This document shows, one piece after another, positions 1-64,000 of a stretch of DNA of 64,000 bases. The stretch covers positions 1 to 64,000 of the forward strand of contig CAMBBS010000002.1 in the NCBI GenBank assembly GCA_945863875.1, written 5' to 3'. The translations under genes and the position numbers were made by a program. The notes under the pieces were generated by a model. It searched no databases and had not been told where the DNA came from. It worked only from the letters and a program-made list of their open reading frames with translations. The stretch's first letter is position 1; each line of letters opens with the position of its first letter. The DNA is from Desulfopila aestuarii DSM 18488 (GTDB lineage Bacteria; Desulfobacterota; Desulfobulbia; Desulfobulbales; Desulfocapsaceae).

Positions 1-135
1 CAATTATAGAACAAAAAATGCTTCATTTTGCGGTAATAATGCAGAAAAATCAGCAAATATCCGAACTCTGCATGTCCAACTTACATGTTATATTACCTAA
101 TATCAAATAGTTATGAAACTGGAATTACCCTCCGT

Positions 136-520
136 TTACGAGGTCTGGACCTGATGTCGCAAGGGTTGTCGCGCAGGGTCAAGCAAGCCTTGCGCAAGCG
201 GTTGCCGGCAGTGCTCGCAGTTGAGCGGGAAAATATCGTGGATGGCATCCATCTCCTCGGCGGGCAGTAATTGCCGTTTCTTGCCTTTATGGCCCGGTTG
301 GCCGCCCTGACGGCGTTTACCCGGCTTTTTGCTGGTTTTGGGCTTTTTTTTTCAGGCCGGGTGGGTCGGAGGATGGCGGACGGGAGGAGTTAGATGAGTT
401 TATGGTCAGTCGGGCAATGACCTGCTCCATTTCCTTAATGCGGGCATCCATCGTCAGCAGGGCTGCAATCACTGCCACCCGGCCGGCCTCGTAGATTCGT
501 TCGGCTTCCTGTCTATCCAT
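136..520 (-). pseudogene. IS66 transposase TnpC N-terminal remnant, frameshifted and truncated
   Basis: The N-terminus reads MDRQEAERIYEAGR and continues to NSSNSSRPPSSDPPG, the typical IS66 TnpC start. The frame is broken at a run of nine A: one frame ends at a TAA near 317. The other continues as KKPGKRRQGGQPGHKGKK and a zinc-finger-like NCEHCRQPL stretch, then stops at 136 after HQVQTS. IS66 TnpC is normally about 450-530 residues, so only the N-terminal quarter remains and the DDE domain is absent. The start codon overlaps the end of the DUF4338 pseudogene, which suggests the two once formed one transposon operon. Family identity is sure; non-functionality is nearly certain. Confidence 0.85.
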
Positions 521-1314
521 GACAGAGCCCCTGGCGGTAATCGCGGGACAAGGGGTAGCCGTAATGGCTTTGACGGAGGTCAGTTGTTTTTTGGTCCTGT
601 TGTATTTGCCGCGACCCGAGGTCAGGCCGAGTTGGCAGCTTTGTAGCAGACACTGTTGAAGAGATTGCATTCCACAAAAGTCCACCATGTGGATCGGATC
701 GGCGTATTTGTTGGTCCAATCCTGCTGGATGCGACGCATGATGCCGCCAAGGATATGGCTGGCGAGAAAGGGAACGCGTACTTGGGTAGAATGAGAAACC
801 GTGTATTATTGGTGAGAAAGTTGATGTTTGCTTTACGTGTTTCTTTATCCCATCCGATAAAAGCATCCCGAGGTGCTGTCTTCCAGGCCGCAGAACCGAA
901 GAGAAGACAGGCAAGACCTTGGCCGGATCGATCACGAACCAGGTATTTTATATTTTCGCCTACGGCTCGGTTAAATCCAAGATAGTGATGACGGCGGAGA
1001 TAATACCCCACACAATACTGTTCATAGGAATTTGAGGTTGGGATCTGGAGAGATAATAGGGTAAGTTTTGCAAGAGGTTGATCGATCAATTTCAGATCAG
1101 GAACAATAAATCCGTCTGGAAAAGCCAGTCGTGGCTTGCGCCTAAAAGAAACACGGATCGGCGGCGGGCCAAGAAGGCCTCGTTGCTCAAGCTTGTCGAT
1201 CATACTTCGAGCAGCAAAGGTTTTTGGTTGACCGGAATGGGTATACCATCCCCATTGACTGCAAATACGCTTGGTTATTTTATGTCGACTCCAGTCCGGA
1301 TGATCTTGAGTCAC
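513..1314 (-). pseudogene. DUF4338 (DruA-like) protein remnant with several frameshifts
   Basis: The ORF starting with a GTG at 1314 reads HPDWSRHKITKRICSQWGW, then YLGFNRAVGENIKYLVRDRS and FLTNNTRFLILP, the hallmarks of DUF4338 (the family that includes DruA of Druantia). After FLILP the homologous reading moves to another frame (ASHILGGIMRRIQQDW), then shifts again (FVECNLFNSVCYKAAN, later YPLSRDYRQGLCHG and a stop at 513). At least two frameshifts therefore break the gene. Upstream of the GTG the frame soon meets a stop, so the true N-terminus is also unclear. The gene abuts the IS66 tnpC remnant, so it was probably a transposon passenger rather than a working defence gene. Confidence 0.75.
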
Positions 1315-1506
1315 ATTGCGTAACCAGCAGAGATCTCATTTTGGGATGAGTCGACCTTGGCATCTGATTGCTTCCTTCATGCCAAGAATATGACCATAGA
1401 AAAAGCAGTTAGTTCCGACAAAATCAGATTATATTAAAAGGACCTGAACAGTTTCGTTTTTTGAAAATAATTTTGTCGTTTATGACCATCAGGTCTTATA
1501 TTTTCC

Positions 1507-1536
1507 TTGTTAGACGGATCCGTTTCCTGACATAAT
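1507..1536 (+). promoter_or_regulatory. possible sigma-70 promoter of the M48 protease gene
   Basis: TTGTTA and CATAAT are separated by 18 bp, ending 37 bp before the ATG. Each hexamer has four or five matches to consensus. It is only a sequence match in an otherwise gene-free stretch between 1315 and 1573, where I see nothing else. Confidence 0.35.
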
Positions 1537-1573
1537 ACACCTGACCAGAATATTTTCACCCAAGGGCGACCCC

Positions 1574-2383
1574 ATGAAAAAACTGTTCATACTCCTAGTT
1601 CTGCTGACCCTGTCGGCCTGCGCCACCAGCCCCACGGGGAGATCACAACTGATGCTCGTTTCCCCCGAACAGGCCATCAGCTCTTCCCGCGAGGCATATG
1701 TGCAAACCCTTTTGCCGCTGGAAAAAGAGGGCAAGGTCGACTCCAACCCGACAACCTCGAAACGGATCAGGCTCATTACCGGTCGGATTATCGCCCAGGC
1801 GATACAACTTTATCCGCATACACGGAACTGGCAATGGAGTATCAAGGTCATTGATGATCCGGAAATGGTCAATGCCTGGTGTATGGCCGGAGGCAAGATG
1901 GCGATTTATACCGGACTGATCGATAAGCTGCAGGCCACCGACGACGAGATCGCCCAGGTCATGGGCCATGAAATCTCCCACGCGCTGGCCAATCATACCG
2001 CGGAACGAATGTCCATTGCTCTGGCCACCCAGCTTGGCCTGTCCGGGGTGGCCATTGCCGCTGGAGATAATCAATACAAAGGTGCCGTCCTGAGCGGCAC
2101 CTCCCTGGCCGCGGCCACAGCCATCACCCTGCCGAACAGCAGAACCTCCGAAAGCGAAGCAGACCGGATGGGTATAGAACTGGCGGCGCGGGCCGGCTAT
2201 GATCCCCGTGCGGCGGCAGCACTGTGGCAGAAAATGGCCAGGGTCGGCGGCAGCGGGCCGCCACAATTCCTCAGCACCCACCCGTCTCCGGCAAATCGCC
2301 AGGAAACACTCCAGGCGCTCGCCGGGCAGATGATGGGCTATTACCTCGATCCATCGCCGCGCCCGGTCTACAACCTCCAATAA
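1574..2383 (+). CDS. M48 family metalloprotease lipoprotein (LoiP/YggG-like)
   Basis: A 269-residue protein with a lipoprotein signal peptide: MKKLFILLVLLTLSAC, with the lipobox ending at Cys16. It should sit on the periplasmic side of a membrane. The zinc site HEISH in GHEISHALANH (about residue 133) and a downstream E in SESEADRMG (about residue 194) give the HExxH...E set of M48 peptidases. Length and layout match the LoiP/BepA-like group without TPR repeats, which acts in envelope protein quality control. The next gene starts 40 bp later on the same strand and may share its transcript, but the functions are unrelated. Confidence 0.88.
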   Translation: MKKLFILLVLLTLSACATSPTGRSQLMLVSPEQAISSSREAYVQTLLPLEKEGKVDSNPTTSKRIRLITGRIIAQAIQLYPHTRNWQWSIKVIDDPEMVNAWCMAGGKMAIYTGLIDKLQATDDEIAQVMGHEISHALANHTAERMSIALATQLGLSGVAIAAGDNQYKGAVLSGTSLAAATAITLPNSRTSESEADRMGIELAARAGYDPRAAAALWQKMARVGGSGPPQFLSTHPSPANRQETLQALAGQMMGYYLDPSPRPVYNLQ

Positions 2384-2423
2384 TTGCAGGCAAGAACCCT
2401 ATCACCTTTGGTCTCTTTAACTA

Positions 2424-3725
2424 ATGCTCATTGCAACGACCCATAAAAACACCGACTTCGACGGCCTGGCCTCGGTTATTGCCGCAACCCTCCTCTACCC
2501 CGGCTGCGTCGGCGTGGTCCCGAAAATGACCAACAAGAATGTCGAGCAATTTCTCTCAACCCACAAGACGGCCTTCAACCTCATCCTGCCCCATGAGGTA
2601 CCCCACGATGAGGTAAAAAAACTGATCGTCGTTGATACCAACCAGTGGCAGCGGCTCGATCGACTGGAAAAACTGGCCGGCCGGAACGACCTGGAGATTG
2701 ATCTCTGGGACCACCATATGATGGGGAGCGGCGACATCAAGTCGTCCTGGTCCTGCAGAGAACAGATCGGCTCGACGGTGACCCTGCTCGTTCGTGAAAT
2801 GCAGAGGCGCGGCATGACACTCAACCCGCTCGACTCCACCGTCATGCTCATCGGGCTCTACGAGGACACGGGGCATCTCTCCTACCCTTCAACGACTGGG
2901 GAAGATGCCCGGGCTGCGGCCTATCTCCTCGAGAACCGAGCGGATCTCAATGTTGCCGCGTTCTTCCTCAACCCGCCTTACGAAGAGAACCAAAAGGAAA
3001 TTCTCTTTGAGATGATGAAAGAGACGGAAAAAGTTACCATCAACGGTTACACCATCGGCTTCAACTGTATCGGTCTTGACAAAAAAGTAACCGACCTGGC
3101 GTCAATCGTGAACATGTACCGGAAGATTGTCAATGTCGATGCTCTTTTTGTGATTTTCACCAGTGACAACAGGAATACCATCATTGGCCGGAGCGGTACG
3201 GAAAAAATCCATATCGGCGCGGCGCTGGCCGGCCTCGGTGGCGGCGGACATGCCGGAGCCGGTTCGGCAACGGTAAAAACCAGCGCCATGTCGGCGCAGC
3301 AGATCAAGGAACATATCGTCGTCGGACTTACGGCCGACAAAACGGAAAGCATCCGCATCTCCGATATCATGTCCTTTCCGGTCATCTCCGTTCCCCCGGC
3401 GACGCCCATGCGAGACGTGCAGAACTTGATGGCCAAGAAAAAGATTCGAGGCATCATGGTCATGGAAGATGATACAATCCATGGTATAATTGTCCTATGG
3501 GATCTCAAACGGGTTAAAAAAGAAGAGCATTGGGACAGCCCGGTGAAAGCCTTCATGTCCAGAAACATTATTACCATCGAACCGGGTGTCTCCCCTTCGA
3601 TTGCCGCCGGGTTGATGATTGAAAACGATGTCGGCTATCTTCCCGTGGTTGAAAACAACAAGGTGATCGGTATTGTTACCCGGACGGATATTCTTACCTA
3701 CTATTACGATCTGCTGCCGGAATAG
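2424..3725 (+). CDS. DHH-family phosphoesterase with two CBS domains
   Basis: The 433-residue protein opens with a DHH domain (TDFDGLASV, VVDTNQ, WDHHMM, EDTGHLSYPS), followed by a DHHA1-type end (GGGGHAGAGSA, about residue 275) and two CBS repeats from about residue 310 to the C-terminus. The metal-binding Asp and His residues are present. Relatives in Geobacter and other Desulfobacterota often continue into a tRNA nucleotidyltransferase/poly(A) polymerase domain and are about 880 residues. That part is absent here, and the protein ends cleanly after CBS2. The likely role is a phosphodiesterase regulated by adenine nucleotides; the substrate is unknown. Confidence 0.8.
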   Translation: MLIATTHKNTDFDGLASVIAATLLYPGCVGVVPKMTNKNVEQFLSTHKTAFNLILPHEVPHDEVKKLIVVDTNQWQRLDRLEKLAGRNDLEIDLWDHHMMGSGDIKSSWSCREQIGSTVTLLVREMQRRGMTLNPLDSTVMLIGLYEDTGHLSYPSTTGEDARAAAYLLENRADLNVAAFFLNPPYEENQKEILFEMMKETEKVTINGYTIGFNCIGLDKKVTDLASIVNMYRKIVNVDALFVIFTSDNRNTIIGRSGTEKIHIGAALAGLGGGGHAGAGSATVKTSAMSAQQIKEHIVVGLTADKTESIRISDIMSFPVISVPPATPMRDVQNLMAKKKIRGIMVMEDDTIHGIIVLWDLKRVKKEEHWDSPVKAFMSRNIITIEPGVSPSIAAGLMIENDVGYLPVVENNKVIGIVTRTDILTYYYDLLPE

Positions 3726-3728
3726 TCT

Positions 3729-3782
3729 GAACAGCTGTTCTGCACCCGCAGAAATATGGGCTGCGAGTGCAGGAACTGTTCA
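3729..3782 (+). terminator. possible hairpin after the DHH-CBS gene
   Basis: GAACAG pairs with CTGTTC, TGCAC with GTGCA and CGCAG with CTGCG around a nine-base loop. This makes an imperfect hairpin just past the stop codon. There is no T-run directly after it, so terminator function is uncertain. Confidence 0.35.
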
Positions 3783-3809
3783 ATGAGCGAAGAAAAGAGC
3801 AAAAAAATA

Positions 3810-3838
3810 TTGACTTCGCCGGGCCGTTCTGCTAAAAA
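3810..3838 (+). promoter_or_regulatory. sigma-70 promoter of tRNA-Gly
   Basis: TTGACT (3810-3815) and TAAAAA (3833-3838) are 17 bp apart, and the mature tRNA starts 24 bases downstream. The strong -35 box, exact spacing and position support this as the tRNA promoter. Confidence 0.6.
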
Positions 3839-3862
3839 ACACTTCCTTTCACGAACAAATGA

Positions 3863-3937
<75 letters not shown>

Positions 3938-3965
3938 TTTTTTCTTGGCTTCCTTTGCGAATACA

Positions 3966-6413
3966 TCAACTCGCCTGTTTAAAACAGATACGTTTCACCT
4001 CATCAAAGGTCGAAACAAAGTGCGGGGTAATGCCTGCCTTGATGTGCTCAGGGAGCATCTCGAAATCTTCCTGATTATCCTTTGGCAGAATAACCTCCTG
4101 CACCTTGGCCCGTTTCGAGGCGATCATCTTTTCCTTCACCCCGCCAATCGGCATAACCAGGCCACTGAGCGTCAACTCCCCGGTCATGGCTATATTCGGG
4201 CGTATTGCCTGATTCATGACCATCGAATAGATCGAACAGGCCATGGTGATCCCGGCCGACGGCCCATCTTTCGGCGTTGCCCCGGCCGGCACATGCAGAT
4301 GCACGAGGTTCTTGTTGAAGAACTCAATTCCCTTGCTGTTTTCTTTCATCAGGGAACGGACATAACTATAGGCAATTTCCGACGATTCCACCATAACCTT
4401 GCCCAGTTGACCGGTCTGTTTGAAGCCGGCCTGCCCCGTGGGAATAGCGATAGATTCAATATACAGGGTTGCTCCACCCATGCTGGTGAAGGCGAGTCCG
4501 GTGATAACCCCGACTCGAGGCTTGGTGAAGGCCTGTTCTTCGGAGAAAACCCGCTTGCCGAGCAGCTCTTTCAATTCATCTTTGTGAATGCGGATATTCT
4601 GCTCCGGATTTTCGATGATCTTGTTCACCGATTTTCTGAGAATTTTTTTGATACAATTCTCCAGACCGCGCACTCCCGCCTCACGGGCATAGCCATCGGC
4701 GATTGCCCCGATCAACCCTTTCGACAGGGTGATCTGTTTCGAAGTCAAACCATGTTCTTTCAGCTGCTTCGGGATAAGATGCCTCCTGGCAATTTCCACC
4801 TTTTCTTCAAGAATATAGCCCGGCAACTCGATACTCTCCATCCTGTCCATCAGCGGAGGGGGGATGGTGTCCAGCTGGTTGGCGGTACAGATAAAGAAGA
4901 TTTTCGACAGATCAAAACGGACATCGAGATAATGGTCTAGAAAATCACGGTTTTGTTCCGGGTCGAGCACCTCGAGGAGGGCCGAGGCCGGATCACCGTG
5001 AAAACTGGCGCCGATCTTATCGATCTCATCGAGCATGATAACCGGATTGGCCGTCTTACAGGTTTTGATGGCCTGAATAAATTTTCCGGGCATGGCGCCG
5101 ATGTAGGTCCGACGATGCCCTTTTATTTCTGCCTCATCGCGCATGCCGCCAAGGGAAAAGCGGAAAAATTCCCGGCCGAGACTCTGCGCGACCGACCTGC
5201 CTATCGAGGTCTTGCCGACACCCGGGGGGCCCTGCAGGAGCAATATTGTTCCAGACAAATCCCCTTTTATCACGCCGACGGAGATCAGTTCCAAAATCCG
5301 ATTTTTGACATCTTGAAGACCATAGTGATCCCGGTCAAGAATTCTCGCCGCCTTCTTCTGATCGTAACTGTCTTGTGAAAAGACACCCCAGGGCAGGATG
5401 GTCAACCAGTCGAGATAGGTCCGCGTGACGTTAAATTCCGGGGAAGACGTGCCAAGAAGTTTCAGCTTTTCCATCTCCTCCCCTATCTTGTCTCTTGTTT
5501 CATCCGGAAGGACAAGTTTTTTCAACCGGTTTTGATATTTTTCCAGTTCAGCCTGGGTATCATCTTTGGCCAGTCCCAGCTCCTTTTTAATCTCCTGCAG
5601 CTGCTGTTTTAAGAAGAATTCCCGTTGTTGCTTAGAGAGCTGTTCCTCAATCCGCTTGGATATTTTAGCCTTCAGTTTGGAAATTTCCACCTCGTTTTTC
5701 AGAAGAATCAATACTCTTTCCAGCCGTTCGCGTACCTTCTGCGTCTCGAGAATTTTTTGGATTTCCGTCCCGGAAGAGGTGGTCATCGACGCGGCGAAAT
5801 CGGCCAATGAGCCGGGATCACTCAGATTGATTCGCTCAATGAGCAAACTCAAACCCTCTTTAAACAAGGGGTTCATATTGACCAGATCCTTGATGCAATC
5901 GATAATCGCCACCGAATAGGCTTTCAGTTCATCAGTATTTTCCTGAATATTTTCAAACCAGTAATTCACCTCGGCGGTAAATATGGAATCGGTTTTCATC
6001 ATAGCGACGATATCGAACCGTTCCAGGGCCTGGACCAGTACCTGCAAAGGCTCGCCTGGCTTGAAGGGTGACACCTGGATCACTCTGGCAACCGACCCCA
6101 CCTTAAAAAAATCGTCGCCACTCTCCGCGGCATGGGCAAGACCATCTTCTTTGGGCTTTTGCAGGACAAGGCCAAAATAGAGCGGGGTATTCTGGTTGAC
6201 GTGTTTCATTACCGCCTGTTGCAAAACCATGTCGTCAATAATGATCGGCCCCATCATCTTCGGAAACATCGGCCGGTCGTGCAGCGGAATGACCATCAAC
6301 CTTTCCGGCAACAGATCTTTAGCCAATACTAATGATTTTGAAGATTCATTCTCCTTTTCATCCCCGGGAGATTCTATGCCGTCAGGGGTCAAAACAGTTG
6401 TTTCTTCTGCCAT
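3966..6413 (-). CDS. lon: ATP-dependent protease Lon
   Basis: An 815-residue protein with all three Lon parts. The N-terminal substrate domain begins [15 protein letters not shown]. The AAA+ module carries Walker [10 protein letters not shown] and Walker [10 protein letters not shown]. The protease domain holds the catalytic Ser in KDGPSAG and the Lys in [13 protein letters not shown]. The length is normal for bacterial LonA. It is a cytosolic quality-control protease degrading misfolded and regulatory proteins. It is convergent to the tRNA and is not part of an obvious operon. I see no clear heat-shock promoter in the 242 bp upstream. Confidence 0.96.
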
Positions 6414-6655
6414 TCCTTCTCTCCTGTTTTTTTATAACTGGATTTAAAAAATCTTTTTACACCCTAAATATCCATTGAGCTTCAACAAGCTTGCATTATG
6501 TAAATAAGTATTAGTATTCTAGGTCGGATAACCACAGGAGTCAATCCGCGCCAGTCATCATTGATCTCTCTGAAAGCGGTATTATTCTACAGAGATGCAC
6601 TATTGCAAGGTGTCTTCGGTAAAACACACGAAAATAATTTTATAGAGGACAGACA

Positions 6656-6829
6656 ATGGCATGCAAAATTCATAGGATTATACTCGAGGAAGAATTTAAA
6701 ATCTGTCCCCTGTGCAATTACCCAGACGGCTTTCATTCGATGCTGCAACGTGATGGAGAAGAGATACGGTGGTTATTTATCTGTCCCTCCTGCCATGAAG
6801 TTTTCGATATTAACCACACCCTGAAATAA
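6656..6829 (+). CDS. 57-residue zinc-ribbon-like small protein
   Basis: This ORF is below the track's length limit. It opens with an ATG after a good ribosome binding site (GAGGAC, six bases upstream). The protein begins MACKIHRIIL and carries two Cys pairs, CPLC near residue 18 and CPSC near residue 45, a typical four-Cys zinc-ribbon spacing. It lies 11 bp upstream of the nitroreductase gene in the same direction, so the two are probably co-transcribed. The function is unknown. The paired Cys motifs, start signal and operon position support a real gene. Confidence 0.65.
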   Translation: MACKIHRIILEEEFKICPLCNYPDGFHSMLQRDGEEIRWLFICPSCHEVFDINHTLK

Positions 6830-6840
6830 AACTGAATGAG

Positions 6841-7506
6841 ATGAATATAATAGATGCCCTGTGCCACCGTAAATCCACCCGTGCTTTTCTCGATAAAGCG
6901 GTCAGCAGGGAGAAAATTGTCAACATCCTGCAGGCTGCACGTCATGCCCCATCGGGAACCAATGCCCAGCCATGGCAGGTGGCCGTTGTCAGCGGCAAAA
7001 AAAAGGACGAACTGACCAGGGCAATGGAAAACGCCTTCCGCAAAGACGGCATCGGCAGCATGGACTACCTCTATTACCCGCTCGAATGGCATGAACCATA
7101 CAAAAAGCGGCGGGTCGCCTGTGGGGCCCAGCTGTATGGCGCGCTGAAGATAGAACGACGGGACAAGGCACGAAGGATGGAGCAATGGATTGCCAATTAC
7201 CGGGCTTTTGGTGCACCGGTCATTCTCTTTTTTTTCCTTGATTCGGCAATGCAGAAAGGGTCTTTTCTCGATTACGGCATGTTCCTGCAGTCGGTGATGC
7301 TGGCTGCTCTTGCAGAGGATCTGGCCACCTGTCCCCAGGCCGCTCTCGGCCAATACCCGGATCTGGTAAAGGATGCACTCGGTTACAGCCGGGATACCGT
7401 CCTCCTCTGCGGTATGGCCCTTGGCTATGAGGACAAGGAAGCACCGGTCAACAGCTACCGGACGCCGAGGGAGGAAGTGCAAACCTTTACCACCTTTTTT
7501 GACTGA
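6841..7506 (+). CDS. nitroreductase family flavoprotein
   Basis: A 221-residue protein that matches the nitroreductase fold: CHRKSTRAFLDKAVS at the N-terminus for FMN phosphate binding, ARHAPSGTNAQPW at about residue 35, and GMALGYEDKEAPVN near the C-terminus. These enzymes are cytosolic homodimers that use FMN and NAD(P)H to reduce nitro compounds, quinones or related acceptors. The real substrate cannot be told from sequence. It follows the 57-residue zinc-ribbon ORF closely. Confidence 0.88.
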   Translation: MNIIDALCHRKSTRAFLDKAVSREKIVNILQAARHAPSGTNAQPWQVAVVSGKKKDELTRAMENAFRKDGIGSMDYLYYPLEWHEPYKKRRVACGAQLYGALKIERRDKARRMEQWIANYRAFGAPVILFFFLDSAMQKGSFLDYGMFLQSVMLAALAEDLATCPQAALGQYPDLVKDALGYSRDTVLLCGMALGYEDKEAPVNSYRTPREEVQTFTTFFD

Positions 7507-7565
7507 AATGACCGGCGAGGTACCCCAAAAGGCGGCATCTCTTTCTGAAAAAATCAGAAAATAAT

Positions 7566-7593
7566 TTGTAAGGCACACAAAAACCTGTACAAT
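7566..7593 (+). promoter_or_regulatory. sigma-70 promoter of the ferritin-like gene
   Basis: TTGTAA and TACAAT with a 16 bp spacer, 57 bp before the ATG. It suggests that the ferritin-like gene is transcribed independently of the nitroreductase. Confidence 0.5.
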
Positions 7594-7649
7594 AGAGAAA
7601 AACATATCCCTTAACATAATGGATATACTCAAAAAAACAGGAGGGATCA

Positions 7650-8144
7650 ATGTTTACTATCGGTGATATTCGCAACATAGCCATACAAATTGAAAGAAAC
7701 GGCGAAGAAACTTACCGCAGGGCGGCGAAAGCAGCCAAAGATCCTCAGGTGGCGGAAGTACTGGCATGGATGGCGGAGGAGGAGGGTCGCCATGCAAAAT
7801 GGTTTACCAAGCTGAAATCAAGCAAACCTTTAACTGCAGAACAACAGGAGATGGAGTCGGTTGGTCGCTCACTGCTGCAGGAAATGGTCAAAGGAAACAC
7901 TTTCTTGCTTGACGAAAATGAGCTAAAGAATGCCAGGAATGTCGAAGAAGTGATATCCAGGTCGATAGCCTTCGAGCTGGATACCATTTTATTCTACGAA
8001 TTTCTCATCGGCTTTCTCGACGACCAGGAGACCATTGAACAGCTGAGCAGAATTATCAAGGAAGAACGTAATCACATACAACAACTCGAATACCTCGAAG
8101 CCCCCGCGGGATGTGATCCCCATGACTCTCTCTCCTGTCGATAA
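7650..8144 (+). CDS. ferritin-like (rubrerythrin-type) di-iron protein
   Basis: A 164-residue all-helical protein with the ferritin-like carboxylate-bridged di-iron motifs. EEEGRH near residue 47 and KEERNHIQQLEYLE near the C-terminus supply ExxH pairs, and E residues at about 18-20 and in SIAFELD complete the set. It lacks the rubredoxin domain (no CxxC pairs), so it is the short rubrerythrin-like form common in anaerobes and probably handles peroxide or iron. A strong GGAGGGATCA site precedes the ATG. Confidence 0.8.
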   Translation: MFTIGDIRNIAIQIERNGEETYRRAAKAAKDPQVAEVLAWMAEEEGRHAKWFTKLKSSKPLTAEQQEMESVGRSLLQEMVKGNTFLLDENELKNARNVEEVISRSIAFELDTILFYEFLIGFLDDQETIEQLSRIIKEERNHIQQLEYLEAPAGCDPHDSLSCR

Positions 8145-8178
8145 CTGCTCTTTACAACTCAAAAAAAATGGTTGAACC

Positions 8179-8670
8179 ATGCGACAAATAAGATCTCTGC
8201 CACTGCTCTTTATCATCTTCCTTGTGCTGCTCTGTCTACAAACACCATCTCTTTGGGCCGCGGAACACCTGCAATTAACCAAAGGGCAGACGGTGTATAT
8301 TCCCGCCTATTCACATATTTATCATGGCAACAGAGAAGCCCCGCTTCTACTGTCGGTTACCCTCAGTATCCGCAACACCGATCCGGCCAATGCCCTCACC
8401 GTCACTGCGGTGAACTACCATGAAACCGAAGGTGCGCTCCTCAAGGAATACATAAAAGAGCCCATTGTCCTCGGTCCCCTCGGTACGGAGCGTTACATCG
8501 TTCCGCAAAGAGACAGCAGCGGCGGTTCCGGGGCAAATTTTATCGTCGAGTGGCATTCAGAAAAACCGATAAACCCGCCTATTATGGAAACGGTTATGAT
8601 CAGCACCCAATCACAGCTGGGTATTTCGTTTACCTCAAGGGGCCAGGCAATTTTGCCACAGCATGAATAG
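8179..8670 (+). CDS. DUF3124 domain protein, exported
   Basis: A 163-residue protein beginning with a Sec signal peptide (RSLPLLFIIFLVLLCLQTPSLWA, cleavage probably after WAA). The mature part has the DUF3124 pattern: GQTVYIPAYSHIYHG, SIRNTDP, VDFI-like FIVEW and METVMIS. The domain has a beta-rich character and no known function. It is likely periplasmic. It lies 34 bp after the ferritin-like gene, which may be coincidence or a short operon. Confidence 0.75.
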   Translation: MRQIRSLPLLFIIFLVLLCLQTPSLWAAEHLQLTKGQTVYIPAYSHIYHGNREAPLLLSVTLSIRNTDPANALTVTAVNYHETEGALLKEYIKEPIVLGPLGTERYIVPQRDSSGGSGANFIVEWHSEKPINPPIMETVMISTQSQLGISFTSRGQAILPQHE

Positions 8671-8775
8671 CTTCTTTCCCCCTCCCCCATAACAGATCTC
8701 ACGTTTTTTTTTCAGACCGGCACACTGCTTCTTTTCCCATTCGTCTACAATTGCCAATATCAAGAAGAGGATATC

Positions 8776-11520
<2,745 letters not shown>

Positions 11521-11536
11521 CGAAGACCAGGCGCAC

Positions 11537-11567
11537 GGCCCCGACAAGAGCAATTCCTGTCGGGGCC
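11537..11567. terminator. hairpin between convergent acnA and repeat-protein genes
   Basis: GGCCCCGACA and TGTCGGGGCC form a perfect 10 bp stem with an 11-base loop, centred in the 56 bp between two convergent stop codons. There is no long T-run on either side, so efficiency is uncertain, but the position suits a bidirectional terminator. Confidence 0.65.
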
Positions 11568-11576
11568 GGAGGATGG

Positions 11577-12455
11577 TCAAGTTTTTTCTGTATCAAACAA
11601 TTTTTTCAGCTCAGGCTTACGTTCCAGAACCAGTCTTTTCATTTCCCCGACAAGAGGATGATCGGGATACATTTTTACGAAATCGTAGGCCTTGACGTAA
11701 TTACTTTCCACCAGGGCCTCAATCATCTTGAGCACCTTTGGGTGATCAGGCGCCACATCAAGGATGAAGATGATGGCATTGGGCGTTAATTTTTTGATGT
11801 CGGAATTTTTAGTGATGTTATAGATCCCATCAAAGATACTGCTCACCTGCGGATGATCCATCTTTTCCTGAAGAAGCAGAATGGCAATATTTGGATCCCT
11901 GTCGAACATTGCCTTGATGATTTTTTTGGTATAGACATTGTCTGGATTGGCGGTGACAAAATCATAGGCATTGGTAAGATTTTTCACGGAAAGGGCGGTG
12001 GTCAGCTCTTCCGTCAGCGGGTGATCGGGGATGACTTTGAGCATATGGGCGATAACGTCCGATCGCAGCTCTTTGATGTAATCCCTTTCAATCGCATACA
12101 TTCCCTTGATAATGGACGGGATACCGGCATGACCGGGCATCCGCTCGAGTACTTTTACCGCACTGGCGTAACTCAGTCCCTTCAGCGCCTGGCCATTGGT
12201 GGCATACATCTGGCCGATGAGAATTTCCGACTGGGGCGCATCGGGATATCGCTCAATGAAGTCAAAGGCCCGATCAAAATCCCACCCGGTCAGCTGGCCG
12301 GGATTTTTCTTCACGGCCTCGAATTCTTCCATCATCCGATGGGTTTCGTCTTCGGGGCGTGGCTGTTCCTGTTCGGCCTCACTTTCATCATGTCCAGCTG
12401 ATATCTTTGCCCTAATCTTGCGAAAAAGCCCACCATTTGATTTTTCACTTTTCAT
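11577..12455 (-). CDS. helical repeat protein of unknown function
   Basis: A 292-residue cytosolic protein with no signal peptide. After a charged head (to about residue 50) it is made of about seven degenerate repeats of 30-35 residues with the core A(Y/F)DF(V/I)xxxPDHP followed by a short helix. Examples are AFDFIERYPDAP, MLKVIPDHPLTEE, AYDFVTANPDNV, ILDVAPDHPKVL and AYDFVKMYPDHPLVG. The pattern suggests a HEAT- or TPR-like superhelix for protein binding. I do not recognise the family. It stands alone, convergent to acnA and divergent from the ThiF-like gene. Confidence 0.7.
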   Translation of the reverse strand: MKSEKSNGGLFRKIRAKISAGHDESEAEQEQPRPEDETHRMMEEFEAVKKNPGQLTGWDFDRAFDFIERYPDAPQSEILIGQMYATNGQALKGLSYASAVKVLERMPGHAGIPSIIKGMYAIERDYIKELRSDVIAHMLKVIPDHPLTEELTTALSVKNLTNAYDFVTANPDNVYTKKIIKAMFDRDPNIAILLLQEKMDHPQVSSIFDGIYNITKNSDIKKLTPNAIIFILDVAPDHPKVLKMIEALVESNYVKAYDFVKMYPDHPLVGEMKRLVLERKPELKKLFDTEKT

Positions 12456-12564
12456 GTCTTCAATCCACTTCAGATAGTTACCTCATCCACACAGTAGCCG
12501 GTCCGGAGGAGAAGCTCTTCCCCCTCTGGACCACCCCCGACGTCAATCACTGTATACTACAATC

Positions 12565-12722
12565 AGAGGTGAGTTGCCAACCACTGTTTGTCTGGCAATG
12601 TCTGCACCCGAGGTATTTTATTGAACCTTGACAAACAGCTGTGCGCAGGTCACCATGTTTCTGGTTGGCCGCTTGGGCACTAGTGCCGTCAATTCTCCTC
12701 ATCTAGCCCTGGAAAGAGCGTC
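12565..12722 (+). promoter_or_regulatory. possible structured 5' leader (Moco/Tuco-riboswitch-like) before the ThiF-like gene
   Basis: The 267 bp upstream of the ThiF-like gene holds no ORF but several paired elements. CTGTTTGTC (12584-12592) pairs perfectly with GACAAACAG (12630-12638), and GGCACTAGTGCC (12676-12687) is a 12 bp palindrome. TTGGCCGC and a terminal CTGGAAAG lie just before the ATG. From memory, the E. coli moaA molybdenum-cofactor riboswitch also has TTGGCCG and a 3' CTGGAAAGG that overlaps the ribosome binding site. This resemblance is partial and was judged by eye. Confidence 0.3.
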
Positions 12723-13607
12723 ATGAAAAATACCATAGTTTATGATTTACTTCAGACATATGCGCAGCAGCGGTATCGTCCGGATCAAGCACCGTACAAG
12801 GCCCTTCTCTTGAGTGATGCCGGTGTAATAGCCGAAAAAACCGGCTTATCGCTAGGAACAGTCGAATGTATCGCCCTGGAAGAAGGCATAGTTCCCGAAA
12901 GATACTGCCGCAACCAGAACTCTTTCTCCAATAAAGACCAGCTTCGATTGCTGCGCTCTCACGTGGCGATTATCGGCCTCGGCGGCCTCGGCGGCGCGGT
13001 CACCGAAATTCTCGCTCGAATCGGGGTCGGCCGGCTCACTCTGGTTGATGGCGACTGCTTTGAGGAAAGCAACCTGAACAGGCAACTCTTGAGCAGCCCT
13101 GACGCCCTCGGCAAATCAAAAGCGGCAGCAGCCGAGCAGCGCGTCCGGCATATCAATCCATCGGTCGAGGTGCGGATGGTAGCTGAATTTTTCCGGGCCG
13201 ACAACGGCCGGGCAATCCTCCATGACGCCCTGCTGGCCATCGACTGCCTTGACTCCATTGCCGACCGTTTCGTCCTTGAAGCTGAATGCAAAAAGGCCGC
13301 CATTCCGCTCATTTCTGCGGCTATTGGCGGCAGCAGCGGTCAGGCAACGGTGATTTTTCCGGAGGATCCCGGGCTACAGAACATCTACGGGCCGGCGAAA
13401 AAAGCGCAAAAAAGAGGGATGGAGCGGTCGGTGGGGACCTTGCCTTTTGCGGCCATGTATATGGCCGCCGTTGAATGTGCGGCGGCAACAACCCTGTTAC
13501 TCGGCAGACCCCCTGCTCTCAGAAACAGGCTGTTTATGGCTGAGGTAGGCGACCATACGACAGAACTCTTCAGGTTGCCCGGGCTGCCTGAAGAGTCCTT
13601 GGAATAA
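12723..13607 (+). CDS. HesA/MoeB/ThiF family adenylyltransferase
   Basis: A 294-residue E1-like enzyme. The first 75 residues are an extension, then comes the nucleotide site IIGLGGLGGAVTE and the acidic DGDCFEESNLNRQLL motif, with LAIDCLDS further on. Members activate the C-terminus of a ubiquitin-like sulfur carrier (MoaD or ThiS type). The zinc-binding CxxC pairs of MoeB are missing, as in the subgroup with this N-terminal extension that I associate with tungsten/molybdenum enzyme clusters in anaerobes. No carrier protein or aldehyde oxidoreductase gene is nearby, so its partner is unknown. The ribosome binding site (GGAAAGAG) lies in a possibly structured leader. Confidence 0.8.
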   Translation: MKNTIVYDLLQTYAQQRYRPDQAPYKALLLSDAGVIAEKTGLSLGTVECIALEEGIVPERYCRNQNSFSNKDQLRLLRSHVAIIGLGGLGGAVTEILARIGVGRLTLVDGDCFEESNLNRQLLSSPDALGKSKAAAAEQRVRHINPSVEVRMVAEFFRADNGRAILHDALLAIDCLDSIADRFVLEAECKKAAIPLISAAIGGSSGQATVIFPEDPGLQNIYGPAKKAQKRGMERSVGTLPFAAMYMAAVECAAATTLLLGRPPALRNRLFMAEVGDHTTELFRLPGLPEESLE

Positions 13608-13624
13608 CCCCGGCAGGAAGTTTT

Positions 13625-14467
13625 TTACTTGACGTCAATATTATAGAAAGGGTTGACATAATCTTTTTTTGCTTTGATGGACTCGGCAAAAACAACATCT
13701 TTTACGCCGAAGGTCCGGATGAGCCTTTCTGCTGTCTTCCCGCGCAGATCAAGGTCATTTTTCAGACTACCGCTAAGGTGTCCGAGGGTGACCACCCCGT
13801 CCTCGATGTCGACCGTTGCCCGGGGGGCAATGTTGACGATATTGGCATGGATGTTGGCCAGTAAAGCATTTGCCTGAATACGTTGAAGGGACTCCGGCGT
13901 CGCATTGAATCTTCCTTTTTCAACCATGGCAGCCAGGATATCGACAACATCGTCGACAGTCATGGTGCCGATGTGCAGGACCATGTCATAAAGATTACAA
14001 TCCCAGGTGTCCTTTCCATAGAGGGCCATACTCCACCTGTTCCTTTCCGCGTCATCTTTTTTCAGTATGTAGCGGGCTTCTTCCTCTGAACAGTTTTCCC
14101 GTTTCATCTCCTCTTTTACCCGATCCTCCATACCGGCGATTATCCTCACCTTCAAGACATGCGAGATATCCTGCAGGAAAAAATGGCCGGCCAGACCATG
14201 ATAAACAATATTATCTTTGCTCATATGATTGAGAAAGGCGGCGCGAAAATAGCTTATGTACCGTTCTTTCCCATGACTGAAACGTTCCAGGATAGACGGT
14301 GCGTCGTGCAGAGCCTTGACCATCTTGATTTCGGGAATGGAAAACTCTTCGCAGGTTTCCAGCAGGATATCCCGGGAAACGCACTCATATCCAAGACGTT
14401 GGGCCAGAGCTTCCGCTACATCCTTACCTCGACTGTAGGACCCTCTTGAAATGGTTATAATGGCCAC
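13625..14467 (-). CDS. cytidylate kinase-like family protein with C-terminal BON-like domain
   Basis: A 280-residue protein. The first 200 residues resemble the cytidylate-kinase-like family: ITISRGSYSRGKDVAEALAQ gives the P-loop region, and a GLAGHFFLQD and MVLHIGTMTVDD pattern follows. The last 70 residues (IHANIVNIAPRATVDIEDGVVTLGHLSG through VKDVVFAES) look like a BON-type small domain. The real substrate is unknown; it is not the housekeeping Cmk. It is convergent with the ThiF-like gene, with 17 bp between their stops, and lies just downstream of the hydrogenase-like operon on the same strand. Confidence 0.75.
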   Translation of the reverse strand: MAIITISRGSYSRGKDVAEALAQRLGYECVSRDILLETCEEFSIPEIKMVKALHDAPSILERFSHGKERYISYFRAAFLNHMSKDNIVYHGLAGHFFLQDISHVLKVRIIAGMEDRVKEEMKRENCSEEEARYILKKDDAERNRWSMALYGKDTWDCNLYDMVLHIGTMTVDDVVDILAAMVEKGRFNATPESLQRIQANALLANIHANIVNIAPRATVDIEDGVVTLGHLSGSLKNDLDLRGKTAERLIRTFGVKDVVFAESIKAKKDYVNPFYNIDVK

Positions 14468-14634
14468 ATTTACCCCCTCATGTACTAATTGTAATTATTG
14501 ATTAATGGCGCACAGATTTACGCGAAGGCTGTAAAGTACCCCTCGACAAGAAGATTGTAAAGCTCCCCTCCATCTGACCTATACGGTAACCATTTTACAT
14601 TTTTTTGACCGAAGTAAATACAATGATGAAAATT

Positions 14635-15378
14635 TTATTTGAAAAATTGCAACAGGGCGTGCAGCGTTGTCAACGGATGGGGTGGACAGCCAGGAATATA
14701 GAGATCCACCGGGATAAGGCTGTTTAAGTCGCCGACTATCTCAGGGCTGCCGAAAAAGGGTCCGCCGGAAATGGCACAACTCCCCGAGGCTATCACCACC
14801 TTCGGCGAAGGAACCGCCTCAAAGGTCGAGATGAGCGCCGAGCGCATGTTTTTTGAAATCGGGCCGGTAACATGTATTCCGTCCGCGTGGCGCGGAGAGG
14901 CGACAAAATCAATGCCGAATCTGCCCAGGTCGAAAAAGGGCGTGGCAAGGACGTTGGTGTCCGCTTCACAGGCATTGCATCCACCGGCGGACACCTGGCG
15001 CAACTGGAGCGATCGGCCGAAGAGCTTGCGAAAATGTTTTTTCGCATGTGCCGCAAGCGCCGGCAAAGATCCATCGGAGACGAGGGCCTCCCGGGTCGCC
15101 GTGCCCATACCGAAATCCTGGCTAAAGGTCACAAAGGCGCCTTCTGATACATTCTCACACCGTCCGCAGAAGGTGCATTTGCCGAGATCGATCTTTCGTT
15201 CCGCACCCAGAATGGCGTCCTGGGGGCAGATTGCCTCGCAGAGACTGATAATCGACGGATCACAGTCACTGTTGATCTTTGGCAGCCCGCGGTATCGCCG
15301 ATACAGATTAATCGGTTCTTTCGGGTAGCTGGAGGTCTTGCACCCCTGCTCAATCCTGTTTCTGATGATTTTCAACAT
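14635..15378 (-). CDS. Ehr/Hyf-type complex, fused ferredoxin-small subunit (HyfHI-like)
   Basis: A 247-residue protein joining a HyfH-like ferredoxin domain (about residues 30-90) to a NuoB/HyfI-like small subunit (about 125-247). The small-subunit part keeps the four Cys of the proximal [4Fe-4S] cluster: GGCNACEAD (C134, C137), GSCAIS (C201) and GCPPHP (C231). In the ferredoxin part, C68, C71 and C74 (CTFCGRC) plus C51 (CP) could bind one cluster. The other cluster's ligands are mostly lost, with Ser at the expected position 78. It is the last gene of the operon and should link the electron donor to the large subunit. Confidence 0.85.
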   Translation of the reverse strand: MLKIIRNRIEQGCKTSSYPKEPINLYRRYRGLPKINSDCDPSIISLCEAICPQDAILGAERKIDLGKCTFCGRCENVSEGAFVTFSQDFGMGTATREALVSDGSLPALAAHAKKHFRKLFGRSLQLRQVSAGGCNACEADTNVLATPFFDLGRFGIDFVASPRHADGIHVTGPISKNMRSALISTFEAVPSPKVVIASGSCAISGGPFFGSPEIVGDLNSLIPVDLYIPGCPPHPLTTLHALLQFFK

Positions 15379-15397
15379 ATGGTTTTACCTTCGTTTT

Positions 15398-16909
15398 TCA
15401 AAGATCAAAGCCGCAATAGGAGAGATTAAAGCTCTTATTACAAAGAGGGAAATCGGAGATCTCCTGATTTCTCAGAGCCATGGCCAGCCCGGTCCAGTTG
15501 TGAAAAGAAGGGTCCTTCACCTTATAGCGAACGATTCTGCCGTTGCCATCGGTCAAGAGACAGTGCGACAACTCTCCCCGCCAGCCCTCATTGACGGTCA
15601 CCACGAATGCATCCGGTTCAAGAGATAGTTCATGCATGGTGGTCTTTGCACTGCGCTCCCCCGATCTGTTTAAGAATGTTCTGATCAGATAAATGGCATG
15701 AAATATCTCCTCACGACGCACCATGGCCCGGCTGTAGACATCACCGTTGACCATTTCGTTTCTATTTGCCGGCAGCGGTTCGTAGGCCTCGGTGGGAAAG
15801 GATACCCGCGCATCATATTCAATTCCCGACGCCCTGCCGCAGTAACCGACCAATCCAAGGTCTTCCGCCATCTGCCTGGCTACCGTGCCGGTATGTTCAA
15901 ACCGAGCCTGTACCGTGTGGGCGGTAAAGAGCAGGTCACAGACGTGTCGTATCTCCGGTTCTAACTCTTTCAACTTATCTTCGATTATTTTCACCTGCTC
16001 CACATTCATGGTCTTCGACACCCCCCCCGGCAGCACGAGACTTTTGCCAAACCGATTGCCGGACAGGACCTGGAGCAGATTGAGAAACTCTCCCCGGATC
16101 CTGCCGAAATAGGCCGCCGGCGGATTAAAGGCGACATCACCGCTCAAGGCGCCCAGATCACCGATATGGTTGGCGATACGTTCCAGCTCAAGGGCTATCG
16201 AACGAACAAGCCTGGCCCCGGGGTCAACCGAGAGACCGGCCAGAGACTCAAGGGCCTGACAGCAGCAGAGAGCATGGCCGATACTGGTATCTCCGGCAAT
16301 GCCCTCGCAAATAACCGGCAGCCGTTTCAGGGGGACCTGGGTCAAGAGATTTTCCACTCCGCGATGCTGATAGCCGAGCTGAATTTCCAGGGAAAAGACC
16401 TCTTCTCCGGCACATTGAAAACGGAAGTGTCCCGGCTCGATAATACCCGCATGAACCGGACCAACCGCCACCTCATGGATGGCTTCTCCCTCGATTTGAA
16501 AGTAAGGGTAGTTCCCCGGGATCTCTTCCCGATAATTATTGCCGAAGACATCCGGGACCTTACGATAATTCTCATGATAGCGGACCATCTTCAACCAGGG
16601 GTGATTGAGCGGCGTAATACCGTATTGTTCGGCTATTTCCCGCTCAAACATATGGAATTTTTCACTGCAGGCCATGGTCAGCGACCGAAACTCCTCCCCC
16701 ACCTCGGTGCCCAGGACATAGAGGTCCTTATTGCGTACAACGGCCAGCAGCCGGTTTTTTTCACCGTCAACAAAGGCAAAAAACTGGACGACGAAGCCGT
16801 TATTACTGACAAAATCGGCCATTACTTCGGCAAAACGATTAAAGGGAACGCAGGGGATGGCCGATCGTTTGACCGCTTCGCCGTTCTTTATCCGCAGGAG
16901 GTTATCCAT
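15398..16909 (-). CDS. Ehr/Hyf-type complex, large subunit lacking [NiFe] cysteines (HyfG/HycE-like)
   Basis: A 503-residue NuoCD/HycE-like subunit. A NuoC-like head covers about residues 1-125 and a NuoD/hydrogenase-large-subunit-like part the rest. Real group 4 hydrogenases bind Ni-Fe through CGxC and DPCxxC. Here the first motif is ICEGIAGD, with one Cys (C201) and Ile at the second position. The last is DPSFHNW, with Ser468 and Asn471 in place of both Cys, similar to complex I NuoD. A PVHAG loop at about residue 151 is kept. Hydrogenase activity is therefore unlikely. The start at MDNLLRIK is chosen for its GGAGG site. It overlaps the hyfF-like stop by 8 bp. Confidence 0.88.
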   Translation of the reverse strand: MDNLLRIKNGEAVKRSAIPCVPFNRFAEVMADFVSNNGFVVQFFAFVDGEKNRLLAVVRNKDLYVLGTEVGEEFRSLTMACSEKFHMFEREIAEQYGITPLNHPWLKMVRYHENYRKVPDVFGNNYREEIPGNYPYFQIEGEAIHEVAVGPVHAGIIEPGHFRFQCAGEEVFSLEIQLGYQHRGVENLLTQVPLKRLPVICEGIAGDTSIGHALCCCQALESLAGLSVDPGARLVRSIALELERIANHIGDLGALSGDVAFNPPAAYFGRIRGEFLNLLQVLSGNRFGKSLVLPGGVSKTMNVEQVKIIEDKLKELEPEIRHVCDLLFTAHTVQARFEHTGTVARQMAEDLGLVGYCGRASGIEYDARVSFPTEAYEPLPANRNEMVNGDVYSRAMVRREEIFHAIYLIRTFLNRSGERSAKTTMHELSLEPDAFVVTVNEGWRGELSHCLLTDGNGRIVRYKVKDPSFHNWTGLAMALRNQEISDFPLCNKSFNLSYCGFDL

Positions 16910-18329
16910 GAATCGTGCCTCCAATTATTTTGATTGTATTCATTATGGCGGTGTACATCGCACTCGGCATCCAGACACAGAGGGTAATAGATGCAAGCAG
17001 CAAAATATAAGGCGGTACGATGCGCAGCACGTTCTCCCGCACCAGGACTTCGTGCTCGCGCACACCAAAAGACATATTCGTGAAAATCTGCGCGGCGCCG
17101 GCCAGCACCAGCAGCATACTGAGCATAAAGAGGATTGCACTGACCGGATGGCCGGTCTGAAAGGCACCAATCAGGATAAACAGCTCGCTGATAAAAATGC
17201 CGAACGGCGGCAAGCCGGAAATGCCGACGAAGCCGGCAAAAAAGGACAGAAATGTTTTTGGAAAATATTTGATCAAGCCCCCTATTCGATTGATAATTTT
17301 GGTGTCAAATCCAAGATGAATATTGCCGGCGGAGAGGAAGAGCGACGACTTGATGAGCGAATGATGAATCATATGCAAAATCGCCCCATAGAGAGCAAAC
17401 CCACCGATGCCTACGCCAAAGGCAATGATGCCCATATTCTCGATGCTCGAATAGGCGAGCAGGCGCTTGTAATCCGGCTGCCGGAGGATAAATACTCCGG
17501 CGACAAACATCGACAGCAGCCCGAAGCCAATGAGGATATTGCCGGAGAACTCTCCGAGCCCCGCCAGGTACATCACGGTATGCACTTTATAGATGCCAAG
17601 GAAGGCACAGTTGAGCAGTGCCCCCGACAACAAGGCCGAAGCCGGACAGGGCGCCTGGCTGTGGGCATCGGGAAGCCAGGTATGCATGGGCGCCAGACCC
17701 ATTTTCGTACCAAAACCAATGACCACGAAGATGAATCCAACTTTGAGCCACATGGGATCCAGCTGTGTGGCGACCTGATTCAGGAAGGTAAAGCTGAGAG
17801 AAATTTCTATCTCGGCAATATCAATGGACAGGGTGATAAAGAAACAACCGAGTAAGGCTAACGCAATGCCCACGGAACAGATCAGGACATATTTCCAGGT
17901 CGCTTCGAGTGCCTCTTTAGAGTGGTGCAGGAAAATAAGCGGGGCACTGACCAGCGTTGTTGCCTCGATGGCGATCCACAGGACAATCGGATGATCGGCG
18001 AGGGTTACCATACTCATGGTGCCGAGAAAAAGCAGCATGCACCCGGGAAACACCGTGCCATTACTCAGCCCTGTCTCCTCCATGTAACGCATGGAATAGC
18101 AGGCAATGCAGAGAAAGATGAAGGAGGTCACCAGGAGCACCAGCATCCCCTCGGGGGTCTCTGAAAAAAATCGCTCGGCATAGACCGGCAGCTTGCCGAG
18201 CCAGGCCATGATCGTGAGCTGAAAATGAAGAATGGCCGTGACAAGCAGCACTCCCCGCCCGAGATAAGGAGGGACAGCCAGGGTGACCAGACCCGTCAAC
18301 ATCGGCAGTATAAAAATGAGCTCTAACAT
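16902..18329 (-). CDS. Ehr/Hyf-type complex, NuoN/M-like membrane subunit (HyfF-like)
   Basis: A 475-residue polytopic membrane protein of the proton-translocating antiporter-like family (Proton_antipo_M). Recognisable parts are AIEATTLVSAPLIFLHHSKEALEATWKY, LGLAPMHTWLPDAHSQAPCPASALLSG and KRLLAYSSIENMG. The length and position after a HyfE-like gene match HyfF. It is expected to move protons or sodium ions, coupled to electron transfer in the peripheral arm. It starts 4 bp after the HyfE-like gene's stop. Confidence 0.88.
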   Translation of the reverse strand: MLELIFILPMLTGLVTLAVPPYLGRGVLLVTAILHFQLTIMAWLGKLPVYAERFFSETPEGMLVLLVTSFIFLCIACYSMRYMEETGLSNGTVFPGCMLLFLGTMSMVTLADHPIVLWIAIEATTLVSAPLIFLHHSKEALEATWKYVLICSVGIALALLGCFFITLSIDIAEIEISLSFTFLNQVATQLDPMWLKVGFIFVVIGFGTKMGLAPMHTWLPDAHSQAPCPASALLSGALLNCAFLGIYKVHTVMYLAGLGEFSGNILIGFGLLSMFVAGVFILRQPDYKRLLAYSSIENMGIIAFGVGIGGFALYGAILHMIHHSLIKSSLFLSAGNIHLGFDTKIINRIGGLIKYFPKTFLSFFAGFVGISGLPPFGIFISELFILIGAFQTGHPVSAILFMLSMLLVLAGAAQIFTNMSFGVREHEVLVRENVLRIVPPYILLLASITLCVWMPSAMYTAIMNTIKIIGGTIHG

Positions 18330-18333
18330 TTTT

Positions 18334-18987
18334 TCAGTCCTTTAAACGATTGAGGAGATCGGTATCTATATCATCAAACGCATGGTTGATATTGTGCAGA
18401 ATAATCCCCATGACCATGACCCCGACGAGCAGGTCGAGCAGCAAGCCGAATTCAACCATATAAACGGTGTGGAAGTGTTTAATAAGTGCAGTGCCTATCA
18501 GAAATATACCGTTTTCCAGCATCAGGTAGCCGATGACCTGGGTTATGGCCTTTTTCCGACCCATCATCAGAAAGAAGCCGGCGGACATGGTGGTAATAGC
18601 CGTTGTCAGTATCAGTTCCTGTCCGCTGGGCACGGCGAGATGCAGCCTGTCGGTAATAAAAACCGACAGCAGGATGATTATCAGGCCGGCAAACAGCGAG
18701 GCGTGGTAGCCGATGATCGGCTCTATCTCCCGCTGAATTGCAATACGTTTCAGGGCAACATAGAGCAGGACCGGGATGAGAATGCCTTTCGTCAGGATCA
18801 TCACCTGAAAGAAGATCAGCCCACCGCTGCCCATACTGCTGTGATGTTCAAGCAGAAGAGGAAGAAGAGAGACGAGAAACCCCTGCACCGCCATGATCTT
18901 GATCAGGGTGATGAGCCTGCTGGAGGCCAGTGACAACAACACGGAGAGCAGGATAACCACCATGATCATGTCATTTATATTTTTCAT
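18334..18987 (-). CDS. Ehr/Hyf-type complex, HyfE-like membrane subunit
   Basis: A 217-residue hydrophobic protein with about six to seven membrane segments, for example MVVILLSVLLSLASSRLITL and LTTAITTMSAGFFLMMGRKKAITQVIGYLMLENGIFLIGTA. The latter resembles the NuoK-like half of HyfE. Its place between the NuoH-like and NuoN/M-like subunits is the order of E. coli hyfC-E-F, with hyfD absent. It shares one base with the upstream gene's stop, so they are probably translationally coupled. Confidence 0.82.
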   Translation of the reverse strand: MKNINDMIMVVILLSVLLSLASSRLITLIKIMAVQGFLVSLLPLLLEHHSSMGSGGLIFFQVMILTKGILIPVLLYVALKRIAIQREIEPIIGYHASLFAGLIIILLSVFITDRLHLAVPSGQELILTTAITTMSAGFFLMMGRKKAITQVIGYLMLENGIFLIGTALIKHFHTVYMVEFGLLLDLLVGVMVMGIILHNINHAFDDIDTDLLNRLKD

Positions 18988-19901
18988 TAGATAAATCCCA
19001 TGGTAAGAATTGCCGCAAAAACCACCAGGATGGAGGAGGCCAGGACAAATTTGGGTACCAGGCTCATCTGAAATCGAGCCATTGTCGATTCCACCAGGCC
19101 GATGGTTACATAGATCAGCACCAGCACCCCGTAAAAAATCGGCAGATTCAGCAAGCCGCCGGCAGGGTTAAGCGGACAGACAATCAAGGTAAGAAAGGCC
19201 GCATAAAAATACAGCTTATAAAAGGAACCAAGTTCTATCAGGGCCAGATCGGGGCCGCTGTGGTCGAGGATCATCACTTCATGAATCATCGTCAGTTCCA
19301 GGTGGGTCGCCGGATCATCGACCGGGACTCTTGAGTTCTCGGTAAGCAGCACCATAAACAGCGCAACAATGACAAGGAGCAACAGCGCTCCCGAAGGACC
19401 AGTCAGGCTGATCGGCGTTGCTCCGGTAAAATATTCGCCAAAACTCAGCGCGCCGGTCATGCGGTAAAAGAGGATGAGGATGGCAAAAATGGACGCCTCG
19501 GCCAAGGTGCCGAAAAACGCCTCGCGGGCCGCCCCCATGCCCTGAAAAGGCGACCCGGTGTCGAGGGCTGCAGCGATGGTAAAGAACCGTCCGGTGGCCA
19601 TGATATAAAACAGCACCAGCACATCTCCATGAAAGGAGAGTACCGGGACAACGGCCGCCAGCGGGAAAAACAGCAGAATCATGATTCCCCCGGCACAAGA
19701 GACAAGCGGGCCCAATTTGAAGACAAAAGTCGTGGTGCTACTGTACACCGAGCCCTTACGCAGGAGTTTCAGCAAGGTGTAATACTTGATCAACAGCGGC
19801 GGGCCTTTCTTCCCGGCAAAGAGTGCCTTCACCTTTAAAATTATTCCCGGGAATAAGGGTGCCGACAGAAGAGCTATGCCGATTGAGACGAGAGATTCCA
19901 T
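18987..19901 (-). CDS. Ehr/Hyf-type complex, NuoH-like membrane subunit (HyfC-like)
   Basis: A NuoH/HyfC-like subunit of 304 residues with about eight membrane segments. It has the hallmark VDDPATHLELTMIHEVMILDHSGPDLAL loop that faces the large subunit in this family and in complex I. The ATG at 19901 is chosen because AAAGGA precedes it; the ORF track's start is six codons earlier. It anchors the soluble electron-transfer arm to the membrane. Confidence 0.88.
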   Translation of the reverse strand: MESLVSIGIALLSAPLFPGIILKVKALFAGKKGPPLLIKYYTLLKLLRKGSVYSSTTTFVFKLGPLVSCAGGIMILLFFPLAAVVPVLSFHGDVLVLFYIMATGRFFTIAAALDTGSPFQGMGAAREAFFGTLAEASIFAILILFYRMTGALSFGEYFTGATPISLTGPSGALLLLVIVALFMVLLTENSRVPVDDPATHLELTMIHEVMILDHSGPDLALIELGSFYKLYFYAAFLTLIVCPLNPAGGLLNLPIFYGVLVLIYVTIGLVESTMARFQMSLVPKFVLASSILVVFAAILTMGFI

Positions 19902-19952
19902 ATGCATTCCTTTGAACATCAGCTCATAAATTACGCGTCCCGTTTGTCGGGA

Positions 19953-21914
19953 TCAAATAAAGAGGACCAGCAGCAGAACCAGTATTGCCACAATGATGTA
20001 GCCGATATACAGCTGGACATTTCCATGCTGTATCCAGCGGAGTTTTCTCAGCACAGCAAGCAGGGGAAAGGCCACGCCGTAAATCATGGCAGCCTCGGCG
20101 ATATCATCGACCCGGCTTGTATATGCGGTCCGTTTCGGAAAGATCTTCTGCAATCGAACCTCTGTCTCTCGTATCAGCACGAACGGCCGGAAAAAATCAA
20201 CCACGCTCCGGGCGTAGGAGGTACCGGTATACTGAATTCTGGCGGTAGGCCTGGTGAAACCGCAGCCCCAGGTCGGCCCCTCGGTGATCTCCTTGCCCCG
20301 GTAGAGAAGTTTTCGGCAAAGGACGACAAAGAAGATAATCGCCAGAAAGAGACGGGAACCCAGTGCAAGATGAGCGCCGATGGTTGCAACAAGCACGGTA
20401 TTGACCTGGCCGAGAAGAGTGATATCCGCCAGGCCGGCAAAAGCGAGCTTGATAAAACTTGCGGGAAAGATGCCGATCACCAGACACGCACCGGCCAGAA
20501 GGACCATTGGTACGGTCATCGCCCAGCCTCCCTCGGTTGCCCGCCGTGCATTTTCGGTACGAGGTTCGCCAAGAAAGACAATGCCGACGACCTTGGTGAA
20601 ACAAAAAGAAGCCAGGCCGCCGATTACCGCCAGGGAAATTATCGCTATCATCGTCAGCAACAAGGTTGACTGGCTATACTGCAGGCCCTGGAAGGCGGCA
20701 AAATAGACTAAAAACTCACTGACAAATCCATTAAAAGGCGGCAGGCCGGAGATAGACACAGAACCAACCAGAAAGGTTTTCCCGGTAACGGGCATCCTCT
20801 TCATCAGCCCGCCCAGCTGGTCGACATGGCTGGTGCCGGTTCTTCGAATGACTGCCCCGGCGCCAAGAAACAGCAGTGACTTGAAGATGGAGTGATTCAG
20901 CACATGCAGCAGACAGCCGGCAAAACCAAAACCCGCCATGACCGCATCTCCCTGCGCAACACCAATCATGCCAAGGCCCGCTCCCATGAGAATGATGCCG
21001 ATGTTTTCGACACTATGATAGGCGAGCAGCCTTTTTATGTTGTGCTTGCCAAGGGCATAGAGAACGCCGAGCAGTCCTGATATTATGCCAAACACAAGCA
21101 CGGTCTGGCCCAGGCGGATGTCTGTTGCACCAAGAACGAAATAAAATCGGAGAATGCCGTAGATACCCATCTTGATCATCACCCCGGACATGATGGCCGA
21201 GATATGGCTCGGGGCAGCAGGGTGCGCATGGGGCAGCCAGATATGCAGGGGAAAGATGCCGGCCTTTGAACCAAAACCAAGAAAGGCGAGCAAAAAGACC
21301 ATCAGCTTGACAGATTCAGGAATGGTGGCCGCCTGGGCAAAATCAAAACTGCCGCTATGGCTGAAGATAACCCCAAAAGAGGCAAAGATAAGCAGGGCCC
21401 CGGCCTGGGCAAAGAGAAAATAGAGATATCCCGCCGCTCTGGTCGTCGTCTTCTCATAATCGTACATCACCAGGAAATAGGAAGAAATGGACATAATCTC
21501 CCAGACAAGCGCAAAGGTAGGCATGTTCGCAGCAGCCGTCACCAGGGCCATGGAGACGATAAGAATGTTCGTGAAGAAGTAACTGATTGCCGTCCGGAGG
21601 GAATTCTCGGCACGCTCGAAATAGAAACAACTATAAATGGCCGCCAACGGACAGATAAGAAAAATCGGCAGCAGAAAAAAGAAGCTGAGCGAATCAAAGG
21701 TAAAGGCCAGAGTAAAGACATGCAGCCACGGCCAGGACCAGGCGAGACTGGCCGGATCAGCGTTTGCGGAAAAGATCGAATAAAATCCTGTGATACAGCC
21801 GATTGTGGTCACACCGACAGAAAGGCATTTGGTCAGCATAAACCAGCGGTAGGTCAAGAGGGGTAACGCTCCCCCCACGAGGATCATTGCCAGGGCCAGG
21901 AGAAAAATATTCAT
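19953..21914 (-). CDS. Ehr/Hyf-type complex, NuoL-like membrane subunit (HyfB-like)
   Basis: A large antiporter-like membrane subunit of 653 residues if it starts at MNIFLLALAMIL; the longer ORF (690 residues) adds a polar, unlikely N-terminus. It carries ALVWEIMSISSYFLVMYDYEKTTTRAAGYLY, AGIFPLHIWLPHAHPAAPSHISAIMSGVMIKMGIYGILR and KRLLAYHSVENIGI, all typical of HyfB. The C-terminal 90 residues form a cytoplasmic stretch with a last helix, as in HyfB. It is the first gene of the B-C-E-F-G-HI operon. Confidence 0.88.
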   Translation of the reverse strand: MNIFLLALAMILVGGALPLLTYRWFMLTKCLSVGVTTIGCITGFYSIFSANADPASLAWSWPWLHVFTLAFTFDSLSFFFLLPIFLICPLAAIYSCFYFERAENSLRTAISYFFTNILIVSMALVTAAANMPTFALVWEIMSISSYFLVMYDYEKTTTRAAGYLYFLFAQAGALLIFASFGVIFSHSGSFDFAQAATIPESVKLMVFLLAFLGFGSKAGIFPLHIWLPHAHPAAPSHISAIMSGVMIKMGIYGILRFYFVLGATDIRLGQTVLVFGIISGLLGVLYALGKHNIKRLLAYHSVENIGIILMGAGLGMIGVAQGDAVMAGFGFAGCLLHVLNHSIFKSLLFLGAGAVIRRTGTSHVDQLGGLMKRMPVTGKTFLVGSVSISGLPPFNGFVSEFLVYFAAFQGLQYSQSTLLLTMIAIISLAVIGGLASFCFTKVVGIVFLGEPRTENARRATEGGWAMTVPMVLLAGACLVIGIFPASFIKLAFAGLADITLLGQVNTVLVATIGAHLALGSRLFLAIIFFVVLCRKLLYRGKEITEGPTWGCGFTRPTARIQYTGTSYARSVVDFFRPFVLIRETEVRLQKIFPKRTAYTSRVDDIAEAAMIYGVAFPLLAVLRKLRWIQHGNVQLYIGYIIVAILVLLLVLFI

Positions 21915-22089
21915 TGGTTCTTGATTGTCGTTTTTCTTGTTGTCCGCAAGAACAGGCAAACCGATTTCCAGCACAATTGCTGTGTTCAAGCGGGCTTTCA
22001 CACTGGGCGCGATGCCCCAAAACATTGCAGCACATATTTCTTACAGCTGGTCATTTACCCCTGGGCTAAAATAATTCGCCCCCCTTGCA

Positions 22090-23181
22090 TCAAACATTTT
22101 TTTCCTGCGCCATCAGGGCGACAAAGAGATCATCCTGCTCCAGTTGATGTGTGAGCGCGTCATCGGTACCAGCCCGGTGTAAGCAGGCGGCCCATGGAAC
22201 AAAATATCTTTTTCCGCTTCCCCCGAAAGAGCCGAAGTCAATATCCAGTCCGGCAACGCACAGTAAATTTTCTGAGTCTTTTCCCCCGTGGAAGTGATGC
22301 ATTTCGTCAACAGCGTGGGAAAATTCACTTTGCAGGTGGATCATCGCCGCCAGCAGTTGGGGATGAGCATCTGTTACAATGTGACCGATTACCGGCAGAA
22401 GAATCTCGGCAAATGGGCTTGTGGTACGGTTACGACCACTGCTGCCGTCCTTGCCGTTTACCTGCCGGGTGGATGCAAAAACAAACAGGTCAGGGGTAAG
22501 GAATCTGCCGATTCGCTGTTTTTTTACGCTACTCCAGGGAAAATCGTTTTCCCGGAGAAGATGTAAAAATTGTGCGGAGAGCCGGTAGGAGACAAAAGAA
22601 TCGGAAACACTGTGGGGGGAACAATGACCTTTTCCGTCGAGTTCGACCATTTTGTCGAGAAGGATCTTCAACTTTTGGTCGGCATTCTCTTGTCCACTGT
22701 TTATGAGGTCCGGCGGCAGGATAACAAGGTACTGGTCTGCTGCATGGCAGGCTAGATATATATGATTTTGGGCAGATTGATACTGCGCCAGATATGGGGC
22801 AATAAAATTGGCTATCGTGCCTTCCGTCCGGCAGTCCGACGTCTCATGGATAAGCGGACGAGGCAGACCGCCATACACCCCCCAGTTCGGATTATAGGAT
22901 ACCCTGGCTGCAAGGAGAGTGACTGAATCATTTCCCGAGCCGATACCATTTTTTGCCGCGAAAAGAGAAGCGGCATGGTCATCACCGTGCATATCCAGAG
23001 CGGCGGATGGTTCAGGGGTCAGAACAATCGGCTTTCTGAATCCAAGGGAAAGACAATAATTTTTCAACCGGGGCAGAAACTCCCGGCTGGAGATCATCCG
23101 TCCCCTGATGTGACAGGACGGTGTTCTTCCAGCGAAAATGGACAGGAAATGCGAGTTATCGGTTAAAATATGTGCGGACAT
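22090..23181 (-). CDS. unrecognised 363-residue protein in sigma-54-controlled unit
   Basis: I do not recognise this protein. It has no signal peptide and no membrane segment. It is rich in His and Cys spread along the chain, for example DMHGDDHAASLFAAKNGIG, IYLACHAADQYLVILPPDL, DEMHHFHGG and LLCVAGLDIDFGSFGGSG. These look like an alpha/beta enzyme fold, but I cannot name a catalytic motif. The ATG at 23181 is preferred over the track's 23241 because GGGAG precedes it and the longer form would overlap the upstream gene. It follows a small ORF and precedes the membrane complex on the same strand. Confidence 0.65.
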   Translation of the reverse strand: MSAHILTDNSHFLSIFAGRTPSCHIRGRMISSREFLPRLKNYCLSLGFRKPIVLTPEPSAALDMHGDDHAASLFAAKNGIGSGNDSVTLLAARVSYNPNWGVYGGLPRPLIHETSDCRTEGTIANFIAPYLAQYQSAQNHIYLACHAADQYLVILPPDLINSGQENADQKLKILLDKMVELDGKGHCSPHSVSDSFVSYRLSAQFLHLLRENDFPWSSVKKQRIGRFLTPDLFVFASTRQVNGKDGSSGRNRTTSPFAEILLPVIGHIVTDAHPQLLAAMIHLQSEFSHAVDEMHHFHGGKDSENLLCVAGLDIDFGSFGGSGKRYFVPWAACLHRAGTDDALTHQLEQDDLFVALMAQEKNV

Positions 23182-23218
23182 TTTTTGATCAACTCCCATG
23201 GCAGACAGAAAAATCTTT

Positions 23219-23449
23219 TCATTCCTCAAAGGTAAACCCATACCATTTCAGGGTATCGTCACCGTCCTGGGGTGTATAGGCAATCTCACTGTTCTCAATC
23301 TTGCCGTGCAATTCTTTCATCCAGGAAAGAGCCTGGTTTTTCGAAAAAAACGGTCCCACTTCCGTCAGCGAGGTGATATCGAGCATGCGATGCCGGTGAA
23401 AGCTGGTCACGTCTTCTTTCTTCTGGAAAATTCCAATTATTATTTTCAC
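23219..23449 (-). CDS. unrecognised small protein, first gene after the sigma-54 promoter
   Basis: The ORF track gives 107 residues from a GTG at 23542, but a sigma-54 promoter covers 23520-23535, so translation should begin downstream of about 23510. The first suitable codon is GTG at 23449, giving a 76-residue protein starting (V)KIIIGIFQKKEDVTSF and ending WYGFTFEE. It is soluble, with a possible small alpha/beta fold, and of unknown function. Its stop (TGA) lies 37 bp before the next gene's preferred start. The ribosome binding site is weak, so the start stays uncertain. Confidence 0.55.
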   Translation of the reverse strand: MKIIIGIFQKKEDVTSFHRHRMLDITSLTEVGPFFSKNQALSWMKELHGKIENSEIAYTPQDGDDTLKWYGFTFEE

Positions 23450-23519
23450 CGTGGCTATCCCGGAAAATGGTTTGTTCTTTGCTCCTGTTCTCTCCAGGCC
23501 TGCAATTTTCGGCTTGAGC

Positions 23520-23535
23520 TGCATACGGCGTGCCA
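23520..23535 (-). promoter_or_regulatory. near-consensus sigma-54 (-24/-12) promoter
   Basis: The minus strand reads TGGCACGCCGTATGCA. Against TGGCACG-N4-TTGCA it has a single mismatch, and the GG and GC pairs have the required 10-base spacing. It points at the two unknown genes (23449 to 22090), with an NtrC-type regulator gene just upstream. Confidence 0.7.
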
Positions 23536-23621
23536 TTGCCACAGAACATATATAATATTTATATTATTATATATTTTTTCACCAAAGAGGCTTGGACGTA
23601 TCGAACCGAAGAGGATCATGC

Positions 23622-23654
23622 GGGGCAAAATGCCCCAGGCGGGCATTGTGCCCC
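23622..23654. promoter_or_regulatory. tandem dyads, probable NtrC-type activator binding sites
   Basis: Two inverted repeats with the pattern GGGGCA-N3-TGCCCC lie side by side: GGGGCAAAATGCCCC (23622-23636) and CGGGCATTGTGCCCC (23640-23654), centres 18 bp apart. They sit about 90-120 bp upstream of the sigma-54 promoter, with a very AT-rich stretch (23548-23580) between that could bend. This is the layout expected of an upstream activating sequence. Confidence 0.6.
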
Positions 23655-23684
23655 GGGGGAAAAGGTCGGACAGGATGTTGCGGG

Positions 23685-25040
23685 TTAATCAATCAGTTTC
23701 TGCAGTTTCCTATACAGTGTTTTTCGATCAATCTGCAGAATGTGTGCGGCAACGGACTGGTTGCCCTTTACCGTTTTAAGGACATGGGCGATATACCGTC
23801 TGCTCATCTCCTCGAGAGATATCAACTCGATCGGGTCGGCCGTTTCAAGAAAGAGCGCGTTTCCGGCATGGCTACGAATTTTCTGCGGCAGATCTTCCGA
23901 GACTATCCTGTCAAACAGGGTCATGGCCACCCCGTGCTCCATGGCATTACGGAGTTCCCTGACGTTTCCCGGCCATGCATAACCGAGCAGTCTCTTGGCG
24001 GTTGATTCGGCCAGTCCGGTGACCTTTTTCCCCTGCTTCCCGGCGAAATCCCGGACAAACTTATCGGCCAGGAGAAGGATATCCGTCCCGCGCCTGCGTA
24101 ATGGAGGGACATCCACTTTGATCACATTGAGCCGATAGTATAAATCCTCGCGAAACAGCCCCTCGGCAACCGCCCGTTCAATATCAATATTCGTCGCGGC
24201 TATCACCCGCACATCAAAAGGTATTTCCCTGTTCCCGCCTACCGGTCGGACGGTACGCTCCTCGAGGGCCCGCAGCAGTTTCGGCTGCAGGGACAATGGG
24301 ATATCGCCGATCTCATCGAGAAACAGGGTACCGCCATCCGCCTCCAGTAACAAACCCTTGCGGTCCTGCCAGGCATCGGTAAAAGACCCTTTGATATGGC
24401 CAAAGAGCTCACTTTCCAGCAGGTTGTCAGGAAGGGCGGAACAGTTTATCGCGACAAACGGTTTTTCTTTTCTGCGGCTGTATGCATGCAGCGCCCTGGC
24501 GGTGATTTCCTTTCCCGAGCCGCTTTCTCCGGTAATGAGTACCGAGGTCTCGGCATCGGCAATGCGCTCCAGGCGGGAAAAGAGATCTTTCATGACCTGA
24601 CTCTCCCCGACCATCCCGGAGAAGGAATGAATCCGCGCAAATGCCTCACTGAGCACCTGCACCTGCTGCTTGAGCTTTCGGTGATCGACGGCCCGTTGCA
24701 GGGCAACGGCGAGGATATCGAGATCCAGCGGTTTGGTGATAAAGTCATAGGCACCGACCCGTATCGCTTCGATGGCGGTTTCCATCGATCCGAAAGCGGT
24801 CATCATCACCACGGGGATCTCCGGCCACGTGGCAACCACCTCCCGGCAGACCTGCACGCCGCTCACATCGGGCAGATTAATATCGGTGAGGATCACATCC
24901 GGCTGTTCCCGGTCAATGACGGCCACCGCTTTCAGGCCGTGCACACAGGCATAGGTACTGAACCCGCGTCTTGCCAACCCGACATCGAGCATCTCACACA
25001 TATCTTGATCATCTTCAATGATGAGGATATGACCGATCAT
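23685..25040 (-). CDS. sigma-54-dependent response regulator, NtrC family
   Basis: A 451-residue regulator in three parts. The receiver domain (residues 1-120) has IIEDD and the phospho-acceptor Asp in DVILTDINLPD. The AAA+ domain carries Walker A GESGSGKE and Walker B GGTLFLDEIGD. The C-terminal Fis-type helix-turn-helix is SVAAHILQIDRKTLYRKLQ. The loop that contacts sigma-54 is GSFTDA rather than GAFTGA, a variant at two positions. Its start overlaps the stop of the histidine kinase gene by 4 bp. It probably acts on the sigma-54 promoter just downstream. Confidence 0.93.
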   Translation of the reverse strand: MIGHILIIEDDQDMCEMLDVGLARRGFSTYACVHGLKAVAVIDREQPDVILTDINLPDVSGVQVCREVVATWPEIPVVMMTAFGSMETAIEAIRVGAYDFITKPLDLDILAVALQRAVDHRKLKQQVQVLSEAFARIHSFSGMVGESQVMKDLFSRLERIADAETSVLITGESGSGKEITARALHAYSRRKEKPFVAINCSALPDNLLESELFGHIKGSFTDAWQDRKGLLLEADGGTLFLDEIGDIPLSLQPKLLRALEERTVRPVGGNREIPFDVRVIAATNIDIERAVAEGLFREDLYYRLNVIKVDVPPLRRRGTDILLLADKFVRDFAGKQGKKVTGLAESTAKRLLGYAWPGNVRELRNAMEHGVAMTLFDRIVSEDLPQKIRSHAGNALFLETADPIELISLEEMSRRYIAHVLKTVKGNQSVAAHILQIDRKTLYRKLQKLID

Positions 25041-26512
25041 TGTTCTTTCTCCACAAGGCCAAGAAAAATGGAAAACTGAGCCCCCCTGACCGGACGGTTC
25101 AGAACTTCAATCCATCCGCCGTGCTCTTCAAGAAGTTCCCGGGTGATGGACAGGCCGAGCCCCGTGCCCAGACCTATCTGTTTCGTCGTGAAAAAGGGGG
25201 TGAAAATTTCCTGCAGTTTATCTTCGGGAATACCCTCTCCTTCATCAATGACGTCGATGCGGATAAATTTTTCCAGTTGATCATCGGTGTGCAACATCGA
25301 TTTGAGTTTGGTGTTGGATATATCTACCTGCACATTCTTACCCTTCGGGGTTGCCTGAATCGAGTTCAGAATAACATTCATGAACACCTGTTGAATCTGT
25401 TGCGTGTCCATACGGCAGGCCAGCTTCGTTCTGGGGGCGATGTTTAAAACAAGGGGAATACCCTGCTTGGCGGCAATGGGTGAGAGAAGATTAAAGACCT
25501 GACGCATGATCGTCTCGACACTCTCGAGGATTTTCGGCTGGGATTTTTTCTTTCGCGAATAATCAAGCAGTTGCCGGATGATGAGAGTCATCCTTTCCGC
25601 CTGGTTTTTGATAATCCTGGCACAATCGACTATTTCATCGTGGACCAGGGGTTCGGCAATGATCATTTTCGCTCTTCCGTCGACAACATTGAGCGGGGTA
25701 CCGATTTCATGAGCGATGCCGGCGGCGATCTGGCCCACGGTCGACAATTTTTCGGTATGCCGCAGTTGTTCCAGGGTTTTCAATCGGGCCAGATGTTCAA
25801 AGTGAATCTTTTCCTTGGCGATCAGCAGCCTGGTGCACATATCGTTCATGATTCCGGCCAGCCCGGCCAGCTCGTCTTCTCCCTTTATTTCCAGATCCGG
25901 AATCAGGTTCCCCTTGCCTATCTCTATCGCCTTTCGCGAGAGTTTCTCCAGGGGTTTTCTGATTTTTACATGGATGAGAAAATAGACGATAATACTCGCG
26001 ACAAAGGCGAGCAGGGTGGTGATTGATAAGGAACGAATGAGCATTTTCTGCGTGAATTCGGCCCGGGGCAGGAGCGACTGGGTGAGCTGGATGGCCCCGG
26101 ACCGCTCGCCTGGAATGGCCACGGGCATGAGGGTATAGCGCTGTTTCAGGCGCTGTTCATCAAGAGCAGTAAAAGAAACCGGCGCCACTGTTTCGGCCGG
26201 CCTGAGGCTGTGCAGCTCGGGATGGGCCGCGCCATGCACCGGCAGAATTTCATCCAGCCAGACCCAGCGAATATCAATTAACCGGTTGGCGTGATTGGCA
26301 TCTTCGATAAGATGGATCGCCGTTTCGGGACCACTCTCCTGCCAGGTATGGGAGATCATTCCTGCCATAATCCAGGCGATCTGTCCGGCATTATCAGCCA
26401 TATCAGTATCAAACTGCTGTATTTCTGCCTCATAATTGAGATTACCGTGAATAATCAACATGCTGAGTATTCCCAGGAGCAGGATGGTATATATTTTTGA
26501 AAACAGTCTCAT
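25037..26512 (-). CDS. membrane-bound sensor histidine kinase
   Basis: A 491-residue kinase from ATG 26512, which places a membrane helix (IYTILLLGILSMLIIHG) right at the N-terminus; the track's longer form uses a TTG start. A periplasmic sensor region of about 150 residues, a second helix (TTLLAFVASIIVYFLI), a HAMP linker, a HisKA domain with the phospho-acceptor GIAHEIGTPLNVV, and a HATPase domain (NVILNSIQATP, DEGEGIPEDKL, GTGLGLSI) follow. It pairs with the overlapping response regulator. The signal it senses is unknown. Confidence 0.92.
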   Translation of the reverse strand: MRLFSKIYTILLLGILSMLIIHGNLNYEAEIQQFDTDMADNAGQIAWIMAGMISHTWQESGPETAIHLIEDANHANRLIDIRWVWLDEILPVHGAAHPELHSLRPAETVAPVSFTALDEQRLKQRYTLMPVAIPGERSGAIQLTQSLLPRAEFTQKMLIRSLSITTLLAFVASIIVYFLIHVKIRKPLEKLSRKAIEIGKGNLIPDLEIKGEDELAGLAGIMNDMCTRLLIAKEKIHFEHLARLKTLEQLRHTEKLSTVGQIAAGIAHEIGTPLNVVDGRAKMIIAEPLVHDEIVDCARIIKNQAERMTLIIRQLLDYSRKKKSQPKILESVETIMRQVFNLLSPIAAKQGIPLVLNIAPRTKLACRMDTQQIQQVFMNVILNSIQATPKGKNVQVDISNTKLKSMLHTDDQLEKFIRIDVIDEGEGIPEDKLQEIFTPFFTTKQIGLGTGLGLSITRELLEEHGGWIEVLNRPVRGAQFSIFLGLVEKEQ

Positions 26513-26767
26513 GGCCAAGACAACGCTGCATGCAGTGCAGCTTTCAGGGGGGTATGGCTCGACGCCGGGCGATAACCGCAAAAGTTAAAGCGATGAAACG
26601 GAGATATAATAGACAAGCGAAGATATTGTCAAACCGAAAACAGTGGTCGACCCGTTTTCCCCCATGGCCTTGCAACATTGTATCCGCAAGGGGCAAGGCG
26701 GCGGCAGCACCTTTGTCAGGTTTACCGTATCGCCATAGTATGGGAAAAATTGTGCTGGAGATTCAGG

Positions 26768-26795
26768 TTGTTCAGGACTATACTGGGGGTATAAT
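26768..26795 (+). promoter_or_regulatory. sigma-70 promoter of the GNAT gene
   Basis: TTGTTC, a 16 bp spacer and a perfect TATAAT, ending 54 bp before the acetyltransferase ATG. Transcription would diverge from the histidine kinase gene. Confidence 0.6.
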
Positions 26796-26849
26796 CCGAC
26801 AGACTCCATAGGCGCCATAGATGAGCAGGTTTACCACTGGACTAGACCA

Positions 26850-27329
26850 ATGAACAGCACCGACTATAGTATAGAACCAGCGACACTGGCCGATGTCAAC
26901 CAGCTTGTTGTCCTTGAACAGACTCTGTTCCTGACGGATTGTTGTTCGCGCAAGAATTTCAGATATCTCATTCAGCACGCCACTGTTATCGTCGTCAGAA
27001 CTGAAAAGACCAGCACAATAATTGGCTACGCCATTTTGCTGAAGAGAAAAAACAGTCGAAAAATGCGCATATACTCCCTCGGTGTCGCCCCATCGACGAG
27101 AAACACCGGCATCGGCGCTAAATTAGTTGCCGCTCTCGAGGCCATTGCCTCGAAGGCTACCTGTACCACGCTTACCTTGGAGGTAAGCGACAACAATAAG
27201 GATGCCATCAGACTCTACACGAACTTTGGCTTTGAACAGTATGGCTTCCGCTATGGCTATTATGAAGACGGCGGCCATGCAATCCTGATGCGGAAAAACC
27301 TGCCCGGGCCTCCGCCTCAAACCTCATAG
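26850..27329 (+). CDS. GNAT family N-acetyltransferase (RimI-like)
   Basis: A 159-residue protein with the GNAT acetyl-CoA site RIYSLGVAPSTRNTGIGAKLVAALE (motif RNTGIG) and the motif B stretch TLEVSDNNKDAIRLYTNFGFEQYGFRYGYYEDGGHAILMRK. The layout is close to RimI-type acetyltransferases that modify N-terminal amines of proteins, but the substrate cannot be assigned. Its 3' end overlaps the convergent Dabb gene by 13 bp. Confidence 0.83.
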   Translation: MNSTDYSIEPATLADVNQLVVLEQTLFLTDCCSRKNFRYLIQHATVIVVRTEKTSTIIGYAILLKRKNSRKMRIYSLGVAPSTRNTGIGAKLVAALEAIASKATCTTLTLEVSDNNKDAIRLYTNFGFEQYGFRYGYYEDGGHAILMRKNLPGPPPQTS

Positions 27330-27622
27330 TCGATCATTTTTCTGTCACAGGTCGCGGGTCGGACGATTTCCCTGCCCACCCGCACATGTTCCGGATGATT
27401 CTGGTAGTTTTCAAGCGCCTCTCTCGAGGCAAACTCCGAGTACAGGACAATATCCCCGGAGCTCTCTTTCCCGCGAAAATCAATGCCGACCTCCGCCTTC
27501 AGCAGGCCGGGAATTTTACCCACGAGACCCTGCAACGCGGCTCTTATTGCCAGAGCATCGGCGCATTCATCAAGGGGCATGGTTTTGTTTTTCAGCTTCC
27601 AAATGACAATATGCTTTATCAT
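27317..27622 (-). CDS. Dabb (stress-responsive alpha/beta barrel) protein
   Basis: A 101-residue protein with the dimeric alpha-beta barrel signature: MIKHIVIWKLK at the start, LKAEVGIDFRGKESSGDIVLYSEFASREALENYQNHPEHV in the middle. Dabb domains form dimeric ferredoxin-like barrels; their role in bacteria is generally unknown. It lies 40 bp after the amidohydrolase gene on the same strand, so they are probably co-transcribed. Confidence 0.82.
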   Translation of the reverse strand: MIKHIVIWKLKNKTMPLDECADALAIRAALQGLVGKIPGLLKAEVGIDFRGKESSGDIVLYSEFASREALENYQNHPEHVRVGREIVRPATCDRKMIDYEV

Positions 27623-27661
27623 ATCAAATACCTTTATTATATATTTTTATCCAGAGGGCGG

Positions 27662-28558
27662 TCATACGGCAGGGAGGTTAAGACAATAAAATTCGGCGGC
27701 ATTTTCACGAGCTATCCTCATCAACGTATCATGCGGGATTTCCGCTGCCTGTAATTCCCGCAGTTCTCTGTCCCAGGCATAGGGAATATTGGGAAAATCC
27801 GAGCCGTACATAACCCTGTCCGGTCGGTAACGGCGAAGATCGATTTTTTCCTGCAAGGGAAAATAATCTGTAATGACCATGGTGGTATCCAGCCAGAGAT
27901 TATCATATTTCTCGATCATTGTTCTGTACGCCGATGTCTCATCAAAACCCAGGTGGGGAACACAGATTTTCAGATCGGGGAACGCCCGGACAATGCGCTC
28001 GACTTTCTCGGCACAGCAGAGTTCATAGGGATCACAATTGTAAGCGGTACTTTTCGGCTCCCTGCCGACATGCATGACTATTGGTTTGTTATTTCTGCGG
28101 CAACATGCATACAGAGGCTGCATATGCTCGGCGTTCATGTCGAAGCACTGGACATGGGCATGCAGTTTCACTCCGCCCAGACCAACATCAAAGGCCTGCT
28201 GTAAAATTTCTTCCGCCTTGTCCTCACCAGGAAATACGGTTGCCAGTCCCGTAACCCGATTGTCGAATTCTGCACATTTTTCAGCCATATACCGGTTCAG
28301 CCCGGCAGCGATCCCTGGCTTATGCGCGTACTGCAGGGCGATGACATGCCCTATGCCGCGCGACAAAAGAAATGCCAATATCCGTGATGAGGTCAACTGA
28401 TATCTGATCGGCCAGGCGTTTTTATCAAACCATTTTTGAATGGCGGCGGAAATATTACCGGGAAAGATATGGACATGGGCATCGATCACCGCAGGAAGAT
28501 TGTAAGGAATTCTTGCACCTTCCCGGTCATTGACCGCCGGCATATTTGGTCGCAGCAT
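27662..28558 (-). CDS. amidohydrolase family protein (TIM barrel)
   Basis: A 298-residue metal-dependent hydrolase of the amidohydrolase_2 type. It shows the metal motif DAHVHIF at the N-terminus, LHAHVQCFD, a His in IVMHVGREP and in VPHLGFD, and the late Asp in YGSDFPNIPY. The ATG at 28558 is chosen because AAAGGAG precedes it; the track's start is 15 codons earlier. Such proteins include decarboxylases and hydrolases of small organic acids; the substrate is unknown. Confidence 0.82.
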   Translation of the reverse strand: MLRPNMPAVNDREGARIPYNLPAVIDAHVHIFPGNISAAIQKWFDKNAWPIRYQLTSSRILAFLLSRGIGHVIALQYAHKPGIAAGLNRYMAEKCAEFDNRVTGLATVFPGEDKAEEILQQAFDVGLGGVKLHAHVQCFDMNAEHMQPLYACCRRNNKPIVMHVGREPKSTAYNCDPYELCCAEKVERIVRAFPDLKICVPHLGFDETSAYRTMIEKYDNLWLDTTMVITDYFPLQEKIDLRRYRPDRVMYGSDFPNIPYAWDRELRELQAAEIPHDTLMRIARENAAEFYCLNLPAV

Positions 28559-28815
28559 TATGACACCAATTGCTCCTTTGTAACGGGGGCGAACAGAACA
28601 CATGCACCTGCGAATCTTCCCTGGCCATGTTATCTGTTTACAACGGCTTGCCTGTTTCCCTGTGCATACAAATCTTTTCGGAAGAATTCAATGATAACCT
28701 TGCCGGCACCAACCTGTTCTTTCGCGCCATCGTGCTTATTCTGTACAGACGGGAACAGGACGGATGGCCAGGTAAGGGCCTGTCATCAATAGCATTGATC
28801 CACTGGAGATCAGAA

Positions 28816-30090
28816 ATGAAGCTCATTCAGGCAAGAATACGCGGGATCGGCGCACTCAAGGAAAGCCGGTGGTTTGAACTGAGCCCGCACCTGAACCTGT
28901 TTCAGTTCCCTCAGCAGCAATATGGCGGGAATTTTCTGCGGATCCTGCAAACCATCAACCCACCTTATGCAATAGAAACCGTCAAACCGTTTGCTGATTT
29001 CCCTGCATATATCAAACAGGACGGCCAGACGAAACGTGTCCACCCAAGCAAACGGACGGTCGCCCTTGCCGTCTTCAGCGCCACGCCCGCTCTGGTAAAA
29101 GAGCTGGCGACCATAAGTCCGGTGCTCTATGAGACCGACCGAATCGAGGTCGGCAGACGCCTCGATTATTCCCACTGGATCAATTTCGTCGAACTGGCCG
29201 CCTCGACCCGCTGGAGCGAGATTTCAGACAATATACGGATCTTGCTCGATGAAGCGCAGCGTTTTGCACCGGAGCGCAGGCACCCGCTCGCCGACATCAT
29301 CCGCGGCCTGAAACCGGCAGACCGCATCAAGGACACCCTCCAGGGCCTGCTGGCACACTGGCTGGACGACCTGCCGCCCGAGCTCTGGCACAGCTCCCGA
29401 CAACGCATCGAAACGACAAGGGCAGCCGTTTTCCGCGCCGATCATTTCCAATCCGCACGGGATAATATTCGCTCCCGGTTGCCACTCCTTGTCGTCCTCG
29501 GCGGTTGCCCTTCTTCCGTCAAGAAACCTGGCCGGCAGACAGCCGCTGAGGCGGAGCAAGACTTTGCCTCCCATCAGCACCTTGTGCATTTGATCTCCGA
29601 ACACAGCAAAGCCATCGGCAATACCTCGGCGGCTGCAGCACGCGCATTCTTTGATGAACTGAACGACCAGTTGGCAGCATGGCGATTTTCCTCGATGAGG
29701 CTGCGCTGCGACAGGTCTGCAACCGGGGTGCTGCGGCTGCTCAATGACCAGCCGGTGCAAAAGGCGACAGATGGACCTCTTTTAATGCTTAGACAGCTGC
29801 AGGCAAATGCCGGTCTGGCCATCGCCTTCAGCCGGGTGGTCGACAGGGCCGAGCCGATGCTCCTCTTTGATGCGCCCGAGCGGCATCTACCGACGACACT
29901 CCAGGATGAACTTGTCGATTTCATAATTAAAATTTCAAAGACCAGTCAATGTCTGTACAGCCTCGCAGCTGTCGATATTTTTCCAAAAGATCTAGCCGGG
30001 AGGCGCTACAATGGGGAATCTTTAGCAATGAAGGAGCCGGATGAGGAGCAACGCAAAGCCGATGGACGGACAGAGCTGAACGTTGTATAG
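28816..30090 (+). CDS. AAA/SMC-like ATPase homologue that has lost its P-loop
   Basis: A 424-residue protein from the ATG at 28816, preceded by TGGAGA; the track's longer form adds an unlikely 82-residue leader. The start MKLIQARIRGIGALKESRWFELSPHLNLF mimics the N-terminus of SMC/RecF-type ATPases. Where the P-loop is expected the sequence reads QFPQQQYGGNFLRILQ, with no GxxxxGK(S/T). Near the C-terminus, MLLFDAPERHLP resembles Walker B with Asp but no Glu. It may be a structural relative without ATPase activity. No known partner is adjacent. Confidence 0.6.
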   Translation: MKLIQARIRGIGALKESRWFELSPHLNLFQFPQQQYGGNFLRILQTINPPYAIETVKPFADFPAYIKQDGQTKRVHPSKRTVALAVFSATPALVKELATISPVLYETDRIEVGRRLDYSHWINFVELAASTRWSEISDNIRILLDEAQRFAPERRHPLADIIRGLKPADRIKDTLQGLLAHWLDDLPPELWHSSRQRIETTRAAVFRADHFQSARDNIRSRLPLLVVLGGCPSSVKKPGRQTAAEAEQDFASHQHLVHLISEHSKAIGNTSAAAARAFFDELNDQLAAWRFSSMRLRCDRSATGVLRLLNDQPVQKATDGPLLMLRQLQANAGLAIAFSRVVDRAEPMLLFDAPERHLPTTLQDELVDFIIKISKTSQCLYSLAAVDIFPKDLAGRRYNGESLAMKEPDEEQRKADGRTELNVV

Positions 30091-30165
30091 TCGGTTGGAG
30101 TAATTTAACAATGAAACTGTTCGAACTGCCAAGCAAAGACTTCCAACCGAGGCCAGCAACTCCTG

Positions 30166-30678
30166 ATGTCTGATTTTCTTCTCTCGCAGATCCTCATCGG
30201 CATCGCCATCTGCACCGACACCCTGTCCTTTCAGTTTAAGGAACGAAAAAAGATCGTCGCCTGCCTGCTCATTTCCTGCACGTTGATCTCCCTCCATTTC
30301 ATGCTGCTCGGCCACTGGACAGCTGCCGGTCTCGGTCTGATTGCGGCCATTCGCTTCACGACGAGTATTTTCAGCACCTCAAAAAAACTGATGGGCCTCT
30401 TTCTTTGTGCGACAATTATTATCTCAATATGCACCTATGCCGGATTGCTGTCCATCCTCGGCTGCGCCGGAGGCCTTTTCGGCACCGTCGCCTCCTTCTG
30501 TAAAGAGGATAAACTCCTCAGGCAATTGATGCTCATCGGCACAAGTCTGTGGCTCGTGCACAACTTTCTTGCCGGCTCACCGGGGGCCGTACTGATGGAG
30601 GCAATTTTTATCAGCAGCAACGTTGTCGGCTATTTTCGTTTCTATATCCTACCGAAAAAACAGGCACTTCACCCCTGA
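30166..30678 (+). CDS. YgjV family inner membrane protein
   Basis: A 170-residue membrane protein with about six helices, containing the YgjV family features LSFQFKERKKIVACLLISCTLISLHFMLLGHWTAA and LWLVHNFLAGSPGAVLMEAIF. Function is unknown in any organism. Its 3' end overlaps the convergent YkgJ-family gene by 10 bp. Confidence 0.82.
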   Translation: MSDFLLSQILIGIAICTDTLSFQFKERKKIVACLLISCTLISLHFMLLGHWTAAGLGLIAAIRFTTSIFSTSKKLMGLFLCATIIISICTYAGLLSILGCAGGLFGTVASFCKEDKLLRQLMLIGTSLWLVHNFLAGSPGAVLMEAIFISSNVVGYFRFYILPKKQALHP

Positions 30679-31094
30679 ACCGGGCCACCCGTCCCGACCA
30701 CCATTTTTCTGTTAAATGGACAATAGCCGGGTCGAGGCCCGACCTGCGGATGATTGCGACAGGTCTCCGGCCGCGTGGCATAGATGGTGCATCGACGGGT
30801 TCGGCCATCCAGAAAGGCACAGTCGCCACTGGCCATTCTGGCGAGGGTAAAAGTTTGGCTTTTCGCATGAAAATGTTCGACAACCTGTTGTTTCATTAAT
30901 TTTCTGGCTATGTACTTGAGGTCTTCCTCCAGCTCAAACTCGTCCATCAACTGCATGCGCACCAGATCCGCCGGCCTCACCTCCACCGGCAGACTGCAAC
31001 AGCATGCGGCACAGTGGTCACAGAGTCTCTTGTTGTACTTGGCCCAGGTTGCGGTATTGTCGATATCTGCCGGGGCGGCAGGTAAATGTATCAT
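30669..31094 (-). CDS. YkgJ family cysteine cluster protein
   Basis: A 141-residue protein with the family's Cys pattern: CDHCAACCCSLPVEV at the N-terminus and GDCAFLDGRTRRCTIYATRPETCRNHP later. The latter is the CxxxxxxxxxCxIYxxRPxxCRxxP core of the UPF0153/YkgJ family. It is assumed to bind zinc or an iron-sulfur cluster; the function is not established. It is divergent from the TcdA-like gene. Confidence 0.85.
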   Translation of the reverse strand: MIHLPAAPADIDNTATWAKYNKRLCDHCAACCCSLPVEVRPADLVRMQLMDEFELEEDLKYIARKLMKQQVVEHFHAKSQTFTLARMASGDCAFLDGRTRRCTIYATRPETCRNHPQVGPRPGYCPFNRKMVVGTGGPVQG

Positions 31095-31259
31095 CGCTTA
31101 AGGCTCCGATCGTTTAACGCTTTGGTTTTTGGGAAAAAAAGGCGATTTATTACCACAGCCTAATCGATTATGCGATATTTTTTTGAAATCTTTGCTTGTC
31201 GAGTGCTGGGGGCTTATCTTTTTATCTCGATTCTGCGCTTAATCCGAAAGAACCTGAAT

Positions 31260-32036
31260 ATGAATGATATAAATGTAGACCGATTTATACGCACACAACG
31301 ACTCCTCGGGGAGGAACGTTTTCAGCTCCTGCAAAGCAAAATGGTGACGCTTGTCGGGCTGGGGGCGGTGGGCGGTTATGTCATGGAAGGGCTGGTGCGT
31401 GCCGGGGTCACTCGCCTGCGGCTGGTCGATTTTGACACCATCCAGCCGAGTAACCTCAACCGCCAGATTCTTGCTCTGGAAACCACCCTCGGCCGGCCCA
31501 AGGCCGAAGTTGCCGGAGAGAGGGCGCTGGCCATCAATGGACAATGCTGCGTTGAGGTCCTGCAGCTTTTTGCCGGCGACGACACCATGGAGCAGATTCT
31601 TGATCCGGAGCCCGACCTGCTCATCGATGCCATCGACTCCCTCAACCCTAAAACGCAGCTGCTGCAGGCAGCATATGAGCGCCGAATCCCCACCATCAGT
31701 TCGATGGGCGCCGCCCTGCGCACCGATCCCACCCTTATACGCTCCGGCGACCTGTTTGCCACATCCAACTGTCCGTTGGCCAGGCACTTGCGCAAACGCC
31801 TGAGAAGAAGGGGCGTCGGGGGAGGCATTTCCTGTGTCTACTCGATTGAAACAATTGATTTTGACTACCGCTTGCCCGAAGCAGAAACACAGCTAGGCGA
31901 AACCCCCTATGCCGACCGTGGCCGGCAACGAAATGTTCTGGGCAGCCTGCCGACGATTACCGGGATTTTTGGTCTGACCATCGCCAATCAGGCGATTATG
32001 CGGCTTGCTCAATTGACAAAATATCCAAGCGATTAG
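31260..32036 (+). CDS. tcdA: tRNA threonylcarbamoyladenosine dehydratase (TcdA/ThiF-like)
   Basis: A 258-residue E1-like enzyme starting MNDINVDRFIRTQRLLGEER; the track's form adds 30 hydrophobic residues that do not belong to the family. It has the nucleotide site VGLGAVGGYVMEGLVRAG, the DFDTIQPSNLNRQ motif, DAIDSLNPKTQLLQAAYERRIP and SSMGAALRTDP, all TcdA features. TcdA makes the cyclic form of t6A in tRNAs. This is the second ThiF-superfamily gene in the window and is clearly of a different branch from the one at 12723. Confidence 0.85.
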   Translation: MNDINVDRFIRTQRLLGEERFQLLQSKMVTLVGLGAVGGYVMEGLVRAGVTRLRLVDFDTIQPSNLNRQILALETTLGRPKAEVAGERALAINGQCCVEVLQLFAGDDTMEQILDPEPDLLIDAIDSLNPKTQLLQAAYERRIPTISSMGAALRTDPTLIRSGDLFATSNCPLARHLRKRLRRRGVGGGISCVYSIETIDFDYRLPEAETQLGETPYADRGRQRNVLGSLPTITGIFGLTIANQAIMRLAQLTKYPSD

Positions 32037-32057
32037 CTCTTCGCAGACTTACAGGGA

Positions 32058-32087
32058 GGCACCACTCTTCCACGGAACAGTGGTGCC
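32058..32087 (+). terminator. hairpin after the tcdA-like gene
   Basis: GGCACCACT and AGTGGTGCC form a perfect 9 bp stem with a 12-base loop, 21 bp after the stop codon. No strong T-run follows directly, so it may be a weak terminator. Confidence 0.45.
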
Positions 32088-32157
32088 ATGGAAAGTCATT
32101 TATCCCTGGGGTATTTTGACAAAAGCACGACCAATGCCTGTAGCGGCGTAAGGTACA

Positions 32158-32349
32158 CTAACCCTCTCTGGTAATACATTCGCTGGGGCAGGATGCGATG
32201 GCCTCTTCGACGCAATCCGCATCCGCATCCGACCCATCGATCACATAGGCTTTTTCTTCATCATCATGAAAGGCAAAAACTTCCGGACAGGTTTCGACAC
32301 ATGCTTGACAGCCAACGCATTCATCCGTGTCGATTACTATTTTGGACAT
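32158..32349 (-). CDS. ferredoxin, one [4Fe-4S] type, 63 residues
   Basis: A small acidic ferredoxin: CVGCQACVETCP near residue 11 and Cys46 and Cys54 (SCP) near the end, as in Desulfovibrio-type ferredoxins. The ATG is preceded by AAAGGAG at ideal spacing, so it is translated on its own. The frame is open upstream into the DUF3135 coding region with no stop, so a fused product could also be made. It is a soluble low-potential electron carrier; its partners are not adjacent. Confidence 0.85.
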   Translation of the reverse strand: MSKIVIDTDECVGCQACVETCPEVFAFHDDEEKAYVIDGSDADADCVEEAIASCPSECITREG

Positions 32350-32751
32350 AACCATCTCCTTTAAGAAAACAGATTGAGTTGTTAATTTATTCCACCTTTT
32401 TTCCCTGCTGAAATGCAGCAGAAACCCTTTTTTGCCAACGGGAATGACCCGCCTGTCAGGGCCTCGATTCTTGCCGTCGAACCTTCCAATGGCTTCGATC
32501 AGTCCATTGGGACCATACGCTGCATCTATCAGCATATCATAGATTCGGATACAGGCGCACAATACGTTCGGCGAAGTCTGCCGAACGGCATCTATTTTCC
32601 ACTGCAGCTGGCGGCTGCGGTGCCGGCACCGAGCCGGCTGGCTCATGATAAATTCTTCGATGACGGCGGCCCTCTCCTGTTCAAACTTTTCCGGATCCTT
32701 ACCGGCAAGTGCGACCCATTTTTCCCAGTCGGCCATGGTGTTCATTTCCAT
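32158..32751 (-). CDS. DUF3135 protein, frame open into the ferredoxin
   Basis: The N-terminal 134 residues (from MEMNTMADWEKWVALAGKDPEKFEQER to the internal ferredoxin start) match DUF3135: an Arg-rich LQWKIDAVRQ and ANVLCACIRIYD-like helix. The frame runs on without a stop into the ferredoxin, giving a 197-residue fused ORF. Both other frames stop within about 30 bases after a run of six A (GAATAA or AATTAA), so the usual DUF3135 end may lie there. The start is chosen for GAGGGA upstream. DUF3135 has no known function. Confidence 0.55.
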   Translation of the reverse strand: MEMNTMADWEKWVALAGKDPEKFEQERAAVIEEFIMSQPARCRHRSRQLQWKIDAVRQTSPNVLCACIRIYDMLIDAAYGPNGLIEAIGRFDGKNRGPDRRVIPVGKKGFLLHFSREKRWNKLTTQSVFLKEMVMSKIVIDTDECVGCQACVETCPEVFAFHDDEEKAYVIDGSDADADCVEEAIASCPSECITREG

Positions 32752-32941
32752 ATCGGTTCCATCCCTCGGCAAGAGTTGCTCCATGATAAAAAATAGAGCA
32801 AAAACCATGCCGTTGCAAGCAGTGCCAGAAGGGGCGGGAAACTGGACGCGTCATGCGATCCGGCAACCGATTCCTCTCCCTTTTTTCCTGTTGTTCAGGA
32901 CTTTTTCCGGTTAAAGAGGACGATTCTATGCCGATGGACGT

Positions 32942-33712
32942 TCACAATTTACTCAACTCCTTCGCATCGTAGAAGGCCCTCTCAAAAAACAGCCCCGCCG
33001 GCGGCGCCGTATGATTGAACGGCACCGTTGACGGCGCTTGCAAAAAATGGCGGATATCTTCTTTAGTCAGTCGGTGGGAGCCGACCTCGACCAGCACCCC
33101 GACCATCCGGCGCACCATCCGCCAGAGAAAATGCGAGCCGATTACCCTGACGATCAGGACGTTTGCCTCTTCAACCAGCTGCACCCTATGCACGAGCACC
33201 CTGGTCGACTTTTTCAACTCCTGCTTTTCGGCGAAGGCGGCGAAGTCATGCATGCCGACCATCACCTCGGCGGCGCGCCGCATGGCCGCGACATCGAGCT
33301 CTTCGCGCACCCACCAGTTATAGCGTTTGGCAAAGGCGGATTTGCGCCGTTGAATCTGATAGATATAGCTTCTGGCCAGACAGTTGTGCCGGGCATGAAA
33401 GCGTGCATCGGCCGGCTCCACCGCCAGAACGGCGAGATCCTTGGGCAGGGTATCGTTGAGCAGCGTTGCCACCGTTTCCGGTTCCAGCGCGCTTGCAACC
33501 TCCAGATGGGCGGCATATTGCAGGGCATGGACTCCGGCATCGGTACGACCGCAGCCCTGAATATCCATCGCCACCGGACCAAAGACCCGCTCGGCACCTT
33601 TCAACAGGTCGCCCTGCACGGTTCGTGCATCGTTTTGTTTCTGCCAGCCGCTGAAATTGGTGCCGTCGTACTCGAGGATAAGCTTATAACGGCGTGCTGC
33701 TGTTGTCACCAT
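32942..33712 (-). CDS. truA: tRNA pseudouridine(38-40) synthase TruA
   Basis: A 256-residue protein with the TruA hallmarks: YDGTNFSGWQKQ at the N-terminus, the catalytic Asp in GCGRTDAGVHALQ and the later RMVGVLVEVG. It modifies uridines 38-40 in the anticodon arm of tRNAs. The gene follows ovoA by 15 bp on the same strand and may be in its transcript. Confidence 0.95.
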   Translation of the reverse strand: MVTTAARRYKLILEYDGTNFSGWQKQNDARTVQGDLLKGAERVFGPVAMDIQGCGRTDAGVHALQYAAHLEVASALEPETVATLLNDTLPKDLAVLAVEPADARFHARHNCLARSYIYQIQRRKSAFAKRYNWWVREELDVAAMRRAAEVMVGMHDFAAFAEKQELKKSTRVLVHRVQLVEEANVLIVRVIGSHFLWRMVRRMVGVLVEVGSHRLTKEDIRHFLQAPSTVPFNHTAPPAGLFFERAFYDAKELSKL

Positions 33713-33727
33713 GATCCGTGGTTCTCC

Positions 33728-35857
33728 TTACTTTTTCTCTGCGGCTGTCTTCTGCCAGACGGTCAGCTGGCTGATGGAATGCTGGAATTTCCGCCCCGTC
33801 TCCCTGATGACGAATTCTATGTCACGTGGTTCGGCGATCAGGATAAAATGATGCTGCAGATGATCCCGCAGTCCCTCCAGAGTTGTATAAGGCTCGCCAT
33901 CCTTTCTGAAGCCGCCGATCCAGTCTTCTCGGCGGGTAAATTCTTCCAGCCAGGTATATGGCGAGGCAATGACCAGCAGTCCTCCTTCGTTGAGACGCTC
34001 ATGGATGGTGGCCAAGAATTTTGCCGGCTTTGACAACCGGTCAAGCAGATTAGCGGCGAGGATGAGATCATATTCTTTAAATTGCGGCTTCAGATTCAGC
34101 GCATCGGCCTGGTAAAATTCGACCCGACCAACAGTTTGTCTCAGATTGAGGTCGGTGAGCCTCCTCTCGTGGTAGGAGACAATCTCACCATCTTCGTGAA
34201 GTTCGTAGCGCAGCAGCCCTTTCTCCTGCATCTGATAGGCGATTCGGATAAACCTCGCGGAAAAATCGAGCCCGTGCACGAAACGAAATTCCCTGGCCAG
34301 TTCAAAGGCGGCCCGTCCCACGGAACAGCCGAGATCAAGGGCCCTGTTTTTCGCTTTGCCCTGCATATGCTCAAGGCAGATGGCCGCACAGGCTGCCGGA
34401 AAATTGGCCACATCAAAAAAGGTCCGGCCATAATGCGCCTCACAGTATTGTGAAACTGCCCCATCGGTTTCATACGTCGCCTGGGGTACAGCCAGGGGCT
34501 GTTCCGCCTCGACGTAACGAAAGCCCGCATGCTGAAAAAAATGCCGCCGAAAGGCGTAACGGGCATCGCGGCTGGCCTCGTTACCGGTGGAAATCCACGA
34601 GCCGCCCTTGATGAGATTATGCTGGGTGTCAAAGGTGGGTGTTGAAAAATCATCATAGCAAGGATGCACCTCAAAGCCTTCAAAACCGCTGATCGGCGTC
34701 TCGGTCCACTGCCAGACATTGCCGATGATATCGCAGAATTCGTTGAACTGAAAATGGTCGACCGGACAGGATGACGCCCAGTATTCCAGGTTGATATTGC
34801 CAGGCGCCCCTCGATCCCCTGGCCAGTAGGGCTGATCCGCTAAGTCGTGCAGCTCGCGCAGACGATACCATTCATCCTCGGTCGGCAAACGGATGGCAGC
34901 TCCTTTTTTCTCCGCCAGCCAGTTGCAGAAGGCCTTCGCCTCCAGATAGTTGACCTCCACCGGCCAGTTCCAGGCCATATCGATCACGGCGGCTAGGGTT
35001 CGGAGCCGGTATCCCTGCACATCCTTGATCCAGAACAACGGCTGGTGCGCTTTGCTGAACCCGACCCACCGCCGTCCCTCTTCCGTCCAGTATTGCCCTT
35101 TTGCATAACCGTCATCTTCGACAAAAGCGAGAAACTCATTATTTGACACCAAATATTTGGCTGCCTTAAAATCCCACACCTCGAACTCATGCCGGCCGAA
35201 CTCATTGTCCCAGCCGTACAGGGGGTGGTCTTTGCTCTTACCAAGGACGACCTTTCCCCCCGGCACAAAGAGCAACTGGTTGTCCGGAGCCGTCCCCTGC
35301 AGCGGACAGATATCCCACCCGACAAGGGGCCGAACCTCTTCAATCGGCAGGCGACGGATAATAACCGAGGAGGTTTCGAGATGAATCCGCTGATGCTCAA
35401 TGCCCATCATAATCACCCAGAAGGGACCGTCCCAGGTTATCGGCATCGACAGAGGCATCTCCCCTATGACCCTGGTGACAAAATCGCGCACTTCCCTGCG
35501 GTAGGCCCGGACCTCGTCGACTGTCGGCCAGTCATAGTTCTGCTCGTTCAGATCATCCCAGGACATTTCGTCCACCCCAATAGCGAACATCGATTCAAAG
35601 GCAGGATTGATCCGCTGATCAATCAACCGGGCAATATGCAGCTTGTTGATATAAAAAGAGGCGGTATGGCCAAAATAAAAAATCAGCGGATGCCGGAGTG
35701 GTTCGGGCCGCAGGTAGAAGGCTTTGTCCCTGGCCAGGTGGTCGTACAGCTGTTCGTCCAGATCGAAGGTCTCGTGAAAGTAGCGCAGTATCTCATGTCG
35801 CTTTTCTTCTTCGCTGCCTTTATTAAGAACGATGGTGCGGCTTTTTTTCAAATCCAT
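33728..35857 (-). CDS. ovoA: 5-histidylcysteine sulfoxide synthase / 4-mercaptohistidine N1-methyltransferase OvoA
   Basis: A 709-residue bifunctional ovothiol enzyme. The first about 190 residues are a DinB-like helical domain holding the iron site HQRIHLE (HxxxHxE). The middle (about 200-450) is an FGE-sulfatase-like domain with IIGNVWQWTE and LIKGGSWIS. The C-terminal about 240 residues are a SAM methyltransferase (LDLGCSVGRAAFELA). It joins cysteine to histidine with oxygen and then N-methylates the product. An oxygen-dependent enzyme is notable in an apparent anaerobe. GAGGAAGAGACC precedes the ATG. Confidence 0.93.
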   Translation of the reverse strand: MDLKKSRTIVLNKGSEEEKRHEILRYFHETFDLDEQLYDHLARDKAFYLRPEPLRHPLIFYFGHTASFYINKLHIARLIDQRINPAFESMFAIGVDEMSWDDLNEQNYDWPTVDEVRAYRREVRDFVTRVIGEMPLSMPITWDGPFWVIMMGIEHQRIHLETSSVIIRRLPIEEVRPLVGWDICPLQGTAPDNQLLFVPGGKVVLGKSKDHPLYGWDNEFGRHEFEVWDFKAAKYLVSNNEFLAFVEDDGYAKGQYWTEEGRRWVGFSKAHQPLFWIKDVQGYRLRTLAAVIDMAWNWPVEVNYLEAKAFCNWLAEKKGAAIRLPTEDEWYRLRELHDLADQPYWPGDRGAPGNINLEYWASSCPVDHFQFNEFCDIIGNVWQWTETPISGFEGFEVHPCYDDFSTPTFDTQHNLIKGGSWISTGNEASRDARYAFRRHFFQHAGFRYVEAEQPLAVPQATYETDGAVSQYCEAHYGRTFFDVANFPAACAAICLEHMQGKAKNRALDLGCSVGRAAFELAREFRFVHGLDFSARFIRIAYQMQEKGLLRYELHEDGEIVSYHERRLTDLNLRQTVGRVEFYQADALNLKPQFKEYDLILAANLLDRLSKPAKFLATIHERLNEGGLLVIASPYTWLEEFTRREDWIGGFRKDGEPYTTLEGLRDHLQHHFILIAEPRDIEFVIRETGRKFQHSISQLTVWQKTAAEKK

Positions 35858-35979
35858 GGTCTCTTCCTCGTTGGCAAACCCGTGGGCGATAGTTACATTT
35901 GTTGATAAACAAGATAAGCATGCAAAGAATAATAGTGACGCAAATTTACGTCATTTTTCGCTGACCAGGTACTCTGCCA

Positions 35980-36516
35980 ATGATTCGGTTATTTATCGCC
36001 ATAGACGTCCCCGAAGCTGTCCGCAAGGAAGTGGCAGGAATGGGCAGGGCGATCGCCAATACACGTCCTGTTCCGGCGGATCAGCTGCATCTCACCCTGA
36101 AATTTATCGGCGAGGTGGAGGGCAGCAGATCGCTTGATATCCGCGATGCCCTGACAGAAATTTTTCTACCAAAATTCTCCATAGCACTGAAAGGCATCGG
36201 CACCTTTCCACCCCGGGGTATTCCGCGCATCCTCTGGGTCGGCGTCGAAGCTGGAGAACACATACTGCCGCTGCGAAACTCCATTGAAAGAACTCTTGCG
36301 GTCATCAATATTCCACGAGATAAAAAGAAGTATATCCCCCACTTAACCATCGCCCGGCTCAAAAACTGCTCCATCCACCACCTGCAGCAGTTCCTGGCCG
36401 GGAATGCCTTTTTCCAGACGGCAGAGTTTCCGGTGGAAAGCTTCCATCTCTATAGCAGCCGGTTGACGCAAAAAGGTGCGCAGCATACTGTTGAACGTTC
36501 TTATCCGCTCATCTAG
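35980..36516 (+). CDS. thpR: RNA 2',3'-cyclic phosphodiesterase ThpR
   Basis: A 178-residue 2H-phosphoesterase with both catalytic HxTx motifs: HLTLKFIGE at about residue 32 and HLTIARLK at about residue 119. The start MIRLFIAIDVP is typical. It opens 2',3'-cyclic ends of RNA. It is divergent from ovoA and convergent to the OYE-type gene. Confidence 0.92.
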   Translation: MIRLFIAIDVPEAVRKEVAGMGRAIANTRPVPADQLHLTLKFIGEVEGSRSLDIRDALTEIFLPKFSIALKGIGTFPPRGIPRILWVGVEAGEHILPLRNSIERTLAVINIPRDKKKYIPHLTIARLKNCSIHHLQQFLAGNAFFQTAEFPVESFHLYSSRLTQKGAQHTVERSYPLI

Positions 36517-36533
36517 CTCGCAGATCTGAAGTA

Positions 36534-38672
<2,139 letters not shown>

Positions 38673-38708
38673 TTATTCTCTCAACCACTTACGTCATCAA
38701 AGAAAACC

Positions 38709-39578
38709 ATGCATTATCAAGGAAATATTTTTCGACCGCCGAGTGAAGCGTACTCTATTTTATTGCAGATAACCACCGGCTGTTCGCACAACAAATGCAC
38801 CTTCTGCGGTATGTACAAAGGAAGCCGGTTTTCCATAAAGGACGACCGGACGATCATGGCCGATATCGATTTTGCCGCCGCCCACTGCCGCCGGCAGGAG
38901 CGACTGTTCCTCTGTGACGGCGACGCCCTGATTATCCCCCAGGAGCGACTGCTGACTATCCTGTCGGCCATCCGCACGAGACTGCCCTGGGTGACGAGAA
39001 TCGGCACCTACGCCAACACCAAGAGCATCATGCGCAAGAGTCCTGAGCAGCTGCAAGAGCTCCATGAGCATGGACTGCAGATCGCCTATATGGGCCTCGA
39101 GTCCGGCGATGACGTCACCCTGCAAAATATCAAAAAGGGCGCCGATGGTGCGCGGATGATTGACATGGGCAAAAAAATTCGCACCTCGGGGATCAAGCTG
39201 TCCGTCACCGTCCTGCTTGGTATCGGCGGCAAAGAACGCTCCCATATCCATGCCCGGGAGACCGGCCGCGTCCTGACGGCCATCGATCCGGAATATGTCG
39301 GCGCCTTGAGTCTTATGCTGACGCCGGGCACGCCGCTTTCCGACGCCGCGGAAAAGGGCGCGTTCCTCCTGCCGTCAGCCACGGAGATGCTGGAAGAACT
39401 GGCCATCATGTTCACCCATACCGAACTCTCCGATGGGTATTTTCATGCCAATCATGCCTCGAACTATCTGCCGATAAAAGCCAGGCTGCCGCAGGATAAG
39501 GCGGCGACCCTGGAACGTATTGCCGGCGCGTTGGCGGGCAAGGTCAGCCTCAAACCGGAATATATGCGCGGGTTGTAG
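38709..39578 (+). CDS. radical SAM protein
   Basis: A 289-residue protein from MHYQGNIFRPPSEAYS; the track's first 44 residues lack family features. The radical SAM cluster motif is CSHNKCTFC (C-x4-C-x2-C variant) followed by GMYKGSRF, then the SAM-binding YMGLESGDD and VTVLLGIGGKERS. It looks like the Elp3/coproporphyrinogen-like branch of small radical SAM proteins annotated only by domain. The substrate is unknown. Confidence 0.83.
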   Translation: MHYQGNIFRPPSEAYSILLQITTGCSHNKCTFCGMYKGSRFSIKDDRTIMADIDFAAAHCRRQERLFLCDGDALIIPQERLLTILSAIRTRLPWVTRIGTYANTKSIMRKSPEQLQELHEHGLQIAYMGLESGDDVTLQNIKKGADGARMIDMGKKIRTSGIKLSVTVLLGIGGKERSHIHARETGRVLTAIDPEYVGALSLMLTPGTPLSDAAEKGAFLLPSATEMLEELAIMFTHTELSDGYFHANHASNYLPIKARLPQDKAATLERIAGALAGKVSLKPEYMRGL

Positions 39579-39597
39579 CCTGTGCCCAGAAAAGACA

Positions 39598-39630
39598 AAA
39601 ACCCCTTGCTGCCGGGCAACAAGGGGTTTT
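39598..39630. terminator. bidirectional terminator between radical SAM and FadL-like genes
   Basis: AAACCCCTTG and CAAGGGGTTTT form a stem of about 10 bp with a short loop, A-rich on the left and T-rich on the right. It lies between convergent stops, so it can end transcripts from both sides. Confidence 0.75.
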
Positions 39631-39654
39631 CTCTTTCACTTGACAACTACTTCT

Positions 39655-40881
39655 CTAAAACCTGTAATTCATGCCGACGCTGAGGAGAAATGCCGAAGCA
39701 TTGGTGAATTCACCATTGATTCTCCCATCCTCACTTACCGCCTCACGGGATTCTTTATAGTCGTAGAGAGCTGCAACACCGACATCCATCTTGTCACTTA
39801 CCTTATACTGTGCACCAAGTGAATAGATCCAGGCATCGGAATCAGGCAGTTCAAAGCTGATAGTTTCTGTCGGAACCGGGGTTTCATCATAGGCAAAGCC
39901 GCCCATAAGCGTCCAGGTATCGTTCAAGGCATAGGTCAGGCCGATACGAAAGGCGTTAGCATCGTCCCAGTCTTTGGGAAGGGGGTCTTCAAATGAAGCC
40001 ATGGCCGCAGGAGTGAAATCAAAATCAAGGTCGTCATATTTCGACCAGAAGGTTCTGTCCCAGGTAAGCTCCACGTTCAAATTCTCCAACACATCGTAGG
40101 CAACCGAAAGAGCAACGACTGCGGGGACCGGAACAGAGACTTTCGCACCGAAAGTGCCGATTCTGCCGAATTGGTTCAGCACAGCCTCGTCTTTAAAATC
40201 GAGATCAACATGGGAGCGATAGGTAGCCGAGATATTCAGAGCATCAACAGGTTTTACGGCGAGGGCCACATTCCAGCCCCATTCCGTCGTATCTCCTTCC
40301 ATCTCCCGTGACAGCGGACGATAAACACCCGGAGCCACCTGAACCATACCATCGCTCTCCACCGTGGCATCGGCATACAGCATCCGTATACCGCCGGAAA
40401 TGGAGACCATATTTTTAAAACTGTAGGCGACAGTGGGGTTCGCCTCAATGACCGCAAGTGAGAATTCTTCGGCAAACGTTTTCGGGAAAGGATCCTTCCA
40501 GCGTTTGGACAAACCGGCGGGTGCAGTTATGGACATACCAAAGCGCGTACCACCGTAAGAGGGAGAAACGAAAAACCCGGTGGGTACAAAGAAATTTTCT
40601 TCCTCTGAACTCCCGTCAAGCGTGGCAGCACGGGCATCTTCATAATCGATTTCAGAAAGAAAAATGTAGGTGGCGTCAACCTCCAGATGATAGCGATCTT
40701 CCAGCCAGGCCATATTGGCGGGGTTATAATAGGCGGTGTCGGCTCGGGTGGATGATGCGATGTTCGCACCGGCCTTGGCCGTTGAATCAACCGACTGCTC
40801 CGGGATACGCCATCCGGATGCCAATGCGGACCCCGCAACAAATAATGATGCCAGGGCCAATACAGAAATCTTTTTCTTCAT
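39655..40881 (-). CDS. FadL/OmpP1/TodX-type outer membrane transport protein
   Basis: A 408-residue outer membrane beta-barrel. A signal peptide MKKKISVLALASLFVAGSALA is followed by the family N-terminus SGWRIPEQSVDSTAKAGANIASSTRADTAYYNPANMAWL, which forms the hatch, and a barrel with alternating strands ending in LLSVGMNYRF. FadL-type channels import long-chain fatty acids or hydrophobic compounds. The neighbouring acyl-CoA genes support a fatty-acid role. GAGGGGAGAAAAGG precedes the ATG. Confidence 0.9.
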   Translation of the reverse strand: MKKKISVLALASLFVAGSALASGWRIPEQSVDSTAKAGANIASSTRADTAYYNPANMAWLEDRYHLEVDATYIFLSEIDYEDARAATLDGSSEEENFFVPTGFFVSPSYGGTRFGMSITAPAGLSKRWKDPFPKTFAEEFSLAVIEANPTVAYSFKNMVSISGGIRMLYADATVESDGMVQVAPGVYRPLSREMEGDTTEWGWNVALAVKPVDALNISATYRSHVDLDFKDEAVLNQFGRIGTFGAKVSVPVPAVVALSVAYDVLENLNVELTWDRTFWSKYDDLDFDFTPAAMASFEDPLPKDWDDANAFRIGLTYALNDTWTLMGGFAYDETPVPTETISFELPDSDAWIYSLGAQYKVSDKMDVGVAALYDYKESREAVSEDGRINGEFTNASAFLLSVGMNYRF

Positions 40882-41096
40882 ACCTTTTCTCCCCTCGGTC
40901 TTGAAAATTACTCAGATCTGCCAACCGCGCCGACAGACGCCTCATACCCTCTATTTCACAGAATCTTCTGGAAAAGAATTCCCCCTCCAACAACCCACAT
41001 TACATCTTACGTTCAGGTAAACCGCCACGACGAGGTTTATCTTTGTCAACTTCCCTTCGCTTGTAATATATAACTACAATGAATGTCAACCGTAAA

Positions 41097-41519
41097 TCAT
41101 ACTGGCTCGATTTGACGCAGTTTTTCTATCTGCTGCAGCATCTCCCCTTCCATCGATACCGCCCGGCCGCTTTTGTCGGCTATGACAAAGGTGATAAGCG
41201 CATCGGCGGCCACTTTTCGCGATTCTTTCAGAAGAATTTTCTGTTGCAGAACAACACTTCTCTTGCCGATTTTTTCAACATCGGTGGTCACAAGCAGCGT
41301 CTCGCCAACCGGTACGGCCAGGCGATAATTGACATTGATATTAACCACCAGAAAGATGATCCCCTGGGCCGCCCATCTTTTCAGATCGATTTTTGATTCC
41401 AGCTGGGCCCATCGGTCTTCTTCAAAAAACTCCAGATACCTGGCGTTATTCACATGACCATAAAAATCGGCGTGATACCCACGTACCTTTATTTCCGTCA
41501 AATATTGCACCCCGTTCAT
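41097..41519 (-). CDS. acyl-CoA thioesterase (4HBT, YbgC-like)
   Basis: A 140-residue hotdog-fold protein. It carries the 4-hydroxybenzoyl-CoA thioesterase motif YHADFYGHVNNARYLEFFEEDRW and the later VTTDVEKIGKRSVVLQQKI. The ATG at 41519 is chosen; the track's start is a TTG that overlaps the SCP2 stop. It hydrolyses acyl-CoA thioesters; chain specificity is unknown. It is the last gene of the SCP2-Etf operon. Confidence 0.87.
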   Translation of the reverse strand: MNGVQYLTEIKVRGYHADFYGHVNNARYLEFFEEDRWAQLESKIDLKRWAAQGIIFLVVNINVNYRLAVPVGETLLVTTDVEKIGKRSVVLQQKILLKESRKVAADALITFVIADKSGRAVSMEGEMLQQIEKLRQIEPV

Positions 41520-41545
41520 TGCATCACTCTCACCACTCAGATTAT

Positions 41546-41857
41546 TCAACCGTCTTTGCCGAAGCTGCGTAAAAAATCCTGCAGCGCACCTGGATTGTTC
41601 GACTTAATGGTTCCGGCCATGAAATCCTTCATCCCCGGTCGGTAATTATCTTCCCAGATCTTCAGAAAAAATTCCGGGCTGGTCTTGCAGACACAGTCGG
41701 CATTGTCGACAGTACGGCCGTCACTGACCACGCAGCTGTCCGCGCTGCATTGCACCGATTTTTTCAGATCTCCCAGCGAAAAATAAAAACTCGTCGGTTT
41801 TGCAAAAACTCCGCCAACAAAAGATTCGGGAAGTCTGTTGAATATTGCCTCCAGCAT
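41546..41857 (-). CDS. SCP2 sterol-binding domain protein
   Basis: A 103-residue single-domain protein with the SCP2 pattern: YFSLGDLKKSVQCSADSCVVSDGRTVDNADCVCKTSPEFFLKI and MKDFMAGTIKSNNPGALQDFLRSF. SCP2 domains bind lipids or acyl-CoA. It sits 24 bp after etfA, next to the thioesterase, so it probably handles acyl chains. Confidence 0.83.
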   Translation of the reverse strand: MLEAIFNRLPESFVGGVFAKPTSFYFSLGDLKKSVQCSADSCVVSDGRTVDNADCVCKTSPEFFLKIWEDNYRPGMKDFMAGTIKSNNPGALQDFLRSFGKDG

Positions 41858-41880
41858 AGCCTGCTCCTTTTGCCTCGTGC

Positions 41881-42798
41881 CTATAAAGCCTGGATCTTTT
41901 CAGTAAGAAGAGGGACAAACTGCTTCAGATCCGCGACCACCAGCACATCGGCCACATCGCCGATGGGTGCATCCTTATCGGTATTGACGGCAACGATAAA
42001 TTCCGACTTCTTCATGCCGGCAAGATGCTGGATAGCCCCGGAAATACCGCAGGCAATATACAGTTTTGGGGCCACTGTCTGTCCCGTCGTGCCGACCTGA
42101 CGATTATGCTCGACCCACTCGGAATCGACCACCGGTCGGCTGGCGCCGTATTCCCCGCCAAGGGCCTTGGCCAGAGCGGCGATCATCGCCACATTTTCCG
42201 GCTTGCCGATACCCCGCCCGGCACTGACGATGATCTTGGCCTTGCCTAAATCGACGCCGCCGATTTCCGCCTGCTCGTAGCCGGTAAAACGAACCTTGCC
42301 GCCAGCCTCGACCCTGATAGGCTCAACGGTTGGCGCAGCGGTCGGCTCCTCGGCCAGACCGAAGGCCCCGGCCTGCAGGGTCACCACCGTCTTTGCCGTT
42401 TTCACCGTCACATCCCTGCGCAGTTTGGCATTGCAGACGGGGACGACCATGGTGCCGTCAACCACGTCGACCACTTCGGAAATCTGCGCCGCCTTCATGG
42501 CAAAGGCAATACGCGGCGCGAGATCCCAGCCATAGGAGGAGTGGGAGAAGACGACCATGTCCGCCTGCTCTTTGGCCACAACGTCGAGGATCAGCTGTTT
42601 ATGTGCATCCGGATTGTATTCACCGACAGCGGTCGCATCGGCCAGATAGAGTTTACCGGCGAACCGCGGCAGGGCGCTGTCGCTGCCGACGAGTACCATT
42701 GCCGTCTCGGCGGCCATTTTCTCGGCAAAGGCCATCAGTTCATAACAGCTTCCAAGCAGTTTTCCTTCTCTACTTTCAGCAATAAGCAATATTTTCAT
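41881..42798 (-). CDS. etfA: electron transfer flavoprotein alpha subunit
   Basis: A 305-residue protein ending with the ETF-alpha FAD-binding region: VSAGRGIGKPENVAMIAALAKALGGEYGASRPVVDSEWVEHNRQVGTTGQTVAPKLYIACGISGAIQHLAGMKKSEFIVAVNTDKDAPI. It forms the ETF dimer with EtfB, accepting electrons from acyl-CoA dehydrogenases. The length is the short bacterial type without an added ferredoxin domain. It directly follows etfB. Confidence 0.95.
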   Translation of the reverse strand: MKILLIAESREGKLLGSCYELMAFAEKMAAETAMVLVGSDSALPRFAGKLYLADATAVGEYNPDAHKQLILDVVAKEQADMVVFSHSSYGWDLAPRIAFAMKAAQISEVVDVVDGTMVVPVCNAKLRRDVTVKTAKTVVTLQAGAFGLAEEPTAAPTVEPIRVEAGGKVRFTGYEQAEIGGVDLGKAKIIVSAGRGIGKPENVAMIAALAKALGGEYGASRPVVDSEWVEHNRQVGTTGQTVAPKLYIACGISGAIQHLAGMKKSEFIVAVNTDKDAPIGDVADVLVVADLKQFVPLLTEKIQAL

Positions 42799-42812
42799 TA
42801 TCGTCTCCTCCC

Positions 42813-43586
42813 CTAGCTCAAAACAGCGGTTTTTTCTTTCAAGATCTTGATCAACTGATCAGCCAATGCCGCGGCGTCTCCCTCAAGAACCAGCCCACCG
42901 CCTTTCTTTTCCGGAAAGTACATTTTGGCGGTTTCCTGCCGGGCCTCGACTTTTAAGAGCTCCTGCACCGGAGTGGAAAGCAGCTCTTTTTTCTTCGCCT
43001 TCATGATATTGGGCAGGGTCGGATAGCGCGGGGTATTCAGCCCCAGCTGACAGGTGATAACCGCAGGCGCGTTCACGCTGACACAGGCTTTGATACCTCC
43101 TTCGAGTTCGCGTTTAACATCAACGACGCCATCCTTAAAGGCAAAACGAACCACGGTGGTAATCCCCGGTATGCCGAGCATTTCGGCGACTAAAATTCCC
43201 ACCTGGGCGCTGCCCCGGTCCTGGGACTGCATGCCGGTGAAGATCAGGTCAAAATTTTTATCCTTGGCATATTCAGCGATGATACCGGCAATCTGATACG
43301 GTTCCTTGCCGCTGACCTCCTCATCGGTGATATGCGCGCCCCGGTCACAGCCCATCGCCAGGGCCTTTTTCATGGTTTCCTTGACCTTCTCGGAGCCGAT
43401 ACACAGAACCGTCAGGTCGCCATCTTTCTCCTGTTCTTTCAACTGAACCGCCTGCTCGACGGCGTATTCGTCGTATTCATTCATTCGCCAGGCCAGATCG
43501 GTTTTCGCATACCAGGTACCCCCGGCATCGACCTTGAATTTAGATTCCATATCGGGAACCTGTTTTATGCAAACGAGAATTTTCAT
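42813..43586 (-). CDS. etfB: electron transfer flavoprotein beta subunit
   Basis: A 257-residue EtfB starting MKILVCIKQVPD after a GGAGGAAAA site; the track's start is 24 codons upstream and lies inside the preceding gene. It shows NEYDEYAVEQAVQLKE, the AMP/FAD-site region DLIFTGMQSQDRGSAQVG and VREL-like VDVKRELEGG. It pairs with EtfA. It lies between the ETF:quinone oxidoreductase gene and etfA, which supports a link from acyl-CoA dehydrogenase to the membrane. Confidence 0.94.
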   Translation of the reverse strand: MKILVCIKQVPDMESKFKVDAGGTWYAKTDLAWRMNEYDEYAVEQAVQLKEQEKDGDLTVLCIGSEKVKETMKKALAMGCDRGAHITDEEVSGKEPYQIAGIIAEYAKDKNFDLIFTGMQSQDRGSAQVGILVAEMLGIPGITTVVRFAFKDGVVDVKRELEGGIKACVSVNAPAVITCQLGLNTPRYPTLPNIMKAKKKELLSTPVQELLKVEARQETAKMYFPEKKGGGLVLEGDAAALADQLIKILKEKTAVLS

Positions 43587-43626
43587 ACTTTTCCTCCGGT
43601 AGTCATGGATATTATTTTTACGTTCC

Positions 43627-45612
43627 TCAAACGATTCTTTCGGCAAGGATCTCGGCAATATCCCTCGGTTTCAGTGTCTCTTCCACCTCGGCGCCCTTCA
43701 CCCCATCTTCAAACATGGTCAGGCAAAACGGACAGTTGGACAGCAGGGTTGCCGCCCCGGTCTCGGCGGCCATTTTCACCCGCTTGATGTTTATCCGTTC
43801 GCCGATTTTCTCCTCGGCGAGAATCCGCCCGCCACCGGCGCTGCAGCAGAATGCCTCGGCCCGGTTCTTCTCCATCTCCACCAGCCTACCGCCGGCCGCC
43901 TTGATAAGCGCTCTCGGGGCATCATAGATATCATTGTGCCGTCCAAGATAACAGGAGTCATGGTAGGTGCAGGAAAGTTCCCGGGCATCGATGCGCAGCT
44001 TGCCGGAAGCAAGGAGTTTTTCCAGAAAGACGAGGTAGGTTTCCACTTCGACGTTCAGGCCTAAATCGCGGTAGTCTTTTTCCAGGGTATTGAAACAGTG
44101 CGGACAGGTGGTGACGATTTTTTTGACCCCATAGGATTTTATCACCTCGATATTCTCGACGGCCAGGCTCTGGTAGAGATACTCGTTGCCCATCTTGCGC
44201 ATCGGCTCGCCACAGCATTTTTCTTCCTTGCCGAGAATACCGACTTTTACCCCGGCGGCCTGACAGAGCTTGATAAAACTCTTGGCAACGGCGATATTGC
44301 GCTTGTCAAAGGAGGCGTAGCAGCCGACAAAATAGAGCACATCGACCTCGGCATCCTCGGCCAGCGGCTTGATGCCCAGCTCCGCCGCCCAGTCGGCCCG
44401 TTCGGCGTAACCGATGCCGAGCGGATTACCGTTTACCTCGGTTGCCTCCATGGCGGTCATCACTTCCTCGCCCGGGAATTCCCCTTCCATAAGGACCATG
44501 GCCCGGCGACAGTCAATAATCTTGTTCACATGTTCAATAGCCGCGGGACAGATTTCCTGACAGGCCCGGCAGGTGGTGCAGGCCCAGAGGACATCTTTAC
44601 CAAAGGTGTCGATCAGGCTGGCTTCAGGGTTGTTGAAGGCGACCTCGCCCAGTTGATTGACTACCTTCATCGGCGAAAGCGGCTTGCCGGTATTAAAGGC
44701 CGGGCAGCGATCCTGGCAGCGCATGCACAGGGTACAGGCATCCGCATCGAAGATATCTTTCCAGGTCATTTGCTTTACCTGGGTGGTTCCGAAGGTCTCG
44801 ACATCCTCATTTTCCATATCGATATTGACGAGCTTGCCCTTGGGCCCGAGATCATCAAAGAGATAATTGGTACTGGTGGTGAAAATATGTCTGAATTTGG
44901 TCAAGGGAATGAGGACAAAAAAGCCCATGACGAGCAGAAGATGGAACCACCAGATCACCTTGTGCAGTGCCCGCAGGCCACCCTCGCCCATGCCGGAGAT
45001 GGTGTTCGCCACCAGAAGGCCGATCGGCGACCAGAAAGACAGCGGTGTACCGAGCTCGGTGACGGCTATCCGCGCCCCTTCGACAAGAAAGCCGGTAAAG
45101 AGAATGGCGAGAAGCAGCGCATGCATGATTGCGTCATCATTTCTCGTCTCCAGGCCTTCCGGGGCAAAAAAATAACGCCGGACCAGCAGACCGGCCAGCA
45201 TCACGATACAGACCAGGCCGGCAACATCAAGTATGATCGAAAACAGCAGGTAAAAGGTGCCTTTCAAAAACTTTACATCAAACAGCAGATCGGTAAAATC
45301 GGCCTGGATAACGATAAGGGTCGTGCCGATAAACAGCAGGCCGAATCCCCAGAAAAAGAGGCCATGCAGTAGACCCGGCCAGCGGACCCTGGCCACCTTT
45401 TTCTGCAGCAGGACGTTTTCCACCATATGGCGAATCCGTTTGCCCAGATGATCGGTTCGGTTTAGCGGCAGACCTTGTTTGTACACCTTGACTCTCTGCA
45501 GAAATCCTCGCACCAAGAGCCCGATTGCGGCAAAGGCGAACAGGTACATGGGCACGAGAGTTTCTGCGCCATGGCCGACATTCCAGTAAATTTCTCGAGT
45601 AAATTCCATCAT
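43627..45612 (-). CDS. membrane iron-sulfur ETF:quinone oxidoreductase (EMO/DUF224 type)
   Basis: A 661-residue protein. The N-terminal about 260 residues form a NarI-like heme b membrane domain with five or six helices. Then two [4Fe-4S] motifs follow (CTLCMRCQDRCP and CTTCRACQEICP), and two HdrD-type CCG domains (VGCYASFDKRN...EKCCGEP and DSCYLGRHND...CCSAGGG). This is the DUF224 protein proposed in syntrophs and sulfate reducers to carry electrons from EtfAB to menaquinone. The downstream etfBA genes fit that role. Confidence 0.88.
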   Translation of the reverse strand: MMEFTREIYWNVGHGAETLVPMYLFAFAAIGLLVRGFLQRVKVYKQGLPLNRTDHLGKRIRHMVENVLLQKKVARVRWPGLLHGLFFWGFGLLFIGTTLIVIQADFTDLLFDVKFLKGTFYLLFSIILDVAGLVCIVMLAGLLVRRYFFAPEGLETRNDDAIMHALLLAILFTGFLVEGARIAVTELGTPLSFWSPIGLLVANTISGMGEGGLRALHKVIWWFHLLLVMGFFVLIPLTKFRHIFTTSTNYLFDDLGPKGKLVNIDMENEDVETFGTTQVKQMTWKDIFDADACTLCMRCQDRCPAFNTGKPLSPMKVVNQLGEVAFNNPEASLIDTFGKDVLWACTTCRACQEICPAAIEHVNKIIDCRRAMVLMEGEFPGEEVMTAMEATEVNGNPLGIGYAERADWAAELGIKPLAEDAEVDVLYFVGCYASFDKRNIAVAKSFIKLCQAAGVKVGILGKEEKCCGEPMRKMGNEYLYQSLAVENIEVIKSYGVKKIVTTCPHCFNTLEKDYRDLGLNVEVETYLVFLEKLLASGKLRIDARELSCTYHDSCYLGRHNDIYDAPRALIKAAGGRLVEMEKNRAEAFCCSAGGGRILAEEKIGERINIKRVKMAAETGAATLLSNCPFCLTMFEDGVKGAEVEETLKPRDIAEILAERIV

Positions 45613-45640
45613 CTTCTCCAGTAACAGTGGCTGCTTTTTC

Positions 45641-46786
45641 TCATCGTGTCAGTGCGCTGCCGATAACCAGACGCTGCACTTCACTGGTCCCTTCATAAAT
45701 TTCGGTAATTTTCGCGTCCCGCATCATCCGCTCTACGGGAAAATCCCGCGTATAACCGTAACCGCCGAGGATCTGCACGGCCTGGGTCGTCACCCGCATG
45801 GCCGTCTCGCTGGCCATCAGTTTGGCCATGGCCGACTGCTGGGAATAGGACAGGCCGTTACTCGCGCGGTAGGCGGCGTTGTAGACGAGCAATCTTGACG
45901 CCTCTATCTGGGTGGCCATATCGGCCAGCTGAAACTGCACACCTTGAAAGCGGCCGATCGCGGTACCGAACTGCTGCCGCTCTTTCGCATAGTTGACGGC
46001 AGCGTCCAGTGCCCCCTGGGCAATCCCCAGGGCCTGGGAGGCGATACCGATGCGACCTCCATCGAGAGTCTTCATGGCCACCTTAAACCCCTCGCCTTCC
46101 CGGCCGAGCAGGTTGGCCGCGGGAATTCGGCAATCCTGAAAAATGAGTTCCATGGTAGGAGAGGAGCGAATGCCCATCTTCTGCTCTTTTTTACCAAAGG
46201 AAAAGCCTGCCGTGCCTTTTTCGACGATAAAAGCACTGATGCCGTGATGTTTCTTGGCATCCTTATCCGTCCTGGCAAAAACGATATAGACCTCCGCCTC
46301 GCCGGCATTGGTGATGAATATTTTTGTGCCGTTCAGAATCCAGGAATCACCATCGCTGACCGCCGTGGTCCTGGTCCCTCCGGCGTCCGAGCCGGCGGAG
46401 GGTTCGGTCAACCCAAAGGCGCCCATTTTCCGACCTTCGGCCAGGGGAACGAGGAACTGTTGTTTTTGTGTCTCGCTGCCAAAGAGATAGATCGGATTGG
46501 AACCAAGAGATAAATGGGCGGAAAGGGTTACTCCTGTGGAGGCACAGACCCTCGACAATTCTTCGACGGCGATGGCGTAGCTGATATAGTCGGCACCCGC
46601 ACCACCATATTCCTCTGGAAAAACAATGCCCGTCAGGCCAAGCTCGGCGAGTCGGTCAAACATCAAACCGCGATCAAACCGCTCTTCTTCATCCCGTTCA
46701 GCGGCGGAGGGGGCGACTTCCTTCTCGGCGAAATCGCGGACCATGTCGCGCAGGAGACTCTGCTCTTCAGTGGGTTCAAAATTCAT
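45641..46786 (-). CDS. acyl-CoA dehydrogenase
   Basis: A 381-residue enzyme of normal length. It has the family signatures [19 protein letters not shown] and [36 protein letters not shown], with the catalytic-base Glu expected in the last stretch. It oxidises a short- or medium-chain acyl-CoA to the 2-enoyl-CoA and gives electrons to ETF. It is the first gene of the acyl-CoA/ETF operon, divergent from a MerR-type regulator. Confidence 0.93.
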
Positions 46787-46850
46787 ATTATATCCTCCAA
46801 CAAGGGATCGAGGCCTTCATACTCCACGTCCTGAATGTTTTGCATTCCCC

Positions 46851-46879
46851 TTTATAAATAATGTTTACGTTAAGGTCAA
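46851..46879 (-). promoter_or_regulatory. sigma-70 promoter of the acyl-CoA dehydrogenase operon
   Basis: On the minus strand TTGACC and TATAAA have a 17 bp spacer. The -35 box and spacer are covered by the operator-like sequence at 46864-46879, so a bound regulator could act directly on RNA polymerase. Confidence 0.65.
46864..46879. promoter_or_regulatory. LiuR-like MerR operator, copy 1
   Basis: TTTACGTTAAGGTCAA resembles the TTTACGT-N2-ACGTAAA type dyad reported for LiuR-like MerR regulators of branched-chain and fatty-acid genes. It overlaps the acyl-CoA dehydrogenase -35 box and spacer. A second near copy (13 of 16 bases equal) lies at 46990. Confidence 0.55.
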
Positions 46880-46989
46880 GTTTTTTCAGCCGCATTATCA
46901 AATCCTTCGCAAACCCCTATAACACTGCATTGTAATCTATTTTTTCATTTGACAGAGGCGGGGCCGACATGATACTTTGACGAAAACAT

Positions 46990-47005
46990 ATTACGTAAAG
47001 GTAAA
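46990..47005. promoter_or_regulatory. LiuR-like MerR operator, copy 2
   Basis: ATTACGTAAAGGTAAA lies in the spacer between TTGACG (46977-46982) and a weak TAAATG (47002), 19 bp apart, the long spacing typical of MerR-regulated promoters. This suggests autoregulation of the merR gene at 47117. Confidence 0.5.
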
Positions 47006-47116
47006 TGTTTTTTCTTCTCCGAAGAATAGATTCGGCGAAGAAGAGCAGACCGCGCCTGGCGGCCTTTGAAATGGAGCACCAGCCGCGCTCGCGGTTCTTA
47101 AACAAAGGATGACACC

Positions 47117-47524
47117 ATGAACAATCCCGTGTCCAAACTGGTACAGATTGGCGAATTAGCTAAGAGCCTCGGCATTACCACACGGACGATCCGCTACTAC
47201 GAAGAGATAGGCCTGATGGGTAAAAGTGAACGGCTCGGTGGCAGCACCCGCACCTATACGAATGACGACGTCCTCAGACTGAAATTCATCCTGAAACTGA
47301 AAACAATGGGAATCTCCCTGAAAGAGATTGAGCAACTCTCCGATATATTTGATATTAACGAGAGAGACTTCAACAAGATCACGCCAAAACTCATTGAGAT
47401 CCTCGACAATCACATCGCCAAAGTCGATGAAAAAATGGCCAACCTCTCCTCACTCCGCAAAGATATCGTCGAGTACCGCATACGCATGACCGAGTTCCTC
47501 ACCCACAACGGCAAGGAAAAATAA
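47117..47524 (+). CDS. MerR family transcriptional regulator (LiuR-like)
   Basis: A 135-residue regulator. A winged helix-turn-helix (QIGELAKSLGITTRTIRYYEEIGLM and RTYTNDDVLRLKFILKLKTMGISLKEI) is followed by a coiled-coil dimer helix (KVDEKMANLSSLRKDIVEYRIRMTE). No Cys-based metal site is present. Divergent location from an acyl-CoA dehydrogenase gene and the two operator-like sequences between them suggest control of acyl-CoA oxidation. It was chosen as the LiuR type by context and operator only. Confidence 0.82.
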   Translation: MNNPVSKLVQIGELAKSLGITTRTIRYYEEIGLMGKSERLGGSTRTYTNDDVLRLKFILKLKTMGISLKEIEQLSDIFDINERDFNKITPKLIEILDNHIAKVDEKMANLSSLRKDIVEYRIRMTEFLTHNGKEK

Positions 47525-47528
47525 AAAA

Positions 47529-47548
47529 GGCGGGCCAAGGGGGCCGCC
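47529..47548 (+). terminator. hairpin after merR
   Basis: GGCGGGCC and GGGCCGCC can pair with one mismatch around AAGG, just past the MerR stop codon and between convergent genes. The T-run is short (GTTTCTTC), so confidence is low. Confidence 0.4.
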
Positions 47549-47570
47549 AGGCGTTTCTTCAATGCCTGAC

Positions 47571-48029
47571 CTATTTCCTGCTTACCTGGGTTAAAAATCT
47601 ATCCAGCTGATTGGCAAAATTTTGCCGATCATTTTTATGTAACACCGGCGGGCCACCGGTATCTATTCCGGTGGCCCGCAGCGTCTCCATAAAATCTCTA
47701 ACACTCAAGCGTGCCCTGACATTCTCGGCAGAATACAGCTCGCCGCGTGGATTAAGCGCAGCACCTCCCTTTTCAATAACATTTGCGGCGAGCGGGATAT
47801 CTGCCGTGATAACCAGATCCCCGGCCACAAGTCTTTTGACGATCTCGTTGTCGGCGACATCCAGGCCGGCAACCACCCGAACGAAGGTTATATAGCGAGA
47901 AGAAGGGATTCGTACCGGTCGATTGGCCACCAGCGTCACCACTACCCTGGTACGTTCCGCCGCTTTGAATAAAATTTCTTTAATGACCACCGGACAGGCG
48001 TCGGCGTCCACCCAGATTTTCATCGTCAT
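47571..48029 (-). CDS. UPF0178 (YaiI/YqxD) family protein
   Basis: A 152-residue protein with the family features [60 protein letters not shown]. The pattern is a PIN-like Asp-rich fold, suspected nuclease, with no proven function. It lies downstream of the ABM gene on the same strand. Confidence 0.87.
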
Positions 48030-48035
48030 CCAACT

Positions 48036-48341
48036 TTAAGCCCTTTCGAGCACCTTTACCGTTACCTTTTCGACAATATCCTTCACTTTCTTATGGTATG
48101 CCTGCATATGCGGCGCCGCCAGATGCGCCCGCAGAGCGTCCAGATCGTCCCACTTCTCAACTATTGTGACAACATCCGCGTTCAGTTCCTGTGCAGCCAG
48201 GCCTGTGGGGACGTCGACGGTCGGGGCATATTCTATACATCCTTGTTCCCCGAGGACATCGGCCATGTTGGCTTTAAAAATAGCTATGAATTCAGCAAGG
48301 TGACCTTCTTCAATCTGTATCGAGGCAATGACATGTATCAT
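48036..48341 (-). CDS. putative quinol monooxygenase (ABM domain)
   Basis: A 101-residue dimeric alpha/beta barrel protein: MIHVIASIQIEEGHLAEFIAIFKAN, GCIEYAPTVDV, VVTIVEKWDDLDALRAHLAAPHMQAYHKKV. This fits the antibiotic biosynthesis monooxygenase/YgiN-like family. The function in this organism is unknown. It lies between the LTA-synthase-like and UPF0178 genes. Confidence 0.84.
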   Translation of the reverse strand: MIHVIASIQIEEGHLAEFIAIFKANMADVLGEQGCIEYAPTVDVPTGLAAQELNADVVTIVEKWDDLDALRAHLAAPHMQAYHKKVKDIVEKVTVKVLERA

Positions 48342-48377
48342 CTGATTCTTTCCTTTAGAATAACAGGTTGTTACACC

Positions 48378-50540
48378 TTATCGATGGATGGTGACGGCAA
48401 ATTTCTCAAACTGGATCGTCGAATCGCGACCTTCCCCCACCAGGTGAAATGAAAATGCCTGCCGTGCCTCGGGATTTTCGAAATCAAACTCGATGTGGCT
48501 CTCTTCACCGGTGTGCAGGAGAGGAAACGGCGGATAATCAATTGTCGTAACCTCCTTTTCAAAGACACGAAGGGTGAGCTTCAGCTGAACCCCCTCTTCC
48601 TGTACGGCCACGGCTTTCAGCCGGATATCCACATGGACTGTGGATTTTGGCGGGAAAGCGAGATACTGCGCACCAATCAGGTTATCCGTCCATTCACTTT
48701 TGATCTTTTCCGGAAGTTGCCGGATCTCGCCATTGGCAAACTGCAGTACCTGCTGTTCTTTCTGGCTGGAAACCTTATGATCGAGAACAGTTGCCAGCCC
48801 AAACAAACGCCCGGCACTGTTTGCCGTATCCTCTTCGAATACCTCCGGCCGCGGACCAATAATCCCTCCCTTCATTTTTCTACAGTTACCGTCCCGGCCA
48901 CACTCAAAAAGAGTGTTATCTGCCGTCTGCCAGCGCAATTTATTGTTGGTATAGGATACCATGTCACGCCCGGAGCTATAGTCGCGAAAGATACTTCGAC
49001 CGATAATAGATGGCGGCATCGCCAGGTTAAAATAGTCGAGAACCGAGGCCTCCATATCCACCAGACCGTAGGAACCCTTTTTGATGCGCGGCAGATTTTC
49101 CTGCTCCGGCGCGAGGACAATGGCAAAACCCCAGCAGCTGTACCAGTCGGCACCGTCTTCCCCATGGGATTCATCGGAGGTAATGATCACCAGCGTGTCA
49201 TCGAGTACCCCATCCTGCCGCAGTCCCTCGATAAATGCCGCGACCGCCTCATCGAGAAGGGCGACGGTGGCAATTTTTCGTGAACCGTACTTTGCCGCCT
49301 CGGCTTCAGTTGCCGCAAACGGCTGGTGGGTGGCAACAGTCAGCAATGACAACAACCATGGTTTATCCACCGCCTGCAGGGCACCAATGTATTTTCTCGC
49401 CCCTTTAAAAAAGTCAGCATCACTTGTTCCCCAGATAAAATCGGACTGGGTTCGCTCGGTAAACCACTCAACGCCGTGGACTTGTTGAAATCCCATGGTC
49501 GGCATGGCTCGTTCCTTATTCATGAACTGCAGCCCGGCTCCCTGCAGATAATGGCTCTGCCATCCCTGCTTGCTCATTTGCGCAGGCAGGCATTCGGCGG
49601 CCCTTTCCGGATTGCCCTGCAGTTCCATGGCCTTGGGCATCTCATAGGATAACTTACTGAAATCGCCGCAATGCAGGGCATACAGGCCACGAATGGTCTG
49701 ATGACTATGAACGGCAAAATCCGGTACCAGCATGCCCTCCGAGGTACTTGCGGCGAGCTTTTCCATCTGATACATCGCGCCGGTAACATGCATCGCCTCT
49801 CTGATCTCCCGAAGAGAAATGCCCGGGATACCCTCAAGGGTTACAATAAGGACATTCTTTGCCCTGCCCTTTTGCCCTGGCAGCAGTTTTTTGCCATCCA
49901 GTGCGACAGTTCGAAGACTTTGCGGCAGGTCCGCTGCGCTCAGCCCTGTTACCTTGTCGGAAAACAACTTGACCGAGGCATCGGTAAGGAGCCAGTGCAG
50001 GGCGTTATAACGGGCGGCAACGCTCTGGCCGCTCAAGGCTCGGTTGACGGGAGAGTGCAGGCCGAGCAGGAGAAGGCCCGTGACGAGCATGGCTAGCATC
50101 TTTCCCCGGATGGGGCGGTGTAACGGCAGCACTAGGGCAATAACCGTCACCAGAAAAAAGGCCAGGACGAATGCAGGAGAGGCCAGATGAAAACCCGCCG
50201 TGGTATTCCTGACAAAAGTCGGATCAAGCAGATACTGCAGGTCCTGCCAGGAGGGCAGACGCTGCATCGCCGCCATCAGTTCCTGCGCCATGATCTGCAT
50301 GAGTGTCCAGATTATGAGCAGCACCGCCCTCAACCAGCGGGGACTTTGATACGCTATGGCAGAGAGGACCAAGGCAACACTGACGTCTGACAGAAGTCCG
50401 GCCGGTTGGGTAAAGGTGTGGTTAAATAGTCGCCAGCCAACAGGGAAAAACCAGGGCAGGGCAAGAAAGATCGGAAAGAAGATGGACCTCAAGGTAATAC
50501 GCTCCGAAGGAAAGAAGGGCCAGATCTCAACATCTGACAT
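48378..50540 (-). CDS. LTA synthase-like sulfatase-family membrane protein
   Basis: A 720-residue protein. Five N-terminal membrane helices (to about residue 185) anchor an extracytoplasmic sulfatase-type domain: VLIVTLEGIPG, the catalytic-Thr region VHSHQTIRGLYALHCGD, DKPWLLSLLTVATHQPF and VIITSDESHGEDG. A C-terminal beta-rich stretch of about 200 residues is unusual. In Gram-negatives such proteins add phosphoglycerol or related groups to glycans. The substrate here is unknown. Confidence 0.8.
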   Translation of the reverse strand: MSDVEIWPFFPSERITLRSIFFPIFLALPWFFPVGWRLFNHTFTQPAGLLSDVSVALVLSAIAYQSPRWLRAVLLIIWTLMQIMAQELMAAMQRLPSWQDLQYLLDPTFVRNTTAGFHLASPAFVLAFFLVTVIALVLPLHRPIRGKMLAMLVTGLLLLGLHSPVNRALSGQSVAARYNALHWLLTDASVKLFSDKVTGLSAADLPQSLRTVALDGKKLLPGQKGRAKNVLIVTLEGIPGISLREIREAMHVTGAMYQMEKLAASTSEGMLVPDFAVHSHQTIRGLYALHCGDFSKLSYEMPKAMELQGNPERAAECLPAQMSKQGWQSHYLQGAGLQFMNKERAMPTMGFQQVHGVEWFTERTQSDFIWGTSDADFFKGARKYIGALQAVDKPWLLSLLTVATHQPFAATEAEAAKYGSRKIATVALLDEAVAAFIEGLRQDGVLDDTLVIITSDESHGEDGADWYSCWGFAIVLAPEQENLPRIKKGSYGLVDMEASVLDYFNLAMPPSIIGRSIFRDYSSGRDMVSYTNNKLRWQTADNTLFECGRDGNCRKMKGGIIGPRPEVFEEDTANSAGRLFGLATVLDHKVSSQKEQQVLQFANGEIRQLPEKIKSEWTDNLIGAQYLAFPPKSTVHVDIRLKAVAVQEEGVQLKLTLRVFEKEVTTIDYPPFPLLHTGEESHIEFDFENPEARQAFSFHLVGEGRDSTIQFEKFAVTIHR

Positions 50541-50596
50541 GCTGCTGATGGCTCAACAGGTTTACACATTTTTTTGAAAACGGGGTTTTGCTCCTG

Positions 50597-51523
50597 TCAA
50601 GAGGTGTGATCTGCCCCCTGCTCTTGCATTTTCTCCAGCAGTTGCACATGGAATGCTTTGCTTTTCTCACCAAAATACACCGATCGATGCGGAAAAGGTA
50701 TCTCAATATTATTTTTATCAAAGGCGTATTTAATTCTTCGCAGGAATTCACGGCCGACATCCCACTGTCGGATCGGTTTTGTTTTTATCCGACCTTTGAT
50801 AATAACTGCGGATTGATCAAATTTGTCTACGCCAAAAATTTCCAAAGCCTCGATCATATATTTGCCGAACTTACTGTCCTGCAGCATATCACTGCCAACT
50901 TCCTGCATTATTTCAATAACATGATCAGTATTTTCCGCATAAGCAATGCCTATATCAAAAACGTATGCGGACCACTCACTCGTCAGATTACTGAGGGTGG
51001 AGATACTGCCGTTAGGAAAGATATGTACCACCCCGGCCTGATCCCGGAGCACTGTCGTACGAAAATTAATTCTTTCGACAAGACCACCGGTTCCATTGAT
51101 AATGGCCACGTCACCGACGCGTATCTGGTTTTCCAGAATAACAAAAAAGCCGGCAATAACATCACGAACCAGGTTTTGCGCCCCAAAACCGACAGCAAGA
51201 CCGACAACCCCGGCACTGGCAAGAATCGGCGCAACTTCCACACCAAATTCTTTTAAGATTACTAAACCAATTGTCAGCCATAAGGCCAGGAACACACCTT
51301 GCTTTATCAAACGGACAATCGTCTCGATGCGTTTTTGCGATTCCGAAGGCGGTTCTCCTTCTTCGACGCTTTTTATGATCAGACGGTTTTCCAGGCGATG
51401 CAGCGATTTTTGCAGCACCTTCATGGCAATCCAGGCAAAGACCATCATAACAAAGACACGCAATCCGGTCTTGATTATGACTTCCCAGTGAAACTCTCTT
51501 AAGAATTCTTCAACAATATTCAT
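50597..51523 (-). CDS. MscS-family mechanosensitive ion channel
   Basis: A 308-residue protein with three N-terminal helices. The pore helix is ILASAGVVGLAVGFGAQNLVRDVIAGFFVILENQIRVGD, then the beta domain VGDVAIINGTGGLVERINFRTTVLRDQAGVVHIFPNGSI and a C-terminal cytoplasmic part. It should release solutes at hypo-osmotic shock from the inner membrane. The family is small-MscS-like. Confidence 0.9.
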   Translation of the reverse strand: MNIVEEFLREFHWEVIIKTGLRVFVMMVFAWIAMKVLQKSLHRLENRLIIKSVEEGEPPSESQKRIETIVRLIKQGVFLALWLTIGLVILKEFGVEVAPILASAGVVGLAVGFGAQNLVRDVIAGFFVILENQIRVGDVAIINGTGGLVERINFRTTVLRDQAGVVHIFPNGSISTLSNLTSEWSAYVFDIGIAYAENTDHVIEIMQEVGSDMLQDSKFGKYMIEALEIFGVDKFDQSAVIIKGRIKTKPIRQWDVGREFLRRIKYAFDKNNIEIPFPHRSVYFGEKSKAFHVQLLEKMQEQGADHTS

Positions 51524-51779
51524 GAGATTCCTCCTCGCAGTTAATTATTCAGGTCGCCGGCACCGCTGCAAGGCAAGGCGTTATTCTCCCTGCATAACCA
51601 AAAGCGAAAAGCATACCTTGAGAAGAGCACAGAACTGCAGAACTGCCCATCTTGGCTCTATGGGTTGATAGAAATAAATCTCTGGCCCAACCGCCATGCC
51701 AGCCGAGAGTTGCCAGACGCGGGAGTTTACCGGCACTCGCTCCATGCGCTTCCGGTCGAACACTTTATATGGTGAGATT

Positions 51780-52082
51780 TCACCGTGAATGCAAAAGGTT
51801 TGAAGATAATGGCTTTACCGTCTTCCATGCGCTGGATGAATTTTCGGCCCGCCATAAATCATAGTTCTTTTGCAGATTCATCCAAAGATCGGCTGTAGTA
51901 TCAAAAGCTCTGGATAGACGGAGCGCCATTTCCGGGGTTATCGAACCTCTTTCATTAACAATTTTTGAGAGGGTTTTCCTTGAAACTCCAAGGGCAGAAG
52001 CCATATCCTTTATGCTAATAGATAATGGTGCAAGATAATCTTCTTTTATAATATTGCCCGGATGGGTGGGTTGCCTTGTCAT
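51780..52082 (-). CDS. higA: HigA-type antitoxin
   Basis: A 100-residue XRE-family helix-turn-helix protein: MTRQPTHPGNIIKEDYLAPLSISIKDMASALGVSRKTLSKIVNERGSITPEMALRLSRAFDTTADLWMNLQKNYDLWRAEN, the classic HigA/VapI layout. ATG 52082 is preferred because AAAGGAA precedes it; the track's start is a GTG five codons earlier. It follows the toxin gene by a few bases, in the usual higB-higA order. Confidence 0.85.
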   Translation of the reverse strand: MTRQPTHPGNIIKEDYLAPLSISIKDMASALGVSRKTLSKIVNERGSITPEMALRLSRAFDTTADLWMNLQKNYDLWRAENSSSAWKTVKPLSSNLLHSR

Positions 52083-52100
52083 TCTATTCCTTTGCACCCC

Positions 52101-52304
52101 TCAATGAGAGTCGCCATAATCTACAATATACGCGTCTCCATCTTTAAATTCGAAAAAAACCCTCCAGTTGCCGGAAACTCGAACTGAATGCTGCCCTTCC
52201 TTATCTCCTTTCCACTGATGAAGAAAGGCTCCAGGGTAGTTCGTATCTTTGATGTCACCGTAGAAAAATTGTTCTAAGCCTTTGTCATTCAATGATTTTA
52301 TCAT
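52101..52304 (-). CDS. higB: HigB-type toxin with probable internal deletion
   Basis: A 67-residue protein with the HigB (RelE/ParE) ends: MIKSLNDKGLEQFFYGD at the start and LHQWKGDKEGQHSVRVSGNWRVFFEFKDGDAYIVDYGDSH at the end. Usual HigB proteins are about 92 residues. The missing part is a helical stretch of about 25 residues between FFYGD and the LHQWKG segment, with no frame change. The key Arg and Trp in the last half remain. Activity of this short form is uncertain. Confidence 0.75.
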   Translation of the reverse strand: MIKSLNDKGLEQFFYGDIKDTNYPGAFLHQWKGDKEGQHSVRVSGNWRVFFEFKDGDAYIVDYGDSH

Positions 52305-52604
52305 AATGCCTAATCGTAACCCGTTCAGTTACGTGTGTCAACGCATCTTCCTCTTGCAGCGTGCGTTGGGCTCAGCGAAAGGCGCGCAGTTTGCGGCTTC
52401 CGCTGGAACGGTTGATGAAGAAAGTTTGATGAACCCACAAAGAGGGGTTACAGGTTTAACGCAGACAGTATGATGAGAAAAACAGGTCGGTTCTTTATTC
52501 GGAAATCCGTCAACCAGGCGTCATCGGAGTTGGGTCGCAAGGTTGTAAAATGGTAACAACTACCTCTTGACAGCTCTCTACATGCGATTCGGGCAGTGTA
52601 AAAA
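52305..52604. other. intergenic stretch with no recognisable gene
   Basis: This 300 bp lies between higB and the terminator of the acyl-CoA operon. The only long ORF is a 63-residue plus-strand frame at 52282 with no family features or good start. I see no repeat, RNA or operator in it. Confidence 0.5.
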
Positions 52605-52643
52605 AATAGCGTCTCGGACCGTCGCGAAGTCCGAGACGCTATT
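52605..52643 (-). terminator. strong intrinsic terminator of the MBL/OYE/ACAD/ferredoxin operon
   Basis: AATAGCGTCTCGGAC and GTCCGAGACGCTATT make a perfect 15 bp stem with a nine-base loop. On the minus strand it is followed by TTTTTT, just 27 bp after the last gene's stop codon, the textbook form of a Rho-independent terminator. Confidence 0.9.
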
Positions 52644-52669
52644 AAAGGTAGATAAACCCCAGTTGTTAT

Positions 52670-53848
52670 CTACCCCATTCTTAATGCGCGGCGGATCCTG
52701 TTTTTCATGCCGCTGATGACAAAGGGTGTCAACCGTTTTTTTTCTTTGAGGATCTGTTGAAAGAGATCCTTTTTTTTCTCGGGAATCTGCGGACGCTGCG
52801 CGGGGATGAGGGACAAGGAGCCGGTCGGGCAGCTGCTGATACAGGCGCCGCAGCCGAGGCAGTTGTCGAAAAGGACCTGCATCCGCTTCTTTTTTCGACC
52901 ATTTTCAGCGTCGAGCAACTCCAGCGCGGTAACGTTGCAGGCCTTTTTGCAGAGCCCGCAGCCGATACAGGTCTCGCTGTTGATCTGCAGGGTATAGTTG
53001 GTCTTGGCTATGCCCATGGGAAAGCCCTGCTTCACCCCGCCGAGCAGCTCGCAGCAACAGGAGCAGCAGTTACAGATAAACGACGGCTTGTGGCGGATAT
53101 TGTCGGTGATATGGGTCAACTTCAGATCTCTGGCCTGGGCAAGGATAACCAGCAACTGCTCCTTGCTGCGGTGTTCGGCAAAGCCCCGGCGCACCATGAA
53201 TTTGGCGGCGGTGCCAAGGGATATGCAGATCTCCCTGGTCGGGGCGTTTTTGTCGCAACTCTGGTTAAGATGCTCCTTCTTGTGCCGGCAGTAGCACATG
53301 CCGATGGCACCATAACTTGCACCCTTGATTATCTCCCTGGCACTTTCATAGGTCGCCACCTGGGAGTCGACCGGAATATGCTCCTCATACGGCAAGGTGC
53401 GGGTGAGCGGCGTCTTGCTGCCGAAAAACTCCCGGCCCATCTGCTGATCGGGGTCGCCGTAGAGATATTCGTGCATGAGCTGGGCCAGCTCGGCCACCGG
53501 CAGATCGTTACGCTGCTTCATAAAGCTGAATTCAAAAAAACCGATCAGCCCGGGCATCAGCAGATAGTAGGTTTTGCCGCCGTAGGCGGTGTCCATCACC
53601 AGACCCTTTTCGGCCATCGCCTCAAGCTGGTTCTTCAGCCTTTCGGGTTCCCAGGCGGTGGCCTTGACGAGCTCCGGCAGGGTGGCTTCGGTAAGCGGAA
53701 AGCGGGAAGCGACATAGGCCTCATCTTCGGAAAATAGAATTGCGAGAATTTGGCGCAGCGTATCGGTATCGGGCAGACCGATGGGATACTTATTCAGCCG
53801 GTCGATGAGTGGTACGATGTTGCTTTTTCCGTCGAGGTGATGCCCCAT
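52670..53848 (-). CDS. 4Fe-4S ferredoxin-type protein with N-terminal winged-helix-like part
   Basis: A 392-residue protein. The first about 120 residues look like a winged-helix-like domain (TEATLPELVKATAWEPERLKNQLEAMAEKGLV). Then come Cys-rich GMCYCRHKKEHLNQSC and ICNCCSCCCELLGG, and a C-terminal dicluster ferredoxin (CIGCGLCKKAC and CLGCGACISSCP). This layout is common near acyl-CoA genes in Desulfobacterota, annotated just as 4Fe-4S protein. A redox or regulatory role is possible. It is last in the operon. Confidence 0.75.
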   Translation of the reverse strand: MGHHLDGKSNIVPLIDRLNKYPIGLPDTDTLRQILAILFSEDEAYVASRFPLTEATLPELVKATAWEPERLKNQLEAMAEKGLVMDTAYGGKTYYLLMPGLIGFFEFSFMKQRNDLPVAELAQLMHEYLYGDPDQQMGREFFGSKTPLTRTLPYEEHIPVDSQVATYESAREIIKGASYGAIGMCYCRHKKEHLNQSCDKNAPTREICISLGTAAKFMVRRGFAEHRSKEQLLVILAQARDLKLTHITDNIRHKPSFICNCCSCCCELLGGVKQGFPMGIAKTNYTLQINSETCIGCGLCKKACNVTALELLDAENGRKKKRMQVLFDNCLGCGACISSCPTGSLSLIPAQRPQIPEKKKDLFQQILKEKKRLTPFVISGMKNRIRRALRMG

Positions 53849-53878
53849 TTTTATTCCTTTACTCCAAAACGTTTACAT

Positions 53879-55579
53879 TTACCCGTTCATAACATACTGG
53901 TCTTTCAGGGCATGAACATTATCCCATACCCGCTGAAATCCGTCACCATCTTTAACAGGTTTTTTAATCATTTTTTGGAAAATGTCTTCCTGCTCGGCGG
54001 AATTATCATGGCTGAGAATCATCTGCAGGGCAAAGGCCGAATAATCTTTGACCAGGAAGGCAAAGATCTGCTCCAGCACATCTTTGCCGGTGCCATAAAT
54101 CCTGCTGTTTTCCAGAATCAGCTGGGCGTAGACAATAAGGGTGAACAGCTCGCCCGCGGCGAGCATATAATCTATATTTTCCGCCTGTTCCCTGCTCGGC
54201 GGGGCACTGATCAACAGAGCGCGAAACAGTTCCATCTGCTCTTTGAATACCAGGACATTTGCCCCATCAACATCTGTATAGGCCAGACGATACTCCGGAA
54301 AACGGATACTCGCCAGGCTGCCGGTCTTCTGATGAAAAAGATAGGCATCATCCCCGGCCTCTTTTCTCTGGGGGATCTCGGCATAGTCGACCGGCTCAAA
54401 GAAGTAGTTTTTAACAAACTTGATGATCAGCGCCATGTTGACATGCTCGGTCCCTTCCAGTTTCGGCAGCATGCCGATGTCTCTGAGGGCCATCTCGAAA
54501 TAGGTATCCTGTTCATAGCCCTTGGCGGCAATGACCTCATGCAGCAGCGCCACCACCTTCTCACCCTGACCGGTCACCTTCATCTTCACCACCGGATTAA
54601 AGAGCAGATAGCGGCGATCCTCATCGGAGGCGCTGCGCATATAATCAGCCGCCCGAAAGGCAAAGAGTTTCATGCCGATCAGCCGGGCGTAACTCTCGGT
54701 AAAGAATTTTTTCACATGGGGGAAATCGGTGACATAGCGACCATAGAGACTGCGGGCCGCCGCATGGTTCAAGGCCTCATAGAAACAGTGGGTGCCGATG
54801 CCGATGGAGGCGCAGCCCAGCTCAAACTTGCCGATATTAATGGTATTGAGTGAGGAGTTCCAGGCATGCTCGCCCCGGGACAGAATGTCGTCCTCGGTGA
54901 TCGGGTAGTCGTGCAGGGCGTATTCCGCGACATAGGCCTGGCGCACGCCGGAGGTGTCGATCTTCTTGACACATTCATACTTCTCATGTTGCGGGTCGAC
55001 GACAAAGAAGACATACTCGCCGGTTCCGGCAATCTTGGCAAAGGTCGAAACCAGGGCGGCGCAATTGCCGTTGCCGATATAATATTTGGAGCCCCGGGCC
55101 CGATAGCTGCCGTCATCCTGGGGGATGAGCAGCATCTCACTGGAATAGAGGTCGGCGCCGTGGGTCTTTTCGGAAAGTCCGAAGGCAAATATTCCACCTT
55201 CGGCGAGCAGCCTGGCGGTCTTTTTCTTCACCGCTTCGTTGTTGCCCATCCAGATCGGCCCAAGCCCGAGGATGGTCACCTGCCAGGCATACCAGTAGCA
55301 GAGCCCGTAGAATCCGAGGATTTCATTGAACTCGCTGATGCGGTACATGTCCCAGCGGCCGCCGTCCCTGCTGTACGCTGCAGGCGTAAGAAAGTGGGCA
55401 AAGATTTTTTCTTTTTTGATGAATTCGAGAAAATCGTCATACCAGATCATCGACTGATCGTCTTCCTTGATCTTTTTCAGCCCCTTCTTTTCAAAAAACT
55501 CGATCGTCTTCAGAACGAGGTCCCGCGATACTGCATCGGCATGGAATCGTGCATATTTTTTCGGGTTGAGTAAGAGCAC
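53879..55579 (-). CDS. acyl-CoA dehydrogenase family protein (large, divergent)
   Basis: A 566-residue flavoprotein of the acyl-CoA dehydrogenase superfamily. The GTG start at 55579 is preceded by AAGGAGG, better than the track's start 12 codons upstream. It has FAFGLSEKTHGADLYS for FAD, KYYIGNGNCAALVSTFAKI and, near residue 380, PKLEGTEHVNM where the family has the YEGTxxI catalytic Glu. The N-terminus (QVLLLNPKKYARFH...) and the C-terminal 120 residues extend the usual 380-residue form. The substrate is unknown. It lies 45 bp after the OYE-like gene. Confidence 0.85.
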   Translation of the reverse strand: MLLLNPKKYARFHADAVSRDLVLKTIEFFEKKGLKKIKEDDQSMIWYDDFLEFIKKEKIFAHFLTPAAYSRDGGRWDMYRISEFNEILGFYGLCYWYAWQVTILGLGPIWMGNNEAVKKKTARLLAEGGIFAFGLSEKTHGADLYSSEMLLIPQDDGSYRARGSKYYIGNGNCAALVSTFAKIAGTGEYVFFVVDPQHEKYECVKKIDTSGVRQAYVAEYALHDYPITEDDILSRGEHAWNSSLNTINIGKFELGCASIGIGTHCFYEALNHAAARSLYGRYVTDFPHVKKFFTESYARLIGMKLFAFRAADYMRSASDEDRRYLLFNPVVKMKVTGQGEKVVALLHEVIAAKGYEQDTYFEMALRDIGMLPKLEGTEHVNMALIIKFVKNYFFEPVDYAEIPQRKEAGDDAYLFHQKTGSLASIRFPEYRLAYTDVDGANVLVFKEQMELFRALLISAPPSREQAENIDYMLAAGELFTLIVYAQLILENSRIYGTGKDVLEQIFAFLVKDYSAFALQMILSHDNSAEQEDIFQKMIKKPVKDGDGFQRVWDNVHALKDQYVMNG

Positions 55580-55623
55580 CTGTATCCTCCTTATTACGAT
55601 ACCGCGTTGCGGCACCCGGCAGT

Positions 55624-57627
55624 TCAGCCGATATTTTTCCCGGCGTTATAGCCCTGGTGATTCGCCTCAAAGACCGTCCCCGGGGCCAGCGCGTCACCGA
55701 CCACTTGACAGGGAATACCCAGCTCGCCGGCCACTTTTTCCAGGGGATTCGCCGGCCTGGTGCCAACCGCCAGAACAACGCTATCGGCCGGCAGGAATTG
55801 CTCCTCTCCCCCGAGTTCAATCCGCACTCCGCGGTCAAGGATCTCGAGGACCTTGGCCTGCGTCAGGGTTTGTATTCCCAGGCGACTGACATCCTGCAGC
55901 ATGCCCCAGCGGGTTGACTTGCCGAAATTAGCGCCAAGAGTCCCGGCCATCTCGACAACAACCAGTTCCTTTGTGCCCTCGGTGGCCAGTTGATAGAGTT
56001 TTTCCGGGGATACCGCCCCATTGACGAGCAGAAACTTCAGCTCTTCGCCGGACAGGGTGCCCTGTTCAGCGAGCAGCAAGGCGGTTTCGATACCGACGGC
56101 ACCACCGCCGATAATGACCACCTTTCGGCCTGTTTCGACTTTTCCGGCCAGAACATCCCAGGCCTGCACGACCTTGTCACCATCGACCCCGGCAATGGCC
56201 GGAGTCACCGGCTCGCCGCCGGTGGCCAGAATCAGCTGATCCGGCTGCTCGCGGGCAAGCACTTCTCTATCCACCGGACTGTTCAGCAGTACCCTGATAT
56301 CATGACGGGCCAGCCGGCGGGCAAGATCATCGCCGAAAACGACAAACTCTGCCCGGCCGGGAGGCGCTCCGGCCAGACGCAACTGGCCGCCAAGCTGCAG
56401 TCCCTGTTCATGAAGGCTCACCCGGTGCCCCTGTTCCGCGGCGGCAAGAGCAGCGGACATGCCGGCAACCCCGCCGCCGACCACCAGCACTTTTTTTGCA
56501 TGGGCGGTCTTTGGTGGCTGCTCTTCATATTCATGGCCTGCCCGCGGATTGCAGAGACACTCGACCGGCTTCATCTTGAAAAGATTGTCAAAGCACCCCT
56601 GGCCGCAGGCGACACAGTGGACAATCTCATCTTCCCTGCCGGTACGTGCCTTTTCCGGCAACCATGGGTCGGCAATCAGCGCCCGGCCGATGGCCACCAT
56701 GTCACAGAAATTCTGCGTAATGAGCAGCCGGGCAATTTTCGGATCATTAATGCGGTGGCTGGCAATAACCGGGATGGATACCCTTTTCTTCATGTCGCGG
56801 GCCAGATAGGCAAAGGCGCCTCTGGGCACCTTGGTGACAATCTGCGGCACCTGGGCCTCGTGCCAGCCGACATTGACGCACAGGGCATCGACGCCGGCCT
56901 GCTCTAGGGCGACCGCGAATTCGAGCAATTCCGCAGGACCGATGCCCCCTTCCATGAAATCATTCCCGTTGAGGCGCACGAGGATGGGAAACCCGTTGCC
57001 AAGTCTGCTCTTTATCTCGCCGATGACCTCCAGACCGAAGCGCATGCGGTTTTCCAGGCTGCCGCCGTAGGCATCCGTTCTTTTGTTGGTGAGCGGCGAA
57101 AGAAATTCACTGATCAGATAACCGGTCCCGGCGAGAATCTCCACCAGATCAAAACCCGCCTGCTGCACCCGCCCGGCCGCTTCGCCAAAGCGGCGAATGG
57201 TCTCCTCGATCTGCTGCAGAGTAAGCTCTTTGGGGGTTTCCCTGGTCATGCGGCAGGGTACCGGCGATGGAGCGACCGGCTGTTTGCCGCCGAGAAAAAA
57301 GGAGGCATTGTAACGACCGGCATGATTAAGCTGCACGGTGGCCTTCGCCCCGCCATCATGAATGGCCCCGGCAAGCACGGCAAGCCCCGGCACATGGGTA
57401 TCAAGATGGGCGCCGATATTGCCCGGATTGCCGGACAGTTCATCGATGGTGGCATAGCCGACACTGATCAGGCCGGCTCCCCCCCTGGCCCGTTCCCGGT
57501 AAAACTCGATCAACTGCTCGGTGACAAGAAAATTTCTGCACATATTCAGATGCATGGCCGGCATGAAAATGCGATTCTTCAACTCGACCGAACCTATGAA
57601 AATTGATCGAAACAGGGAATCCGACAT
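55624..57627 (-). CDS. NADH:flavin oxidoreductase / 2-enoate-reductase-like (OYE + FeS + FAD)
   Basis: A 667-residue enzyme: an FMN barrel (residues 1-320; MSDSLFRSIFIGSVELKNRIFMPAMH and NKRTDAYGGSLENRMRFGLEV), a [4Fe-4S] motif (CVACGQGCFDNLFKMKPVECLCNPRAG) and an FAD/NAD part (VVGGGVAGMSAALAAAEQGHRVSLHE, VVIIGGGAVGIETALLLAEQG). The ATG at 57627 has AAGGAGA upstream; the track's start is 28 codons earlier and overlaps the MBL gene. It is a paralogue of the enzyme at 36534 and probably reduces an enoyl-type substrate. Confidence 0.87.
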   Translation of the reverse strand: MSDSLFRSIFIGSVELKNRIFMPAMHLNMCRNFLVTEQLIEFYRERARGGAGLISVGYATIDELSGNPGNIGAHLDTHVPGLAVLAGAIHDGGAKATVQLNHAGRYNASFFLGGKQPVAPSPVPCRMTRETPKELTLQQIEETIRRFGEAAGRVQQAGFDLVEILAGTGYLISEFLSPLTNKRTDAYGGSLENRMRFGLEVIGEIKSRLGNGFPILVRLNGNDFMEGGIGPAELLEFAVALEQAGVDALCVNVGWHEAQVPQIVTKVPRGAFAYLARDMKKRVSIPVIASHRINDPKIARLLITQNFCDMVAIGRALIADPWLPEKARTGREDEIVHCVACGQGCFDNLFKMKPVECLCNPRAGHEYEEQPPKTAHAKKVLVVGGGVAGMSAALAAAEQGHRVSLHEQGLQLGGQLRLAGAPPGRAEFVVFGDDLARRLARHDIRVLLNSPVDREVLAREQPDQLILATGGEPVTPAIAGVDGDKVVQAWDVLAGKVETGRKVVIIGGGAVGIETALLLAEQGTLSGEELKFLLVNGAVSPEKLYQLATEGTKELVVVEMAGTLGANFGKSTRWGMLQDVSRLGIQTLTQAKVLEILDRGVRIELGGEEQFLPADSVVLAVGTRPANPLEKVAGELGIPCQVVGDALAPGTVFEANHQGYNAGKNIG

Positions 57628-57649
57628 GATATGTGTTCTCCTTGGCAGG

Positions 57650-58597
57650 TTAACGTGAGACAGCGGCATGAAATAATGCGGCAACCTCATCAAATAGACC
57701 GATTTCTTCAAGCGCCCGGCGCAGCAGCTGCGGCTGGTTGAGAAAATCCTTCATAAAGATAATTTCCGAAGCCTTGAGGTAGATGGGAAAGATCTCTTTC
57801 ATCCGCCCCTCAAGAAGGGTATCAATCAGGAGCATGAGATTCTCTTCCGCCCGATAGGGGTACAGCTGTTCAGCCCTGCCGAGCATTTTCGAGACATAAA
57901 AGACCAGCACCTTTTTAACACTGTCGACCCTCTTCCGATGGGCCGGCAGTATGGTTTTTCCCTCCAGCCCGGCAAGCTTGACTATCGATCCGCAGTAGGC
58001 CTCATAATTTTTAAATCGCCCGCTGGTCTCCAGATCCACATCGAGAATCGGCGACTGAAAAAGCCCCCGCAACAGGGTGTCTCCGGTCACCGCCCATTCT
58101 TCACCGACGTAGACCAGATCACTCTGCGAATGGCCGGGACAGGCGAGAACCTCGATGCCCAGCCGCGCCGGAAGGTCGTTTTCCGCCACAAGAAACTGCT
58201 TGGGAAAGGGAGGAAACAGCGCGCCGCTGTCAAAGATCTGCTGCAGGCCATCAAGATATGTTTTGCCAAAGCCCAAATCTGACAGCAGCTGATACATTTC
58301 GCCCATGCGCCGATCATGGCCGGCAATCTTCAGACAATCACGATAGGGCAGATACAGCGCCGCCCGGCAATTTTCTTCCAGCCAGTGGGCCTGGCCGTAA
58401 TGGTCGATATGGCAGTGGGTGATACAGATGTGCCTGAGCTGCGCCAGGTCGATATGTTGCTGCAGATACCGCCGCCCCTCCGGCGTCGGCGGCCCGGTAT
58501 CAAAAAGGACCAGTTCCCCGGCGAACATGCCGGTGTAACAATGGACCGGACCGACCATATAGGGGGTATTGATGGTATGCTGGGTAAGCTTCGTCAT
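57650..58597 (-). CDS. MBL fold metallo-hydrolase
   Basis: A 315-residue metallo-beta-lactamase fold protein with the zinc motif THCHIDHYGQ near residue 60 and later Asp/His residues (CPGHSQSDLVYVGEEWAVTGDTLL and ILPAHRKR). It is the first gene of the operon leading to the OYE-like and acyl-CoA dehydrogenase genes. A hydrolase of a CoA thioester or lactone is plausible from context, but the substrate is unknown. Confidence 0.85.
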   Translation of the reverse strand: MTKLTQHTINTPYMVGPVHCYTGMFAGELVLFDTGPPTPEGRRYLQQHIDLAQLRHICITHCHIDHYGQAHWLEENCRAALYLPYRDCLKIAGHDRRMGEMYQLLSDLGFGKTYLDGLQQIFDSGALFPPFPKQFLVAENDLPARLGIEVLACPGHSQSDLVYVGEEWAVTGDTLLRGLFQSPILDVDLETSGRFKNYEAYCGSIVKLAGLEGKTILPAHRKRVDSVKKVLVFYVSKMLGRAEQLYPYRAEENLMLLIDTLLEGRMKEIFPIYLKASEIIFMKDFLNQPQLLRRALEEIGLFDEVAALFHAAVSR

Positions 58598-58650
58598 ATC
58601 GATTTGCGGTACCGCGACGCCGCATAAACTGCCCTGGGTGACAACAGGAA

Positions 58651-58685
58651 CCGGTACCCGCCTGCTTCACGCAGGCGGGTACCGG
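58651..58685 (-). terminator. GC-rich hairpin after the second acyl-CoA operon
   Basis: CCGGTACCCGCCTGC and GCAGGCGGGTACCGG form a perfect 15 bp stem with a five-base loop, 14 bp after the stop codon of the 593-residue acyl-CoA dehydrogenase. It lacks a T-run on the minus strand (TTCCTGTTG follows), so it may be a pause or protective hairpin. Confidence 0.6.
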
Positions 58686-58699
58686 CGGATTTTCACAAC

Positions 58700-60478
58700 C
58701 TAGAAGACATATTTTTCCGCTTCGCAGGCGGCCTTGGCCAGTGTCCGCTTGGCGACAAGCAGGCCGGTGGCGTCGTACTTGGCAAAACGTCGGATACCGG
58801 AAAGAATCATGGTCAGGGTATCTCCTTCCTCGATAAAGAAGGCGCCCTTTCTTGCTGCACTGCCAGCACTCTCGGAGGCCTCGAAGGCAAAGATTTTCAC
58901 CGCCGCGTCGAGCAGTTGCTGCTTCTTTGCACTGACCTTGCCGTAGCTTTTTTCCGCGCGCAGCACCGTACTCTCCAAAGCAAAGATCTGGATGGCGATA
59001 TCGGCAGCCGCCATGAGAATTTCCTGCTCATTGACCAGCTTATCCATAAATTTCTGCACCCCGGCACCGGACAGGATGAGGAACAGGGTCTTCAGATTTT
59101 TGATCAGGGCCTTTTCCTTGACATAGGGAATCGACTCGTCCAGTTCCTCGAAACTCGGCGTCATCAGCGATTGAAAGGCCTTCATGGCCTCGGCCTGCAG
59201 GGGCAGTTCCCCCTTCATTGCCTTGCGCAGAATCATGCCGGGGATAAGCAGGCGGTTTATCTCATTGGTACCTTCGAAGATGCGGTTGATCCGTTCATCC
59301 CGGTAGAAGCGCTCCGCCGGATAATCGGCGACAAAACCATAGCCGCCATGGATCTGCAGTACCTCATCGACGGTTTTGGCCAGAACCTCACTGCAGAAAA
59401 CCTTGGCGATACCGCATTCCGAGGCATATTCCTCGATGCCTTTCAGGTACTCCTCGTAGTAGTTGTCGATGCCCTTTTCAATGGTGGCTATTTTATCGTC
59501 AAGCAGCCCGGCCAGGCGGTAGACCAGAGACTCCGAGGCAAATATATATGCGCTGAGATCGGCAATCTTCTGGGAAATCGCGCCAAACTGACTGATCGGC
59601 GTGTTGAACTGCTTACGTTCATTGGCGTATTTAATACCTTCGATCAAGGCCATTTTCGACGCGCCGCAGACCCCGGCACCGAGCTTAAAACGGCCGATAT
59701 TCAGGACGTTAAAGGCGATCTTATGGCCCTTGCCCTTCTCGCCGAGCAGATTTTCCACCGGAACCATGCAGTTATCGAGGATGATCTGGGTTGTCGATGA
59801 TCCCTTGATGCCCAGTTTTTTCTCTTCGGCTCCGACAATCAGGCCCGGAAAGCTTCTCTCCACGAGAAAGGCGGTGAAATGTTCCTTGTCGATCTTGGCG
59901 AAGACGGTATACAGCTGGGCAAAACCACCGTTGGTGATAAATTGTTTCGTGCCGTTGAGGATAAAGTGTTTGCCGTCTTCGGAGAGAACCGCCGATGCCT
60001 GGGCGCCAAGGGCGTCACTGCCGGAACCGGGTTCGGTGAGACAATAGGCGGCACACCATTCACCGGAAATGATTTTTCCCAGGTATTGGTCCTTCTGTGC
60101 CGCTGTTCCATAATAGACCAGGGGCAGGGTACCGATTCCCGAGTGAGCGGAGTAGGCCACGGAAAACGAGCCGCCGAAGGAAATTTTCTCACTGACCAGC
60201 ATGGTCGAGGCCTTGTCCAGCTCGAGTCCGCCATATTCCTCCGGGGCATCCATCATGAGCAGGCCAAGCTCGCCGCATTTTTTCATGTTTTCGACAACGA
60301 GATCAAAGTTCTGCTTGTCGATCTCTTCGATGTGCGGCACGATCTCGTTCGTGACAAACTGCTCGGTGGTCTCGCCCATCTGGCGCTGTTCATCGGTAAA
60401 ATCTTCCGGGGTAAAGACATCCGCGCACGGGGTTTCCACAATCAGATATTCACCGCCATTCAATATTTTTTCAGCCAT
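58700..60478 (-). CDS. acyl-CoA dehydrogenase, large (ACAD9/VLCAD-like)
   Basis: A 592-residue acyl-CoA dehydrogenase of the long type. It starts MAEKILNGGEYLIVETPCADVF after AAGGTGA, nine bases inside the track's start. The domain has AAYCLTEPGSGSDALGAQA, IHGGYGFVADYPAERFYRDERINRIFEGTNEINRLLIPG (catalytic Glu region) and a C-terminal helical extension of about 170 residues like that of VLCAD/ACAD9. It probably oxidises long-chain acyl-CoA. It follows the thiolase gene on the same strand. Confidence 0.92.
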   Translation of the reverse strand: MAEKILNGGEYLIVETPCADVFTPEDFTDEQRQMGETTEQFVTNEIVPHIEEIDKQNFDLVVENMKKCGELGLLMMDAPEEYGGLELDKASTMLVSEKISFGGSFSVAYSAHSGIGTLPLVYYGTAAQKDQYLGKIISGEWCAAYCLTEPGSGSDALGAQASAVLSEDGKHFILNGTKQFITNGGFAQLYTVFAKIDKEHFTAFLVERSFPGLIVGAEEKKLGIKGSSTTQIILDNCMVPVENLLGEKGKGHKIAFNVLNIGRFKLGAGVCGASKMALIEGIKYANERKQFNTPISQFGAISQKIADLSAYIFASESLVYRLAGLLDDKIATIEKGIDNYYEEYLKGIEEYASECGIAKVFCSEVLAKTVDEVLQIHGGYGFVADYPAERFYRDERINRIFEGTNEINRLLIPGMILRKAMKGELPLQAEAMKAFQSLMTPSFEELDESIPYVKEKALIKNLKTLFLILSGAGVQKFMDKLVNEQEILMAAADIAIQIFALESTVLRAEKSYGKVSAKKQQLLDAAVKIFAFEASESAGSAARKGAFFIEEGDTLTMILSGIRRFAKYDATGLLVAKRTLAKAACEAEKYVF

Positions 60479-60506
60479 TATCGTCACCTTATTTTATGAA
60501 TATTAT

Positions 60507-61679
60507 TTATAATTTCTCGAAGACGCCGGCGGCACCCATTCCCCCGCCGATACACATGGAGACGAGCCCGTACCGTAGTTTCCTGCGGCCCATCTCATGC
60601 AGCAGGGTGGTGGTCAGTTTCGCGCCGGTGCAGCCCAGCGGGTGGCCAAGGGCAATGGCGCCGCCATTGACGTTGATGATGTCTTGATTGAGACCGAGGG
60701 TCTTTATAACGGCGAGAGACTGGGCGGCAAAGGCCTCGTTGAGCTCGATCAGCTCGATGTCTTCCAGATTCAGTCCAGCCAGTTTCAGCGCCGCCGGGAT
60801 GGCGGTAATCGGCCCGATACCCATAACTTCAGGGGCGCAGCCGGTGGCCGAGAAGGCAAGAAAACGGGCCATCGGGCTCTTGCCGAGCTTTTCGAGATAC
60901 TCTTCGGAGACGACCAGGGCAACGGCGGCACCATCGGTCATCTGCGAGGAATTACCCGCGGTTACCGGTCCACCAACCTTGAAGGCCGGCCGCACCTTGG
61001 CCAGACTCTCCAGGGTCGTCCCGGCCCTGACACCGTCATCGACGGTGACCAGCTCTTTCACTCTTTTGATCTTGCCGTCGACCAGCATGTCTTTTTCAAT
61101 TTCGACCGGGATAATCTCATCGGCAAAGCGGCCCGATTCGATGGCGGCCGCAGCCTTGGCGTTACTGGCGACGGCAAAGGTGTCCATGGCCAGTTTGTCA
61201 ATACCGTATCTCTCGGCGACCAGCTCGGCGGTGACCCCCATGGAGGAATAGGCCTCCGGCCAGTCAACCATCATGCCCGGGTTGGCGCTGTACTTCAAAC
61301 CACCAAGAGGCACACAGGACATGGACTCGACGCCGCCGGCGACAATACAGTCGGCAAAGCCGCACATGACCCGCTCGGCGGCCAGGGAGATTGCCTGCAG
61401 TCCGGAAGAGCAGAAACGGTTGATGGTCTGGCCCGGAACCTCTATCGGCAGACCGGCGCGCATGGCGGCAATCCGGCCGATATTCATGCCCTGTTCCGCT
61501 TCGGGAAAGGCGCAGCCTAGATAGACATCGCTGACCGTCGCCGGATCGATCCCGGTGCGCTCAACCAGTCCTTTTATCGCCAGAGCGGCCAGCTCATCCG
61601 GCCGCACGTCCTTAAATTTTCCTTTGTTTGCCCGGCAGCCGGGAGTCCTGTAACTGGCCAGTATATATGCTTTTTTCAT
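60507..61679 (-). CDS. fadA: acetyl-CoA acyltransferase (thiolase)
   Basis: A 390-residue thiolase with both active-site Cys and the His: RFCSSGLQAISLA (about residue 89), GGAIALGHPLGCTGA (His near residue 347) and MCIGGGMGAAGVFEKL (Cys near residue 377). It catalyses the last step of beta-oxidation. It follows the FadB/FadN-like gene, as in fad operons. Confidence 0.95.
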   Translation of the reverse strand: MKKAYILASYRTPGCRANKGKFKDVRPDELAALAIKGLVERTGIDPATVSDVYLGCAFPEAEQGMNIGRIAAMRAGLPIEVPGQTINRFCSSGLQAISLAAERVMCGFADCIVAGGVESMSCVPLGGLKYSANPGMMVDWPEAYSSMGVTAELVAERYGIDKLAMDTFAVASNAKAAAAIESGRFADEIIPVEIEKDMLVDGKIKRVKELVTVDDGVRAGTTLESLAKVRPAFKVGGPVTAGNSSQMTDGAAVALVVSEEYLEKLGKSPMARFLAFSATGCAPEVMGIGPITAIPAALKLAGLNLEDIELIELNEAFAAQSLAVIKTLGLNQDIINVNGGAIALGHPLGCTGAKLTTTLLHEMGRRKLRYGLVSMCIGGGMGAAGVFEKL

Positions 61680-61739
61680 ATCGATTTCCCTTTAGAGACG
61701 TAGAAATGATTTTCTTGTTATTGTCCAAGAATTTCGGGG

Positions 61740-64000
61740 TTAGTTCCGCAGCGGTTTACCGGTCTTCAGCATATGCTGGATACGCTCGGCGGTCTTCTTG
61801 TTGCCGCAGAGTTTCAGGAAATTCTCCCGTTCCAGCTGCAGCAGGTACTCCTCAGTGATCAGGGTACCGGGGTTGACATCGCCGCCACACATAACCTGGG
61901 CAATGATTGTGCCCATTTCCGCTTCATATTCGGTTATAAATTTTCCCATCTGCATATTCCACAGCTGGCTCTTGATAGCGGAGGCAATGCCGCGGCCGGG
62001 AGCGGGAATGTTTTCAACCGGCCGCTTCGGTCGATAATTGACCGCCAGCGCCAGAACCTTCTGTTTGGCATCGCCGATGAGTTTGTCGATATCCATGGTG
62101 ATCGAGTCGCCGTGGCGCATATAGTCCATGCCGAAGAGTTCTGCGGCGCCCATGGACACCTTGGCCATGGCCAGCTGCTCGAAATTTTTGATGATAAACG
62201 GCTGGACATCGGCTTTATTCTGCTGCGCCAGCTGGATGGCCCGCAGACTCATCTCCTTGGTGCCGCCGCCGCCTGGCAAAAGCCCCACGCCGATCTCGAC
62301 CAGGCCCATATAGGTCTCGGCATAGGCGTTGATGGCATCGGAGTGCAGACAGAACTCCGCCCCGCCGCCAAGTGCCATGTTAAACGGTGCGGCAACCACC
62401 GGCACCTTGGCATATTTTACCGCCATGGTCGCCTTCTGGAAGGCCCGAACGGCCATATTGATATCGTCGTAGGCGCCTTCGGCCAGTGCCACAGCCACCA
62501 TCATCAGGTTGGCGCCGACCGAGAAATTGGCACCATGATTACCGATCACCAGGCCGACACCCTCTTCTTCCGCACGCTTGATGGCCTTATGGGTCATGGC
62601 CAGGATGTCGCCGCTGATGGAATTCATCTTCGAGTGGAACTCAAAACCGAAGACGCCGTCGCCCAGATCGACAACCGAGCAGTTGGCGTTCTTCTCGACA
62701 ACCCTGCCACCTTTTTTGAGGATCTGCAGCTGGATCTGTCCCTCTTTCACCGCGACGGGCAGGTATGCTCTGGTGGCGAGATCATAGTATTCTCTCAGCC
62801 CCTTGTCATTGTACCGGTAGAATTGTTCCACACCGACGAGACTTGCCGGCACCTTGACGCCATCCTTTTCCGCCCGTTTGACAAAGGCGGGCACGCCGAT
62901 CGCATCAAGCATTTCAAAGGGACCGATTTCCCAGTTAAAGCCCCAGCGCATGGCATTATCGACATTGACCACGTCGTCGGCGATCTCCGGGATGCGGTTA
63001 ACGGTGTAAATCAAGGTGTCGCGGATACTCTTCCAGGCAAACTCGGCGCCTTTATCTTTTGCGCCGACAACCATTTTTAGCTTCTGGGCCGGATCGTCAA
63101 CCTGCTTGACCATCATTACCGAGGCGAACTTCGGCTTGGCCAGAGGTTTATAGTCACCGGTTAGGTAATCGTAGTAGCAGATTTCCTTCTTGCCGGCGAC
63201 CACATCTTTTTTATAAAAACCCTGCCTGGTTTTATTGCCGAGCTGCCCGGCCTCGATCATTTTTTTCATAAAGGCGGGCAATTTGAACACCTCGCGCTCT
63301 TCATCATCGGGCAGCAGATCGTGGGAATTGTTGCCGACATGGGCCAGCGTGTCCAGACCGACCAGATCGGCGGTGCGAAAGGCCGCACTCTTTGGCCGGG
63401 CGGTGGCCGGACCGGCAACGGCATCCACCTCTTCCACGGTCATGCCCATCTCGACCATATGCTGGATACCCTTATAAATGGCATAGGTGCCGATTCTGTT
63501 AGCGATGAAATTCGTTGTATCCTTGGCGTAGACGATACCTTTGCCCAGCCTTTTGCTGATAAAATCGGCCAGCCCTTTCATGACCACCGGATCGGTTTCC
63601 CGGCAGGGAACGATCTCCATCAACCGCATATAGCGCGGCGGATTGAAAAAGTGCGTGGCGAGGAAATTTTTACGCACCTCGCCGGGCAGAACCGCCGCCA
63701 TCTCGTTCACCGAAAGGCCGCTGGTATTGGTGGTGAGAATGGCGCCTGGGGCAAGGTGCGGCACGAGTTTTTTCAGCAGATCGAGTTTGATCGGCATATA
63801 CTCGACGACGACCTCGATAATCCAGTCACAGCCGGTTAATTTTTCCAGGTCATCCTCTAAATTGCCCACCTTAATCTGTCCGGCATACTCAGTGAGATAA
63901 AAAGGAGCCGGTTTCATCTTCAGCAATCCCTGCAGGCCATTCTGGGCGATGCGGTTGCGCACGACTGGACTGGCCAGCGTTAACCCCTTTGCTGCTTCCT
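61740..64000 (-). CDS. 3-hydroxyacyl-CoA dehydrogenase/enoyl-CoA hydratase fusion (FadN/FadB-like), 5' end beyond window
   Basis: The frame stays open to the right edge: EAAKGLTLASPVVRNRIAQNGLQ precedes the track's GTG at 63962, so roughly the first 30-50 residues are off the window. The order is dehydrogenase first (FFNPPRYMRLMEIVP, TNFIANRIG, GFNWEIGPFEMLDAIGVP), then hydratase (FGFEFHSKMNSIS, GLVIGNHGANFSVGANL, VVAAPFNMALGGGAEFCLHSDA, GVGLLPGGGGTKEMSLRA). This is the FadN-like order, opposite to E. coli FadB. It performs two middle steps of beta-oxidation and leads the operon to thiolase and acyl-CoA dehydrogenase. Confidence 0.92.
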   Translation of the reverse strand, partial: EAAKGLTLASPVVRNRIAQNGLQGLLKMKPAPFYLTEYAGQIKVGNLEDDLEKLTGCDWIIEVVVEYMPIKLDLLKKLVPHLAPGAILTTNTSGLSVNEMAAVLPGEVRKNFLATHFFNPPRYMRLMEIVPCRETDPVVMKGLADFISKRLGKGIVYAKDTTNFIANRIGTYAIYKGIQHMVEMGMTVEEVDAVAGPATARPKSAAFRTADLVGLDTLAHVGNNSHDLLPDDEEREVFKLPAFMKKMIEAGQLGNKTRQGFYKKDVVAGKKEICYYDYLTGDYKPLAKPKFASVMMVKQVDDPAQKLKMVVGAKDKGAEFAWKSIRDTLIYTVNRIPEIADDVVNVDNAMRWGFNWEIGPFEMLDAIGVPAFVKRAEKDGVKVPASLVGVEQFYRYNDKGLREYYDLATRAYLPVAVKEGQIQLQILKKGGRVVEKNANCSVVDLGDGVFGFEFHSKMNSISGDILAMTHKAIKRAEEEGVGLVIGNHGANFSVGANLMMVAVALAEGAYDDINMAVRAFQKATMAVKYAKVPVVAAPFNMALGGGAEFCLHSDAINAYAETYMGLVEIGVGLLPGGGGTKEMSLRAIQLAQQNKADVQPFIIKNFEQLAMAKVSMGAAELFGMDYMRHGDSITMDIDKLIGDAKQKVLALAVNYRPKRPVENIPAPGRGIASAIKSQLWNMQMGKFITEYEAEMGTIIAQVMCGGDVNPGTLITEEYLLQLERENFLKLCGNKKTAERIQHMLKTGKPLRN

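Follow-up and report, generated by a model that had tools for sequence, protein, structure and literature searches.

What does the sigma-54 promoter beside the Ehr gene cluster of Desulfopila aestuarii DSM 18488 control, and do the genes around it form one system? The locus lies in a stretch of 64,000 nucleotides of contig CAMBBS010000002.1 (hereafter the window), and the kinase, regulator, dyads, promoter and operon genes are all on its minus strand. The first-pass annotation had described an NtrC-type regulator and its kinase immediately upstream of the promoter, and both were found there: a sensor histidine kinase with HAMP, HisKA and HATPase_c domains (25037..26581, Pfam), which lies next to the regulator in those orthologous loci that reach that far, and a sigma-54 response regulator (23685..25040, Pfam/NCBIfam) with the receiver, AAA+ and Fis HTH domains of the NtrC-type layout in Pfam, and whose scores reach the cut-off of none of the listed NCBIfam models. 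Exact -24/-12 spacing had been claimed for the promoter, and in TGGCACGCCGTATGCA (23520..23535) the GG/GC spacing is indeed correct, with ATGCA instead of TTGCA as the -12 element; from its position, transcription is predicted to start at about 23509. Two adjacent 15-bp dyads and an AT-rich stretch, placed by the same annotation about 100 bp upstream, are also present. The proximal dyad GGGGCATTTTGCCCC (23622..23636) matches GGGGCA-N3-TGCCCC exactly and the distal dyad GGGGCACAATGCCCG (23640..23654) has one mismatch (CGGGCATTGTGCCCC); their centres are 18 bp apart, at distances of 108 and 126 bp from the C of the -12 element, and both are presumed activator sites. Domain layout, upstream dyads and a -24/-12 promoter are shared with NtrC-family systems that have enhancer dyads (AtoC, ZraR and NtrC), whereas the operator GGGGCA-N3-TGCCCC and the target differ.

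Within the window alone, the sigma-54 promoter pattern occurs at chance level (7 sites at no more than two mismatches, while 11 are expected), so its significance rests on comparison across genomes. The exact dyad is found only once in the 4.69-Mb genome to which the window belongs. Outside the operator, this genome has 10 further single-mismatch dyads compared with 6 for a reversed-pattern control, which is not far above the control, and no other regulon target is therefore claimed. One of these 10, within ehrS (15223-15237 of the window), is probably due to chance.

Analysis of 57 related genomes (about 218 Mb) revealed orthologs of the regulator in 16 of them, the class being defined by at least 61% identity, with the next homologs reaching about 45% at most. 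The class is present in 16 of the 28 Ehr-bearing genomes and in none of the 29 genomes without Ehr (P-value = 5e-7, Fisher test, kinship uncorrected; G001, where the contig is truncated, was counted as Ehr-bearing from the other Ehr genes that it carries). Among named relatives, Desulfopila sp. IMCC35006 is the closest, with a regulator that is 86% identical. In the gap between regulator and operon, the dyad was detected in all 16 loci (12 exact and four with one mismatch) and a good -24/-12 element in 15, with only a degraded one in G012, while shuffled gaps gave on average no exact dyad and 0.03 dyads at up to one mismatch. The 57 genomes contain 30 exact dyads in total, 12 of which fall inside the 16 gaps (6.1 kb together), where 0.0005 are expected; the related genomes are not independent, and a P-value on this enrichment would overstate it. 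Across loci, the dyad itself is followed in rank by an offset of 18-19 bp, that of a tandem partner which is often degenerate, and several loci have an additional copy 96-163 bp before the promoter. Wherever contigs extend far enough, the gene order is kinase, regulator, a gene for a 76-aa protein (S76) and a gene for a 383-aa protein, each where present, and Ehr. At the level of sequence, this conservation strongly supports a dedicated switch made of kinase, regulator, enhancer and sigma-54 promoter. The proposal of the first-pass annotation that these elements make up one coherent system is thus borne out by the comparison it had suggested, that of dyads and gene order in related genomes, since kinase, regulator, dyads, promoter and operon are kept together. 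A separate exact GGGGCATTTTGCCCC dyad was seen at G031:C69:30796-30810, in a genome without the regulator class and away from its Ehr contig.

The target of the switch differs from what had been proposed. The promoter had been assigned to the two unknown genes directly behind it, but five of the 16 regulator-bearing loci have no 383-aa gene, and in one of these, G011, both small genes are absent while kinase, regulator, dyads and promoter are kept directly before Ehr. Ehr is thus the constant target, and the two small genes appear as accessories of an operon that the promoter serves. It would be quite unlikely that control by the regulator stops at the two small genes and that Ehr has a promoter of its own. 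From the 383-aa gene to EhrA there are 64-180 bp, depending on the start of EhrA, which would leave space for such a promoter; however, no sigma-70-like promoter or terminator is listed on the minus strand in this gap, and G011 and the four other loci speak for the Ehr operon as the target. S76 was identified in 16 of the 57 genomes, all of them Ehr-bearing, and the 383-aa gene adjoins Ehr in 42 of 68 usable loci of named genomes (38 directly upstream and four directly downstream; 11 truncated loci were left out), with the other 26 copies located elsewhere. Of the refuting outcomes named beforehand, neither a lack of dyad conservation nor an absence of co-occurrence between small genes and regulator was observed, though the 383-aa gene is missing from the five loci mentioned above.

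Both products had been described as unrecognised, which still holds for the 76-aa protein, without known relatives, and no longer for the 383-aa protein. S76 (23219..23449) probably starts at GTG 23449; this start lies downstream of the promoter, whereas the longer frame of 107 codons in the list of open reading frames would begin upstream of it. Its AlphaFold model (pLDDT 91.8) predicts a beta-alpha-beta-alpha-beta-beta fold, for which the fold search obtained no credible PDB match. Searches with S76 alone returned nothing useful from Pfam or NCBIfam, and there are weak hints of SPOR/DUF4170. By its sequence S76 is a new protein. Tandem duplicates of S76 occur in two genomes (L053:4667-5215 and G027:C1:3518158-3518730).

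Downstream of the small genes, a subunit set like that of hydrogenase-4/Ech is present in one gene cluster. It comprises EhrA, a HyfB/NuoL-like antiporter-type subunit (19953..22025, probable start ATG 21914; Pfam PF00361 and NCBIfam), EhrB, which is NuoH/HyfC-like (18987..19919; PF00146), EhrC, a HyfE-like membrane subunit (18334..18987) recognised by position and conservation and named after the analogous Geobacter EhrC (PMC7894505), EhrD, a HyfF-like antiporter-type subunit (16902..18329) recognised by cross-matches with EhrA and by conservation, EhrL, the group-4-hydrogenase-like large subunit (15398..16924; Pfam and alignment to 7z0s), and EhrS, the NuoB-like small subunit with a ferredoxin-like N-terminus (14635..15378; PF01058 and Fer4). 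EhrL aligns with the large subunits of formate hydrogenlyase (7z0s) and membrane-bound hydrogenase. In the alignment with 7z0s, the first Ni-binding Cys pair is replaced by Ala and Thr. The C-terminal pair is likewise broken, as judged from the sequence itself, which has S at the first position and, at the second, G beside a Cys. Such broken Ni-binding motifs agree with an Ehr complex and not with a hydrogenase. Behind ehrS, in the same orientation, comes a cytidylate-kinase-like gene (PF13189, 13625-14467), which several genomes keep near Ehr.

The relationship of the 383-aa protein (22090..23241, start uncertain) emerged from its family. The window protein alone had no match in Pfam or NCBIfam and nothing useful in the PDB, a first genome scan with it gave no match, profile searches of the PDB with the family produced chance matches only, and the search of the window's own genome with PF18599 (LCIB_C_CA) was negative. 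The family consists of two types, a conserved type, here called intact, and a diverged type, which is confined to the genus of the window among the genomes examined. PF18599 matched nine of nine intact members in a first set and nine of nine in a second (best E-value 5e-6); the matches are weak but consistent and cover the first half of the model, and two members exceed its 25-bit cut-off (25.2 and 26.3) while all others fall below it. When the intact type was compared with a reference profile built from nine bona fide LCIB proteins of the same phylum, a match restricted to the N-terminal third of the family was obtained (probability 95, E-value 2.8e-8), in which CRDE, HIAID and ACG pair with CSDE, HVGYD and SCG, the presumed zinc-binding Cys, His and Cys. 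From this alignment and the known beta-carbonic-anhydrase pattern, we infer that the intact relatives carry the Cys-His-Cys zinc ligands. The intact and window types align with each other at an E-value of 4.6e-62, whereas the window-type profile compared directly with LCIB found no match (E-value 0.13). For the window protein, an AlphaFold model (pLDDT 72.5) was also searched with Foldseek, and its four best PDB matches all have the LCIB fold (the PtLCIB4 entries 5b5z and, twice, 5b5y, and the 'CCM related protein' 6kfs; probability 0.91-0.99, E-value 0.01-0.06, TM below 0.5). Bona fide LCIB proteins themselves (PF18599, E-values 1e-40 to 1e-55) were seen in a few genomes of the phylum (L148-L156).

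As indicated by sequence comparison, the 383-aa family descends from beta-carbonic anhydrases of the algal LCIB type. That it is unrelated to carbonic anhydrases, with an LCIB similarity that arose by chance over a short motif, would agree with the failure of the window protein and the window-type profile to find LCIB directly and with family matches that mostly stay below the Pfam cut-off; this is nevertheless distinctly improbable, as each of the 18 intact members scanned matches one and the same model in one region, all three presumed zinc ligands fall into register in the profile comparison, an independent structure search puts LCIB first, and some family members have SulP and DabAB genes as neighbours (see below). 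Most relatives have the N-terminal Cys-x-Asp, His and Cys motifs in common with the LCIB/LCIC family (PF18599; PDB 5b5x, 5b5y and 5k5w), and the fold predicted for the window protein may resemble the fold of that family. In contrast to LCIB/LCIC, the family members are about 390 aa in length and conserved over a long C-terminal region, the ligands are missing from the window copy, and the link is to Ehr and not to a pyrenoid.

Members of the diverged type have a deletion across the region of the first Cys and, without exception, another residue in place of the second; the His is substituted in most of them, with two members keeping it. The window protein has a gap, Arg and Glu at the three positions, and because all three zinc ligands are lost, it is probably non-catalytic and not an active zinc enzyme. 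Among LCIB homologs that keep the zinc ligands, some are inactive (PMC5876011). The tree is compatible with one loss of the ligands or with several. In most Ehr loci of Desulfobulbales, by comparison, the ligands are retained, and an LCIB-like gene stands beside Ehr in dozens of members of this order, including the cable bacterium Electrothrix gigas.

Loci outside the regulator class tell most about the dyads. No GGGGCA dyad was found within 1 kb upstream of LCIB-like/Ehr loci without the orthologous regulator. Six such loci have a different, divergently encoded regulator (36-39% identical) and a sigma-54 promoter, and in five of the six (L081, L084, L088, L090 and L097) a dyad GTTGCA-N3-TGCAAC lies 78-80 bp above the -24 element. 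Regulator and dyad thus vary together while the GCA-N3-TGC core is retained, and the change of the dyad with the regulator is the best evidence here that it is the regulator's site; the dyads are presumed to be activator sites specific to the adjacent regulator. It is extremely improbable that they are instead RNA hairpins (a terminator or mRNA-stability element) ending the kinase-regulator operon, as their position just past the regulator stop codon and their perfect or near-perfect inverted repeats might suggest, since the further copies 96-163 bp before the promoter lie far from the stop codon and the operator changes with its regulator at a kept distance from the promoter, and the terminator version was rejected for want of a T-run and of any entry in the terminator scan. 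In the same five loci, an extra small open frame, UspA-like by eye, precedes S76.

With the dyads taken as activator sites, the locus would very likely be a Desulfopila-like, sigma-54-controlled Ehr operon with its own two-component switch and an accessory subunit derived from an LCIB-type carbonic anhydrase. The kinase would sense a signal and phosphorylate the NtrC-type regulator, whose binding to the tandem GGGGCA-N3-TGCCCC dyads, about 110-126 bp upstream, would depend on phosphorylation. The bound regulator would activate sigma-54 polymerase at 23520-23535, and a single transcript from about 23509 would then span S76, the LCIB-like gene and all six genes of Ehr. The Ehr complex would be an ion-pumping complex like complex I and the group-4 hydrogenases, without an intact Ni site, and the 383-aa protein, its zinc ligands lost, probably a non-catalytic (structural or regulatory) physical partner of it.

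The presence of an LCIB-like gene in the operon is a hint that Ehr deals with CO2 or bicarbonate, and we infer a coupling to such chemistry. Two unlinked intact LCIB-like genes directly follow a gene for a SulP-family transporter (PF00916 and STAS; L082:7765-9921 and L145:5227-7443), and on a Nitrospirota contig DabA (PF10070, E-value 2e-267) and a NuoL-like gene of the DabB type share 11 kb with a LysR regulator and an LCIB-like gene (L140:9980-21092), the LCIB-like gene being about 4-7 kb from the DabB/DabA pair. These neighbourhoods fit a role in inorganic carbon. In DAB2, a beta-carbonic-anhydrase-like soluble protein, DabA, is encoded and works with a NuoL-like membrane subunit, DabB (PMC13144422), and Ehr also has NuoL-like subunits. 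However, DabA (PF10070) and the LCIB-like proteins are different families, DabB acts with DabA alone and without hydrogenase-like redox subunits, and PF10070 was not detected in the 383-aa window protein by Pfam and occurs only near the distant Nitrospirota relative; the likeness is a resemblance in parts and not membership. Ehr might even be a third ion-gradient-coupled CO2/bicarbonate machine besides DAB and the cyanobacterial NDH-1MS, with an LCIB-type carbonic anhydrase as peripheral subunit of a complex-I-like pump and a zinc-free regulator in the window's genus, a doubtful reading which, if true, would supply a substrate for a complex that has long gone unexplained.

The Ehr (Ech-hydrogenase-related) complex of Geobacter sulfurreducens (GSU0739-45) shares the NuoL-like, HyfE-like, large and small subunits with the window cluster, which differs in having its own kinase and regulator, a sigma-54 promoter, S76 and the LCIB-like gene. 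According to a proteomics study its role has never been investigated, and its subunits were more abundant with formate than in hydrogen-containing conditions (PMC7894505), which would fit a CO2-releasing condition and proves nothing. The main text of a study of RpoN in this species does not mention GSU0739, GSU0740 or GSU0745 (PMC2725144). In the literature searched, of which the coverage was incomplete, no paper connects Ehr with LCIB-like proteins, and the association appears to be undescribed. For complexes without a known substrate, it makes the function of Ehr testable, with CO2/bicarbonate or CO2-releasing formate chemistry as the lead, and the dedicated regulator with its single-site operator opens a genetic way to learn when the cell needs Ehr. 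Away from Ehr, LysR-type regulator genes were also observed beside or near LCIB-like genes (L070, L106, L113 and L140).
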